From assembly GCA_028874215.1 (NCBI GenBank), contig JAPPLF010000111.1, positions 1 to 52,806 of the forward strand: a stretch of DNA of 52,806 bases, read 5' to 3'. The notes beneath the pieces are model-generated. The model searched no databases, was not told the origin of the DNA, and was given only the letters and a program-made list of their open reading frames with translations. A program made the position numbers and the translations under genes. This DNA comes from Acidobacteriota bacterium. GTDB lineage: Bacteria > Acidobacteriota > UBA6911 > RPQK01 > JAJDTT01. Below, one piece after another: positions 1 to 52,806 of the stretch (positions within the stretch are counted from its first letter, which is position 1; each line of letters begins with the position of its first letter).

Positions 1-82
1 TCATCGACAAAGTGGAGCGCCTTGCTACACGTATTTGCGGGACATCACACTAGGATACCCGCAATTGAAAGGAGAGACTCGC

Positions 83-970
83 GTGACAGAGAGTTCTTAC
101 CGTGTGGCTCCACCCGGCTTCACCCCGGATCAATGGGATGAATTCCAGGAAAACGGGATCCTGGTCTTCGAAAACGCCATTCCGCAAAAGGATGTGGAAC
201 GCTATATCGAGGCCATCGACCGGGTTGCCGCCACCGATCCGAACTATGCTCCCGGAAAGGATTTTCGGCAGCCTCACTGCGTCGCCGCCGATCCGGTTCT
301 GCGCGAGCTCATCGATCACCCGCGCCACGTGGGGTACGGCTACGATCTCTACGGCGAGCTCCTGAAGCTCCACCGCTCGGATATCTTCATCCGGCCCCCG
401 GACTTCAAGGACGAGTCCATGTGGCACCCGGACTCGCCTCGGCCCACGCCCTATGGCGTTTTCTCCACGGAACTTCCTCTGCGCCTCTGCATCGGCCTCT
501 GGCTCACGGATCTGCCTCATGCCGGAATGGGCAACTTCATCTACATGCCGGGCAGTCATCGAAACCAGGAATTCGAGCAGTACTACACCCACGAGAGCGT
601 CCCGGGGGAAGTCCCCCTGGTGGTTCCCGCCGGAAGCATGACGGTGATGCACTGCGGGACCTGGCACCGGGTCGACGTCAACCATTCGGAGACGATCCGA
701 AAGAACATGTTCGTGAGTTACTGCCCCTCCTGGCTCTGGGAGGGAGACCGGCGGCAATGCGATCCCCGGTGGATCGAGACGCTGAACCGGGAGCAGCGGA
801 TCATCATGCGCAGCTTTCCCACGGCCCATGATCGAACCAATCCTCAGGCGGAGGACGTGCCCCTCTTTCTGGCTCGGGAGACGGGAACCGACTCGGACGC
901 CGATGCCAACTTCCGGATCCCGCTTCGGATCCGGAAACGCAAGACGATGCCGGAAAAACTGGCGAGCTGA
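83..970 (+). CDS. Phytanoyl-CoA dioxygenase (PhyH) family protein
   Basis: A 295-residue Fe(II)/2-oxoglutarate-dependent oxygenase of the PhyH family; members hydroxylate small molecules in the cytoplasm. The iron-binding triad is visible: H115 and D117 in WHPD, and H195 in CGTWHRV. R206 is a candidate 2-oxoglutarate anchor. A double-stranded beta-helix core (about 112-215) with MPGSH near 155 fits the family, whose usual length is 250-310. I chose GTG at 83 because AAAGGAGAG lies 7 bases upstream; the same frame runs back to TTG at 35 but without a ribosome site. The substrate cannot be told from sequence. The next gene on the same strand starts 100 bases on, after a hairpin at 989-1008. The family call is secure; the exact role is unknown. 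Confidence 0.88.
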   Translation: MTESSYRVAPPGFTPDQWDEFQENGILVFENAIPQKDVERYIEAIDRVAATDPNYAPGKDFRQPHCVAADPVLRELIDHPRHVGYGYDLYGELLKLHRSDIFIRPPDFKDESMWHPDSPRPTPYGVFSTELPLRLCIGLWLTDLPHAGMGNFIYMPGSHRNQEFEQYYTHESVPGEVPLVVPAGSMTVMHCGTWHRVDVNHSETIRKNMFVSYCPSWLWEGDRRQCDPRWIETLNREQRIIMRSFPTAHDRTNPQAEDVPLFLARETGTDSDADANFRIPLRIRKRKTMPEKLAS

Positions 971-988
971 TCATGTGCCGGAGCGGAG

Positions 989-1008
989 CGGCGGTTTCCT
1001 AACCGCCG
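989..1008 (-). repeat. Short hairpin repeat, copy 1
   Basis: An 8-bp perfect stem (989-996 with 1001-1008) closes a 4-base loop that reads AGGA on the minus strand. The 24 bases 989-1012 are identical to 4023-4046. It lies between the PhyH gene and the GH32-like gene. On the minus strand it is followed by a CTCC-rich tail, like the other copies. Confidence 0.75.
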
Positions 1009-1070
1009 ATTCCGAGGAGTATATGTGACAAGGATGTCCCCTCCTGGTTCACGAAAGGAATATGGGAATC

Positions 1071-2624
1071 ATGATCAAGAGACTACTACTGACGGCGGTC
1101 CTGACCGCGCTCTTCTCAGGCTTGGGTTGGACCAGGCATTCGGACGGGGCGGTTGATGTCGGAACCACCAAGCAACTGTTCGTCGATGACTCCGTCATCG
1201 GCTCCTTGGAAAGAGCTTACCGCCTGCTGAATCAACCGGTGAAGTACGAGGGAAACCCGGTTCTCGCACTTGAGCCGGAGCAGAAGGTCGGAGGCCAGGA
1301 TCTGGTGGTCGTCATGGGGAACGTCATCTACGACGCCGAAGAGCAGCTCTTAAAGATATGGTACGACGCGGCCGTCTACGACTGGAGCAAGGTCTTCCTC
1401 GCCTACGCCACCTCGAAGGACGGCATCCACTGGGAGCTGCCCAACCTGGGGCTGATGGAACACCAGGGATCCAAGGACAACAACCTGGTCTTCACCGCCG
1501 GAAAGGGCGAGGTTGCGGGAGGCGTCTTCAAGGATGCGATCGAAACCAACCCGGAACGCCGCTACAAGATGATCTACCACCTGCACGATTCTCCGGGATT
1601 GGGAACCTCGGGCAACGGCATCGGAATCGCCTTCTCCGCGGACGGGATTCACTGGAAGCGGGCCACCGACAAACCGGTGATTCCCATGGCCGACAGTCCC
1701 AATTCGGTGATGTGGGATCCTCGATTGGGCACCTACGTCGCCCACACCCGGGTCAATCCCGTCTACCTTCCACCGGACTGGAAGGTCCGCCGGGACCTCC
1801 GCGAGGACCTGTGGCCCGGTGTGGAGGGAAGCTTCCTGCGGCGCGAGGTTCGCCAGAGCGAGAGCGACGACTTCCTCAAATGGGAGCCCCGGGGCGTGAT
1901 CATGAGCGCCGACCGGGAAGATCCGCCTTGGAACCAGCAGTTCTACAACATGGAGTGGATGCCGTACGGTGACGTGTACTTCGGCTTCATCGCGGTCTAC
2001 CACACGCTGCCCGGACTGGAGACCGCAACCTCACAACAGATCCAATCCGGACCCGATTGGCTCGACACGGTCGACATCCAGTTGGCGTTCAGCCGCGACG
2101 GGCGGACCTGGGAACGCGCCGGAGACCGCAACGTCTTCCTGCCTCTGGGAACCCGGCCCGATGCCTTCGACCGCAGCATGCTCTTCGTGATGCAGCACCC
2201 GCTCGTGGTGGAAGATGAGATCTGGATCTACTACATCGGGTTCAGCGGCCTCCACTGGGCGACCCGCCGGGAAGAGGTCCAAGGGGGCAAGGTGGGCCTG
2301 GCAAAACTCCGCCTGGACGGTTTCGTGTCGATCGACGCCGGAAGCGGAAGTCTGACCACCAAGCCGATCCGGATGTCCGGAGAACGGCTCGTCGTCAATG
2401 CCGATGCCAGCCAGGGGTCGGTGGCGGTCGAGATCCTGGAGCCCGGGGGAACACCGATCGAAGGATTCGCCCGGAAAGACGCGGTGCCGGTCAAGAGCGA
2501 CAGCCTGCGGCATACCATGAAATGGAACCAGGGATCCGACGTCAGCGGCTTGAAGGGGCGCTCCATCGTGCTGAAGTTCCACATGGAACGGAGCAGGCTC
2601 TTTTCGTTTCGTTTCGCCGATTGA
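1071..2624 (+). CDS. Secreted GH32-like five-bladed propeller protein
   Basis: A 517-residue exported protein resembling the N-terminal five-bladed propeller of glycoside hydrolase families 32/43/62. An N-terminal signal (MIKRLLLTAVLTALFSGLGW) is followed by KQLFVDDSVI, then blades with typical SKDGIHWE and SADGIHWK repeats. The C-terminal part (about 420-517) is a beta-sandwich. A paralog with the same order (KQLFLDRQVV, ESTDGIHWK) is at 47287-48936. ATG at 1071 suits the AAAGGAA at 1054-1060 better than ATG at 1062, which would leave almost no spacing. Family members are often annotated as hydrolases, but I cannot identify a complete catalytic acid set, so activity is unproven. It converges on the M19 pseudogene 18 bases downstream. 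Confidence 0.75.
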   Translation: MIKRLLLTAVLTALFSGLGWTRHSDGAVDVGTTKQLFVDDSVIGSLERAYRLLNQPVKYEGNPVLALEPEQKVGGQDLVVVMGNVIYDAEEQLLKIWYDAAVYDWSKVFLAYATSKDGIHWELPNLGLMEHQGSKDNNLVFTAGKGEVAGGVFKDAIETNPERRYKMIYHLHDSPGLGTSGNGIGIAFSADGIHWKRATDKPVIPMADSPNSVMWDPRLGTYVAHTRVNPVYLPPDWKVRRDLREDLWPGVEGSFLRREVRQSESDDFLKWEPRGVIMSADREDPPWNQQFYNMEWMPYGDVYFGFIAVYHTLPGLETATSQQIQSGPDWLDTVDIQLAFSRDGRTWERAGDRNVFLPLGTRPDAFDRSMLFVMQHPLVVEDEIWIYYIGFSGLHWATRREEVQGGKVGLAKLRLDGFVSIDAGSGSLTTKPIRMSGERLVVNADASQGSVAVEILEPGGTPIEGFARKDAVPVKSDSLRHTMKWNQGSDVSGLKGRSIVLKFHMERSRLFSFRFAD

Positions 2625-2642
2625 GCCGGACCTGGGCTGCGA

Positions 2643-3989
2643 CTATCTGGCCACCCAGTTGTAGCCCTCGCCTCGGGCGATGAAGGGACCCCAGGGGCGC
2701 TTGTCCAGCACCTGTTTGGCGAGGCGCAGGAAGTTCCCGCCGACGATCTTTCGGATTTCGGCATCGCTGAGTCCGCGGCAAACCAGACCCCCCGTGAGGA
2801 AGGGCCAGTTGCTCCACGACATGGGCCAGGGTGGGTCGCTCGGCGTCAAGGTCAGGTTCGACGGGATGCCCACGTGGTCAATGCCGGCCACCTTAACGGC
2901 GTGTTCCAGATGGGGGAACCAGGCATTGAAGGAAAAATTGGCGTCCGGATCGGAAGAGTAGTCTGCGGCCATGATGCCCGCAACACACCCCCGCCGAGCC
3001 AAGGTGCGAAGATAGTCGTCGTCTTCGTTCTTGTAGTAGTCGTCGACCGCCCGGCAGGCCGTGCGGGCATTCAAGAGCGGTTCGCTGGAGGCCTCGACGG
3101 CATCGAGCCCCGAGCGGTGGCCACAGTGGGCCAGGTTGATGATCATTCCCAACTGGTTCATCCGGCGAACCACCCGCTTGCCGAGCCGGCTGAGGCCCTT
3201 ATCTCTTTCGCCTTCGAATTCGTCCGAGGAGGCCAGGCTGTTCTGTTCGTGAGATGTCAACTGGGAGACGCGGACCCCCAGGGCAAAGAAGAGATCCAGG
3301 GTCTGAAGCGGATCGGGAGTCATGGCAAACCAGTTGGCGCCATGGAGGTGCAGGAGGACGGCGACTTATTCGTCCCGCCGGGCTGCATCCAGGTCCTCCA
3401 CCCCCGAAACTCGCCGGGCGTGGGCCTTGATCTTGTCGTAAACGAACTTGGCCCGTGCCGTGTGCTGGAGGCCGGCGCGGAAGCTGGGTTCGTAGAAGTG
3501 CCCCACATCTTCCACCGCCAGGTCCATACCGGCCAGGCGATACCGGTTCCGGTAGTCCTCTCGCCATTGGGGATCGAAGGCCGATTCGAAGGCCTTCATG
3601 TCCCGCCACCGGTTGAGCACCCGTTGCTGGATCTCGTCCCGGTCCAGCCCCGACCGCTCCAGCTTGTTTCGGTAGCTCTCCAGCTCGCGTTTCAGACGGT
3701 CGCCCTTCCAGATGAAGAGAGGATCCGCCACATAGAGACAACCGCTGAGGTCAGCGACGTAGCTGCCGTAATGTAGCTCGAAACCCCGTTCCAGTTGACT
3801 CCGGGTGGGCTTCAACTCTTCCAGAACCGCATGCCGGCAGGCGTCCACCACCTTCCGAATCTCCGGCCGGAGCGTGACGGGACGGAAGTCCTCCGGAACC
3901 GGGTTTCTTCTCCGGGTCCAGACATGGGTCGGGTGTGCTGCTCCCGCCAGGGAGGCCCCTACGAATCCACGTCTTGAAAGCGGCTTCAT
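2643..3989 (-). pseudogene. M19 membrane-dipeptidase-like gene, broken copy
   Basis: This copy matches the intact gene at 4110-5456 over its whole length (449 codons) and in one frame, but codon 208 (AAG in the neighbour) is TAA here, at 3366-3368. Two further changes hit residues conserved in M19 peptidases: the neighbour's H309 (NAHTGCRA) is Arg here (NARTACRA), and D378 (IPSDL) is Asn here (IPSNL). The Tat-type leader (SRRGFVGASLAG) and the rest of the frame remain open, so inactivation looks fairly recent. The downstream half could in theory restart at ATG 3323, but it would lack the N-terminal half and two key residues. I read it as the decaying member of a tandem duplication. Confidence 0.85.
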
Positions 3990-4022
3990 TTTTTCTGTTC
4001 ACCTTCCGCGATGGTGTGGGGG

Positions 4023-4042
4023 CGGCGGTTTCCTAACCGCCG
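4023..4042 (-). repeat. Short hairpin repeat, copy 2
   Basis: Stem 4023-4030 pairs with 4035-4042 around a loop reading AGGA on the minus strand. It is the same sequence as copy 1 over 24 bases (4023-4046). It sits in the gap between the two M19 genes. Confidence 0.75.
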
Positions 4043-4072
4043 ATTCTTCGAAACTCCCGAAACACGGCGTAC

Positions 4073-4091
4073 GGGCGATTGGAAATCGCCC
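4073..4091 (+). repeat. Short hairpin repeat, copy 3 (different stem)
   Basis: GGGCGATT pairs with AATCGCCC around a GGA loop at 4081-4083, followed by CTCC. It lies 30 bases from copy 2 and has a different but fully paired stem. Confidence 0.75.
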
Positions 4092-4109
4092 CTCCATACA
4101 AGACCACAG

Positions 4110-5456
4110 CTATCTGGCCACCCAGTTGTATCCTTCGCCTCGGGCGATGAAGGGACCCCAGGGGCGCTTGTCCAGCACCTGTTTGGCGAGGCGCAGGAAG
4201 TTCCCGCCGATGAGCTTCCGGATTTCGGCATCGCTGAATCCGCGGCAAACCAGTCCCACCGTGTAGTAGGGCCAGTTGCTCCACGACATGGGCCGGGGTG
4301 GGTAGTCCGGCATGAAGGTCAGATCCGAGGGGATGGCCACGTGGTCGATACCCGCCACCTTGACGGCGTGCTCCAGGTGGGGCAACCAGGCGTTGAAGGA
4401 AAAACCGGAGTCCGGATCGGGCGACAGGTATCCCGCGTACATCCCCGCGACGCCCCCCTTCCGGGCCAGCGTACGAAGATAATCGTCGTCTTCGTTCTTG
4501 TAGTGGTCGTAGATGGCCCGGCAGCCCGTGTGGGCGTTGATGACCGGTTCGCTGGAGGCCTCGATGGCATCAAGCCCCGAGCGGTGCCCGCAGTGGGCCA
4601 GGTTGACCATGATTCCCAACTCGTTCATCCGGCGAACCACCCGCTTGCCAAGTGAACTGAGCCCTCGGTCTCTCTCACCATCGAAATCGTCGGATGAGGC
4701 CAGGCTGTTCTGCTCGTGATAGGTCAACTGGGAGGCCCGGACTCCCAGGGCGAAGAAGAGGTCCAGGGTCTGAATTGGATCGGGAGTCATGGCGAACCAG
4801 TTGGCGCCATGAAGGTGCAGGAGGATGGCGACCTTTTCGTCCTGCCGGGCTGCATCCAGGTCGTCCACTCCCGATACGCGCACGGCGTCGGCCTTGATCT
4901 TGTCGTAGACGAACCCGGCCCGTGCCGTGTGCTGGAGGCCGGCGCGGAAGCTGGGTTCACTGAAGTGCCCCACGTCCTCCACCGCCAGGTCGATGCCCGC
5001 CAGGCGATACAGGCTCCGGTAGTCCTCTCGCCATTGGGGGTCGAAGGCGGATTCAAAGGCCTTCATGTCGCGCCACCGGTTGACTACCCTCTGTTGGACA
5101 TCCTCCGGGTCCAGACCGTCCCTCTCCAGCTTGTTTCGGTAGCTTGCCAGTTCACCATTCAGACGGTCGCCCTTCCAGATAAAGAGAGGATCCGCCACAT
5201 AGAGACAGCCGCAGACGTCGGCGACGTAGCTGCTGTAATGCAGTTCGAAACCCCGTTCCAGTTGGCTCCGGGTGGGCTTCAACTCCTCCAGAGCCAAATG
5301 CCGGCAATCGTCGACCACCTTCCGGATCTCCGGCCGAAGCGTGACCGGACGGTAGTCCTCCGGAACCGGGTTGCTCCTCTGGGTCCAGACAGTCGTCGGG
5401 AGTGCTGTTCCTGCCAGGGAGGCCCCTACGAATCCACGCCTTGTGAGCTTGTTCAT
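4110..5456 (-). CDS. M19 membrane-dipeptidase-like protein, Tat-exported
   Basis: A 448-residue relative of renal/membrane dipeptidase (peptidase M19). It probably acts outside the cytoplasm, because it starts with a Tat-type leader (TRRGFVGASLAG, residues 5-16). Recognisable M19 features are H288 in NLAHCG, H309 in NAHTGC, and the late IDHVAIPSDL block with D378. I do not see the usual N-terminal HxD motif or a clear bridging Glu, so this is a divergent branch and metal binding may differ. ATG at 5456 is preferred over the longer frame to 5519, because AAAGGAG lies just upstream and the leader then begins at residue 1. It is duplicated downstream as a pseudogene (2643-3989). Confidence 0.75.
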   Translation of the reverse strand: MNKLTRRGFVGASLAGTALPTTVWTQRSNPVPEDYRPVTLRPEIRKVVDDCRHLALEELKPTRSQLERGFELHYSSYVADVCGCLYVADPLFIWKGDRLNGELASYRNKLERDGLDPEDVQQRVVNRWRDMKAFESAFDPQWREDYRSLYRLAGIDLAVEDVGHFSEPSFRAGLQHTARAGFVYDKIKADAVRVSGVDDLDAARQDEKVAILLHLHGANWFAMTPDPIQTLDLFFALGVRASQLTYHEQNSLASSDDFDGERDRGLSSLGKRVVRRMNELGIMVNLAHCGHRSGLDAIEASSEPVINAHTGCRAIYDHYKNEDDDYLRTLARKGGVAGMYAGYLSPDPDSGFSFNAWLPHLEHAVKVAGIDHVAIPSDLTFMPDYPPRPMSWSNWPYYTVGLVCRGFSDAEIRKLIGGNFLRLAKQVLDKRPWGPFIARGEGYNWVAR

Positions 5457-5579
5457 TTTTCCTGCGCTCCTTTTGGGATGGGGTGATCTCCGTTTGGTTT
5501 GACTTCTTCGGAGTTTCAACCAAGTTACTAGGAATCTCCTCCACCGGCCAATGACCGATCGTATAGCGACGCCGAAGAC

Positions 5580-5600
5580 GGGGGGACTAACAGTCCCCCC
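5580..5600 (+). repeat. Short hairpin repeat, copy 4
   Basis: GGGGGGACT (5580-5588) pairs perfectly with AGTCCCCCC (5592-5600) around a loop AAC, followed by TCC. It lies in the 171-base gap between the PQQ-like gene and the M19 gene. The loop departs from the GGA seen in other copies. Confidence 0.65.
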
Positions 5601-5607
5601 TCCAGTG

Positions 5608-5625
5608 GGCGGCAGGAAAACCGCC
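5608..5625 (+). repeat. Short hairpin repeat, copy 5
   Basis: GGCGG (5608-5612) pairs with CCGCC (5621-5625) around CAGGAAAA, followed by TCC. It is 8 bases after copy 4 and ends 3 bases before the stop of the PQQ-like gene. Confidence 0.6.
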
Positions 5626-5627
5626 TC

Positions 5628-6896
5628 CTATCGGTTGGAGGGTTTCTCGATCCGATACAGGTGAGTGTCGCTGCGAATCAGGAGCGATCGGCCGGCGATG
5701 GCCATGGAGGCCAGGGTTCGTCCGTCCAATTGGTTTTCGGCCAACTTGTCGAAACGCTGCCCGGGCCGAATGACCGTCGTCTTCCCGTCTTCGTCCAGAA
5801 GGAAGATCTTGCCGTCGGCAAAGGCGGGAGAGGCGGAGTAGTTGCCTCCCAGCCGTTCCCGCCAGTGCAGAGTCCCTTCCCTGGCATCCAGGCAGGTGAG
5901 GACTCCTCCGTCGCTGACGAAATAGATTTCATCCCCGACGATCAGAGGAGAGGGCGTGATGGGAACCCCGCGCTGCCACTTCCAGACCACGTGCGATTTG
6001 GTGACGTCTCCACGGCCGTCGGGCCGAACGGCATACAACTCGGGCCTGCCCAGCGCGGGATTGACCAGGTAGACCAGACCGTGGACGAAGAGGGGCCGGG
6101 GAACCTGGGAGAAACCGATGTACCGGATCCACCAGAGCATCTTTCCGGTCGTCATTTCGTAGGAGGCGGCCACGTTGCCACCGGTGCTGATGACCTGACG
6201 CATACCGGCGGCGTCGATGACCAGAGGCGTCGAATAGGCCATGTCGCCGTCCTCGCGCAAGGTCTTCCACCGCACCGTGCCGTCGTTCTTGTCCAACGCC
6301 GCGACGAACTGGGTATCGGTGCCGTCGCAACTGATCAGCAGCAGGTCATCCGCGATGGCCGGTGTCGACGCGGGTCCGTACTGCTCCACGTAGCGCAGGT
6401 TCCGGGTCTTCCAGAGAATCTTGCCCCGGGCGTCGAGGGCCGCCGTGCCGAAGTCGCCGAAGTGGACGTAGACCCGGTCCGCTTCCAGGATCGGCGTCGG
6501 AGACGCCGACGAGTTCTTGGTGTGCAGCGAGGGGGAACCTTCCAGCGCGATGACCTCGACGTCGTGCAGGAGACGGCCCGAATCGAAGTCCAGCCCCAGG
6601 GCGCGAAGCGAGTGGCGCGCCTGCGGTGAGTCCTCCTGGGAAATCCCGGTGGTCAGCCAGATCTTGCCGTCGCGCATGACGGGCGAGGACCAACCCTGCC
6701 CGGGAATGGGGACTTTCCAGGCGACGTTCCCGGCTTCGCTCCAGGTCAGGGGCAGCCCGACGGCGTCCGAGTGTCCCTGGGCGGTCGGTCCGCGAAACTC
6801 GGGCCAGTCCTGTGCCGCGAGCGGCGGCGCCACCAGGAGAGACGCCAGGAGGAATGTCAACGCCATGAATTGAATCGCAAAAACGGAGGTGATCAT
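5628..6896 (-). CDS. Exported PQQ-like beta-propeller protein
   Basis: A 422-residue protein with an N-terminal export signal ending near APPLAAQ (about residue 29), then WPEFRGP. That opening is typical of the PQQ-like (BamB-type) propeller proteins abundant in Acidobacteriota and Planctomycetota. Repeated blade motifs are visible (GKIWLTTG, GKILWKTR, GTVRWKTL, GTLHWRER). Such proteins are usually periplasmic or surface proteins and need not bind PQQ. ATG at 6896 keeps the full hydrophobic leader; ATG at 6866 is an alternative that still leaves a signal peptide. It is the eighth gene of the minus-strand chain, 93 bases after the lipoprotein gene. The function is not known beyond the fold. 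Confidence 0.8.
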   Translation of the reverse strand: MITSVFAIQFMALTFLLASLLVAPPLAAQDWPEFRGPTAQGHSDAVGLPLTWSEAGNVAWKVPIPGQGWSSPVMRDGKIWLTTGISQEDSPQARHSLRALGLDFDSGRLLHDVEVIALEGSPSLHTKNSSASPTPILEADRVYVHFGDFGTAALDARGKILWKTRNLRYVEQYGPASTPAIADDLLLISCDGTDTQFVAALDKNDGTVRWKTLREDGDMAYSTPLVIDAAGMRQVISTGGNVAASYEMTTGKMLWWIRYIGFSQVPRPLFVHGLVYLVNPALGRPELYAVRPDGRGDVTKSHVVWKWQRGVPITPSPLIVGDEIYFVSDGGVLTCLDAREGTLHWRERLGGNYSASPAFADGKIFLLDEDGKTTVIRPGQRFDKLAENQLDGRTLASMAIAGRSLLIRSDTHLYRIEKPSNR

Positions 6897-6989
6897 GCCT
6901 GTCCAGGACTGGGGGACCTCAGTTGGCCCACGCTCTCCTCCTCCTTCGGATGGAACCGAAACGAGTCCCGAATGGAGGAGAACCTTCCG

Positions 6990-8021
6990 TCAGGGAGACG
7001 CGAGAAACGCCAGATCGTCCATCTTCCAGACGTTGAGCTGGTGCGTGGCGACTCCCATGATGGAGATGAGGGCGCCGTCCTCCACCGACTTGGGTGAGGA
7101 ACTGAAGTAACCGGTGATGTCCAGGACGTCCATCACCTGGTCGTCCAGGGTCCAGTAGACGGTGTTGGCGTCGTCGGTCAGGTAGACCCCCCAGCGCCGG
7201 GGCCGCTCCAGCAAGTCGGCGATCTCTGCCGGGTCCCGATAAACCCGGGTGGCGAGCGCCATGCAGGGAACGGTCACGTAGGGACCACCCGTTGCGATGG
7301 CCGCCTCATGGGCGACCCTGAGCTCCTGGGGGGTCATGGTCTTGGCTTCTTCGGTCCCGAACTTGTCCCTCGGATACTTCTCGAAGTCATCGGGCCTGAG
7401 ACCGCGCACCAGGTAGACGAAGAGCCCGTCGTCCCGCAACAGGTCGAAATGGAGCTGCACCCCCCGATCCTCCTCCTCCTGGCCACCCACGAAACCGTGC
7501 CAACTGCCCAGCGTGATGCTCCACGCCTGGACCAGTTGTCCCTTCTCGTCCATTTCCTCGGGGTAGTCCTCGTGGCTGAACACGCCGACGGTCACCTCCG
7601 CGCCGTTGGTGCCGGCCAATCCGGGATTGAAGTACTTCCCGGTGGTGCCGAAACCGCCCAGGACGGCTTCGCCGGGACCGGGCGGGGGCGCGCGCTCAAC
7701 CTCGAGCAGCCAATGTCCGTCCCGGATTCGCGCCCGGGCCGTCGGCATGCGGGTCCACCGCTTCAGGTCGAATTGGTCCGGAGGACCATAAGCCTGGTTG
7801 AAATCGTCGCTGAACTGCACCGTCAACTTGGCCTTGGTGGCTTCGTGCTCCGCCTGCGTCACCAGGCTGGGAGCCGTGGTCTCCTCGGCTGCCGGCTCCT
7901 CAGCTGCCGGCTCCCCTGGGGGCGAACCACCACAGCCCGGACCGGCAATGGCCAAAGCCGCCGCTCCCAGAACACCCACCCACCATCGAGACACTCTCTT
8001 GCTCACGGTTTCCTTGCTCAT
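6990..8021 (-). CDS. Lipoprotein of unknown function, concanavalin-like
   Basis: A 343-residue predicted lipoprotein. Basic residues and a hydrophobic stretch (about 12-28) end in a lipobox-like IAGPGC, and an Ala/Glu/Pro-rich linker (about 31-50) follows. The rest is beta-rich, with FSDDFNQAYGPPDQFDLKRW early and YWTLDDQVMDVLDITGYF late, which resembles concanavalin-type sandwiches; no catalytic motif is recognisable. ATG at 8021 has GAGG 8 bases upstream. It follows the FG-GAP/UnbV gene by only 9 bases, so the two are probably co-transcribed. I do not recognise a named family with confidence. Confidence 0.7.
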   Translation of the reverse strand: MSKETVSKRVSRWWVGVLGAAALAIAGPGCGGSPPGEPAAEEPAAEETTAPSLVTQAEHEATKAKLTVQFSDDFNQAYGPPDQFDLKRWTRMPTARARIRDGHWLLEVERAPPPGPGEAVLGGFGTTGKYFNPGLAGTNGAEVTVGVFSHEDYPEEMDEKGQLVQAWSITLGSWHGFVGGQEEEDRGVQLHFDLLRDDGLFVYLVRGLRPDDFEKYPRDKFGTEEAKTMTPQELRVAHEAAIATGGPYVTVPCMALATRVYRDPAEIADLLERPRRWGVYLTDDANTVYWTLDDQVMDVLDITGYFSSSPKSVEDGALISIMGVATHQLNVWKMDDLAFLASP

Positions 8022-8030
8022 GGTTTCACC

Positions 8031-10022
8031 TCATTCGGAACCGGCGCTTGTCGCGTCCGGTTCCCTGATTTCCAATTGTTGGTTGGTCGGGATGGGACCC
8101 GAAACAACTTGGCGTTCCCCGGAGGGCCAGATCACCTCGATCCGGTCCACGGTATTCGAATTCCCCAGTCCGAAGTACAGGGGCAGCCGGCTCTGTGAGA
8201 GGTAACCCGATTTGCCATCGTGGACCCGAGTATAACTTCGGGTGCCGGTCTGCAGCGTCACCCGTGCGCCCAGACCGTCCCGGTTGCTTCGCTCACCCTG
8301 CAGCTTGACCTTCAGATAGCTGATCGGCTTTTTCTCGGCCAGATCGCTGACCAGCACCATCGGTTCGGAGTTGAACTCGTTGGTGACGATGTCCTGATCG
8401 CCGTCGCCATCCAAGTCGAATATCACCGATGAGCGGGACCCCAAGGCGGCCCAGACCACGAATCGCCCGCTCCGTTGCCGGCAACTTGAATGCGTTTTGT
8501 CCTCGCCGTCACAGTCGAGTTCGAACCAGGGCCGGGCCGTACGGTTTCCGCGCCTGGGCTCTACTCCCAGGATGAATTCGCTGTCCCGAAAGGTCTTTCC
8601 CCCGTCATTGAGCAGGACCGAATTGACCCCGTATCGGAATGGATAGTTCATGCTCGACGCGATGAAGGCGTCGATGTAGCCGTCGGCATTCAGATCTCCG
8701 GCGCTGAGGCCCCAGGGCCAGTAGTTCTCCGCGCCGACCTGATCGGAGATTTCCCGGAATCGCCCTTGACCCTGGTTGAGATAGAACGCATTCCCGTAGA
8801 TGCTCTGCTCCCGCGGAATGCCCAGGCGCGACGGAGTCCATTGCATGTTCGACTTGAGCTTCTCGAAGAGGGGAGGGATGCCTTCGCTCATGTCCGAATG
8901 CATATCGGTGAGAAAGATGTCCATGCGCCCGTCGTTGTCGAAATCGAAGACCTGGATCCCCATCGATCCCCAAGGGGTTTTGGGAAACAACTCGCGGCTC
9001 TTCTTGACGAACTTCCGGCCCTCCACGTTTTCGTAGTACTCATCGTTGCCCTGCATGTTCAGGACGTAGAGGTCAGGCCAACCGTCGCGGTTGACGTCGA
9101 TGGGATTGGCGTCGCCGCTCCAACCTTCATCGACAAGTCCCATTTTCCCGGACACCTCCTCGAACCGGCAATCGCCCAGGTTCCTGTAGAGCAGGCTCTT
9201 CTCCGTACGCTCCGGCCTCAGGTGGCCCCCGAAGGCATCGTCCACCCCGACGTAGTAACCTCCCCTGCCGACCTGCTCGGTCGTGTAAACGCCCACATTG
9301 GTCACGAGCAGGTCCAGGAGGCCGTCTCGATCGTAGTCGAAGAACACGCTTCCGGATGAGTGCCCCGTATAGGCGAGGCCCGATTCCCCGGTCACGTCCC
9401 GGAACCGGCCCTTGCCCCTGTTTTCGAACAGGACGTTCCCCTGGCGCACGGTGGTGACAAAGAGGTCGGCATCGCCGTCGTTGTCCACGTCGGCGAAGGA
9501 GGCCGCCACACTGATCCTGTCGGGCACGCCGACTCCAGCCACTTCGGTCAGGTCGCGGAACCGGCCGCGGCCCAGGTTCTTCCAGAGCTGATTGGCTCCG
9601 ACCTGGTTGAGAAAATAGATGTCCTCAAGCCCGTCTCCGTCCACGTCCGCGGCGGAAATTCCGTTCCCGTGGTCGTAGTGCACCGGTTTCCAGTGCTTCC
9701 CGGAATCATCCACGATCCGGTGAAGGAACTCGATTCCACTCTCTTCGACGCGGTCCGAGAACCGAAAATCGTGAAATACACCGAGGGTGTCCTTGCCTTC
9801 AATCTGCAGTTCCCCTCGGATTTCCATCCATTCGGGCGCCAGCACCGTGTCCGGAATCGGCAACACTTGCACCGCCGCCCGGGAGCCGTCCTCCTGCCCG
9901 GCGGCTTCCCGGTTCCCCCCGAAAAGGGCCAGAGCCAGGATCCCCGTAGTCAACCAGACCCGCCGCGGGACCAAGAAGAACGGCCCTGGAATCGCCTTTC
10001 CGTCCAGATTCGCTGTCGCCAT
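8031..10022 (-). CDS. Large FG-GAP/VCBS propeller with ASPIC/UnbV domain
   Basis: A 663-residue exported protein. After an N-terminal hydrophobic leader (about 22-42) come repeated Ca-binding-like blades with D-x-D-x-D-G loops: DVDGDGLED, DYDRDGLLD, DVNRDGWPD, DFDNDGRMD, DLDGDGDQD. The C-terminal ASPIC/UnbV domain starts near GARVTLQTG and ends near VIWPSGERQVV. The architecture matches CRTAC1-like proteins but is about 75 residues longer than its three neighbours and lacks their FVHFNG opening. Such proteins are predicted to be extracellular; no biochemical role is established for the bacterial versions. The 90-base upstream gap holds a 12-bp palindrome (10091-10102). Confidence 0.85.
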   Translation of the reverse strand: MATANLDGKAIPGPFFLVPRRVWLTTGILALALFGGNREAAGQEDGSRAAVQVLPIPDTVLAPEWMEIRGELQIEGKDTLGVFHDFRFSDRVEESGIEFLHRIVDDSGKHWKPVHYDHGNGISAADVDGDGLEDIYFLNQVGANQLWKNLGRGRFRDLTEVAGVGVPDRISVAASFADVDNDGDADLFVTTVRQGNVLFENRGKGRFRDVTGESGLAYTGHSSGSVFFDYDRDGLLDLLVTNVGVYTTEQVGRGGYYVGVDDAFGGHLRPERTEKSLLYRNLGDCRFEEVSGKMGLVDEGWSGDANPIDVNRDGWPDLYVLNMQGNDEYYENVEGRKFVKKSRELFPKTPWGSMGIQVFDFDNDGRMDIFLTDMHSDMSEGIPPLFEKLKSNMQWTPSRLGIPREQSIYGNAFYLNQGQGRFREISDQVGAENYWPWGLSAGDLNADGYIDAFIASSMNYPFRYGVNSVLLNDGGKTFRDSEFILGVEPRRGNRTARPWFELDCDGEDKTHSSCRQRSGRFVVWAALGSRSSVIFDLDGDGDQDIVTNEFNSEPMVLVSDLAEKKPISYLKVKLQGERSNRDGLGARVTLQTGTRSYTRVHDGKSGYLSQSRLPLYFGLGNSNTVDRIEVIWPSGERQVVSGPIPTNQQLEIREPDATSAGSE

Positions 10023-10090
10023 GATTCGTCGCTTCCGACTACCGGATCATGCGTCCCAGTATACTGCCAACACTCTTTCTCGTTAGACGG

Positions 10091-10102
10091 CACAGGCCTG
10101 TG
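10091..10102. promoter_or_regulatory. 12-bp perfect palindrome between two FG-GAP genes
   Basis: CACAGGCCTGTG reads the same on both strands, in the 90-base gap before the gene at 8031-10022. A TATACT hexamer on the minus strand lies between it and that gene, so an operator or internal promoter is conceivable, but no good -35 is seen. Confidence 0.2.
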
Positions 10103-10112
10103 ACTCGGCCCA

Positions 10113-11846
10113 TCACTCGGAACCGCAAGGCTGTCCTGAACTACGGCGTACCGTGATATAGCGGTTGGACTCTCCGCCAGGCCAGACCTCGCATCGGCCG
10201 TCCGGCCACTCGACGGCCACACCCTTCACTTCCACAGCCGTGCCGAGACCGAAAAGGATCCGTCCGTCATGGGCGCTGAGATAGCTGCCGTCGGTTCGGC
10301 AGCGGCGCAGGAGGGGCCGGACTCCCTCCCGCAGCACGGCAACTCCCGCCTGTTCGATCCCGGCGTAGGGGGCATTCTCGCCTTCCAGGCGCACGCCGAG
10401 CCAGCGCCGGCTCGATGACGCCTGGTTGAGCAGGAGACGCGCCGGTCCGTTGTTGTTGGAGACCACGACATCCACGTCGCCATCGTCGTCCAGGTCCCCG
10501 AAGGCCGCTCCACGGCTCACTTCGACCAGATCCAGTCCCGGTCCCCCGGCCGAGGCGAACACTTCCCGGTACGCGCCCCCGCCGTGGTTCCGAAAGAGCT
10601 GGTTCTTCTGGGCGTAGGGATAGACCGAATCGGAGGGCTGGTTCTCATCCACGGTCACCGCCCCGTTGGCCACGAACAGGTCCAGCCAGCCGTCGTGATC
10701 GTAGTCGAACCAGAGGGTGCCGAAACCAGTGTAGGGGACACTTGCCTGGGCCAGCGCGAACCGGGAAGTGGCGTCGGTGAACCCCGTGGCCAGATCGCTC
10801 AGGTAGAGGGTATTCGTCTCTCGCTGGTTGTGGGTGACGAAGAGGTCCTCGTCGCCGTCGCCGTCAAAATCGGCGGCCGTCACCCCCATCCCCGCCTCCG
10901 CCACGCCGTCGGCGTTGTAGGCCACGCCGGACATCAGCCCGAAATCCTCAAAGCCCTCCTCGCCGCCGTTGATCCACAGTTGATTGGGTGTCCCGTCATT
11001 GGCGACGTAGATATCCAACCTGCGGTCCCGGTTGGCGTCCACCGCAATGACGCCCAACCCGGCCCCGAAGGCGGCGCCCAGCCCGGCCTCCTCGCTGACG
11101 TCTTCGAACCTGCCACCCCCCAGGTTCCGAAACAGCCGGTCCGGCACCGGCTCGTAGACGCTGGGCGAACAGTAGTCCCGGCGGGGCTCGCCGCAGACTT
11201 TGTTTCCCCGGACGGTAAAGGAGACGTAGTTGGCGACGTAGAGGTCCAGACGGCCGTCCCCGTCGTAGTCCAGAAAAGAGGCGCTGGTGCTGAACCTGGG
11301 ATCGTCCACGCCGGCGTCTTGCGTCACATCCCGAAAAGTCCCGTCGCCTCGGTTCCGATACAACACGTTGGGTCCGAAATTGGTCAGGTAAAGGTCCAGA
11401 TCGCCGTCGCCGTCGTAGTCCCCGACGGCCAGACCCATCCCGTACCCCTCGTGGCCCACGCCGGAGCCGGCGGTGGCATCGACGAACCCGAGCCGGCCCG
11501 TTTCCTTCAACTGATTGCGGAAGAGGCGGTTGCGCGGCGGGGCGGGTCCTGGGAACGGAAACATGGATTGGGAGAGGGCCTTGGCCGGGTCCAGCATTGC
11601 TCCCTGGATCAGGTAGACGTCCAGGTCGCCGTCGCCGTCGTAGTCCAGCAGTCCGACCCCGGAGCCCATGATCTCGGGCAGATGGAACTCTCCGGTAGCT
11701 CCGATGAAATGATGGAAGTCCAGACCCAATTCTCGGGCTGCTTCCCGGAATGCGGGGTCCCCTTCTGCCTCCAGTCGTCCGCCGGCCAAGACTACGGCCA
11801 AAGTCAGCACGCATGCCCGCGGCAAACGGCCCATGGAGTCTCTCAT
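10113..11846 (-). CDS. CRTAC1-like FG-GAP/UnbV protein (third copy)
   Basis: A 577-residue exported propeller. It starts with a leader (LPRACVLTLAVVLAGG), then LDFHHFIGATGEFHLPEIMG, a variant of the opening block of the two copies upstream. Acidic loops such as DYDGDGDLD and DFDGDGDED recur. A conserved Cys pair appears in VCGEPRRDYCSP, and an ASPIC/UnbV domain closes the protein (SYLSAHDGRILFGLG). ATG at 11846 starts one base after the stop of the TPR gene; GTG at 11867 would overlap that gene, and ATG at 11834 is also possible. It is clearly diverged from the copies at 13311 and 15080, so the duplication giving rise to it is older. Confidence 0.85.
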   Translation of the reverse strand: MRDSMGRLPRACVLTLAVVLAGGRLEAEGDPAFREAARELGLDFHHFIGATGEFHLPEIMGSGVGLLDYDGDGDLDVYLIQGAMLDPAKALSQSMFPFPGPAPPRNRLFRNQLKETGRLGFVDATAGSGVGHEGYGMGLAVGDYDGDGDLDLYLTNFGPNVLYRNRGDGTFRDVTQDAGVDDPRFSTSASFLDYDGDGRLDLYVANYVSFTVRGNKVCGEPRRDYCSPSVYEPVPDRLFRNLGGGRFEDVSEEAGLGAAFGAGLGVIAVDANRDRRLDIYVANDGTPNQLWINGGEEGFEDFGLMSGVAYNADGVAEAGMGVTAADFDGDGDEDLFVTHNQRETNTLYLSDLATGFTDATSRFALAQASVPYTGFGTLWFDYDHDGWLDLFVANGAVTVDENQPSDSVYPYAQKNQLFRNHGGGAYREVFASAGGPGLDLVEVSRGAAFGDLDDDGDVDVVVSNNNGPARLLLNQASSSRRWLGVRLEGENAPYAGIEQAGVAVLREGVRPLLRRCRTDGSYLSAHDGRILFGLGTAVEVKGVAVEWPDGRCEVWPGGESNRYITVRRSSGQPCGSE

Positions 11847-11847
11847 C

Positions 11848-13314
11848 CTACTCGGTGCCGAAAGCACTCATCGCCTCCAGCCGGGTCAGGAGTGCCTCGA
11901 TTTCCCGCAACAGGGACTGCTGGTTGGACGCAGCGGCCATTTGTTTCGCCTTCAGCGCGGCCTCCTTGGCTTTCTGAAACTGTTTCAACTCGATCCGCAC
12001 CAGGGCCAAGGTGTGCAGATATACGGGCGTGCCCTCGTTTTCGGGTTCCAGCGTCTTCTCCAGGTGCCGGACCGCTTCGGCGGGCTTCCCCTGGCTCATG
12101 AGCAGGCGGGCCAGGTTGAAGTGGGGGAGATGGAAATTGGGCTCGTACTGGATGGCCAGACGGAAATGCCGCGCCGCTTCGTCGGCCTGGCCCTTCTGCG
12201 CCATGATATACCCCAGGTTGTTGTGGCTCAGGGCGTGGTAGGGATTGATCTCCAGAGCCTTTCTCAGCGCCTCCTCAGCCTCCCCCATACGGCCGGACAT
12301 GCCCAGGAACATGCCGAAGTTGTAGTGAGTCTTGTACATGCCCGGGTCGATGGCCACCGCCTTGCGGTAGTGTTCCTCCACCTTGACCGGGTCACGCAGC
12401 ACCACGTACAGGGAGGAGAGATTCCCGTGGACCACCGAGTGATCCGGGTCGATCTCCAGCGCCTTCAGAAAAGCCGTTTCCGCGCCTCGGAAATCTCCCT
12501 GGTCGCGAAGGGCGATCCCCTGCTCCAAATACCGGGTGGCTCCGGAGGCGAGTGACTGGATCGCGTCCAGCAACGGGTCCCGGCGGGGCGGCTCCCCGGT
12601 CGAGTGTTGCCGGAACCGGACGAGATGCTCCCGCATCTTGGCGCCTTCGCCCAGATCCCGATAAGCCAGACCCAGTGCGTAGTGGCTGGCGCCATATTCC
12701 GGGAACAGGTCGCACGCCTTTCGGAACTGTTCGACCGCTCGCGGCAGATCGCCTTCCCCGGCGTGGACCCGACCCAGGCCATAGTGAGCCACGGCCGAGC
12801 CGGGGTGGTCCCGGATGATCCGTTGGTACGCCTCGCGGCTCGCATCCGGCTGTCCCAGCTGCCGGAGGACGTCCGCCAGCGCCAGGCGGGCCGGAACGTC
12901 GTTCGGTTTGAGCGCCACGGCCCGGCGGAACGCGGACGCCGCTTCGTTCAGCTTTCCCAGCGGGACGCGGACGACTCCCAGGTAGTAGGCCCAGGGGTAG
13001 TGGCCCGGGTCCAGCAGGTGTGACCGGTGATAGAGCGGCTCCGCAGGCTTGTAGCGTTCATGGGCATGGAGGATCATGCCCAGTCTGCCATTGGCCTCCG
13101 CGGACTTGGGCTCCGAGCGCAGCCGGTTCACGGCCGCCTCGATCTGCTCCCACGCCGTGGCGTCGAATTCATCCCTCAGCGGGGCCAGATCCGCCACGGG
13201 AGGAAGGTCTTCCGCCGGGGCCGGGACCCCGACAGAGACCGCGAAGCCCAGGCTCAGAGCAAGGCCAACGGCGCTCGTGCTCTGGTTTCGCCGTTCTCCC
13301 CTCTGCCAGTTCAT
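11848..13314 (-). CDS. Exported TPR-repeat protein
   Basis: A 488-residue protein with an N-terminal signal (about 15-34, ending near VPAPAED) followed by about ten tetratricopeptide repeats, for example AFRRAVALKPND, AFLKALEIDPDH, ALRKALEINPYH and HFRLAIQYEPNF. TPR solenoids hold partner proteins, so this is a natural scaffold for the propellers encoded on both sides. Its ATG overlaps the TGA of the upstream CRTAC1-like gene by four bases (13311-13314), and its stop is one base from the next start, which indicates translational coupling. Partner identity is inference from position only. Confidence 0.85.
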   Translation of the reverse strand: MNWQRGERRNQSTSAVGLALSLGFAVSVGVPAPAEDLPPVADLAPLRDEFDATAWEQIEAAVNRLRSEPKSAEANGRLGMILHAHERYKPAEPLYHRSHLLDPGHYPWAYYLGVVRVPLGKLNEAASAFRRAVALKPNDVPARLALADVLRQLGQPDASREAYQRIIRDHPGSAVAHYGLGRVHAGEGDLPRAVEQFRKACDLFPEYGASHYALGLAYRDLGEGAKMREHLVRFRQHSTGEPPRRDPLLDAIQSLASGATRYLEQGIALRDQGDFRGAETAFLKALEIDPDHSVVHGNLSSLYVVLRDPVKVEEHYRKAVAIDPGMYKTHYNFGMFLGMSGRMGEAEEALRKALEINPYHALSHNNLGYIMAQKGQADEAARHFRLAIQYEPNFHLPHFNLARLLMSQGKPAEAVRHLEKTLEPENEGTPVYLHTLALVRIELKQFQKAKEAALKAKQMAAASNQQSLLREIEALLTRLEAMSAFGTE

Positions 13315-15083
13315 CGGCCCGCCACCGTTGTACCACTACCCCGATAGAGAATCGCGTATTGGTCGACGGACAGGGCGCTCCACTCTTCCACCATTCCGTC
13401 CGTCCATTCGGCGCGGACCTTCAACACCCGCGTCTCGTCTCCAAGTCCGAAGAGCAGCCTGGAATCGTTGGCGGAGGCGTAACTCCCGTCGGTCCGGACG
13501 CGCCGCCACAAGGTCTGTCCTCCGGGGAGGAAAACACCGACTCGAGTCCCCAGCAGGTCCCTCTTGAGCCGCCGGTCCATCAACCGCAGCCCCAGCCAGC
13601 GGCGCTGCTGGCCCATGCGGTTGATCAACAGCCGCACGGGACCGTTGTTGTTGATCACCACCACATCCGTGTCGCCGTCGTTGTCCACGTCCCCGAAGGC
13701 TCCACCCCGGCTTACCTCCGAAAGCTCGAAAACAGGGCCGGCTCCACCCGTCACGTCCTCGAACCGTCTCCCCTCCAAATTGCGGAAGAGTTGATTGGGC
13801 TGATGAAGCGGATAAGGATCGTTTTGCTTGGCCAGGACGTCAAGCGTGTCGACGTGTCCGTTCACTGCAAGAACGTCCAGCCAGCCATCGTTGTCATAAT
13901 CCAGAAAGGCCGTGCCGAATCCGGTGTAGGGGACACTGGGGGGAGCGAGACGGGTTCCCGAGGACTCGTCCTCGAACCAGCCGCTCCCGTCGTTCCGGTA
14001 GAGGGTGTTGGTCTCGTTCAGGAGGTGCGTCATGAACAGATCTTCGTCACCGTCGTTGTCGAAGTCCGCCGCGTCGACCCCCATGCTCGACTCCGCCTTC
14101 CCATCCTTGTTGAAGGCGCAGCCGGCCAGCAAGGCCTCGTTGCTGAAGGTCCCGTCCTTCTGATTCATCCAAAGATGATTGGGCCGCTGGTCGTTGGCCA
14201 CGTAGAGGTCGATCCAGCCGTCCTGGTTGAAATCGGCCGTGACCACGCCCAGGGAACCATTGTATTGCCGGGCGATCTGGGATGGGGCCGACACGTCTTC
14301 GAAAGTCCCGTCGCCCCGGTTGCGAAACAACTGGTCCGGGACCGGCTCGTAACTGAGGGGCCCGCAGTAGTCGACGCGCCCCGTGATCCCGAAACAGTCC
14401 TTGGTGTAGGAGAAGCTGAAATTGACGTAGTTGCCCACGAACAGATCGAGCCAACCGTCGCGGTCGTAGTCCAGGAACGCCGCGCTGACGCTCCAACGGG
14501 GCGCGGCCTCTTCGGGCAGCACCGCCTCGCGGAAGCTGCCGTCCCCGTTATTCAGAAACAGTTGGTTCCGCCCGAAGTTGGTGACATAGAGGTCGATCCA
14601 GCCATCGTTGTCGACGTCGGCCACGGCCGCCCCCATGCCGTACCCGGTGGCCTCGATCCCGCTCTGCCCCGTAACGTCGGTAAAGCGCAGCACGCGGCTC
14701 CCGTCCGCACGGACCTCCAGGTCGTTTCGATACAGGCGGTCTCTCGGGGGCAGGGGAACCTGCGGCGGAAAGAGGGCGTCCTGCAGAGCTTTTTCCGGCC
14801 CCAGCATGTTGCCCTGGACGATATAGAGGTCCAGGTCTCCGTCGTTGTCGTAGTCGAACAGGGCGCCGCCCGATCCCACCACCTCACAGAAGTATTTCTC
14901 CCCCGACATCCCGTTGAAGTGAACGAAATCGATCCCGACCGCATGAGTTTCGTCGGTAAAGACGCCGGAGGCGGAACTCACGACACCTGACATGAAGTAC
15001 AGGCACGGAATCAGAAGACCCGCGACGGCAACGAGCGTCCGCCGGTCACCCCAGGCTCGGCGTTGCCCCCTTCGCCGGTTCAT
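13311..15083 (-). CDS. CRTAC1-like FG-GAP/UnbV protein (second copy)
   Basis: A 590-residue exported protein with a hydrophobic leader (about 16-40), then IDFVHFNGMSGEKYFCEVVG, propeller blades with DYDNDGDLD, DVDNDGWID, DFNQDGWID and DYDNDGWLD loops, the pair CFGITGRVDYCGP, and a C-terminal ASPIC/UnbV domain (LWRRVRTDGSYASANDSRLL). It is nearly the same as the gene just upstream over the mature region, but the signal peptides differ. Both ends overlap neighbours by four bases (ATGA at 15080-15083 and at 13311-13314). Probably secreted or surface-bound and calcium-binding; the bacterial function is not established. Confidence 0.87.
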   Translation of the reverse strand: MNRRRGQRRAWGDRRTLVAVAGLLIPCLYFMSGVVSSASGVFTDETHAVGIDFVHFNGMSGEKYFCEVVGSGGALFDYDNDGDLDLYIVQGNMLGPEKALQDALFPPQVPLPPRDRLYRNDLEVRADGSRVLRFTDVTGQSGIEATGYGMGAAVADVDNDGWIDLYVTNFGRNQLFLNNGDGSFREAVLPEEAAPRWSVSAAFLDYDRDGWLDLFVGNYVNFSFSYTKDCFGITGRVDYCGPLSYEPVPDQLFRNRGDGTFEDVSAPSQIARQYNGSLGVVTADFNQDGWIDLYVANDQRPNHLWMNQKDGTFSNEALLAGCAFNKDGKAESSMGVDAADFDNDGDEDLFMTHLLNETNTLYRNDGSGWFEDESSGTRLAPPSVPYTGFGTAFLDYDNDGWLDVLAVNGHVDTLDVLAKQNDPYPLHQPNQLFRNLEGRRFEDVTGGAGPVFELSEVSRGGAFGDVDNDGDTDVVVINNNGPVRLLINRMGQQRRWLGLRLMDRRLKRDLLGTRVGVFLPGGQTLWRRVRTDGSYASANDSRLLFGLGDETRVLKVRAEWTDGMVEEWSALSVDQYAILYRGSGTTVAGR

Positions 15084-16840
15084 GGTTTCGTCACCGCCGT
15101 TCCGCTACCCCGATAGAGAACCGTATATTGGTTTACCGGCAGGCTGTCCCACTCCTCCTTTGTGCCGTCCGTCCATTCGGCGCGGACCTTCAACACCCGC
15201 GTCTCGTTTCCGAGTCCGAAGAGCAGCCTGGGATCGTTGGAAGAGGCGTAGCTCCCATCGGTCCGGACGCGCCGCCACAACGTCCGGCCTCCGGCGAGGA
15301 ACACGCCGACTCGAGTCCCCAGCAGGTCCCTCTTGAGCCGCCGGTCCATCAGCCGCAGTCCCAGCCAATGCCGCTGCTGTCCCGTCTGGTTGATCAACAG
15401 CCGCGCGCGCCCGTTGTTGTTGGCCACCAGGACGTCCGTGTCGCCGTCGTTGTCCACATCCCCGAAGGCGCCGCCACGGCTCACCTCCGACAGCTCAAAC
15501 ACCGGCCCGGCCCCGCCGGTCACGTCCTCGAACGTCTCTCCGTCCACGTTGCGGAAGAGTTGATTGGGTTGATGAAGCGGGTACGGGTCATTGTCCTTGG
15601 CCAGGGCTTCCAAGGTGGAGACATGGCCGTTCAGAGCCAGGACGTCCAGCCACCCGTCGTTGTCGTAGTCCAGGAAGGCCGTTCCGAACCCAGTGAAGGG
15701 GACGCTGGGGGGCGCGAGCCGGGTGCCCGAGGACTGGTCCTCGAACCAGCCGGTGCCGTCGTTCCGGTAGAGGGTGTTGGTCTCGTTCAGAAGGTGCGTC
15801 ATGAACAGGTCTTCGTCGCCGTCGTTGTCGAAGTCCGCCGCATCCACGCCCATGCTCGACTCCGCCTTCCCGTCCTTGTTGAAGGCGCAACCGGCCAGCA
15901 ACGCTTCGTTTCTGAAGGTTCCGTTTCCCTGGTTCATCCAGAGATGGTTGGGGCGCTGGTCGTTGGCCACGTAGAGGTCGATCCAACCGTCCAGGTTGAA
16001 GTCGGCCGTGACCACGCCCAGGGAACCGTTGTATTGACGGGCGATCTGGGACGCGGCCGATGCGTCCTCAAAGCTCCCGTCTCCCCGGTTGCGGAACAAC
16101 TGGTCCGGGACCGGCTCATAGCTGGTTGGCCCGCAGTAGTCGACGCGCCCGGTCGAACCGAAACAGTTCTTGGTGTGAGAGAAGCTGAAGTCGACGTAGT
16201 TGCCGACGAAGAGATCGAGCCAACCGTCGCGGTCGTAGTCCAGGAACGCCGCGCTGACGCTCCAACGGGTCGCGGCCTTTTCCGGCAGCGCGGCCTCGCG
16301 GAAGCTGCCGTCCCCGTTGTTGCGAAAGAGTTGATTCCTCCCGAAGTTGGTCACGAAGAGATCGATCCAGCCGTCGTTGTCGACGTCGGCCGCCGCCGCT
16401 CCCATGCCGTATCCGGCGGACTCGATGCCGCTCTGTTGCGTGACGTCGGTGAAGCGCAGGTTCCGGCTCCCGTCCGCACGGATCTCCAGGTCGTTTCGAT
16501 ACAGGCGGTCTCTCAGCGGCAACGGGACCCGCGGTGGAAAGAGGGCGTCCTTGAGGGCCTTTCCCGGCCCCAGCATGTTGCCCTGGACGATATAGAGGTC
16601 CAGATCGCCGTCGTTGTCGTAATCGAACAGGGCGCCGCCGGACCCCACCATCTCGCAGTAGTACTTCTCTCCCGACATCCCGTTGAAGTGGACGAAATCG
16701 ATTCCGGCCGCCTGAGCCTGGTCGCTGAAGAGGACCGTGCCGGAGTCCGATCCGGCCAGAGGTGACAGGGCCGCTAGCAGGAAAAGGGCCGCGAGGAGCC
16801 CGCGCCAACGAAGGGAGGTGTATCGAAGACCAGCACTCAC
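15080..16840 (-). CDS. CRTAC1-like FG-GAP/UnbV protein (first copy)
   Basis: A 586-residue exported protein, the tandem twin of 13311-15083. The leader (GLLAALFLLAALSPLAG) is followed by IDFVHFNGMSGEKYYCEMVG, blades with acidic loops (DYDNDGDLD, DVDNDGWID, DFNLDGWID), CFGSTGRVDYCGP, and an ASPIC/UnbV tail (LWRRVRTDGSYASSNDPRLL). The start is GTG at 16840, and its first four bases overlap the TGA of the VapB-like gene. Bacterial members are thought to be extracellular; their role is unproven. The close match to the next gene suggests recent duplication or gene conversion. Confidence 0.87.
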   Translation of the reverse strand: MSAGLRYTSLRWRGLLAALFLLAALSPLAGSDSGTVLFSDQAQAAGIDFVHFNGMSGEKYYCEMVGSGGALFDYDNDGDLDLYIVQGNMLGPGKALKDALFPPRVPLPLRDRLYRNDLEIRADGSRNLRFTDVTQQSGIESAGYGMGAAAADVDNDGWIDLFVTNFGRNQLFRNNGDGSFREAALPEKAATRWSVSAAFLDYDRDGWLDLFVGNYVDFSFSHTKNCFGSTGRVDYCGPTSYEPVPDQLFRNRGDGSFEDASAASQIARQYNGSLGVVTADFNLDGWIDLYVANDQRPNHLWMNQGNGTFRNEALLAGCAFNKDGKAESSMGVDAADFDNDGDEDLFMTHLLNETNTLYRNDGTGWFEDQSSGTRLAPPSVPFTGFGTAFLDYDNDGWLDVLALNGHVSTLEALAKDNDPYPLHQPNQLFRNVDGETFEDVTGGAGPVFELSEVSRGGAFGDVDNDGDTDVLVANNNGRARLLINQTGQQRHWLGLRLMDRRLKRDLLGTRVGVFLAGGRTLWRRVRTDGSYASSNDPRLLFGLGNETRVLKVRAEWTDGTKEEWDSLPVNQYTVLYRGSGTAVTKP

Positions 16841-17076
16841 GCCTCATCCATCTTTTGGTAGAGCGCTTCGCGGTCGGCGATGCCGACCCGGAGCCCGCCG
16901 CTTTTCCAGGTGGGCAACGGTACCAGGGGTTCCGGTCCATCGTCGATTCGCGTACTCCCCCCCAAGACACGGAGGAGTCCCGCCTCAACGAGAGCAGACA
17001 TGGTGGTGCCGCGCCGGGCCGCTTCTTCCCGCAGGCGCTGCATCACCGTATCATCGATGTTGAGGGTCGTCTTCAT
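16837..17076 (-). CDS. Orphan VapB-like ribbon-helix-helix antitoxin
   Basis: A 79-residue protein. Residues 1-35 (MKTTLNIDDTVMQRLREEAA and the following helix) look like the DNA-binding ribbon-helix-helix half of type II antitoxins. The tail (LPTWKSGGLRVGIADREALY) resembles the toxin-wrapping segment of VapB-type proteins. ATG at 17076 matches the family start; ATG at 17088 would add four residues. The gene expected next, a VapC PIN-domain toxin, is absent: its stop overlaps the GTG of a CRTAC1-like gene by four bases. It may be a solo regulator of the downstream operon or a relic of a lost toxin-antitoxin pair. Confidence 0.7.
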   Translation of the reverse strand: MKTTLNIDDTVMQRLREEAARRGTTMSALVEAGLLRVLGGSTRIDDGPEPLVPLPTWKSGGLRVGIADREALYQKMDEA

Positions 17077-17148
17077 GAGGAAAAACATACCCGCTGAATC
17101 TCGGAAGCGTCAACCGAAACGGACCGCGTCTCATGCTATGATGCGCCC

Positions 17149-18129
17149 ATGAGCCAAAGACTGAAGGTGCTGTTTCTCCCCTTACCCGGTTTGTTCGAGC
17201 GCTGGGGGTCCGAGCTCGTCGACGCCGTGACGAAGAATCACGACCTGCGCATTGCCGACTACGATCAGCCCCTGGCCCCGCAGTTCGAAGGCATCGACGC
17301 CGTCATCGATCATGGCGGATCGGTGGGAACCCGGGAGATGGTCGACCTGGCGGCGGCGGGCAAGGTCCAGCATTGGCAGATCCTTGGAACGGGGTTCGAC
17401 CACTTCGACCTGGAATACTGGAAGTCGAAGGGAATGCCGACCTCCAATTGCCCGGGAGCCTTCAGCGCCGTGGCCCTGGCCGACTGCGCCATGATGTTCA
17501 TCCTGATGCTGGCCCGCAGGTACCACGATTCGAAGGAGGTCCTCGACAGCGGCAAACTCTACAGGCCGATGGGCGCCGAAATGGAGGGTTGGAAGCTGGG
17601 CATTCTCGGCTTGGGGGCCAGCGGTATCGAGTTGGCGAAGCGCGCCCCGGGTTTCGGGATGAAGACTCTCGCCATCGACATCCGCGACGTCGGACCCGAT
17701 GAGGTGAGCGAGCTGGGACTGGAGTTCGCCGGGAAGCCGTCCGACATGGACGACGTCATCGCCCAATCGGACGTCGTCTCCCTGCATCTGCATCTCAACC
17801 GGGAGACCCGCCACATCATCAACGAGCGCCGGCTGAAGCTGATGAAGTCGTCCGCTTTCCTGGTCAACGTCTCCCGCGGAGAGCTGGTGGACGAGGCGGC
17901 CCTGGAGCAGGCCCTGGTGGAAGGCTGGATCGGCGGCGCCGGAATCGACGTTTTCAGCCAGGAACCGCCTGATCTGTCCGATGCCATTTTCCGATTGCCG
18001 AACGCCGTGACGACGCCTCACATCGCCGGGGTCACCGACGGCACCGCGCGCAAGCGGGCGGCGTGCGCCGCCGAGAACCTGGACCGGATCGCCGCGGGAC
18101 TGGAGCCGCTGTACCGGATCGACCAGTAA
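17149..18129 (+). CDS. D-2-hydroxyacid dehydrogenase family protein
   Basis: A 326-residue NAD(P)-dependent cytoplasmic dehydrogenase of the phosphoglycerate/glyoxylate reductase superfamily. The dinucleotide motif GLGASG is at 154-159. The catalytic set is complete: R243 in VSRGELVDE, E272 in FSQEP, and H291 in TPHIAG. Length is normal for the family. The substrate cannot be assigned; hydroxypyruvate, glyoxylate and other 2-oxoacids are possible. It is transcribed away from the minus-strand propeller operon across a gap of about 70 bases, so a divergent promoter region lies at 17077-17148. Confidence 0.88.
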   Translation: MSQRLKVLFLPLPGLFERWGSELVDAVTKNHDLRIADYDQPLAPQFEGIDAVIDHGGSVGTREMVDLAAAGKVQHWQILGTGFDHFDLEYWKSKGMPTSNCPGAFSAVALADCAMMFILMLARRYHDSKEVLDSGKLYRPMGAEMEGWKLGILGLGASGIELAKRAPGFGMKTLAIDIRDVGPDEVSELGLEFAGKPSDMDDVIAQSDVVSLHLHLNRETRHIINERRLKLMKSSAFLVNVSRGELVDEAALEQALVEGWIGGAGIDVFSQEPPDLSDAIFRLPNAVTTPHIAGVTDGTARKRAACAAENLDRIAAGLEPLYRIDQ

Positions 18130-18191
18130 CGGCCTCCGGGCCGACAGCCCCTGCCGGTTGTGGTCGCCGAATGACAGGCGTGGCGCCTTGC

Positions 18192-18965
18192 TTATTCCGC
18201 TTCGGCAAACAGTCCGGCAGCCGGCAGCCGGACCGAAAACCAGTCATCCCCTTCCTCAAACGAGATCCGTTTCTGAAAGGACGGCGGCGTCTTCCGGATC
18301 TCCTCGCAATGGTTCAGGTATTTGGCGATCTTCAATTGGAGCGGAATGGGCTGGACCGACCGTAGCGTCAGCTTCGCGGGCGCAAGCAGATCCCTGAAGT
18401 CCTCCAGCGAATAGTAGGCCACGTGTCCGGCCGATTCCCGCTCCGCGGCGGCGAACACGTCGTTGAGCATAGTTTGAAACCGCCCGGCTTCGGGTAGGAC
18501 CTCGACGATCAGATAGATCCCCTTCCTCTTGAGAATTCTCCTGACTTCCCGAAAATGGGCCGCCAGATCGGGATAGTGGTGGAGCGAGAATCGGCACACG
18601 GCAGAGTCGAATACGGAATCGGTAAATGGGAGTTCCGACTCCGTCGCCACGGCGAATCCGATGCTCCCGGTCCGGTCCAATTCCCTGGCCCTGGCGATGA
18701 CCTTGGGAGAGATGTCAAGTCCCCACACCGCGGCTTTCGGGAAGAGCCGCTTCATGTGCGACGCGACGATCCCGGTACCGCACCCGATGTCGACCAGTTT
18801 CGAATCCGGCGGCGCAGGCAACGATTGGAGCAGTCGCCGGGTCTGATCGTCATCCTGGATGGACGGCGGAGAAACGTCCCGGTAACGATCCAGCTCGGCT
18901 TCGAAGAAGCTCCGGCTTCGCTTGCGGATCTCGCCGGCCGTGCGGGGGTCGAGGGGTTCAGCCAC
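18192..18965 (-). CDS. Class I SAM-dependent methyltransferase
   Basis: A 257-residue cytoplasmic methyltransferase. Motif I is DIGCGTG at 59-65, followed by WGLDISPKVIARA (motif for the SAM ribose) and FDSAVCRFSLHHYPD, the usual UbiE/Methyltransf_11 pattern. The C-terminal third (EDFRDLLAPAKLTLRSVQPI) may contact the substrate, which cannot be predicted. It ends 62 bases from the convergent dehydrogenase and is followed upstream by the M24 peptidase gene on the same strand. Confidence 0.82.
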   Translation of the reverse strand: MAEPLDPRTAGEIRKRSRSFFEAELDRYRDVSPPSIQDDDQTRRLLQSLPAPPDSKLVDIGCGTGIVASHMKRLFPKAAVWGLDISPKVIARARELDRTGSIGFAVATESELPFTDSVFDSAVCRFSLHHYPDLAAHFREVRRILKRKGIYLIVEVLPEAGRFQTMLNDVFAAAERESAGHVAYYSLEDFRDLLAPAKLTLRSVQPIPLQLKIAKYLNHCEEIRKTPPSFQKRISFEEGDDWFSVRLPAAGLFAEAE

Positions 18966-18995
18966 CCTGTTGTTGCCGCGGATCAGTCACGGCCC

Positions 18996-20243
18996 TCAGC
19001 AGGGTATGTACGGCCGTGATCGATCCTGAGGCACCAGGTCGCGGCACCCGCCAGGCGTGATCACCAGGGAGCGCTCCATCTGGAGCGAACCGACGCCCGG
19101 AAGGAACATGGAGGCCTCCAGGTTCAGGACCATATTCTCTTCCAAGGGCATGTCCGAGGCCACGTCGACGCAGTCGTCGTTCACCCGCAACCCGTTGTCG
19201 GCCACGACGGTGGGATAGTCCCGGACGTCCAGACCGACCCCGTGGCCGTGGGGATAGGACGCGGTCAATTCCAGCTCTTCCAGGATCCGGAACATAGCCG
19301 CCGTGACGGCCGAGCAGCGGACGCCCGGCTTCATTGCACCAACCCCCGCGGCAACGCATTCACGCACTGCTTCGAACCGGCGCATCAGCGGATCGGACAA
19401 CTCCTTGAGAGCGAACGTGGTCCCCGTGTCCGAGAAGCAACGCCGGTAGATGCAACCGAAGTCCACCATCATGACGTCGTCCTCGCCCAGTGCGTAGTCC
19501 GGCTCGGTGGCCATGCCCAGCCCGCCGAGGCCGATGCAGAAGTGGTCGAAGTCGGCCCCCTCCCGGGCCGCCAGGACCCGGTAACGGTCATTCATCTCTC
19601 CCAGGGTCGTGCCCGGCCTCGTCTCCGACAGAACCTGAAACCCTGCCTCCTCGTTGATCTCTGCCGAGCGGGTCAGAAGACCGACCTCATAGTCGTTCTT
19701 GACCATCCGAATCAGCCGGATCAGGTTTGACGCGTCGAGCAGAGCGGCTCCGGGAAGAGCCCGGGCCAGCTCCTCCTTGCGGTCCGCAGTCAGGGCTTCC
19801 ATTTCAACACCGACGCGCCCACCGGTCAGGCCTCTTGCTTCCAGGATGTGCAACAGCGCCTCCAGGGAACTGGACGCCCGCGGCGGCTCCAGCAGCAGGT
19901 CGTGGATCCTGCGATAGTTGTCCGGCAAATCGCCCGAGGTGAGCGTGTCGTCCACGCCGGAGGCGCCGAAGACTTGGAGGTCGCGGACCCAGAGGTCCGC
20001 GCCGTTGACGGCGAAGAGAGGATTGAGCACCAGAGCCGGTTCCCCTTCCAGTGGAAAGACCGCGTAGCCGGGCAGCGCCAGGCTGGACGGGGCTCCCGGT
20101 TGCAGCATGTACCCCCGAATGGTGGGATCGAGCCAGCAAAAGTAGCCGGTGAAATAAGTGATGTTCAGATGGGACGCGGCGATCAGGGCGTCGAGGCCGC
20201 ACTCCCGCATGAAGCTCCTGGCCCGCTCCTGGTTGAAGAACAT
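18996..20243 (-). CDS. M24 family (Xaa-Pro-type) metallopeptidase
   Basis: A 415-residue peptidase-like protein with a creatinase-type N-terminal domain (about 1-175) and a pita-bread catalytic domain. All five metal ligands are present: D261 (MMVDFG), D272 (FSDTGT), H334 (HGHGVG), E376 (LNLEAS) and E390 (QMERSL). Members cleave Xaa-Pro bonds or related amides (creatinase, ectoine hydrolase), so the substrate is open. ATG at 20243 has GGAG 8 bases upstream. The frame stays open far beyond it, up to 21722, but that part lies inside the MFS gene in another frame and is a shadow. It is probably co-transcribed with the MFS transporter, which starts upstream on the same strand. Confidence 0.88.
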   Translation of the reverse strand: MFFNQERARSFMRECGLDALIAASHLNITYFTGYFCWLDPTIRGYMLQPGAPSSLALPGYAVFPLEGEPALVLNPLFAVNGADLWVRDLQVFGASGVDDTLTSGDLPDNYRRIHDLLLEPPRASSSLEALLHILEARGLTGGRVGVEMEALTADRKEELARALPGAALLDASNLIRLIRMVKNDYEVGLLTRSAEINEEAGFQVLSETRPGTTLGEMNDRYRVLAAREGADFDHFCIGLGGLGMATEPDYALGEDDVMMVDFGCIYRRCFSDTGTTFALKELSDPLMRRFEAVRECVAAGVGAMKPGVRCSAVTAAMFRILEELELTASYPHGHGVGLDVRDYPTVVADNGLRVNDDCVDVASDMPLEENMVLNLEASMFLPGVGSLQMERSLVITPGGCRDLVPQDRSRPYIPC

Positions 20244-20284
20244 GTTCAAGGCTCCGGGAGGTTCGGAATGATCGCGGTGAGGCG

Positions 20285-21628
20285 TTACTTCACGTTCCGG
20301 GTCCACGAACGGCCGATCTCTTCCAGGGACCGGCCCTTGGTCTCGGGCACCATCTTCCATCCGAAAATGACGGCGAAGATACAGACCGCCATGAAGATCC
20401 AGAACGCGTACGCCTCGGTCCCCAGGTCCTCCTTGAAGTAGGACATCATGGGGGGCAACACCTGGGCGCCGAGATACGCCGACACCCAGAGGCCCAGCGC
20501 CGCCACCTGCATGGCCTTCGCCCGCAGGTGCGTGGGAAAGATCTCGGACATGATCAACCAGGCCAGAGGCGCCAGGCTGATGACGTAGCCTCCCACCACC
20601 AGGAACATGGTGAGCAGGAGAAAAATCCCGGCCATGTCGTAGTAGAAGAAGATGCCCATGAGCAGGAACCCGACCGCCATGGCGATGGTCCCCGTCATCA
20701 ACAGCGGGCGCCTGCCGTAACGATCGACGGCCCAGAGTCCGATGCAGGTCCAGGTCAGGTTCCAGACGTTGACGATGATGGATTGCAGGATGGCGTCGGA
20801 GATGTTCTCGAAGCCCGCCCGCTGAAAGATGAGCGGAGTGTGGAACAGCAACGGACTGGTCCCACTCAACTGTTGCAGGACGGCCAGGGTCAAGGCAATG
20901 AGGAGGGCCGTTCTCATGCCCGGCTTGATCAGATCGCGGAAACTCCCCAATTTCTCCTTCAGCGACCGGGCGATCTCCTCCAGCTCCGCAGTGGCGTATG
21001 CGCTTCCGCCGATCCGGGTCAGCACCGCCCGGGCCTCCTCCTTCCGATTCACCTGGGCGAACCATCTGGGGCTCTCGGGGACGAACGCCAGGCCGATAAG
21101 CAGGATCACGATGGGGACCATCTCGGACGCGAACATCCAGCGCCATGAGCCGATCAGGGAGAGGTAGTAGGAGACGATGATGGAGGACAGCGAACCGACC
21201 ACGATGGCCACTTGGTTGACCAGAACCAGCCGCCCCCGCATCCGGGCCGGAGCCACCTCGGCGATGTACATGGGGGAAATGATGGAGGCCAGGCCCACGC
21301 CGACGCCGCCCACGATCCGGAAGATGTAGAACTCCGTCATGTTCCGGGGCAGCGCGGTCCCGATGGCCGAAATCCCGAACAGGATCGCGCAAAAGACGAG
21401 GGCCCTCTTCCGTCCCCAGCGATCGGTGAGGCCGCCTCCGAAGAGGGGACCGAGGATGCAGCCGATGACCGCGCTGCTGACGGCGAATCCCAGCCAGAAC
21501 GGACTCAGGGCGAACTCTTCCTTCAGGAAGAGGCTGGCGCCGGCGATGATGGAGAGGTCGTATCCGAAGATGAATCCGCCGACGGCCGCCACCAGAGCCA
21601 CACCGTAGAGATAGCGTGTTCGTACCAT
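20285..21628 (-). CDS. Sugar-porter family MFS transporter
   Basis: A 447-residue inner-membrane transporter with about twelve hydrophobic segments. Sugar-porter signatures are clear: GGLTDRWGRKR (65-75), PESPRW (183-188), DRYGRRPL after helix 8 and VPETKGRSLEEI near the C-terminus. It likely imports a sugar or polyol by proton symport; the solute is not predictable. ATG at 21628 is chosen because the conserved fold starts immediately after it; the frame also has a start at 21688. Pairing with the M24 peptidase suggests uptake and processing of one nutrient, which is inference. Confidence 0.87.
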   Translation of the reverse strand: MVRTRYLYGVALVAAVGGFIFGYDLSIIAGASLFLKEEFALSPFWLGFAVSSAVIGCILGPLFGGGLTDRWGRKRALVFCAILFGISAIGTALPRNMTEFYIFRIVGGVGVGLASIISPMYIAEVAPARMRGRLVLVNQVAIVVGSLSSIIVSYYLSLIGSWRWMFASEMVPIVILLIGLAFVPESPRWFAQVNRKEEARAVLTRIGGSAYATAELEEIARSLKEKLGSFRDLIKPGMRTALLIALTLAVLQQLSGTSPLLFHTPLIFQRAGFENISDAILQSIIVNVWNLTWTCIGLWAVDRYGRRPLLMTGTIAMAVGFLLMGIFFYYDMAGIFLLLTMFLVVGGYVISLAPLAWLIMSEIFPTHLRAKAMQVAALGLWVSAYLGAQVLPPMMSYFKEDLGTEAYAFWIFMAVCIFAVIFGWKMVPETKGRSLEEIGRSWTRNVK

Positions 21629-21699
21629 GGGTGAGGAGTATAAGCTCGCAACTGGCGAAAGTCGCGTATGGAGCCATGAATACAGCACGGGTTGTCGAC

Positions 21700-21729
21700 T
21701 TGATCTGAATTCCGATTGTCAATGATAAT
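21700..21729 (+). promoter_or_regulatory. Candidate sigma-70-type promoter for the VOC-SDR operon
   Basis: TTGATC at 21700-21705 and GATAAT at 21724-21729 are 18 bases apart. TG directly before ATAAT adds some support. It lies about 96 bases before the VOC start, in the divergent gap. The -35 match is only 4 of 6. Confidence 0.3.
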
Positions 21730-21825
21730 CGCCCCGTTCTGAGGCGAGGATGACCGGGCGATCAAACTCCGGCAGAGTTCCTGAGCAGCCTGACCGAAAC
21801 AAGTTCCCAGCCAGGAGGATTGGAT

Positions 21826-22287
21826 ATGGAATGGGTAAGGAATCTGGACCACGTGGCGGTCACCGTCAGCGATCTGGACCGTTCACTCAAATTCTACTGT
21901 GACGTGCTCGGCTTCAAGGAGGTGGAGCGGCACCGGCTGGAAGGGAAGGAAATCTCCCAGATGGCAGCCAAGGAGAACGTGGTGATGCAGGTGGTTCGGC
22001 TGGCCATTCCGGAAACGCCCGGGATTCTTGTGGACCTTCAGCTTTACGTCGACCCCCCGGGCGAGAACTCCAATGCCGTACTGGGCATGTCCAACCAGGG
22101 GCACTTCTGCTTCGGGGTGAAGGACATGGATCGAGCCTACCGGGAACTCACCGAAGCGGGAGTGGAGTTCGTCTCCGCGCCGGTGGTCTTCGACCTGGGA
22201 GACGATTGGGAGTATGGCGCCCTCAAGGTGGTTTTCTTCAAGGATCCGGATGGATTTGTACTTGAGTTGATGGAGTTCACTGACTGA
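21826..22287 (+). CDS. VOC (glyoxalase/dioxygenase) family protein
   Basis: A 153-residue single-unit vicinal-oxygen-chelate protein. NLDHVAVTVSDLDRSLKFYC opens the first beta-alpha-beta-beta-beta module, and GHFCFGVKDMDRAYREL opens the second. Metal-ligand candidates are the His of DHVAV, the His of GHFCF and the Glu of VLELMEF near the end. Family members are glyoxalases, epimerases, dioxygenases or resistance proteins, so the reaction is open. ATG at 21826 has AGGAGG 7 bases upstream. The SDR gene follows after 31 bases on the same strand, so the two probably form one operon. Confidence 0.85.
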   Translation: MEWVRNLDHVAVTVSDLDRSLKFYCDVLGFKEVERHRLEGKEISQMAAKENVVMQVVRLAIPETPGILVDLQLYVDPPGENSNAVLGMSNQGHFCFGVKDMDRAYRELTEAGVEFVSAPVVFDLGDDWEYGALKVVFFKDPDGFVLELMEFTD

Positions 22288-22318
22288 AGCCAGGACTCGA
22301 ACAGGAGAGCGCACCACC

Positions 22319-23119
22319 ATGGCCAGATATTCGGAAATCGAAGGGAAAAGCGCGTTGGTCACCGGAGGCGGACGCAGCATCGGCCGGGCCATCGCGTTGC
22401 GCCTAGCCCGGGAAGGGGCTCAGGTAGCCGTAGCGGACATCGACCAGGACGGCGCCGAATCCGTTGCTGCGGAGATCCGTTCCGCCGGCGGCGAGGCGGT
22501 GGGCCTGCAGGCGGACGTGACGTCATTCGGAGACGTCGACGCCATGATCGGTGCGACGGTCGAGGCCTTCGGCAAGCTGGACATCCTGGTGGCCAATGCC
22601 GGAATCGGCATCGTCGCTCCCCTGATCGACACCGACGAAGCAAGCTGGGACCGCCTGATGGCCGTCAACGCCAAGGGGGTCTTCCTCTGTTGCACTGCGG
22701 CGGGCCGGCAGATGATCCGGCAGGGGCACGGCGGACGGATCGTCATCAACGCCTCGGGGGCCGGCAAGATCGCGCCGGGGAAGAACACTCCGCTGGGAGC
22801 CTACGCCGCCAGCAAGCACGCTGCCATCGGGTTCGGGAAGCAACTGGGCCTGGAGCTGTCCGATCATCAGATCCTGGTCAACAGCATCTGCGGCGGCATC
22901 ATCGACACGCCCATGTGGGACCTGATCGACCGGGAGACCGCCAAGATTTTGGACGTTCCCGAGGGTTCCGTGAAGGCGGGAGCCGTGGACAGCATTCCGC
23001 TGGGCCGGATTCAGCAACCGGAGGACATGGCCAACGTGGTGGCGTTCCTCTGCTCCGACGACGCCGCGTACATTACATCCAGCGCCATGAATGTCGAGGG
23101 CGGGTTGCTGCCGTACTAA
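22319..23119 (+). CDS. SDR family oxidoreductase; host gene of the inserted cassette
   Basis: A 266-residue classical short-chain dehydrogenase: TGGGRSIG (15-22) for NAD(P), NAG (93-95), catalytic S146, and Y162-x-x-x-K166. It probably oxidises or reduces a sugar, polyol or hydroxyacid. The last 108 bases of this gene (23012-23119) recur at 25060-25167 after the ATPase/MAD4-like cassette. The present 3' end may therefore have arrived with the cassette, leaving the original end stranded downstream. The reading frame here is intact, so the enzyme should be functional. Confidence 0.9.
   Translation: MARYSEIEGKSALVTGGGRSIGRAIALRLAREGAQVAVADIDQDGAESVAAEIRSAGGEAVGLQADVTSFGDVDAMIGATVEAFGKLDILVANAGIGIVAPLIDTDEASWDRLMAVNAKGVFLCCTAAGRQMIRQGHGGRIVINASGAGKIAPGKNTPLGAYAASKHAAIGFGKQLGLELSDHQILVNSICGGIIDTPMWDLIDRETAKILDVPEGSVKAGAVDSIPLGRIQQPEDMANVVAFLCSDDAAYITSSAMNVEGGLLPY
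23012..23119 (+). repeat. Direct repeat, inner copy: 3' end of the SDR gene
   Basis: 108 bases, from CAGCAACCGG to the TAA stop, match 25060-25167 with 7 differences. Sequence before and after the pair is unrelated between the two copies. This copy is part of the intact SDR gene. Confidence 0.92.
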
Positions 23120-23121
23120 CG

Positions 23122-24381
23122 ATGATCACGTTCATCGAAGCTCTGAATTACCGTTGCCTGCGGTATATTTCCAGACCACTCGACTCTTTCCACGTTCTGG
23201 TCGGCCCCAATGCCTCAGGCAAATCGACGTTCCTGGACGTCGTGGCATTTCTGCAGGAGGTCGTGTCCGATGGTCTGGAGGACGCTCTATCGAACCGGGC
23301 CTCAAATCCTGAGGAGCTGCTCTTTCGAAGGCAAGGTGAAGGCTTCGAGCTCGCGATCGAGGCCCGAATTCCCGAAGACATTCGTCGTCAAACGGCGCGA
23401 AAGGAATTGGACACGGCAAGGTACGAAGTGGCGATTGGTTTCGACGAGACCCAGCGCCGCTTCGAATTCAAGTCCGAGACTTTTCGGCTGAAAAAGGCGG
23501 CTGTCGTCAATCCGCAGCGCCCCCTACTCTTCCCAATGTCAGCTATACCTCCCCGTTCGCTGGTAACTCGCAAGGGTCAGAGCCAGGAGAGGCTTGTAAT
23601 CTCGAAGGTGCCGGGGGGAAACGACAACTTCTACAGCGAAATCTATGCCAGGCCGGGCAAGGGCTGGGCACCTTCTTTCAAGCTGGGACCACACAGGTCC
23701 GCTTTGGGCAACCTACCAGCAGACGAGAAATCGTTCCCTGTGGCCACTTGGTTTCGGGAGCTGTTGAACACCGGAGTTCAACGATTCGTCCTCAACAGTC
23801 TTCAGATCAAGCGCCCGAGCCCCCCCCAACGGGTCAAGGGTTTTCTGCCGGATGGATCCAATCTGCCTTGGGTGATCGCCCATCTGAGGGAACAGGATCC
23901 GGGACGTTACAAGTCCTGGATCTCTCATCTTCAAACTGCCCTCACCGACTTCAAGGAAATCACGACTGTGGAACGGCCCGAAGACAAACACTGCTACATG
24001 GTTTTTGGATATGAAGGGGGAGTGGCAGTGCCGTCCTGGCTTGTTTCAGACGGCACCCTCCGGCTGGCCGCGCTGACGCTACCTGCCTATCTCAACAATA
24101 TAAGGGGAGTCTATCTGATCGAAGAGCCTGAAAACGGAATCCATCCGGGTGCGATTTCGACCGTCTACGATTCCCTTTCGTCGGTGTATGGAGCACAAGT
24201 CCTGCTCGCAACTCACTCCACGGTAATTTTGAACGCAGCTCGTGCAAGCGACGTTCTCTGTTTTGCTAAGGACGAAGCCGGATCAACGGACATTGTACTG
24301 GGCGCCGAACATCCCCGGCTTAGAGAGTGGCGCGGCGAAACCAGTCTCGGCGCGTTGCTCGCATCGGGGATTTTGGGTTGA
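23122..24381 (+). CDS. AAA/SMC-type ATPase of a putative defence pair (MAD3-like)
   Basis: A 419-residue ATPase of the AAA_21/OLD-like type. Walker A GPNASGKST is at 28-36, a signature-like LVSDGTLRLAAL follows at about 307, Walker B is YLIEEPENGIHPG from about 331, and the H-switch ATHS is at 363-366. The body between is a short helical arm rather than a long coiled coil. ATPases of this class drive partner effectors in anti-phage systems such as PARIS and MADS. The start lies 2 bases after the SDR stop, so it depends on the SDR operon for transcription. The stop overlaps the TTG of the MAD4-like gene by four bases. Base composition looks less GC-rich than the flanks. Confidence 0.8.
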   Translation: MITFIEALNYRCLRYISRPLDSFHVLVGPNASGKSTFLDVVAFLQEVVSDGLEDALSNRASNPEELLFRRQGEGFELAIEARIPEDIRRQTARKELDTARYEVAIGFDETQRRFEFKSETFRLKKAAVVNPQRPLLFPMSAIPPRSLVTRKGQSQERLVISKVPGGNDNFYSEIYARPGKGWAPSFKLGPHRSALGNLPADEKSFPVATWFRELLNTGVQRFVLNSLQIKRPSPPQRVKGFLPDGSNLPWVIAHLREQDPGRYKSWISHLQTALTDFKEITTVERPEDKHCYMVFGYEGGVAVPSWLVSDGTLRLAALTLPAYLNNIRGVYLIEEPENGIHPGAISTVYDSLSSVYGAQVLLATHSTVILNAARASDVLCFAKDEAGSTDIVLGAEHPRLREWRGETSLGALLASGILG

Positions 24382-24986
24382 AGGATCTGGTCATCCTCGC
24401 CGCCGACAAGGACCTGAAATTTGCATTGGAGGGATTGCTGGCGAGACCCGAAGCCTTGGGAATTCGAGCCATCGAAAAAGACGTTTTTGTGGAGCCGGAG
24501 CACGATCCCGCGTGTGCGCTGCGAGGCGTCGAGTTCCTCAGAACCTTCGCAAAACAGTACCGCCACGGACTCCTCATTTTCGACCATGAAGGCAGTGGCC
24601 GGGAACAACAAACGCGGGAACAACTACAAGACGGCCTCAACCGGGCTCTCGACTATATCTGGGGTGATGGCAACGCTCGTGCGATCGTGATCGCGCCCGA
24701 GTTGGAAGCTTGGGTGTGGAGCCCATCGCCGCATGTCGCTGCAATTACAGGTTGGGGAACCCGGCAACCGGGACTTCATCGCTGGCTGGTGCATGAAGGA
24801 TGGTTGCGAAAAGGCGAGGTCAAACCGGCCCGGCCCAAGGAAGCGTTTCAAGCGGCGCTGCGGCAAGCGCGACAACCGCGGAGTGCGTCCTTGTATCGAC
24901 AGCTCGCCGAACGTGTTTCTCTGCGAGATTGTGAGGATGACGCATTCCGTGAATTCAGGGACGTGCTGAGAACCTGGTTTTCATGA
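24378..24986 (+). CDS. MAD4-like effector or partner of the ATPase
   Basis: A 202-residue protein. Acidic, possibly metal-binding clusters are visible: LAADKD (7-12), FDHEGSG (68-74) and PELEAWVW (107-114), an arrangement recalling Toprim or DUF4276-like partner proteins of defence ATPases. From memory the sequence resembles proteins named methylation-associated defence system MAD4, but I could not run a search. The start TTG at 24378 overlaps the ATPase stop by four bases (TTGA) and has GGGGA upstream; GTG at 24327 is an alternative with a longer overlap. No methyltransferase or other MADS gene is nearby, so this would be a stand-alone two-gene form. Role as nuclease effector is inference. 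Confidence 0.65.
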   Translation: MKDLVILAADKDLKFALEGLLARPEALGIRAIEKDVFVEPEHDPACALRGVEFLRTFAKQYRHGLLIFDHEGSGREQQTREQLQDGLNRALDYIWGDGNARAIVIAPELEAWVWSPSPHVAAITGWGTRQPGLHRWLVHEGWLRKGEVKPARPKEAFQAALRQARQPRSASLYRQLAERVSLRDCEDDAFREFRDVLRTWFS

Positions 24987-25059
24987 CCAGCAGATCACCG
25001 AACTGAACCGGGAGCGACCAGAGCTCGCTATGGCAAGTGAGCCATTTGCAATTCTCACC

Positions 25060-25167
25060 CAGCAACCGGAGGACATGGCCAACGTGGTGGCGTTCCTCTG
25101 CTCCGACGACGCTGCGTAGATAACGTCCAGCGCCATGAACGTCGAGGGCGGGTTGCTGCCGTATTGA
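25060..25167 (+). pseudogene. Direct repeat, outer copy: stranded 3' end of an SDR gene
   Basis: 108 bases equal to 23012-23119 except at 7 sites. Six are codon third positions; five of these are silent, and one turns TAC into an in-frame TAG (25117-25119). The seventh swaps the stop TAA for TGA. The fragment has no start and no upstream gene body. The pattern says both copies diverged while coding, so this is a displaced gene end rather than freshly copied DNA. Confidence 0.9.
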
Positions 25168-25214
25168 TCTTCGGTGGACCCGTTGGGTGGCCGGGGTGGT
25201 GTTGGTTCGGAGTC

Positions 25215-25233
25215 CGGCGGCTGGAGACCGCCG
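25215..25233 (+). repeat. Short hairpin repeat, copy 6
   Basis: CGGCGG (25215-25220) pairs with CCGCCG (25228-25233) around CTGGAGA, followed by TTCC. It lies in the gap between the stranded SDR end and the ABC genes. Confidence 0.7.
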
Positions 25234-25241
25234 TTCCTGTT

Positions 25242-25260
25242 CGGCGGTCGGAGACCGCCG
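25242..25260 (+). repeat. Short hairpin repeat, copy 7
   Basis: CGGCGGTC pairs perfectly with GACCGCCG around a GGA loop (25250-25252), followed by CCCC. It is 8 bases after copy 6, the same spacing as between copies 4 and 5 near 5600. Confidence 0.72.
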
Positions 25261-25264
25261 CCCC

Positions 25265-26017
25265 TTACACCAACAGGTCGTTCAGGTCGGCGGCGCTCAC
25301 CTCTCCACTTTGCACGACCGTCTTGAGTCGGCCGCGCTCCAGTACGGCGATCCGGTCGGCGACGGGGACCACGTGATTCATGTTGTGGTCGATGTAGAGG
25401 ATGCCCAGGCCCCGCTTCCTGGCCTGGTCGATGGTTTCGTGAACCCGGCGCACCTCCCGTACCGAGAGGGAGGCTACGGGCTCGTCCAGGATCAGCAGGC
25501 GCGATTCGAAATGGACTGCCCGGGCGATGGCCAGGGTCTGGCGCTCGCCTCCCGACAACGAGGCCGCCGACTGGTCGGGAGAATGGACACTCTCCAAACC
25601 GAAATCCTGAAGCCGTTCGAGGCAGATTCTTCTCATGGCGCTCCGGTTCAGGACCCTCACGCCGCGTGACTTTCTCCTCAATTCCTGACCCAGGAAGAAG
25701 TTCCGCCACAGGCTCAACTGGCCGATGATGGCCAGATCCTGATAGACGGTCTCGATTCCGCGCCGGCGGGCCTCCCGGGGAGACTCGAGACGGACCTCCT
25801 GGCCTCCGACCTTCATTCGTCCCGAGGTCGGCTTCAGATAGCCGCTGACGATCTTGACCAGCGTGGATTTCCCCGCCCCGTTGTCTCCGATCAATGCGAC
25901 CACTTCGCCGGCGCCCAGAGAGAGGGTGACGTTTCCCAGCACCTCCACTTCGCCGTAGGTCTTGGAGATCTCCAATAACTCCACGACCGGCGGCGGCTGA
26001 CCCATCGGCAGGTTCAC
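25265..26017 (-). CDS. ABC importer ATPase, ribose/CUT2-like, single domain
   Basis: A 250-residue cytoplasmic ATPase. Walker A GDNGAGKST starts at 44, the Q-loop Q93 is in VYQDLA, the signature LSGGE is at 154-158, Walker B ends LLILDEP (E179), and the switch His is H211. It resembles one half of the tandem RbsA/XylG-type ATPases, as in the FrcA-like single-domain form. GTG at 26017 overlaps the permease stop by four bases (GTGA) and has AGGAG upstream. It energises the permease and binding protein encoded upstream. Confidence 0.88.
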   Translation of the reverse strand: MNLPMGQPPPVVELLEISKTYGEVEVLGNVTLSLGAGEVVALIGDNGAGKSTLVKIVSGYLKPTSGRMKVGGQEVRLESPREARRRGIETVYQDLAIIGQLSLWRNFFLGQELRRKSRGVRVLNRSAMRRICLERLQDFGLESVHSPDQSAASLSGGERQTLAIARAVHFESRLLILDEPVASLSVREVRRVHETIDQARKRGLGILYIDHNMNHVVPVADRIAVLERGRLKTVVQSGEVSAADLNDLLV

Positions 26018-27009
26018 GAGCTCCTCTCATCCCCACGGCGGGCTTTCTCGGCCCGGGCGTTGATCACCGCCACAACCAGCAGGAGGACGCCGATCAGCCC
26101 CGTGTAGTATTCCCCTCGGGTCCCGACCAGAATGAGGCCGGTCTTGAGGGCGCCCAGGATCAAGGTCCCCAGCAGCGTTCCCAGGATGGTTCCGCGAACC
26201 CCGAAAAGAGAGGTGCCTCCCATGACCACGGCGACGATGGCCAACAGATTGTAGTTCTCGCCCGAACTCACGCCGGACGACCCGAAATCCGCCAGTTGAA
26301 GACAGCCGGCCAATCCGGCCAACCCCGCGCACAACGCAAAGTTCGTCACCTTGACTCTGGAGACGGGCACCCCCATGGCCCGGGCCACGTTTCCGCCCGC
26401 GTGCCCGGCCGCCCGGGTCCAGTTTCCGTAACCGGTCCGCTCCAGGACGAACCAGAGGATGGCTCCCGCGACCAGCATCCAGAGGAACGGGGCCCCCACG
26501 GGCGTGGCCGGCACGTCCTCACCCATGAGGCGGATCACCGGGCCCTCCCGGCCATAGAGTTGGACCGGATAGCCGCCCGCCAGGACGCGATTCAGGCTGG
26601 TGACGGCGAACAACATTCCCAGGGTCACGATCAACGACGGGATTCGGGCCAGCGTGGTCAACAGTCCGTTGATCAGACCCACCAACAGCACACCGGTCAG
26701 GGCAAATCCCAGGGCCGGCGCCGCCGGCCAATCCAGATCGGTCATCAATCGGCCCATGAGGATGGGCGCCAGGGCGAAAGTCTGGGAGACCGAGAGATCG
26801 AACTCCCCGCTGATCATGAGCAGGGTCACGCCCAGGGCCACCATGCCCAACGAAGCCGAGAGAGCGGCCAGAGCGCTCAGTTGGGGAAAGGTCAGGAAGT
26901 TTCCGCCCGAAAGGCTCTGGAACAGAAGTCCCAGAGCCAGCAAACCCACCAGGGGACCTGACTCGGGACGCCGGAGTGTCCGGACCAAGAGTCTGTTCGC
27001 TCGCTTCAA
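26014..27009 (-). CDS. ABC importer permease, ribose/CUT2-like
   Basis: A 331-residue inner-membrane protein with eight to ten hydrophobic segments and the BPD_transp_2 pattern (MISGEFDLSV, IPSLIVTLGM, VVMGGTSLFG, RGTILGTLLGTLILGAL). Such permeases form homodimers with CUT2-type sugar ATPases. It starts with TTG at 27009, with GGGGA 7 bases upstream. The 89-base gap before it, next to the binding-protein gene, shows no clear promoter. The substrate is most likely a sugar or sugar alcohol. Confidence 0.87.
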   Translation of the reverse strand: MKRANRLLVRTLRRPESGPLVGLLALGLLFQSLSGGNFLTFPQLSALAALSASLGMVALGVTLLMISGEFDLSVSQTFALAPILMGRLMTDLDWPAAPALGFALTGVLLVGLINGLLTTLARIPSLIVTLGMLFAVTSLNRVLAGGYPVQLYGREGPVIRLMGEDVPATPVGAPFLWMLVAGAILWFVLERTGYGNWTRAAGHAGGNVARAMGVPVSRVKVTNFALCAGLAGLAGCLQLADFGSSGVSSGENYNLLAIVAVVMGGTSLFGVRGTILGTLLGTLILGALKTGLILVGTRGEYYTGLIGVLLLVVAVINARAEKARRGDERSS

Positions 27010-27098
27010 ACCTCGATCCCCTGATCTGGATTCTCGGATATGAATTCTGGTTGAACTATCTATAACTCAGGATGGAGAAACGCTTTTTTTTGTTCCAG

Positions 27099-28142
27099 CT
27101 ACCCGAGGACACCCCGCTTGAACAATTCCTCCACCTGGTCGATGTTGGACCGGTCCACGAGAAACCGGCCCGGGTCGACGAACGGCGTTTCGAGGATGCC
27201 GTGCCTCAGCTTGAGGTAGAGGGCGACAACGGCGTAGTAGGCTTGAAGATACGGCTGCTGGCTCAGGGTGAGGGTCAGCGCCCCCTCCTTCACGCTCCGA
27301 ATGGTGATCGCATCCAGATTCCAGCTCACGACCGGGATGTCCAGTCCCACGTCCATCTTCGCTCGCGCCGCCGCCGACCCCGTCAGTGAATCCCAACAGA
27401 CGATTCCGCGGGTCTCGGGGTTGGCTGTCAGGTAGACCTTCATGAGCTGAAAGTTCTGGGCCGGGTCCAATCCCACCGGAAATAGCTCAATCCGCTCCCG
27501 AGTCCATCCGGCTTCGGCAAACACCTTGAGATAGGCGTTCTGGATGATGAGGTGCTCCGGAGAGTCCGGGAGCCCGTTGAACAGTACCAACGGATCGCCG
27601 GGCGTCAGATGCTCGAGGAACGCTTCCCCGCTCCGGCGGGCGGCTTCCATCTTGTCCAGGCCGACGGCCGTCTCCGACAGCCGTACGATCCGGGGATCGT
27701 TCGAAGCGAGCCCTTCGAAGTTGTTGAAGAACTGGACTGCGATCCCCCGGTCCAGGGCCTGCCGGGTGACCTCTTCAAACTCCCGTCCCCGATAGTCGAC
27801 GGCGATCCCGTCCGGAGATCCGGCGATTACACTCTGGATCAGCGCGTTGATATTGGCCAGGCTGAACTCTTCAGGGGCGGCGTAGGTCACGGCCACCCCG
27901 GCCAAATCCTGGCCGGCGGCCCGGAAACCCCGGGCGACCAGATCCCAGAAGGGGTTGTTCAGCACCGCTCCGACGAGGGAGATTCGAATCTGCTCCCGCC
28001 GGCCGTCAGGGTCAGCCCCGGTGCAGGAGGAAAGCAGTGCAGCTGCCGAGGCGGACCCACCCAGCAGAAGGTCTCGGCGCGGGAACCGGTCTCCGGATCG
28101 AGTTGTGGAAACCCGAACGGACGGGATACCGGACCGTCTCAG
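27099..28142 (-). CDS. Sugar-type ABC substrate-binding lipoprotein, probable CTG start
   Basis: A periplasmic-binding protein of the ribose-binding type (Peripla_BP_4). The canonical starts reach back only to GTG at 27965, which would remove the first beta-strand (IRISLVGAVLNNPFW). Reading further upstream in the same frame shows a coherent export signal, FPRRDLLLGGSASAAALLSSC, with twin Arg and a lipobox Cys. The only start-like codon with a ribosome site is CTG at 28140-28142: AAGGAG lies 5 bases upstream inside the DUF1501 gene, and the CTG overlaps that gene's TGA. This gives 347 residues, close to the family norm. The protein should feed the permease and ATPase downstream. Confidence 0.78.
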   Translation of the reverse strand: MRRSGIPSVRVSTTRSGDRFPRRDLLLGGSASAAALLSSCTGADPDGRREQIRISLVGAVLNNPFWDLVARGFRAAGQDLAGVAVTYAAPEEFSLANINALIQSVIAGSPDGIAVDYRGREFEEVTRQALDRGIAVQFFNNFEGLASNDPRIVRLSETAVGLDKMEAARRSGEAFLEHLTPGDPLVLFNGLPDSPEHLIIQNAYLKVFAEAGWTRERIELFPVGLDPAQNFQLMKVYLTANPETRGIVCWDSLTGSAAARAKMDVGLDIPVVSWNLDAITIRSVKEGALTLTLSQQPYLQAYYAVVALYLKLRHGILETPFVDPGRFLVDRSNIDQVEELFKRGVLG

Positions 28143-29488
28143 ACCAACTCCTTGAGAGGCACTCCGGTCATGTCGTCGATGGAGTTGGCGATCTTGATGG
28201 GACGACCGGTGGGGCTCATCAGTTCCTTGTTCCAGTCGATTCCCAGGGCCTTGTAAATCGTGGCGTGCAGGTCACCCATGGTGACCATGCGCTCGGCCAC
28301 GTAACCGCCCCGTTCGTCGCTGGCGCCGACAATCTGTCCCCCTCGGATCCCCCCGCCTCCCAGGGCCACAGACCAGCACTCGGGCCAGTGGTCGCGGCCA
28401 TTGTTCGGGTTCATGTGGGGGGTGCGGCCGAACTCGCCCATCACCAGGACTACGGTGGTTTCCAGGAAACCCCTCTGGTGCAGGTCCTCCAGCAGGGTCG
28501 ATAGCGCCCGGTCCAAAGGAGGCACCAACTCGTCCCGGTGCTTGGCGTCGTTGTCGCCATGCGTGTCCCAAACGTTGTGGCTGTAACCGGAGGCGGTGAC
28601 GAAGCGGCTGCCGGCTTCCACCAGGCGCCGGGCCAGCAGGACGCTCTGCCCGAACTTGTGCTTGCCGTAAGCCTCCTTCATCTTCTCCGGCTCTTGAGAA
28701 AGATCGAAGGCGTCCCGGACCGCCGGGGACAGGATCATCTGAAGGGCCTTCTCCCGGAAGCCGTCCATGTTGGAGAACTCGGCCAACTCCACCTTCTGGC
28801 GGTAGTAGCTGTCCACAATCTTGAGAAAGGAACTGCGGTTCTCCAGGCTCTCCACGGGAAAGGACTGGGGCAGGACCAGATCTGTGACGTCGATCCCCTT
28901 CTCACCCCGGTCCGCCAGGATCATGGGATCGTAGTTGGCGCCCAGGAAAGCGGAACGAAACAGATCGTTGTAGCGTTTGGCGTCGGCCGAGTCCCAACCG
29001 GGGCAGAGGACATGCGGCGGTACTTCTCCCCGGGGGCCCAGTTCCTTGGTGATGATGGAAGGAAAGCTGGGGAACTTGTCGGCGGCGTTGGGGCGATGCC
29101 CCGTCAAAACATAGTGGTGCCCCTGAGGATGATTGTTCTCCTCGGTATGCATGGACCGAATCACGGAGAGCTTGTCCATGTGCCGGGCCGTCAAGGGCAG
29201 GATCTCCGAGATCTGGATGCCGTCGACGTTGGTGGCGATGGGTTTGAAGGCGCTGTTGGTTTTAGGATCCCAGGTATCCATCTGACTGGGACCACCCCCC
29301 AGCCAGAGGAGGATGCAGGCTTCCCCCTTTTTGGCTCGAGCCGCCGGAGCGGCCGGGCCGGCCATCAGGCTCTCCCACTCCAGAATCTGGCTCAAGCTGA
29401 GGCCGAGTGCGCCCACCGAGCCCACCCGCAGGAAATCCCGTCGACCCAGCTCCGCTTCGGTACAGGTCAGGCAACCGATTTTCTTCAT
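28139..29488 (-). CDS. DUF1501 family exported protein
   Basis: A 449-residue protein of the DUF1501 (sulfatase/alkaline-phosphatase-like fold) family. It starts MKKIGCLTCTEAELGRRDFL; the twin-Arg stretch and following hydrophobic run (about 15-40) indicate Tat export. Family blocks are LLWLGGGPSQMDTWDPK, NNHPQGHHYVLTGH, DTHGDN, MGEFGRTPHMN and GDLHATIYKALGID. ATG at 29488 has GGAG 5 bases upstream. It is the third gene of a DUF1549-DUF1501 module. These pairs are widespread in Planctomycetota, Verrucomicrobiota and Acidobacteriota, and their biochemical role is not settled. Its 3' end contains the ribosome site of the binding-protein gene. Confidence 0.87.
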   Translation of the reverse strand: MKKIGCLTCTEAELGRRDFLRVGSVGALGLSLSQILEWESLMAGPAAPAARAKKGEACILLWLGGGPSQMDTWDPKTNSAFKPIATNVDGIQISEILPLTARHMDKLSVIRSMHTEENNHPQGHHYVLTGHRPNAADKFPSFPSIITKELGPRGEVPPHVLCPGWDSADAKRYNDLFRSAFLGANYDPMILADRGEKGIDVTDLVLPQSFPVESLENRSSFLKIVDSYYRQKVELAEFSNMDGFREKALQMILSPAVRDAFDLSQEPEKMKEAYGKHKFGQSVLLARRLVEAGSRFVTASGYSHNVWDTHGDNDAKHRDELVPPLDRALSTLLEDLHQRGFLETTVVLVMGEFGRTPHMNPNNGRDHWPECWSVALGGGGIRGGQIVGASDERGGYVAERMVTMGDLHATIYKALGIDWNKELMSPTGRPIKIANSIDDMTGVPLKELV

Positions 29489-29539
29489 GCGACTCCAAAA
29501 CCTCCGCGATCCTGAGCCCGGGGCGGGCACGAGGTTCGG

Positions 29540-32056
29540 TTAATGGTTATACGCAAACTCCCTGGATGTGAGCAATGCCCAGGTCAGATCGGCGAACGCC
29601 TGCTTCCGGCCCGGCATCTTGATATTCGCCAACACCGCTTCCAACTGGTCTTTTTCCTCGCCCGTGGGCAGGCGGGACAATGACGCCAGGTAGAGATGTT
29701 CGATGATGTCCCCCTGCGGGGTCTCCTCCTGGACCAACCGGCTGATCCGTCCGCCCTCCCGGGTCAGTTTCTCGGTATAGGTCTTCCCGGCGTAGAGGTG
29801 CAGGGCCTGGGAGACGCTGGGGCCGGCGTCGCGCTCGGGGACCGCGTATCGCATCGGGCGGCCGTAAAGGTCCAGGAAATGCGAGAAATAACGCACCGGA
29901 GCCTTCAACTGGATGGCTCGCGTTCCTGGTGGAGGCTGTCCCTCCGGCGACTCCGGCTTCTCGTGAAAGACTTCCGGCACGCCGGCCACGTGGGAGATGG
30001 CGTCCAGCAGAACCTCCGCTTCCAGCGGCCTGGGCAGGAAATGGGAATAGTTGATCTGGTCGCCGCGGTTGTTCTCGTTCGGCCGGCTCGACAACTGGTA
30101 GGTTCTGGACTGTACGATCGTCCGAATCAGGCGCTTGAGGTCGTGGCCGTTCTCCCGGAAATCGGCGGCGAGCGCATTGAGCAACTCCGGGTGCGTCGGC
30201 GGATTGGAGGCCTTGAAATCGTCCACCGGATCCACGATCCCCCTCCCGAAGAAGTAGCCCCAGATCCGATTGACGAAGGCTTCGGCGAAGTAGGGATGAG
30301 AGGTGAGCCACTTGGCCAACTCCCGGCGCTGGTTGGGCCGCAACTCTTCGGCCAACGGCGTCCCGTCCAGGAATTCCGGATGGAGCACGGTCTTTTTCCG
30401 GGGATGCTTCAACGGCCCCGCCTTCCCCTTGTCTCCGTACCCGCCGGCCGGGTTGTCGAAGGCGATGTCGTAGTAGCCGATGAAGTCGAGATTCCCGAAG
30501 AAGGCGGCCAGCCCCCAGAACTGATCCTGGGACCAGGGCTCGAAGGGATGGTCGTGGCACTGGGCGCAGTCGAAGCGCCGTCCCGTGTAGACGCGCAACT
30601 CTTCGGAGAGGATCCGCTCCGGCTGCGAGTTGTTCTCATAGTAGTGCCGCGAGGGCCGGTCCCGTCCCTGGGCGTCCAGACGCTCCCGGGCCATCTGATC
30701 GTACGGCGTGTTGGACGCGACGCTGGTTCGAATCCACTCATAGTAGAGCTGGCTGTAGTTGGGTTCCTGCACCAGCCGCAAGAGATCGGCAAACCGGAAG
30801 GTCCAGAAATCCACGAATTCCGGCGAGTCCAGCAGAATCTCGATGAGCTGGTTCCGTTTGTCCGGACCCGGGTCCTCCAGGAACTCCCGGACCCGGTTCG
30901 GAGGCGGCAGGGTGCCGATGACGTCCAGGCAGACCCGCCTCAGGAATTCGGAGTCGTCCGAGAGCTCTGACGGAATCAGGTGAAACCGCTTCAGCTTGGC
31001 GATGACGTGCCGGTCGATGAAGTTCCACTCGGGGACTTCGGGATAGTCGGCGATGGGTTCTGCGATGACGCCGATGCGGGCGTGAACCGTGTGGCCGGCG
31101 GCTCGCACCAGGACGTTGGTCTCACCGGTCTTGACGGCGGTGACCACGCCGTCGGCATCCACCTTGGCCACGGCCCGGTTCTGGGATTCGTAGCGAACCT
31201 CCTCGCTGATGTCCCGGGTCCGGCCGTCGGACAATTTGGCCGTGACCGCCAAACGATGGACTCCCTTGCCATCCAGGACGATTTCCTCGGGGTAGACCGC
31301 CACCTCCTCGACCCGCGGAACGGTGACGCCTCCTTCCGGCTCGAAGGGAGCGCCTTTCCGGACCCAGTTCACGATCGCCCCGTATTCCTGGGAATCCGTA
31401 TCGAAGCGGGGGCCGCCGCCGTGGGGAATGGCAAAGGTCGGTTTCTTCAGGAGAAGACTTTCGGCCGGCTCGGCCAGATCGATCCGCGGAACCAGCGGTT
31501 CACCCGCCTCTGGCGAGAGCACATGGTAGACGCCCCCCCTCACGATCCAGTCGTAATCCTCGCGTGGATTCAACGAGTTGAGCGACAGCTTGAAGCCGCC
31601 CCTGCCCTTGACTCCACCATGACAGCCGCTGCCGTTGCAGCCGCTCTTGGTGAGAACAGGTGAGACGGCGCGCTCGAAGCTCAGCGGGGTTTCCCTTCCC
31701 GAATCCACGACTCGCACCGCGGCCCTGAGTGTGTGGCCCTGGATCTCGGCTTCGAGTTCCGTCTCGCCATCCGCCAGAGCGCTGACCTTGCCCGCCTCGT
31801 CGACGTTTGCCAGGCCCGTATCTCCGAGGCCGAATCGGCTTGAAGAGGTGAGGTCCCGCTCCAAACCGTCGGCGAACCTCCCGATGACCAGAAACCGCTG
31901 CGAGGCCCCCTTCTCCCGAAGCGTGGCCGATTCGGGAAAAATCCGAGCCGACAGCAACGCCGGATCATGACTCGGAGCCGGCCGCATGGAGTGGCTTCCG
32001 TAGGCCGCGGAAAGACCGAGCCAGAGGGAAGCGATAGAGGTGAGGAACGATCTCAT
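29540..32056 (-). CDS. DUF1549/DUF1553 protein with Ig-like and cytochrome motifs
   Basis: An 838-residue exported protein. After a signal peptide come an Ig-like (Big_2) domain (about 35-118), a segment with an unusual CX4CH heme motif (C140, C145, H146), a second Big_2 domain (about 250-330), DUF1549 (about 340-550) with a normal CAQCH heme motif at 497-501, and DUF1553 (about 580-800). This is the planctomycete-cytochrome architecture; partners are usually DUF1501 proteins. ATG at 32056 has AAGGA about 9 bases upstream; TTG at 32059 directly precedes it. Likely periplasmic or membrane-associated. Heme attachment is predicted from motif only. Confidence 0.88.
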   Translation of the reverse strand: MRSFLTSIASLWLGLSAAYGSHSMRPAPSHDPALLSARIFPESATLREKGASQRFLVIGRFADGLERDLTSSSRFGLGDTGLANVDEAGKVSALADGETELEAEIQGHTLRAAVRVVDSGRETPLSFERAVSPVLTKSGCNGSGCHGGVKGRGGFKLSLNSLNPREDYDWIVRGGVYHVLSPEAGEPLVPRIDLAEPAESLLLKKPTFAIPHGGGPRFDTDSQEYGAIVNWVRKGAPFEPEGGVTVPRVEEVAVYPEEIVLDGKGVHRLAVTAKLSDGRTRDISEEVRYESQNRAVAKVDADGVVTAVKTGETNVLVRAAGHTVHARIGVIAEPIADYPEVPEWNFIDRHVIAKLKRFHLIPSELSDDSEFLRRVCLDVIGTLPPPNRVREFLEDPGPDKRNQLIEILLDSPEFVDFWTFRFADLLRLVQEPNYSQLYYEWIRTSVASNTPYDQMARERLDAQGRDRPSRHYYENNSQPERILSEELRVYTGRRFDCAQCHDHPFEPWSQDQFWGLAAFFGNLDFIGYYDIAFDNPAGGYGDKGKAGPLKHPRKKTVLHPEFLDGTPLAEELRPNQRRELAKWLTSHPYFAEAFVNRIWGYFFGRGIVDPVDDFKASNPPTHPELLNALAADFRENGHDLKRLIRTIVQSRTYQLSSRPNENNRGDQINYSHFLPRPLEAEVLLDAISHVAGVPEVFHEKPESPEGQPPPGTRAIQLKAPVRYFSHFLDLYGRPMRYAVPERDAGPSVSQALHLYAGKTYTEKLTREGGRISRLVQEETPQGDIIEHLYLASLSRLPTGEEKDQLEAVLANIKMPGRKQAFADLTWALLTSREFAYNH

Positions 32057-32089
32057 CAAGGGATCCTTCTCCGTCAGGATTGCAAAAGT

Positions 32090-34012
32090 TCAAGATTGTG
32101 GAGGCGCCACCACCATCAAGGGAACCACGCCCACCGGAATCAGCGGTCCCATTTCTCCGCCCACGATGGCCCGGGCCTTGACTCGCACCATGCGAGGAAG
32201 GTTCGTGGTCGAGGCCCCGTCTTCGGCCATCAGCGTAATGGAAACCTTCTGGGTCTCGGGACGGAACATATGTTTTTCCGATTCGTCGAAGGCGGGAGGA
32301 CGTTCCTCCTCCGGAACCGCCGTCGCATAGGCGTGCACGCCTTCCGGAAGGTCTTCGACGACGAGGGCGACCTCCCCCTCGAATTTCTCTTCGCGGTCCA
32401 CGGTGACGGTCAGCCGGCTGGCCTGACCCTGCACGATGTTGAGGCGATCCGGCTCCAGCTTCAACTGTCCGACGTGGGGAATTTGAGGCCGGATCAACAC
32501 GCGGTAGGCAAAATCGGAACCTGCGTGGGCGGTCGTCAACTCGCGAATCTGCAGCGTGTATTCGCCTCCCCGGTCGAAGGTGTAGATCATCTTCGATTCG
32601 AGTTCACGGAACAGCATGACGTTGTTGCCCGTGACTCGATTGTAGATGGCGCTGAAGACCACCTCCTGCTCCTGGTCCAGAACCTGCACCCAGGGAACGA
32701 AGACGGGAACTCCGGCCCGGGGGGTCTCGACTTCCACCGCCACGGCCTGGCCCGCTTCTGCCGTAAATCTGACGCGGTCGGCCTTACCGGGACGATCGAT
32801 GACCCCTTCCACAATCGCCGGCAGAGTGACTTGGGACGGTTCCGGAACATTTCCGGAAGTTCCTTCGATCCGATGAGTGGCAACGGCTCCGAGCAATTCG
32901 GGTGCCGGAGCCGGTCCGGCGGCGTCATCCCCTCCGGCGACGCCCGAGGAACCGGCCGATCCGATCCCTTCCTTCATTTCTCTTGCTCCCCCGGCCTGGA
33001 GAACGGTTCGCCTGGACAGTTCCTGGAGACGGGCCGGGGAGAGGTTCACCTGGAACCTTCTTTCGAACCACGCGTGAGGATCGGAATGCGCCAGCGGCCA
33101 GGAACTCCTGTCAGCGGAGATCTCTTCGACTTCCGCGTCGGCGATTCGAAGTTGGTAGACGAAATCGGGTCCGCCCCGGTCGTCGAAGCCCTTGACGGCG
33201 ATCAGATAGCGCCCCGATTCGCCGAACCGATGCTTCAGGCTCGCCCTGCGGACTTTCCCGTGCTCGGCGAACAGGCCGGCTTCATGAACGACGGGGTCAT
33301 CATTGAACGCCAGCGTCCGGAGGCGGTGCGGGTCCACCCAGCTCGGTTCATGCCGATACAGATAGAGGAGCATCTTGGGGATCGGCCCCTTGCCACGGGC
33401 CGGAAAAAAGACTTCGAAATAGAGTTCACGGCCCGCGTCCACGTCGAAGCTGTAGTAGTCGACTTCCCCACCCAGCGACCGGCCGATCAGTCCGTTGACA
33501 GCCACCGGATATTCCAACAACTGTCCCTGAGTCGGACGGCCGGGTCCGGTCCGGCTCGCGTCCTCCAGGATCAGAGGCTCCCGTTCCGAACTCACTCGGA
33601 ACGGAAGAGGGTCGGAGACGCCCCTCGGGGACACCAGACGGAGAGAATAGCCGCCGATTTCGGCGTCGGGCGAGATCTCCACCTCCACGGTGACCCGGTG
33701 GCTCAATGGGACCGACCCAATCGCATAGGGTTGATCTCCAACCTCATCGATCTCTTCGATCCGCTTCACTTGGCCGCGAAGCGCGCTGCTGTTGGTCCAG
33801 ACGGCATAGGCGCCCTGGAGCGTCTGTCCCTTGATCTGAACCTCCGCGACCGCTCCCCGCTGCCCTCCCACCGGATGGATGTAGAGCGCCCGGGGGTCGC
33901 TCGGCAGAGTCTTCTCTTCGGCTTGAACGGGAGGGATGGCCAGGGCTGCGCATACGAACAGAAAAACCGCAGGCAGCGTGTGGGAAACGAATCTCTCAAT
34001 TTTGGAATTCAT
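32090..34012 (-). CDS. Exported pre-peptidase-domain (PPC) beta-sandwich protein
   Basis: A 640-residue secreted protein with a signal peptide (about 10-32, ending PPVQAEE). Two regions look like bacterial pre-peptidase C-terminal sandwiches: about 180-285 (DYYSFDVDAGRELYFEVF, RYLIAVKG) and about 370-475 (DRVRFTAEAGQAVAVEV, EYTLQIRE). The last 150 residues are another beta domain. No catalytic site is evident. Proteins of this kind commonly precede DUF1549/DUF1501 genes; the next gene starts 33 bases on. ATG at 34012 begins the signal; the frame extends to 34081 without improving it. The role is unknown, perhaps carbohydrate or protein binding. Confidence 0.78.
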   Translation of the reverse strand: MNSKIERFVSHTLPAVFLFVCAALAIPPVQAEEKTLPSDPRALYIHPVGGQRGAVAEVQIKGQTLQGAYAVWTNSSALRGQVKRIEEIDEVGDQPYAIGSVPLSHRVTVEVEISPDAEIGGYSLRLVSPRGVSDPLPFRVSSEREPLILEDASRTGPGRPTQGQLLEYPVAVNGLIGRSLGGEVDYYSFDVDAGRELYFEVFFPARGKGPIPKMLLYLYRHEPSWVDPHRLRTLAFNDDPVVHEAGLFAEHGKVRRASLKHRFGESGRYLIAVKGFDDRGGPDFVYQLRIADAEVEEISADRSSWPLAHSDPHAWFERRFQVNLSPARLQELSRRTVLQAGGAREMKEGIGSAGSSGVAGGDDAAGPAPAPELLGAVATHRIEGTSGNVPEPSQVTLPAIVEGVIDRPGKADRVRFTAEAGQAVAVEVETPRAGVPVFVPWVQVLDQEQEVVFSAIYNRVTGNNVMLFRELESKMIYTFDRGGEYTLQIRELTTAHAGSDFAYRVLIRPQIPHVGQLKLEPDRLNIVQGQASRLTVTVDREEKFEGEVALVVEDLPEGVHAYATAVPEEERPPAFDESEKHMFRPETQKVSITLMAEDGASTTNLPRMVRVKARAIVGGEMGPLIPVGVVPLMVVAPPQS

Positions 34013-34228
34013 CGTCTTCAACCCAGGGGATACTTTGCAGAGACCATCAACACTCTGATCTGACCCATTTTGGCGATACACGTACTATGAATCATAGCAC
34101 AAAGCTGCGTCGATTTATTCCACACCATCGACAGCCGGAATGGTCCAATTCGGACTTCGAGCAGACCCCGTTTCGTTGCGCTGCTCCGACACCATGGGCT
34201 ACCCTGAGTTTCCCTTCCGGGACTACGC

Positions 34229-35380
34229 ATGGACACCCGCGATCGTTTCGAAGCCGCCTACACCGGACGACCCACCGACCGGGTTCCGGTCTGCGCTTGG
34301 CTGGGAATGCCGCTCCTGCGGCGGCTCACCGGTCAAGGACCCCGCGCCGTACTGGAGGGCCTGGTGCAAGACCCGCTTGAGATGGTCCGGATCCAGGAGG
34401 ACCTGGGCCTGGACCCGGTGGTGGTGACGCCGGACGAGCGCCGGTTCTCCATGCACCGCTATCCCCGGCTGCTCTACAGTTGGCCGGAAGAGGCACTGGA
34501 GACCTGGAGGGTGGAAGAAGAGGTCCAAGAGGACGCCCGGAACTTTCGCACCCACCGTTTCACGGCGACCACTCCCGAGGGACCCGTCACCTGGAGCTAC
34601 CGGATGGGCGAGGGACAGGTGGCCGAGGTGGAGCCGGCCGTCAAGAACGAGCGCGACCTGGACCTCTGCATTCGCTACCTGCCGGAGCCGGAGAGCGTGA
34701 ACCAGGACAGGCTGAAGGCCATGGTGGATGCGGCCGGAGACCGGGCCTTCTTCATGCACTGTTTCATGGGAGTCTGGGGCGAGGCGTCCAACATGCGCGG
34801 ACTCGTGACCATGGCCTGCGACCTCATCGACCAGCCGCGGTTCGTGGAGAAGTTCTCCGAATTCCTCCGGGACCGGGCCATCCGCCGGGTCCGCCACCTG
34901 GCCGCCACCGGAGTTCATTCCATTCTCTACGACCAGTCGTGGGTCGGGATCGGATTTTCTCCCCAGCAGTTCCGGAGCTTCATGTACCCCTACGACAAGG
35001 CGGTGGTGGAAGCGGCCAAGGAGGCGGGGTTCCTGGTCAGCTACCACAACTGCGGCTGCGGCCAGGCCTTCATCGAGGACATGGCCGACACCGGCGCCCA
35101 TTCGCTGGAGACGCTGACTCCCAAGACCTCGTCGGGCGACTTCGACCTGGCCGAGTCCAAGCGCCGGGTCGGGGATCGAATCACTCTCAACGGAGGATTC
35201 AACGAACGCGTTTTGCCGGAGGGCGGGACCGAGGCGGTTCGGGACGAAGTGAGACGCTGCCTTGACGCGGCCGCTGCCGGAGGCCGCTACGTTCTTCGGT
35301 CCACCGGCCAGATCATGGATTCGGCTCCGGGAAACATCCAGGCGTTTGCGGAGGCCGGCAAGGAGTACGGCCGGTACTGA
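34229..35380 (+). CDS. Uroporphyrinogen decarboxylase (MtaA/CmuA-like) family protein
   Basis: A 383-residue cytoplasmic TIM-barrel protein. It looks closer to the methyltransferase branch (MtaA, CmuA) than to heme-pathway HemE, because it has HNCGCG with H273 and C275, a plausible zinc site, and lacks the HemE N-terminal signature. In known relatives such proteins move methyl groups to or from corrinoids, but most homologs in this kind of genome are uncharacterised. An SMP-30 gene follows after 20 bases on the same strand, so the two probably share a transcript. No corrinoid protein gene is nearby. Confidence 0.8.
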   Translation: MDTRDRFEAAYTGRPTDRVPVCAWLGMPLLRRLTGQGPRAVLEGLVQDPLEMVRIQEDLGLDPVVVTPDERRFSMHRYPRLLYSWPEEALETWRVEEEVQEDARNFRTHRFTATTPEGPVTWSYRMGEGQVAEVEPAVKNERDLDLCIRYLPEPESVNQDRLKAMVDAAGDRAFFMHCFMGVWGEASNMRGLVTMACDLIDQPRFVEKFSEFLRDRAIRRVRHLAATGVHSILYDQSWVGIGFSPQQFRSFMYPYDKAVVEAAKEAGFLVSYHNCGCGQAFIEDMADTGAHSLETLTPKTSSGDFDLAESKRRVGDRITLNGGFNERVLPEGGTEAVRDEVRRCLDAAAAGGRYVLRSTGQIMDSAPGNIQAFAEAGKEYGRY

Positions 35381-35400
35381 ATCCGGCAGGAGCAGAGTCC

Positions 35401-36288
35401 ATGACCCGCGGATCCCCTGAGTACCAGATCGCAGCCGATCTCCGTTGCACGGTCGGGGAAGGGCCGGTCTGGCACCCCGGCGAGGGCAGGCTCTACTGGA
35501 CAGACATCCTGTCGAGCCGGATCTACTGGTACGAACCCGCCACCGGCGAGAGCCGGCTCTGTTACGAAGGCCGGATGGTGGGCGGGATGACACTCCAGGC
35601 AGACGGCTCGCTGCTGTTTTTCATGGACCGGTGCACCGTGGCGGTCTGGAGGGACGGCCGGGTCGCCGGAACGCTCCTGGAGGAGATCCCGGCCGAGTCC
35701 GGCGGGCGTTTCAACGACGTCATCGCCGATCCCGGGGGCCGGGTTTTCGCCGGCGCCATGCCCTTCGAAGATCTGGAACGGAAGCGGGGACGTCTTTACC
35801 GGCTGGATCGCGACGGATCATACGAAGTGGTGCTGGAAGGGGTTGGAATCCCCAACGGCATGGCTTTCACCTCCGACCGCCGTTCCTTCTACTTCATCGA
35901 CTCCCTGGAAAACGTGGTCTGGAAATTCGACTACGATCCCCGCACCGGCGACATCGGCCGGAAGCGCGCCTTTCTGCGATTCGACGCCGCCCGCGACGGG
36001 CACGCCGACGGCATGACCCTGGACGCCGAGGACAACCTCTGGATCGCCATGGCCATGGGGGGAAAGGTGCTCCAGTTCGGCGCCGACGGCAGCCGGAAGC
36101 GGACCATCGAACTGCCGGCCAGGTTCACCGCCAGCGTGGCCTTCGGAGGAGAGGACCTTTCGGACCTCTACGTCACTACCGGGAACCATCCGGAAGACGA
36201 GGACCTGGGACCGGCGGCCGGTGCCCTCATCGTCCTCAAGCCCGGTTCCACGGGCGTGCCCGAGTTCCGGTCCCGCCTCGGGACCTGA
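35401..36288 (+). CDS. SMP-30/gluconolactonase family protein
   Basis: A 295-residue six-bladed propeller lactonase. The metal ligands of the family are all visible: E20 (GEGPVW), N105 (RFNDV), N152 (IPNGMAF) and D203 (HADGM). It should hydrolyse a sugar lactone to the aldonic acid in the cytoplasm, a step in oxidative sugar breakdown that pairs with sugar dehydrogenases such as the SDR encoded convergently 20 bases on. The exact lactone is unknown. Confidence 0.88.
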   Translation: MTRGSPEYQIAADLRCTVGEGPVWHPGEGRLYWTDILSSRIYWYEPATGESRLCYEGRMVGGMTLQADGSLLFFMDRCTVAVWRDGRVAGTLLEEIPAESGGRFNDVIADPGGRVFAGAMPFEDLERKRGRLYRLDRDGSYEVVLEGVGIPNGMAFTSDRRSFYFIDSLENVVWKFDYDPRTGDIGRKRAFLRFDAARDGHADGMTLDAEDNLWIAMAMGGKVLQFGADGSRKRTIELPARFTASVAFGGEDLSDLYVTTGNHPEDEDLGPAAGALIVLKPGSTGVPEFRSRLGT

Positions 36289-36308
36289 CTCCCGGAACTG
36301 CCCCCGAT

Positions 36309-37148
36309 TCAGGGAACTCCCACGTAATCCTCTCCGAACCGGAAACGGCGCCGGCCACGGAAATCGCCCGTATTGGGCATGATCGCCAGTTGGCCTCCGT
36401 CGATGACCAGCGTTTGTCCCACGATGTAGCGCGATTCCTCGGACGCCAGAAAGACGGCCAGACGGCCGATGTCCCGGGGAGTGCCGACGAAACCGGCGGG
36501 CAGCGTCTTCCCGGCCGCTTCCCAGTCGAAATTCTCTCCCAGGACCCTCTCCTGATTCGGGACCCGGACCCAGCCCGGCGCGATGGCGTTGACGCGAACC
36601 CCCTTCTGGATCAGCTCCAACGAGACCTCGCGGGTGAACGCCACGATGGCTCCCTTGGAGGCGGCGTAGACCGAGTGCTCGACCAAACCCGCATAGGCAT
36701 GGACCGAAGTCAGATTGATGACCGCGCCCCTATCCTGTTCGACCATTGCGGGCAGCACCGCCTGGGTCAGAAAGAACATGGCTTTGAAGTTGATGTCGAA
36801 GAGAGTGTCGAATTGGTGGGGACTGGTCTCCTCGAACGGGCTGTTCGCCGTTACGCCGGAGTTGTTGACCAAGACGTCGATTCCGCCCAGAAGCTCTGCC
36901 GAGGTTGCCGCCAGGCCCTGGACCGACTCCATCCGACGGAAATCGGCGCCCACGGCAAAGGCTCGCCCCCCGGAACTCCGGATCTCCTCCACGGCCGACT
37001 GGCAGCCGGCGCTGCTGTGACAGTAGTGGAGCACCACCGCGGCTCCCTCGGCGGCGAACTCCAAGGCGATGCCCCGCCCAATCCCGGTCCCCGCGCCCGT
37101 GACCAGGACGCGCTTCGCCTCCATCCTCCCACTCTTCTCATTGGCCAT
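36309..37148 (-). CDS. SDR family oxidoreductase (glucose-1-dehydrogenase-like)
   Basis: A 279-residue classical SDR. TGAGTGIG is at 17-24, NNSG at 95-98, S148 in NLTSVH, and Y161-x-x-x-K165. APGWV and a C-terminal IVGQTLVIDGG are as in glucose-1-dehydrogenase or 3-oxoacyl reductase types. The C-terminal tail (about 25 residues after IDGG) is longer than usual. It may provide the lactone for the adjacent SMP-30 protein, which is inference. A 57-base divergent gap separates it from the outer-membrane protein gene. Confidence 0.86.
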   Translation of the reverse strand: MANEKSGRMEAKRVLVTGAGTGIGRGIALEFAAEGAAVVLHYCHSSAGCQSAVEEIRSSGGRAFAVGADFRRMESVQGLAATSAELLGGIDVLVNNSGVTANSPFEETSPHQFDTLFDINFKAMFFLTQAVLPAMVEQDRGAVINLTSVHAYAGLVEHSVYAASKGAIVAFTREVSLELIQKGVRVNAIAPGWVRVPNQERVLGENFDWEAAGKTLPAGFVGTPRDIGRLAVFLASEESRYIVGQTLVIDGGQLAIMPNTGDFRGRRRFRFGEDYVGVP

Positions 37149-37205
37149 GATGGTCCCCCCCGTGAGGCATAATTAATGCGAATTCTAGTTTCTGGAAAGA
37201 AGGCT

Positions 37206-38006
37206 ATGCAACACATCCGCCAGCCCGCTCACAGGTCCGGCATCTCGTGGCGCGGAGCGATCCCTGCCCTTTCGGCAATGCTTGTATTGGCGACCGGAAT
37301 GCCGGCCGGCGCGGCGAGCGACGATTCGGATTCGGGCACGGCGGAGACCTATACCGGAATCTTCATCGGCTCCGGCCTCTCGGGCAACCGGATCGTCGAC
37401 ATCGAAGGTTTCGCAAACTGGGGTCAACCGGGATACCGGCTCGACTACGGCGACAACCGGTTCGTCGCCGGGGTGCTCCTGGGAACGAAGTTCGGCCTTG
37501 GGGGTGTCCGGCTCCGGGTCGAATTCGACGGCACGTTCGGCGACCTGTCCGGCAGATCGAACCGGCTCGATCCCGAAGGGCTGGACGAGACGGCCGGTTC
37601 GAATATCGATTGGGTCGCCACGGGACGTGTCGGTTTCGACCTGCCTGTGGGGGTGGCGACGGCATTCGCCACCGCCGGCCTGGCGGCTGCCGGCGTGACC
37701 AACTTCGTCACCGACATCGACTCGGGCCGCGACATTCTCCCCCATTGGGACCCGGACGATTCGTTTCGCGCCGGCACGACCGGCCTGGGTCCGGTGATCG
37801 GCGCCGGCATCGAGGCCCCGCTGACCGGTGCCTGGAGGTTTCGGATTGAGGGTTCGTTTCTTGACTTCGGCTGGAGCACCCATACCGTCAACCACTCCGG
37901 GAACAACCGTTGCGGACCGGGAAACCCCCGCCGGCCGTGTCCTTACAAGGTGAGAAACCGGTTGGGCATCGTCCGCTTCGGCCTGATTCACCGTTTCGGT
38001 CCGTAG
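37206..38006 (+). CDS. Predicted outer-membrane beta-barrel protein 1
   Basis: A 266-residue protein with a signal peptide (ending near MPAGAAS, about 38) and amphipathic alternating strands typical of small eight-stranded barrels (VAGVLLGTKFGLGGVRLRVEF, GRVGFDLPVGVATAFATAGL in part). The last strand ends GLIHRFGP. A Cys-containing loop (RCGPGNPRRPCPY) precedes the last strand and could form a disulphide. ATG at 37206 follows GGAAAGAAGG; ATG at 37176 is possible but has no ribosome site. No named family is recognised with confidence. A similar-sized barrel gene follows. Confidence 0.65.
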   Translation: MQHIRQPAHRSGISWRGAIPALSAMLVLATGMPAGAASDDSDSGTAETYTGIFIGSGLSGNRIVDIEGFANWGQPGYRLDYGDNRFVAGVLLGTKFGLGGVRLRVEFDGTFGDLSGRSNRLDPEGLDETAGSNIDWVATGRVGFDLPVGVATAFATAGLAAAGVTNFVTDIDSGRDILPHWDPDDSFRAGTTGLGPVIGAGIEAPLTGAWRFRIEGSFLDFGWSTHTVNHSGNNRCGPGNPRRPCPYKVRNRLGIVRFGLIHRFGP

Positions 38007-38143
38007 AGGTGTTTGGGGCGCGCGTTGAGGAGTCTGGACGGAACTTGCATCACCGATCGGCCTCCAGTCAAACTGTCAGGAGCATTCAGTAGACTCCGCC
38101 CGAAGCCGTCCACGAAACACTTGTCCCTGATGGAGTTTCATTG

Positions 38144-38989
38144 ATGAACCGAGCGGCCCGGCCACGGCGCCTCCCCCCATTATCGATCCATCGAGGGTTG
38201 TCCGCCGTATCGGTGACCGTACTCCTGATCCTCTTGGCCCGGATGGTCCCGGCGCTTGCCCAGGACCGGGGCTTTTACGTCGGCGTCACGGCTCCCATGG
38301 AATATCTCGACGTCACCTTCGAGAAGACCGTCGACAACACCGACCCGAACACTCTGGTGCCTGCGCCGCAGGCCGGCCAGATTCTCCAGGACCAGGATTC
38401 CTCCAAATCCCTGACCTATGGATTCGGCTTCGTAGCCGGCTATCACCTGCCCTTTCCGGGGACCGGTTTTTTCGCGAGTGTCGAATTCGACGTCGAGCTG
38501 CCCCGCGGCACGGTGGACGGCCGATTGCCGGGGATCGGATCGTCCCCCGGCCGCAATCAGCTTGGAGAGAGCTGGCCGGAAGACTGGTCGTTCGAGAAAA
38601 AGCGGAGCTACGGAGTGGCGTTCAAGCTGGGCGGCAGCCCCGGCCCGCTGAATTTCTGGGATCTGCGCCTCTACGGCCTCGCAGGCATCCGTCTCGTTGA
38701 AGCGGAGTTCACGACTCGCTTCAACGGCTGCCTGAGTCCCGTCCCCTGCGCAACCGGCGAGTTCACGTCGGGAACGACTTCCCGCGACCAGGATTACAAG
38801 GGCTGGGTGGCCGGCGCCGGAGTGGAAAAAATGCTCGGCGATCACATCGGGTTTCGCGCGGAGGTGCGCCGTCCGAAGTCTGGCAATGAACGCTGGACCA
38901 CGCCCTTCAGCGACGTTGCAGTGACCGTCCCCGCCAGTGTGACGGCCCGCGGCACCCACCTGTCGATCGGCCTGATCACCTACTTCTAA
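38144..38989 (+). CDS. Predicted outer-membrane beta-barrel protein 2
   Basis: A 281-residue protein with a cleavable signal (about 15-40, ending PALAQD) and strands alternating polar and hydrophobic residues, such as GFYVGVTAP, GFGFVAGYHL, GFFASVEFDVEL, GIRLVEAEF and HLSIGLITYF. The final aromatic Phe is what the barrel-assembly machinery usually recognises. A Cys pair (CLSPVPC) lies in a predicted loop. ATG at 38144 has GGAG 8 bases upstream; TTG at 38141 directly precedes it. It is not closely similar to the first barrel protein. Porin-like or opacity-like; function unknown. Confidence 0.65.
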   Translation: MNRAARPRRLPPLSIHRGLSAVSVTVLLILLARMVPALAQDRGFYVGVTAPMEYLDVTFEKTVDNTDPNTLVPAPQAGQILQDQDSSKSLTYGFGFVAGYHLPFPGTGFFASVEFDVELPRGTVDGRLPGIGSSPGRNQLGESWPEDWSFEKKRSYGVAFKLGGSPGPLNFWDLRLYGLAGIRLVEAEFTTRFNGCLSPVPCATGEFTSGTTSRDQDYKGWVAGAGVEKMLGDHIGFRAEVRRPKSGNERWTTPFSDVAVTVPASVTARGTHLSIGLITYF

Positions 38990-39137
38990 AAAAGACGTGA
39001 TATTAGCGGAGACAACGCGAGCAGCAAGACGCCATCAAGGACCACCATCTTTCACGCGCCGATCTCCAGACCGACAATCCCCTCCAATGCCACGGGCGCC
39101 CCGATACCTCCTCTACACACCGTAGTAACCTGAACCA

Positions 39138-39503
39138 ATGCTGATCAGACCCCTTCTCGTCGTCGCCGGGAGCATCTCGGTGGCGCTGGGAATCGCCGGC
39201 ATCTTCCTGCCCCTGCTCCCCACGACCCCCTTTCTGCTACTGGCCGCCGCCTGCTACGTCCGCAGTTCTCCCCGCCTCTACCGTTGGCTGATGAACCACC
39301 GCTGGACCGGGGATTACATTCGCGACTATCGAGAGAAACGAGGCCTGCCGCTTCGGACCAAGATCCTGCTGGTTCTGCTGCTCTGGGCCACCGTCGGCTG
39401 GTCCGCCTACCAACTCCCGCATCCGTGGGTGCAGGCACTTCTGGCCATTGTTGCCATCGTGATCCCTGTCGTCATCCTGCGTCTCCCCACCCGCAAGCCG
39501 TGA
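39138..39503 (+). CDS. DUF454 (YbaN-like) small membrane protein
   Basis: A 121-residue inner-membrane protein of the DUF454 family, with three hydrophobic segments and the family opening GIFLPLLPTTPFLLLAAACY followed by SSPRLYRWLMNH. The function of the family is not established. No ribosome site is evident before ATG 39138. It lies 63 bases before the symporter gene on the same strand. Confidence 0.85.
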   Translation: MLIRPLLVVAGSISVALGIAGIFLPLLPTTPFLLLAAACYVRSSPRLYRWLMNHRWTGDYIRDYREKRGLPLRTKILLVLLLWATVGWSAYQLPHPWVQALLAIVAIVIPVVILRLPTRKP

Positions 39504-39566
39504 CCCGTTGACAGGGCAGACAACCGGATCTCTGCTATTCTTCTGGACCATGACCGAGAGGACTCC

Positions 39567-41276
39567 ATGACCCTTGTAGACTGGCTGCTGGTCGTGGTGG
39601 TCAACCTGGGCATCGTCCTCTACGGCCTCATCACCTTCAAAGGCATCCGGAAGAGCTTCGACTGGTACCTGGCCGCCAAGTCCCTGCCCTGGTGGGCCGT
39701 GGGACTCTCCGCCTTCTCCACCGCCGTGGACAGCGGCGATTATGTGGCGATCGCCGGCGGCGCCTACCGCTTCGGCCTCTCCCAACTCACCCAGTGGTGG
39801 CTGGGCATTACCGCCGGCTGGTTCGTGCTCAGTTGCTTCGTCATCATTCCCATGTACCGCTCCGGCGTCTACACCAACGCCGAGTGGCTCGAGTTCCGGT
39901 TCGGCCCCCTCACCCGGATCCTGGCCGTATTCATCAACATCCAGTCCCGCACCAACGTGGTGGGCAACATCTTTTTCTCCCTCTACCTGGTCCTGCACAT
40001 CATCGGAGAGCTGGACGCCACCTGGGCCTGGGTGGTCGTGGTCCTGGTGGCGGCGACGGCCGTGGTCTACGTGGTCACCGGCGGGCTGGAGTCGGACGTC
40101 ATCACCAACGCCCTGCAGGCCGTGGCCATGATCGTCTCCTCGCTGGTGCTCTGGGGGGTGGTCTGGTTCAGCACCGGCGGCATGAGCGGCCTCACCAGGA
40201 AGCTGGCCGAGGTGGACGAATCCCTGCCCGGGGAGCTGCTCCACGTGGGGGGCTACACGCCCGAGGGCGCCACACCCATCCTCATGGTCTTCGGGCTGGT
40301 GGTGGTGCTGGTCACCTACGCCGTCATCAACCAGTACGAGGCCATCCGCTTCCTGGGGGCCCGGTCGGAATGGGACTTCAAGATGGGCGCCGTGCTGGCC
40401 AGCGTGATCACGGCCGTCTGCCTCTGGTTCAACGTCAGCCTCGGGCCCTTGGCGCGGGCCCATTTTCCGGATCTGGCGATCATCGACTCCGCCTATCCCA
40501 TGCTGGTCCGGGAGTACCTGCCGGCGGGCCTCATCGGCCTGGTTCTGGCCGGTCTGGTGGCGGCCGGTTACTCGACGTTCGCCTCCATCGGCATGGGGAT
40601 CTCGAGCCTCTTCGTCCGCGACGTCTACGCCCGCTTCCTGGTGCGCAACGCCACGGACGACCACTACACGCTGGTGGGCAAGATCGCGGTCCCCATCATC
40701 ATCGCCCTGGGCTTCGTCTACGTCCCCTTCCTGGAGTCGGGAATGGTGGCCTTCTACCTGAGATTGGCCGGAGCCATCGCCGTTCCCCTCATGACCGTCA
40801 TCCTCATGGGAGTCTTCACCCGGGTTCACCGGGCCACGGGATCCATGGGGCTGGTGGCCGGGCTGATCTACGGCTTTTCGGCGCTCATCGGGGAATACTA
40901 CGAGTGGCCCCTCCCCTCCTGGTACACCAACCTCTGGTGGGCCTATTTGTGGAACCTGCTGCTGCCGGCGGCGGTGATGGTCGTCGCGTCGGGAATCATC
41001 ACCCTGTTCCGGGGACCGGCCACGGACGAGGAGCTGGAGGGGCTCATCTACAGCCGGAAGGAATCGGACCGGGATCTCAAGTCGCTCATGGGAAACCGCC
41101 TCAAGGTCCTGGAGGGCACCTGGCTCCAGAAGACCCTGCTGCAGGCTCCGTCCAAGCCCCGATACCCCTTCCCGGTTCCGCCCAGCGGCCGGCTACCCTG
41201 GAGACTGCGGCCCGAGCTCTGGATCGGACTCTACCTGGTGGTCGCCTGCTGGCTGCTGTTCGTCGTCTTCTGGTAG
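39567..41276 (+). CDS. Sodium:solute symporter (SSS) family transporter
   Basis: A 569-residue inner-membrane transporter with about thirteen to fourteen hydrophobic segments. Family features are YLAAKSLPWWAVGLSAFSTA near the start, the ALADVI-like EWLEFRFGPLTRI block and GLIGLVLAGLVAAGYSTFAS around helix 8. The C-terminal 80 residues are partly soluble (EELEGLIYSRKESDRDL) before a last helix. It probably imports a sugar, inositol or organic acid with Na+; the solute is unknown. ATG at 39567 follows AGAGGA. Confidence 0.88.
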   Translation: MTLVDWLLVVVVNLGIVLYGLITFKGIRKSFDWYLAAKSLPWWAVGLSAFSTAVDSGDYVAIAGGAYRFGLSQLTQWWLGITAGWFVLSCFVIIPMYRSGVYTNAEWLEFRFGPLTRILAVFINIQSRTNVVGNIFFSLYLVLHIIGELDATWAWVVVVLVAATAVVYVVTGGLESDVITNALQAVAMIVSSLVLWGVVWFSTGGMSGLTRKLAEVDESLPGELLHVGGYTPEGATPILMVFGLVVVLVTYAVINQYEAIRFLGARSEWDFKMGAVLASVITAVCLWFNVSLGPLARAHFPDLAIIDSAYPMLVREYLPAGLIGLVLAGLVAAGYSTFASIGMGISSLFVRDVYARFLVRNATDDHYTLVGKIAVPIIIALGFVYVPFLESGMVAFYLRLAGAIAVPLMTVILMGVFTRVHRATGSMGLVAGLIYGFSALIGEYYEWPLPSWYTNLWWAYLWNLLLPAAVMVVASGIITLFRGPATDEELEGLIYSRKESDRDLKSLMGNRLKVLEGTWLQKTLLQAPSKPRYPFPVPPSGRLPWRLRPELWIGLYLVVACWLLFVVFW

Positions 41277-41290
41277 GCGCCGCCGGGACG

Positions 41291-42631
41291 TCAACTGAAC
41301 AGTTCTTCCACCGGCCGGCCGAAATCGGTGATGGGGACCGGCCGGCCGCCGGGCGTCATGAGAGGTTCTTCGGGATCGATGCCCAACGCCCGATGGATCG
41401 TGGCATGCAGATCGGGGATGGAAACGGGCCGTTCCACAATCTCCCTGCCCAGTTCGTCGGTGGCCCCGATGGCCTGGCCGCCCCGGACACCGCCACCGAA
41501 CAGCACGACGGAGTAGCCGCCGCACTGGTGTCCACGGCCTCCCTGCCCGTCGAATTCCGGCGGGCGGCCGAACTCCGTCGCCACCACCACCAAGGTCCGG
41601 TCCAGCAGGCGCCGCCGTTCCAGGTCTTCCACCAGCACCGACAAGCCCCGGTCGAGTTGCCGGATCAGCAGGTGGACCCGTTTCTGGGCGAACGCGTGCG
41701 CGTCCCACCCGTAGCCGTTGATGAAGTGCAGGTTGAACGAGCACTCGACGAATCGAATTCCGTTCTCCACCAGGCGCCTCGACAACAACAGCCGCTGCCC
41801 GAACTCCTTCCCGTAGGCCTCGCGCAATTCAGCCGGCTCCTCCTTCACCGAGAAGGCGCTCTGAAACTTCGGGCTCATCATTTCAAAACCCCGATCCATG
41901 ACCGAGGCGTAGGCCTGGACCATGGGCGTCTCGGCATGCTTCTCCAGATACGGCTCGGAGAAGCTCTTCAGCGTCCGGGTCCAGTCTTCATACTCCTGAA
42001 CCGAAACCCCGCCGGGCAGCCGGAGCCCGGCCGGTCCGGCCTCCGTATCGATCAGGTAGACGAAGTTTGACTTGCCGCCCAGGAATCCCGGTCCCCTGGG
42101 CTGCATGGGATTGCCCACCACCACGTAGGCGGGCGCCTTGGGGTCAAATCCGCCCAGTTGATGGGCCACGATGGAACCGATGGAGGGGTAGACGATGGTC
42201 CCGCTCGCCAATCGGCCCGTGTGCACGAAGTCGACGGCCTGCGTGTGTTCGTTGAACCGGTGGTTCACCGACCGGACGATGGCGAAGCGGTCCATGCGTT
42301 CCGCGACCCGGGGCAGGTGCTCGCAGACCTGGATCCCCGGCACGCTGGTGGGGATGGGGTTGTAGTAGCTTCCCGCGATCTCCTCGCCGTTCCCCTTGAG
42401 CTTGGGGTCGAACGTGTCGAGATGACACATGCCGCCGGCCAGCCAGACGAAGATGCAGGTGTCGGCCGTCGCTTTCGGCCTTTCGCCGGAGTCGGTCCCG
42501 GTTCTTGCCGCCGCCGTCGCCTGGCGCGACGCAAATCCGCCTGCGACCGCGGACGCGCCCAAACCCGCGCCGAGCCGCGCCGTGGTTCCGAGAAACTCTC
42601 GCCGATGCATTGGGGACCTGGAGTGTTTCAT
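41291..42631 (-). CDS. DUF1501 family exported protein, second module
   Basis: A 446-residue Tat-exported DUF1501 protein: HRREFLGTTARLGAGLGAS leader, then FVWLAGGMCHLDTFDPK, NEHTQAVDFVHTG, YGWDAH, ATEFGRPPEFDG and PDLHATIHRALGID. It is homologous to 28139-29488 but only moderately similar, so the two modules are not a recent duplication. ATG at 42631 has AAGGAG 8 bases upstream. It follows its DUF1549/DUF1553 partner by 25 bases. It converges on the SSS gene 14 bases away. Confidence 0.87.
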   Translation of the reverse strand: MKHSRSPMHRREFLGTTARLGAGLGASAVAGGFASRQATAAARTGTDSGERPKATADTCIFVWLAGGMCHLDTFDPKLKGNGEEIAGSYYNPIPTSVPGIQVCEHLPRVAERMDRFAIVRSVNHRFNEHTQAVDFVHTGRLASGTIVYPSIGSIVAHQLGGFDPKAPAYVVVGNPMQPRGPGFLGGKSNFVYLIDTEAGPAGLRLPGGVSVQEYEDWTRTLKSFSEPYLEKHAETPMVQAYASVMDRGFEMMSPKFQSAFSVKEEPAELREAYGKEFGQRLLLSRRLVENGIRFVECSFNLHFINGYGWDAHAFAQKRVHLLIRQLDRGLSVLVEDLERRRLLDRTLVVVATEFGRPPEFDGQGGRGHQCGGYSVVLFGGGVRGGQAIGATDELGREIVERPVSIPDLHATIHRALGIDPEEPLMTPGGRPVPITDFGRPVEELFS

Positions 42632-42656
42632 GACCCGTCTCCTTCGATCGGACTCT

Positions 42657-45365
42657 TCATGGCAGAAAAATGAACTCCGGAGAGTTGAGAACGGCCCACA
42701 GGACCTTCTCCGCCTGGCGGCGGAAGGACGGGGTGAGGGCGGCCGCGGCGGGCTCCCCCTGCCGCACCTGCATGATGTATTCGTGAGCCGCGATGGCGTC
42801 CGTGATGGTGACCTCCCGGACCCGGGATTCTTCCCTTTGCGTCTCCCGAAGCTCCGGGGGAACGAGCCTCCGGTCCCAGACCGCCCCGAGCTCGTTCCGG
42901 AGCCAATCCCTCTCCCCATCGCTGGGAAGCCTGGAAAGAGTGTTCAGGAACAACTGCTCCCCGTATTGGTCCAGGGTGGCGGCTCGTTTTGAGAGCTCCG
43001 TGAAATAGGAACGGTCGGTGAATTTGACCAGCCGGTGCATCAACTCGCCGTTCGCCATGGCCAGGGGCTGCAGGGCGTGGGGGTCGTCGTTTCGCACGCT
43101 CACCGGATTCGGGCGCTGATCCCGCCACCCAAAGGCCTTCGCCAGCGTAATGATCTCCTGCAGCAGCGGCTTGGCCAGAACCGCCACGTCCTCTTCGTTG
43201 GAGAGGGAGACGATCTGCCAAGTGCGTTGAGGAACTCCGTAGTCCAGCTTCTGGTAGGCGATGCGCTCGCTCTTGAACGGCCTCCGCACCGTCACGTGGA
43301 GCGAATCGACGATCTCCTCCGCACGCATTCGGCGGGCCCCGGGCGCCGCGAAAAAGGGCCTGCCGGCGGCGTCCCGCAATTCGGCGAGTGTCTGGTCCCT
43401 TCGCCGCTGATAGGCGTGAGACTTGAGAATCAGCTCCTGGACATGCCGGACGCTGTAGCCGCTTCCGATGAACTCGTCTGTCAGGTATTGGAGCAATCCA
43501 GGATGGGAGACTGCAGACGGCGAGTCCCAATCGTCGATGGAGTGCGCCAGTCCGCGGCCCATGAACCTCTGCCAGATGCGGTTGACACCGACCTGGGCGA
43601 AACGGCGCTGGGAAACCAGCCAATCCGCCAGCGCTCTCCGGTGGGCGCGTACGCCCGCTCCGACCTCTTCAAGGTTTCGGTCATGGTCGAATACGAACGA
43701 TGGAGGGATCAGGTCGCCCGGCTTGCTGGTCACCGGAACCGCCGGCTTGCGGCGTCCCGGGACTTCACCCACGCTGCTGGTCTCGGGAATTCCCACCGGC
43801 TCGCCTTCGAGCATGGCGGCAATCCCGAACAGGTCCCGCTGCCGGTACCGGTTCAGCGGGGAGTCGTGGCAACGGGCGCATTTCATGGTGGCGCCCATGA
43901 ACGCCTGGGAGATCACATGGGCTTTCTCGGCCATGGGCACGTCGCTGCCGAAGGACTGATGAAAGCCCAGGGTCCCCAGTTGCTCGCGGGTTCCCTCCAT
44001 GAGCAGGAGTTCCGTGGCGAACCGGTCGTATCCCCGATCCTCCACGAAACTTCGATGGATCCACTCCTTGAAAGGACCGGTGGAGTGCGGCACTCCGCCG
44101 TAGAGCTTCGGGTTCTCTCCCAGCAGGTCCTGCCAGTAACCGACCCAGGGATCGGCCCATCCGTCGCCGGTCATAAGGCGATCGATCAGCAGGTTCCGCT
44201 TGTCGGGATCCGAATCGCTGACGAACTCCCGGACCTGCTCCCAGGTGGGGATCAGCCCCCAGGCATCGACATGGATCCGGCGAACGAACTCGTAATCGTT
44301 GGTGAGTGGAGCGGGTTCCACCCCGTGGGAGGCCATTCTGGCGCCCAGGAAGCGGTCGATGAGGTTGAACTCGGGCATGCCGGCGGCCCGTTCGACCTCC
44401 ACCGGCTTTCTGGCCGCGGCGGCGCGAGCCTGGTCCAGACGCTTCTGCTCCCAATACTGTTCCCACTTCGCCAACCGCGGCCTGCGAACCGCCTCCTCGA
44501 CCTCTCGGTGACGCCGGGATTCCGCTTCGTTCCACTCGACCCACGCTCTCTCGGTGAAGGGAATGGGATCGCCCCGGCTCAGCAAACGCAGCCCGTCCTC
44601 GCCCTTTCGGTAAACGATGGAGACCTCCCGGTCCAACTTCTCGCCCGTCAGTTCGATCCTCAGGCGATATCGACCGGATTCGAGTGGGACCTTCTTCCCC
44701 AGTTCCTGGATCCCTGCGGGTGGCTGGGTATCGGAGAACTCGCCCTTCTGTCTCCGGTTCGCCTTCTCCAGTTCCGCCGCGACCGCCTTTTGAGTCTCTT
44801 CGTTCTGCTCCAGCAGCGCGTCTTCCAACCGCTGCCGCAGGAGGTCCTGCCGCGCCTGAGCCTCGGCCTCCCGCTGGGCCGCTTCGTCCCGGGCCTTCTT
44901 CTCGGCCGCCTCCTTGGCGGCTATTTCCGCCGGCGTCAGTTCCTTGGGCTTGGGAGGCGCGGATTCCAGGAGCAACCGTTCGTCCACGAAGAAACGGGCG
45001 TGCATGCGGCTCCGGAGGCGGAACTCGTAGCTGCCTCCCGGCAAGTTCACGTCGCCCTGGATCGTCAAGGCGAAGGGCCGGTTCCGCGGCATGGTCATTC
45101 CCGCGGGGGAGATCCGCCCGGGGAGCCCACTGATCCCCAACACGGGCGTCGTCCAACTCAACGAGGGCTCAAGTCCCTGAAACGACCACTCGTGGCGCCA
45201 ATGGGCGGGCAGATCCTCGAACAGTTGAACCTGAAATCCGTCGCCCTGCGGTGGCGAAGCCTGCTCCGGCGAGCGCGCCACGGCCCAGCCGAGAGGCGCC
45301 AACAGAAAAATGCCAAGGATAGGGGGAGAAATCCTGGTACGGGCAGCGGACAGAAACCTGATCAT
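42657..45365 (-). CDS. DUF1549/DUF1553 protein with PA14-like domain split by a coiled coil
   Basis: A 902-residue exported protein. After a signal (about 12-32) a PA14-like sandwich begins (about 45-135: GSYEFRLRSRMHARFFVDER). It is interrupted by a highly charged Ala/Glu/Lys/Gln-rich coiled coil (about 146-210) and then appears to resume (GRYRLRIELTGEKLDREVSI, about 231-250). DUF1549 (about 330-530) carries a CARCH heme motif at 496-500, and DUF1553 fills about 570-860. Unlike the first module it has no Big_2 domain and no CX4CH motif. ATG at 45365 is chosen; GTG at 45368 directly precedes it. Confidence 0.85.
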   Translation of the reverse strand: MIRFLSAARTRISPPILGIFLLAPLGWAVARSPEQASPPQGDGFQVQLFEDLPAHWRHEWSFQGLEPSLSWTTPVLGISGLPGRISPAGMTMPRNRPFALTIQGDVNLPGGSYEFRLRSRMHARFFVDERLLLESAPPKPKELTPAEIAAKEAAEKKARDEAAQREAEAQARQDLLRQRLEDALLEQNEETQKAVAAELEKANRRQKGEFSDTQPPAGIQELGKKVPLESGRYRLRIELTGEKLDREVSIVYRKGEDGLRLLSRGDPIPFTERAWVEWNEAESRRHREVEEAVRRPRLAKWEQYWEQKRLDQARAAAARKPVEVERAAGMPEFNLIDRFLGARMASHGVEPAPLTNDYEFVRRIHVDAWGLIPTWEQVREFVSDSDPDKRNLLIDRLMTGDGWADPWVGYWQDLLGENPKLYGGVPHSTGPFKEWIHRSFVEDRGYDRFATELLLMEGTREQLGTLGFHQSFGSDVPMAEKAHVISQAFMGATMKCARCHDSPLNRYRQRDLFGIAAMLEGEPVGIPETSSVGEVPGRRKPAVPVTSKPGDLIPPSFVFDHDRNLEEVGAGVRAHRRALADWLVSQRRFAQVGVNRIWQRFMGRGLAHSIDDWDSPSAVSHPGLLQYLTDEFIGSGYSVRHVQELILKSHAYQRRRDQTLAELRDAAGRPFFAAPGARRMRAEEIVDSLHVTVRRPFKSERIAYQKLDYGVPQRTWQIVSLSNEEDVAVLAKPLLQEIITLAKAFGWRDQRPNPVSVRNDDPHALQPLAMANGELMHRLVKFTDRSYFTELSKRAATLDQYGEQLFLNTLSRLPSDGERDWLRNELGAVWDRRLVPPELRETQREESRVREVTITDAIAAHEYIMQVRQGEPAAAALTPSFRRQAEKVLWAVLNSPEFIFLP

Positions 45366-45457
45366 CACCCGCTTCGTCTCGACTTGGGGACGGAAGAACG
45401 ACTTTCTGGAACGACACTATACACCGTGGCGAACTTCCGCGATCAACCTCCCGTTCA

Positions 45458-46717
45458 TCAACCCTGCGCCACCACCGTATCCACCTCCGTTTCGCCCTCG
45501 GAGCGCGCGATGATGGCGGCGCCGCAGGAGTCGCTGAAGACGTTCACCACCGTGCGGTACATGTCCAGCGGGCGATCGATGGCCAGCATGGCTCCCACGA
45601 TCAACGCCACCTGCGGACCCGTCAGATTCACGGCCTCCAGGACGATGAAGATCACCACCAGACCGGCTGAGGGGACGGCCGCGGCGCCGATGGAGGCCAG
45701 CAACGCCGTCACCACGATCAGGAGCTGCTGTTCGAAACCCATGGTGACGCCCATCACCTGGGCGATGAACAGGACCCCGGCGCACTCGTAGAGGGCCGTT
45801 CCGTCCATGTTGACGGTGGCGCCCATGGGCAGCACGAACGAAGTGACGCGGTTGGAGACGCCGACTTTCTTTTGCACCGATCGGATGGTCACCGGCAGCG
45901 TCGCGCCCGACGAACTGGTGGAAAAGGCCATGACCATGGGTTCGACCATGTTCTTGAAATGGATGATGGGATTGATGCCGCCCACCAACCGCAAGATCAG
46001 CGGAAGCGTGAAAAACAGGTGGAATGAGAGCCCGATGACCAGGACCAGCGCGTAGAGTCCCAACGCCTTGAAGGAGCCCAGGCCGGTGGTTCCCACCAGG
46101 GTGAGGATCAGGGAAAAGACACCGATGGGAGCCACCCAGCGGATGATGCCGGAGGTGAGACGCATCATCGCCTGAAAGGCCGCTCCGATGAAACCCACCA
46201 GGGGTTCCCGGTGGCGCCGGGGAAGGCTGGCGATGCTGATTCCCAGAAGAATCGCGAACAGGATGATGGAGAGCATCTTGGTTTCCGCGCCGGCGGCGAC
46301 GATGTTCTCCGGAACGATATCGAGGATCAGCTCCACCGGCGAACTTATCACCGTGACGTCGGGCATCTCCTTGGTCTCCGCGTCCACAAGGTCGGCTCCG
46401 ACGCCCGGCTGGATGAGATTGACCAGCACCAATCCGGTGAGAACGGCAAAAAAGCTGGTGAAAACGTAGTAGCTGAGCGTCTTTCCGAACATGCGGCCCA
46501 ATCCGCTGCCTCCCACCGAGGCCACGCCTGAAATGATGGAGGTGAGAACCAGGGGAACGATCACCATCTTGAGCAGCTTGATGAAGAGTTGCCCGATCCA
46601 ACCCAGCTTGTCCGCCAGGTACTCGCCTCCGGCCAAGCCGGCCAGAATTCCCAGTACCATGGCGATGGCGATTTGCCAGTGAAGCTGCCTGTACCAGACG
46701 GATCCGCCTGCGATCAT
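45458..46717 (-). CDS. Dicarboxylate/amino acid:cation symporter (DAACS) family
   Basis: A 419-residue inner-membrane transporter of the GltP/DctA type. The hairpin-loop serine motif SSSG is at 268-271, NMDGT at 303-307, a second re-entrant loop GAAAVPSAG at 344-352, and the helix-8 substrate segment DRPLDMYRTVVNVFSDSCGA at 381-400. It likely imports glutamate, aspartate or C4-dicarboxylates with Na+ or H+. Upstream on the same strand is the small TPR gene, 34 bases away. Confidence 0.9.
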   Translation of the reverse strand: MIAGGSVWYRQLHWQIAIAMVLGILAGLAGGEYLADKLGWIGQLFIKLLKMVIVPLVLTSIISGVASVGGSGLGRMFGKTLSYYVFTSFFAVLTGLVLVNLIQPGVGADLVDAETKEMPDVTVISSPVELILDIVPENIVAAGAETKMLSIILFAILLGISIASLPRRHREPLVGFIGAAFQAMMRLTSGIIRWVAPIGVFSLILTLVGTTGLGSFKALGLYALVLVIGLSFHLFFTLPLILRLVGGINPIIHFKNMVEPMVMAFSTSSSGATLPVTIRSVQKKVGVSNRVTSFVLPMGATVNMDGTALYECAGVLFIAQVMGVTMGFEQQLLIVVTALLASIGAAAVPSAGLVVIFIVLEAVNLTGPQVALIVGAMLAIDRPLDMYRTVVNVFSDSCGAAIIARSEGETEVDTVVAQG

Positions 46718-46751
46718 TTGGTCTCTCCTCTCGTCTCTGTGGCCCCGGCCC

Positions 46752-47237
46752 TCAATTCAACTTCCCCACCAGATCCCGGAAAGCGGCCGCGGCGGTCCGG
46801 TCTTCAGGCGCGAGTCGAAGCGCCCGCCGGAACTCCTCCAGCGCCTTTCCGTATTCCTTCCGGGCCAGGTGGATCCGCCCCATGTTGAGATGCGGGAACT
46901 GGCGCGGCTCGTAGCGCTCGGCCTGCATGGCCCGGCGCAGCCACGGCTCCGCCTCGTCGAGACGGTTCTGCTGCATCAGGTAGACCCCGATGTCGTTGTA
47001 GGGGTTGCCGAAATCGGGGTCCAGGTCGATGGCGATCCTGCAATGCCGGATGGCCAGCCGGAGACGCCCCTGAATCCCGTACATCCAACCCAGGAAGGTG
47101 TGGGCGTCGGCGGTGGGATGCACATCGATGGACGCCTTGTACTTCTCCTTGGCGCCTTCGATGTCCCCGTGCTGATGCCGTTGATTCCCTTCCTCCAGCA
47201 GGCGCAGAGCCTCATCGCGCTTGAACGACGTCATCAT
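46752..47237 (-). CDS. Small TPR-repeat protein
   Basis: A 161-residue protein with three to four tetratricopeptide repeats (HQHGDIEGAKEKYKASIDVH, AIRHCRIAIDLDPDFGNPYN, RRAMQAER, EEFRRALRLAPED). No signal peptide is seen, so it is probably cytoplasmic. It lies upstream of the symporter gene on the same strand. The partner is unknown. Confidence 0.78.
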   Translation of the reverse strand: MMTSFKRDEALRLLEEGNQRHQHGDIEGAKEKYKASIDVHPTADAHTFLGWMYGIQGRLRLAIRHCRIAIDLDPDFGNPYNDIGVYLMQQNRLDEAEPWLRRAMQAERYEPRQFPHLNMGRIHLARKEYGKALEEFRRALRLAPEDRTAAAAFRDLVGKLN

Positions 47238-47286
47238 GTCCAGCTTACCCGCTTTTGAGCCGGGTTCCCATGCGAACCTCTTCCGG

Positions 47287-48936
47287 CTACCGGAATTGGA
47301 AGGAGTAGAGCTTGGCGTTCTTCATGGAAAACCGGAGCCGGACCGTCCGGCCGGCAAGACGGCTCACGTCGTTTCTTCCCTGCCAGCTCATGACGTGCCG
47401 GCCGCTGGTGGCGACCGGATCGGACTCGCGGAGCAGAAACCCCTCAATGGGTTCGTGGGAAACTCCCAGAAGCTCGACCCGGACCTGGAGCCGGCCCGAA
47501 CCGTGGTTGTGCTTGGCGGCGTCCATGTTCACCACCAACTCCCGGCCCTGGAAGCGGAGGGGCCGGGTCACCAGCTCGCCGGCGTGGATCTTGCCCGAGT
47601 CCACCGAGACGAATCCGTCTTCGGGGAGCGTCGCCAGGCCGATGGCGAAGACGGCCCGGTCTCCCTTTGCATGAAGGGCCTCCGGGCCTCTCCAGTTGCC
47701 GCCGTAGTAGTAGATCCGGATCTGTCGGTCGTGGACCATGGGGGCTCGAACGTAGACGGTGCTCTCGTCGAAGTCGCCATTATCCCCCACCCTCACCAGG
47801 GGCTCCCGGAACTCGCGCTCGTATCGGACTCCGTCCCGGCTCACGGCGAGTTGGGGATAGTGCAGGGTGTTGGTGGTCCGGAAGATCCACACCAGCCCGA
47901 TCCGGAACCCCTCGTAGTAGAAGACCGGCATGCCGTAGAACTCGGTGTCGGGATCATTGTCCCGGTCCGGGACCATGATCGTCTCCATCTCGGTCCAATG
48001 GATCATGTCCGGGCTCCGGGCGCGGCCGATGACCCGGATGCCCAGGGGACAGTAACGATGCAGGCAGTTTTCCTGGTACTGGACGTAGTGCTTCCCGATG
48101 GGGTCCCAGTTGCCGACGAAACCGCCCCAGCGCCGCACCCACCAGGGATCTCCCTTCCCCACGGTTCGGGGGTTGTCGGGGTACGGCGTCCAGTTGATTC
48201 CGTCGGGGGATTGGAAGAAGTCGACCTGGACGCCGTCCCAGGCGTAGAGACCCGGGTCGTTCTTCGGATCGATGCTGGACTCGCGCCGGACCACCTTCTT
48301 GTAGCGCTTGTCCGGGTCCGGCTCGTAGGGATCGTAGTGGCTGGGAACGTACTGGCCGGCGGGCAAAATGTTGTTGTCGCGGGAACCCTGGAATTCCACC
48401 AGCCCCAGATTCGGCTTCTTCCAGTGGATTCCGTCCGTGGATTCGGCGTAGAGCCGGATCCAATCGTTGCGCCCGGCGTATTCGCTGTAGCCGTAGATTT
48501 CCTCCACCTTTCGCCGGACGGCCCGGCCATCCTCCACCGACCAGTCCCAACGGTAGGGGCGGAGCCGATCTCCCCCTTTCTTGGCAGTGAAGCGGTCCGT
48601 GCTCCCGTACCACATTTTGAAAACTTTTCGGTCCTCGTCATAGAGAATCCTGCCCAGCCCGAGATAGTGGCCTTCCCAGGGCCGGTCCGGCTTGACCAAG
48701 GGGTTGGCCGGGTGCTTGGCCGCCGGATTGAGCACCCGTTTGGCGTGGGTCAGGCTCTCTACCACCTGGCGGTCCAGAAAAAGCTGTTTCCGATTCCCGA
48801 TTTCCAGGAACGCCGAGTTGGAAGCCTCCAGTCCTGACAGACTAGGCAAACAGAGCACGCCGGACAGGAGCCAGCCGATCCGATAGTGGTTCGGCCGTCC
48901 ATCCATACGGGTGGTCTCTGAGGCATTGGTCTTCAT
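47287..48936 (-). CDS. Secreted GH32-like five-bladed propeller protein, second paralog
   Basis: A 549-residue protein, homologous to 1071-2624. After a hydrophobic leader (about 19-40, HYRIGWLLSGVLCLPSLSGL) comes GNRKQLFLDRQVV, then blades with ESTDGIHWKKPNLGLVEF, QSPDGINWTPYP, ARSPDMIHWTEME and VSRDGVRYE. The C-terminal sandwich ends with LRFSMKNAKLYSFQFR, closely like LKFHMERSRLFSFRFAD of the first copy. ATG at 48936 has AAGGAG 4 bases upstream, and the frame continues to 49233 without a better start. Likely carbohydrate-active or carbohydrate-binding, but a catalytic set is not confirmed. Confidence 0.78.
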   Translation of the reverse strand: MKTNASETTRMDGRPNHYRIGWLLSGVLCLPSLSGLEASNSAFLEIGNRKQLFLDRQVVESLTHAKRVLNPAAKHPANPLVKPDRPWEGHYLGLGRILYDEDRKVFKMWYGSTDRFTAKKGGDRLRPYRWDWSVEDGRAVRRKVEEIYGYSEYAGRNDWIRLYAESTDGIHWKKPNLGLVEFQGSRDNNILPAGQYVPSHYDPYEPDPDKRYKKVVRRESSIDPKNDPGLYAWDGVQVDFFQSPDGINWTPYPDNPRTVGKGDPWWVRRWGGFVGNWDPIGKHYVQYQENCLHRYCPLGIRVIGRARSPDMIHWTEMETIMVPDRDNDPDTEFYGMPVFYYEGFRIGLVWIFRTTNTLHYPQLAVSRDGVRYEREFREPLVRVGDNGDFDESTVYVRAPMVHDRQIRIYYYGGNWRGPEALHAKGDRAVFAIGLATLPEDGFVSVDSGKIHAGELVTRPLRFQGRELVVNMDAAKHNHGSGRLQVRVELLGVSHEPIEGFLLRESDPVATSGRHVMSWQGRNDVSRLAGRTVRLRFSMKNAKLYSFQFR

Positions 48937-49077
48937 CTTTCTCCTTCCCATCCGTTTCGGGTCCGCATCGAACATCCGATGATCCTGTCCCGCGGTCAAG
49001 TCGGTTTGCGGGCGAACCGGAGCAACGCCGCCAGGAGTTCGATTGCCCGGCTGTGACTCCGGAGATATCCTGGCGCC

Positions 49078-50214
49078 ATGAAACGCCATCAGGTTTCCCG
49101 GCGGCGAGCTCTCGGCGGACTGGCGGCGCTGGCCACTGTTCCCATAAACACCAGCCGGATCCGGGCCGGATCGGAAGAGCCCATTTCGGCGGGCGTACTG
49201 ACCGAGGGGACCGGCGGCGGCCATATCCGCCAATTACTCCAGGGGTTGGCGAGCGCCCCGGGGGTGGCTCGGGTCGCGGTCTCCGACCCCACCGGGAAGA
49301 GGTTCGACCAGGCCAAGGACCTCCTTGGGGATCGTCTGCAAGGTCTCTACCACAGCCATCAGAAGATGCTCCGGAAGGTCCGTCCCAAGCTGGTGGTCGT
49401 GATCTTGGCAGGCCATCGCTCCCCTCCCGCCATCCGAATGGCGCTGGAGGCCGGCAGCCACGTCATCACCGAGAAGCCGGGCTGCGCCCGGTTGGAAGAC
49501 TTCGAGCCGCTGGCGCCGTTGGCCCAGTCGCAAAAAAGGGAACTGATGCTGGCCATGCATACGAGGATGAGTCACGCCATACAGAAAGCCCGGGAGCTCA
49601 TCCGCAAGGGCTACCTGGGAAAGCCCTACTCGGCCACCATGGACTGGATCGCGGACCAGACCCGGCTGACCCGCCCCGAATTCCACGGCTTGTGGGTGGC
49701 TTCCAAGGCCAAGGCGGGGGGCGGGAAGCTCATCTACCACGGCATCCACTACCTGGACGTTCTGCAATACCTCACCGGCGACAGAATCGACCGGATCTCG
49801 GCCTTCTGCGAAAACGTGGGCGGACAGCCCATCGACGTGGAGGACGCCGCCGTCGTCACGTTCCGCATGCGCGGCGGTTGGGTGGGGACGCTCAATGCCG
49901 GCTACTACCTGGACCGCTCCAAGCAGAATCAGATCCGTTTCTGGGGCTCCAAGGGCTGGATGCACCTGGAACTGACCTCGGGCGAGCCCTTGAAGTGGTA
50001 CTCGACCCACCCGGATGCTCCCCGGGGAGTCCAACTCTTCCACTATCAGGACAACTCCAACCACCGGTACGGAAGCCTGGTCCACGCCGCCGTGGACTTC
50101 GCGCGCGGCCAAGCCCCGCCCCCCATGACCGCCGAAGAGAGCCTGCATCTGATGCGAGTGATCTTCGCGGGCTACCGGTCCGCCGAAACCGGCCGAACCC
50201 AGGATCTGGGCTGA
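49078..50214 (+). CDS. Tat-exported Gfo/Idh/MocA family oxidoreductase, copy 1
   Basis: A 378-residue protein with a twin-arginine leader (SRRRALGGLAALA, about 7-19). The Gfo/Idh/MocA fold is shown by the EKP motif at 132-134 (VITEKPGC) and the active-site block GGGKLIYHGIHYLD (214-227). The first beta-strand (ISAGVLTEGTGG) lacks the standard GxGxxG, so cofactor binding may be atypical; family members use tightly bound NAD(P). The substrate is probably a sugar or polyol. The second gene of the tandem pair starts 12 bases after the stop. Confidence 0.83.
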   Translation: MKRHQVSRRRALGGLAALATVPINTSRIRAGSEEPISAGVLTEGTGGGHIRQLLQGLASAPGVARVAVSDPTGKRFDQAKDLLGDRLQGLYHSHQKMLRKVRPKLVVVILAGHRSPPAIRMALEAGSHVITEKPGCARLEDFEPLAPLAQSQKRELMLAMHTRMSHAIQKARELIRKGYLGKPYSATMDWIADQTRLTRPEFHGLWVASKAKAGGGKLIYHGIHYLDVLQYLTGDRIDRISAFCENVGGQPIDVEDAAVVTFRMRGGWVGTLNAGYYLDRSKQNQIRFWGSKGWMHLELTSGEPLKWYSTHPDAPRGVQLFHYQDNSNHRYGSLVHAAVDFARGQAPPPMTAEESLHLMRVIFAGYRSAETGRTQDLG

Positions 50215-50226
50215 CCGGAAGGCAGC

Positions 50227-51390
50227 ATGAAACACCAACAGATTTCCCGACGACAAGCTCTGGGCGGACTGGCGGCGCTGGCCGCCGTTCCCGCAAACGC
50301 CACCCGGGTCCGGGCCGGATCGGAAGAGCCCATCTCGGCGGGCGTGCTGACCGAGGCGACCGGCGGTCATCTCCGCAGCTATTTTCAGGGATTCGCGAGC
50401 GCCCGCGGCGTGGGCCGCGTCGCAGTCTCCGACCCCACCGGGAAGAAGTTCGACCAGGCCAGGGCGATCCTGGGCGATCGTCTGGCAGGGCTCTACCGGA
50501 GCCATCGGGAGATGCTTCAGGAGGCTCGGCCCGAGCTGGTGGTCGTGACCCTGGAGGGCCATCATTCCCCTCCCGCCATCCGAATGGCGCTGCAGGCCGG
50601 CAGCCACGTCATCACCGAGAAACCAGGTTGCGCGCGACTGGAGGACTTTGAGCCGCTTGTTCCGGTGGCCCAGTCCCGGAAACGGGAGTTGATGCTGGCC
50701 ATGTCGACCCGGGTGAGCGAGGCGATCAAGAAAGCCCGGGAGCTCATCGGAAAGGGCTACCTGGGAAAACCCTACTCCGCCACCATGGACTGGATCGCCG
50801 ACCAGACCCGGCTGACCCGCCCCGAGTACCACGGCCTGTGGGTGGCCTCCAAGGCCAAGGCCGGAGGCGGGAAGCTCATCTACCACGGCATCCACTACCT
50901 GGACGTTCTGCAATATCTCACCGGCGACAGAATCGATCGGATCTCGGCCCTCTGCGAAAACGTGGGCGGACAGCCCATCGACGTGGAGGACGCCGCCGTC
51001 GTGACGTTTCGCATGCGCGGCGGGTTGGTGGGCACGCTCAACGCCGGCTACTACCTGGACCGCTTCTACCAGAACCAGATCCGGCTCTGGGGCTCCAAGG
51101 GCTGGATGCACCTGGACCTGCCCTCGGGGGAGCCTCTGAAGTGGTACTCGACCCACCCGGACGCTCCCCGGGGAGTCCAGCTCTTCTACTACCAGGACGA
51201 TCCCGATTTGTACGGCACCCTGATCCAGGCCGCCGTGGATTTCACGCGGGGCCTGTCACCGCCCCCCATGACCGCCGACGAGTGCCTTCACCTGATGCGG
51301 GTGATCTTCGCCGGCTACCGGTCCGCCGAAACCGGCCGCACCCAGGATCTCGGAGTATCCATGTTGCAAGGGGTGGGTTCTCATCGGTGA
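50227..51390 (+). CDS. Tat-exported Gfo/Idh/MocA family oxidoreductase, copy 2
   Basis: A 387-residue tandem twin of 49078-50214, very similar throughout: leader SRRQALGGLAALA, VITEKPGC, GGGKLIYHGIHYLD and the same C-terminal DECLHLMRVIFAGYRSAETG. After RTQDLG, where copy 1 stops, this copy continues for eleven residues (VSMLQGVGSHR) that have no counterpart. The extension runs towards the IS110 region, so the native stop may have been lost by an insertion or deletion at that border. GGAAGG upstream of ATG 50227 serves as ribosome site. Confidence 0.83.
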   Translation: MKHQQISRRQALGGLAALAAVPANATRVRAGSEEPISAGVLTEATGGHLRSYFQGFASARGVGRVAVSDPTGKKFDQARAILGDRLAGLYRSHREMLQEARPELVVVTLEGHHSPPAIRMALQAGSHVITEKPGCARLEDFEPLVPVAQSRKRELMLAMSTRVSEAIKKARELIGKGYLGKPYSATMDWIADQTRLTRPEYHGLWVASKAKAGGGKLIYHGIHYLDVLQYLTGDRIDRISALCENVGGQPIDVEDAAVVTFRMRGGLVGTLNAGYYLDRFYQNQIRLWGSKGWMHLDLPSGEPLKWYSTHPDAPRGVQLFYYQDDPDLYGTLIQAAVDFTRGLSPPPMTADECLHLMRVIFAGYRSAETGRTQDLGVSMLQGVGSHR

Positions 51391-51440
51391 TTCCATCCCG
51401 GGTCGTTAGTCAGTGAGGTGTCCGGTTTCCTGTTGGCACG

Positions 51441-51613
51441 TGATCTGTCCGGTCCACTGGGCGCGGGTACGCCCTGGGGAGCCTCGGGTCAAGCCTACGG
51501 CTCCTCCGCTTCGCTGCGGCCCTTCGGGTGACCCGAGGCTCCCCAGGGCGTGAAGAGCTTTCAAGGCCGTAAGCAAGCTTCCGGCCAAGCCTGACCGGAA
51601 GTTCTACAGATCA
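51441..51613 (-). ncRNA. Candidate structured RNA beside the IS110 transposase
   Basis: The 275-base gap after the transposase stop holds nested complementary arms. An outer 8-bp pair TGATCTGT (51441-51448) with ACAGATCA (51606-51613) encloses a perfect 23-bp stem (51469-51491 with 51529-51551, loop 37) and a 7-bp stem (51578-51584 with 51595-51601). IS110-family elements carry a guide (bridge or seeker) RNA in a non-coding end; in the IS1111 branch it lies downstream of the transposase, as here. The assignment is inference; transcription is untested. Confidence 0.35.
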
Positions 51614-51665
51614 TTCCTCGGGGGACCCGTCACGCCCCCTTTCCTGGTCCTCTCGCTCCGTCGCT

Positions 51666-52613
51666 TCAGCCGACCACACGGGGCGCTTCGGGCAACCAGG
51701 TGCGATCCTGACTCACTAGGGTGTTGGCCAGGACGATGAGCTTGCGCATGACGGCGACCAGGGCCACCTTGCCGGGCTTGCCACGCCCGGTCAGTCTCCC
51801 ATAGACCTCGGCCAGGTCGCGGTTCCAGCGAAGGGCGGCCACCGCCGGCATGTACAGCAGCCGTCGCGCCCGCGCCCGTCCGCCCCGGATGAAGGCCCGT
51901 CCCTGCCAAGCCCCCGACTCGCGAGCAACGGCGGCCAACCCGGCCAGACTGGCGACCGCCTTACCGCTCAGGGTGCCCAGCTCCGGCATCTCGGCCAGTA
52001 GACCCGCGGCGGTGGTGGCCGCGATCCCGGGAATGGAGGTCAGGATCTCCAACTTGCGCGCCCGCTCCGGATCGGCCGCGATCAGTTGCTGCATTTTTCG
52101 GTCAATGGCCTTCGCCTGGCGCTCGAACAGGTTGATCTGGGTCTGGTTCTGCCGCTTCAGCACCGGTTCGCGCAGATGGGCGCGGCGGTTGAGCGCCGCC
52201 GTGCGCTGGCGCATCAGCGCGTCCCGGCACCCCTGCAGTTCCTGGAGCCGGCGTTGCGTCTTGGACGGCGCCGGGGTCCGGCGCGGATCCAGGCTGGCCC
52301 CCATCTGGGCCAGCATCCGGGCGTCTACGGTGTCGGTCTTCGCGCGGCTCCCGGTCGCCTGAGCAAAACACCGGGCCTGCCAGGGGTTCACTCTCGACAG
52401 CGGCAACTTCGCTTTCCACAGCGCTTCCTCGAGGTTCCGGTGATAGGGGCCGGTGGCCTCGTAGGCGACGCACTCGACCGGAGTTCCGATCCAATCGATC
52501 AGCGCCCGGAAGCCAGCCGGGTCATTGTCGAACCGGGCGGATCGGCCGTCGGCCAGCCGGTGGGCGTCCAGGTGCGCTTTCGAGATGTCGATGCCTACGG
52601 TATGCTGTTTCAT
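51666..52613 (-). CDS. IS110-family transposase (DEDD recombinase)
   Basis: A 315-residue transposase. The RuvC-like DEDD acidic residues are visible as D9 (GIDISK), E52 (YEATGPYH), D94 and D97 (TDTVDA). A helical linker (about 112-185) joins the Transposase_20 domain (ILTSIPGIAATTAAGLLAEM), and S233 in ARESGAWQG is a plausible nucleophile of the second active site. Length is normal and the frame is intact, so the enzyme may be active. GGAAACCGGAAAG precedes ATG at 52613. Confidence 0.92.
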   Translation of the reverse strand: MKQHTVGIDISKAHLDAHRLADGRSARFDNDPAGFRALIDWIGTPVECVAYEATGPYHRNLEEALWKAKLPLSRVNPWQARCFAQATGSRAKTDTVDARMLAQMGASLDPRRTPAPSKTQRRLQELQGCRDALMRQRTAALNRRAHLREPVLKRQNQTQINLFERQAKAIDRKMQQLIAADPERARKLEILTSIPGIAATTAAGLLAEMPELGTLSGKAVASLAGLAAVARESGAWQGRAFIRGGRARARRLLYMPAVAALRWNRDLAEVYGRLTGRGKPGKVALVAVMRKLIVLANTLVSQDRTWLPEAPRVVG

Positions 52614-52736
52614 CTTTCCGGTTTCCTGTGCTTGTCATTCGGGCCTTGATGCCCTCGTATCCATTCAGGACATCGGGAAAGACGGTGGCCGACCTTACTC
52701 CACATCCGGATCTAACGGTCAGCGGCGACACGGTCC

Positions 52737-52806
52737 AACCACCGCCGCCCCGGGCCCGCCCCGGGGGGCCCGGGGGGGGTTTTTTTAAAAAAAAACGGGG
52801 CCGTTT
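52737..52806. other. Low-complexity contig-end sequence, probably unreliable
   Basis: The last ~70 bases run into C/G homopolymers, then seven T, nine A and a short GC end. Nothing else in the window looks like this. It is most likely a sequencing or assembly artefact at the end of a contig, so the upstream flank of the transposase is not trustworthy here. Confidence 0.6.

What the first reader, a model, noticed from the sequence alone, without database searches (positions are those of the whole stretch)
6990..17076. Coupled operon of an antitoxin-like regulator, four FG-GAP/UnbV propellers, a TPR scaffold and a lipoprotein
Genes from 17076 to 10113 are joined by GTGA, ATGA and ATGA overlaps plus a 1-base gap. 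Such tight coupling suggests fixed stoichiometry, so the exported propellers and TPR protein may form one complex with the lipoprotein as membrane anchor. CRTAC1-like proteins have no established bacterial function, so this may be an undescribed surface assembly.
Basis: partly seen in the sequence, partly recalled or inferred. Interest (0 to 1): 0.6.

Follow-up and report, generated by a model that had tools for sequence, protein, structure and literature searches.

The report
Exported CRTAC1-propeller and TPR gene module
An uncultured Acidobacteriota bacterium carries an operon of four exported calcium-loop propeller proteins (relatives of animal CRTAC1) built around a TPR helper protein; the propeller-TPR pairing recurs across several phyla and looks like a real, uncharacterised cell-envelope system, whereas the 'antitoxin regulator' at its front is only the leftover of a deleted toxin gene.

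Summary
The operon is real, and its order P1-P2-TPR-P3-P4-LIPO is conserved in three congeners as far as contigs reach. Congeners G001 and G002 have a complete PIN-domain VapC between it and P1; the window and G003 share an identical 505-bp net deletion that removed it, and the GTGA overlap is the scar. (ii) The '1-base gap' is not conserved, and overlaps are common here (23 of 214 other pairs), so stoichiometry does not follow. (iii) The lipoprotein is genus-restricted with a non-canonical lipobox, so a general anchor is unsupported. What holds is a broader unit. P1 is a full-length structural match to CRTAC1 (Z 41.2). UnbV propellers and TPR genes are neighbours throughout this genome (25 of 61 TPR genes within 3 kb of one of 46 UnbV hits; 2.6 expected) and in other phyla. 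Neighbours' divergences correlate, and natural fusions occur in both domain orders. Best reading: an exported TPR adaptor carries propellers that bind extracellular ligands. Physical complex and ligand are inferred, not shown. I found no description of this module in the papers searched.

The parts
16837..17076 (-). RHH/VapB-like antitoxin, orphaned remnant of vapBC
   Evidence: FitA-like RHH E 1.6e-4, below Pfam cut-off; followed by PIN VapC in G001/G002; dN/dS raised in comparisons involving G003
16820..16836 (-). vapC remnant (first 17 nt) and deletion junction
   Evidence: alignment with G001/G002; 505-bp net deletion shared with G003
15080..16840 (-). P1, FG-GAP/UnbV_ASPIC propeller (CRTAC1-like) with signal-like N-terminus
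   Evidence: Pfam; AlphaFold pLDDT 93.7; 9etn CRTAC1 Z 41.2
13311..15083 (-). P2, tandem paralogue of P1
   Evidence: Pfam; 84-86% identical to P1
11848..13314 (-). TPR protein with N-terminal hydrophobic (Sec-like) segment
   Evidence: Pfam TPR families to E 4.6e-52; close homologues elsewhere adjacent to UnbV genes
10113..11846 (-). P3, FG-GAP/UnbV propeller, usual partner type of this TPR
   Evidence: Pfam
8031..10022 (-). P4, divergent FG-GAP/UnbV propeller
   Evidence: Pfam UnbV E 3.3e-18
6990..8021 (-). LIPO, genus-restricted putative lipoprotein with acidic tether
   Evidence: invariant Cys30, four orthologues only; no Pfam match; model failed (pLDDT 33)
5628..6896 (-). PQQ_2/BamB-like propeller, syntenic, probably separate unit
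   Evidence: Pfam; conserved order
4110..5519 (-). M19 dipeptidase, syntenic, probably separate unit
   Evidence: Pfam
17084..17113 (-). only sigma-70-like site in 3900-17300, in front of RHH
   Evidence: 1 found, 1.7 expected by chance, so weak

Best explanation
This is one copy of a recurrent exported module in which a TPR protein acts as adaptor for CRTAC1-type (FG-GAP/UnbV) propellers. SHOWN: gene order, domains, P1 predicted fold, recurrence of the UnbV-TPR pairing, correlated divergence, natural fusions. INFERRED: (1) Sec export of all members; (2) the TPR solenoid binds one or more propellers outside the cytoplasm; (3) six or seven Ca-type DxDxDG loops stabilise each propeller, whose face binds a glycan or protein ligand; (4) the duplicated propellers P1-P4 give multivalency or several specificities; (5) LIPO is a genus-specific addition, possibly tethering to a membrane. 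The front antitoxin is the residue of a broken vapBC locus and has no required role.
For: Gene order P1-P2-TPR-P3-P4-LIPO-PQQ-M19 in G002, and in G001/G003 as far as contigs reach. P1 model pLDDT 93.7, matching murine CRTAC1 along its length: Z 41.2, 457 residues, 2.3 A, next best Z 30.8. Genome-wide 25/61 TPR_16 genes within 3 kb of a UnbV gene versus 2.6 expected, p about 7e-19. In 79 named loci outside G002 plus G002 itself, TPR frequency is 27% at distance 1 versus 2-8% further out. All close homologues of this TPR (E<1e-50) outside the genus lie beside a UnbV gene, six of them directly upstream of a P3-type gene. Propeller-TPR-propeller trios in several phyla (domains of three checked). 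Distance correlation r 0.48-0.59. Fusions TPR-FGGAP-UnbV in own genome and FGGAP-UnbV-TPR in a Latescibacterota contig. Hydrophobic signal-like N-termini on all P, TPR and LIPO (heuristic); Cys226/Cys236 pair in 47/75 homologues.
Against: About two thirds of own-genome UnbV genes have no same-strand TPR neighbour (31 of 48), so the TPR is not obligatory. Pair distance correlation can come from shared species and paralogue history. The export call is a home-made heuristic that also flags 47% of other genes in these loci. The binomial test ignores operon clustering.
Confidence: 0.42

Rival explanations
1. Co-regulation without a complex: propellers and TPR protein are co-expressed envelope proteins in one pathway but act separately (for example TPR as periplasmic chaperone or export factor).
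For: Most UnbV genes have no TPR neighbour; tight spacing is common in this genome.
Against: Fusions in both domain orders and correlated divergence favour direct contact.
Confidence: 0.3
2. Nutrient-capture module working with TonB/Oar-type outer-membrane receptors, propellers acting like SusD-type surface binders.
For: OMP_b-brl_4 genes mildly enriched near UnbV genes (13/42 within 8 kb, 4.1 expected) and GWxTD genes 8/18 within 5 kb (1.2 expected); FG-GAP lectins among fold matches.
Against: No OMP_b-brl_4 gene on this contig; enrichment at 3 kb is not significant.
Confidence: 0.18
3. One reading: a fixed-stoichiometry surface complex anchored by the lipoprotein and controlled by the RHH regulator.
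For: ATGA overlaps conserved for P1/P2 and P2/TPR, and tight P4/LIPO spacing.
Against: RHH is a vapBC deletion remnant; LIPO absent outside the genus; overlaps not distinctive.
Confidence: 0.07

Closest known systems
CRTAC1 / ASPIC (cartilage acidic protein 1; PDB 9etn) and bacterial UnbV_ASPIC family PF07593
   Same: FG-GAP propeller plus UnbV_ASPIC domain; P1 aligns over residues 34-586 at Z 41.2, 2.3 A
   Different: No EGF-like C-terminal domain found by Pfam; encoded in multi-propeller operons with TPR; 22% identity over the structural alignment
FG-GAP lectins (Psathyrella velutina lectin) and integrin alpha propellers
   Same: FG-GAP-type propeller; Foldseek matches
   Different: Lower coverage; UnbV region not matched; ligand residues not compared
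VapBC toxin-antitoxin
   Same: RHH at 17076-16837; complete VapB-VapC in G001/G002
   Different: Toxin deleted in window and G003; remaining 17 nt now lie in P1's 5' end
CRTAC1-type gene beside hydrazine-synthase-like subunits in anammox-related taxa (PMC12758564)
   Same: FG-GAP/CRTAC1 gene inside a conserved gene cluster
   Different: Different partners; no TPR mentioned in the passage read

Membership tests
CRTAC1/UnbV_ASPIC | multiple FG-GAP repeats plus C-terminal UnbV_ASPIC domain | tested here: met
   P1-P4 all above Pfam cut-offs
CRTAC1/UnbV_ASPIC | whole-length fold of CRTAC1 | tested here: met
   P1 only (predicted model): Z 41.2, 457 aligned, 2.3 A
CRTAC1/UnbV_ASPIC | calcium-binding EGF-like C-terminal domain (animal CRTAC1, PMC10477339) | tested here: not met
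   Pfam finds none; a feature of the animal proteins, not of PF07593
TPR protein | tandem TPR repeats | tested here: met
VapBC toxin-antitoxin | antitoxin with adjacent PIN toxin | tested here: not met
   absent in window and G003, present in G001/G002; not relocated intact in G000 (best 37% identity)
Bacterial lipoprotein (LIPO) | canonical lipobox [LVI][ASTVI][GAS]C | tested here: not met
   AGPGC/AGLGC, although Cys30 is invariant and followed by an acidic tether
Bacterial lipoprotein (LIPO) | lipid modification and membrane location | not testable with these tools
   needs labelling or fractionation
TonB/SusCD-like uptake locus | outer-membrane receptor gene in the locus | tested here: not met
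   no OMP_b-brl_4 hit on contig C111; other receptor families not searched genome-wide
FG-GAP lectin | glycan-binding residues at blade interfaces | not tested
   only fold similarity seen

The most novel reading that the evidence does not exclude
The UnbV-TPR pairing is an undescribed, widespread and lineage-expanded extracytoplasmic recognition system (46 UnbV hits in this genome), in which interchangeable CRTAC1-type propellers dock on a TPR adaptor to capture diverse ligands, giving the bacterial CRTAC1 family its first functional setting.
Probability: 0.25. Interest if true: 0.7.

Novelty: new variant of a known kind. Interest (0 to 1): 0.48.

Why it matters
Bacterial CRTAC1/UnbV proteins are abundant in some Acidobacteriota and related genomes; I found no function for them in the papers searched. 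A conserved TPR partner, with natural fusions, gives a concrete and testable protein pair. The vapC deletion is a clean example of how an 'antitoxin-regulated operon' can be an accident of decay, a caution for operon-based annotation.

Tried and rejected
Antitoxin as operon regulator: rejected after congeners showed complete vapBC with a net 505-bp deletion in window and G003. LIPO structure: model unusable (pLDDT 33), so no fold search; a ConA-like look of its sequence is only an impression. Phage or defence origin: no PHROG match for P1, LIPO or RHH; no PADLOC match for P1, LIPO or VapC, and only weak matches (best E 1.3e-6, TPR-containing models) for the TPR protein. Internal promoters: one sigma-70-like site, not above chance. 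Literature: no paper found linking UnbV/CRTAC1 with TPR operons; subscription papers are not held. No lectin or enzyme active site was established.

Full report
OBSERVATION. On the minus strand the window carries RHH 17076-16837, P1 16840-15080, P2 15083-13311, TPR 13314-11848, P3 11846-10113, P4 10022-8031, LIPO 8021-6990, then PQQ 6896-5628 and M19 5519-4110. All four propellers have FG-GAP and UnbV_ASPIC domains above Pfam cut-offs; TPR is unambiguous; LIPO has no Pfam match. Junctions: GTGA, ATGA and ATGA as stated. ATGA at P1/P2 is kept in G001-G003 and at P2/TPR in G001 and G002; the 1-base TPR/P3 gap is not conserved and depends on the start chosen; P4/LIPO is also tight.

CONSERVATION. 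G002 carries the full order RHH...P1-P2-TPR-P3-P4-LIPO-PQQ-M19 at 82-91% protein identity; G001 and G003 agree as far as their contigs reach (LIPO and P3 of G003 share contig C531). The G002 contig is a public uncultured Acidobacteriota MAG record, so the phylum is Acidobacteriota.

THE ANTITOXIN IS A SCAR. In G001 and G002 a 144-aa PIN protein (VapC, E about 1e-11) lies between RHH and P1. In the window and G003 the distance between fixed flanks is 86 bp instead of 591 bp, an identical 505-bp net deletion. The first 17 nt of vapC survive at 16836-16820, out of frame inside the new 5' end of P1, and P1 now starts at the GTG overlapping the antitoxin stop. Two genomes share the junction, so it is inherited rather than an assembly error. 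Antitoxin dN/dS is about 0.13 between the two genomes with VapC and 0.35-0.41 in comparisons with G003, consistent with relaxed constraint; the window copy itself is less changed. No intact copy of this VapC lies elsewhere in G000 (best 37%).

OVERLAPS. In the sampled loci of this genome 23 of 214 other same-strand neighbours overlap and 66 lie within 30 bp; UnbV-TPR pairs give 5 and 8 of 18. Overlap alone is therefore weak evidence for stoichiometry.

WHAT IS UNUSUAL. The genome holds 46 UnbV hits. TPR_16 genes lie within 3 kb of one in 25 of 61 cases against 2.6 expected, GWxTD genes within 5 kb in 8 of 18 against 1.2, and OMP_b-brl_4 genes within 8 kb in 13 of 42 against 4.1. The expectation assumes uniform placement, so p-values are rough. 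In 80 named loci (G002 and 79 others) TPR frequency falls from 27% at distance 1 to 2-8% beyond. Propeller-TPR-propeller trios occur in Holophagales, Planctomycetota, Gemmatimonadota and Latescibacterota contigs; domains in three trios were checked by Pfam, where some flanking propellers show FG-GAP but no significant UnbV domain. Every close homologue of this TPR (E<1e-50) outside the genus sits beside a UnbV gene, six of them directly upstream of a P3-type gene. Distances of paired genes correlate (r 0.48, 0.59, and 0.52 within the genome; permutation p 2e-4), though shared ancestry contributes. Fusions: TPR-FGGAP-UnbV of 1166 and 816 aa in this genome and FGGAP-UnbV-TPR of 874 aa in a Latescibacterota contig.

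STRUCTURE. P1 folds with pLDDT 93.7. Foldseek and VIA-align put murine CRTAC1 first (TM 0.69/0.74; Z 41.2, 457 residues, 2.3 A), well above other propellers. P1, P2 and P4 have seven DxDxDG-like loops and P3 six. A Cys pair (226/236 in P1) is kept in 47 of 75 homologues, compatible with an oxidising compartment.

LIPO. Only the four congeners have it among 396 Acidobacteriota genomes, apart from a weak 64-residue hit. Cys30 is invariant and followed by a Pro/Ala/Glu tether, but the lipobox is non-canonical.

MECHANISM. I commit to an exported TPR adaptor with propellers as ligand-binding heads. Export, contact, calcium binding and ligand are inferences. The main rival is co-expression without contact.

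Noticed in passing
window 2643-3989 (-): A second M19 dipeptidase paralogue, 89% identical to G002's tandem copy, is interrupted by an in-frame TAA at 3366-3368.
   Followed up: partly
window 10055-10070 (-): GGCAGTATACTGGG with a perfect 10-bp palindrome (CAGTATACTG) lies in the P3/P4 gap and is conserved in G001 and G002; its 10-bp core GCAGTATACT occurs once in the window with none expected. Possible operator or promoter element.
   Followed up: partly
G000 genome: 46 UnbV_ASPIC hits in one 5.7-Mb genome, while many relatives have no match to P1 (33 of 60 match): patchy, lineage-specific expansion.
   Followed up: partly
G000 genome: GWxTD-domain genes are enriched near UnbV genes (8 of 18 within 5 kb); no paper on GWxTD was found.
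   Followed up: partly
window 13311-16840 (-): P1 and P2 are 84-86% identical tandem paralogues present in all congeners: old duplication or gene conversion.
   Followed up: no
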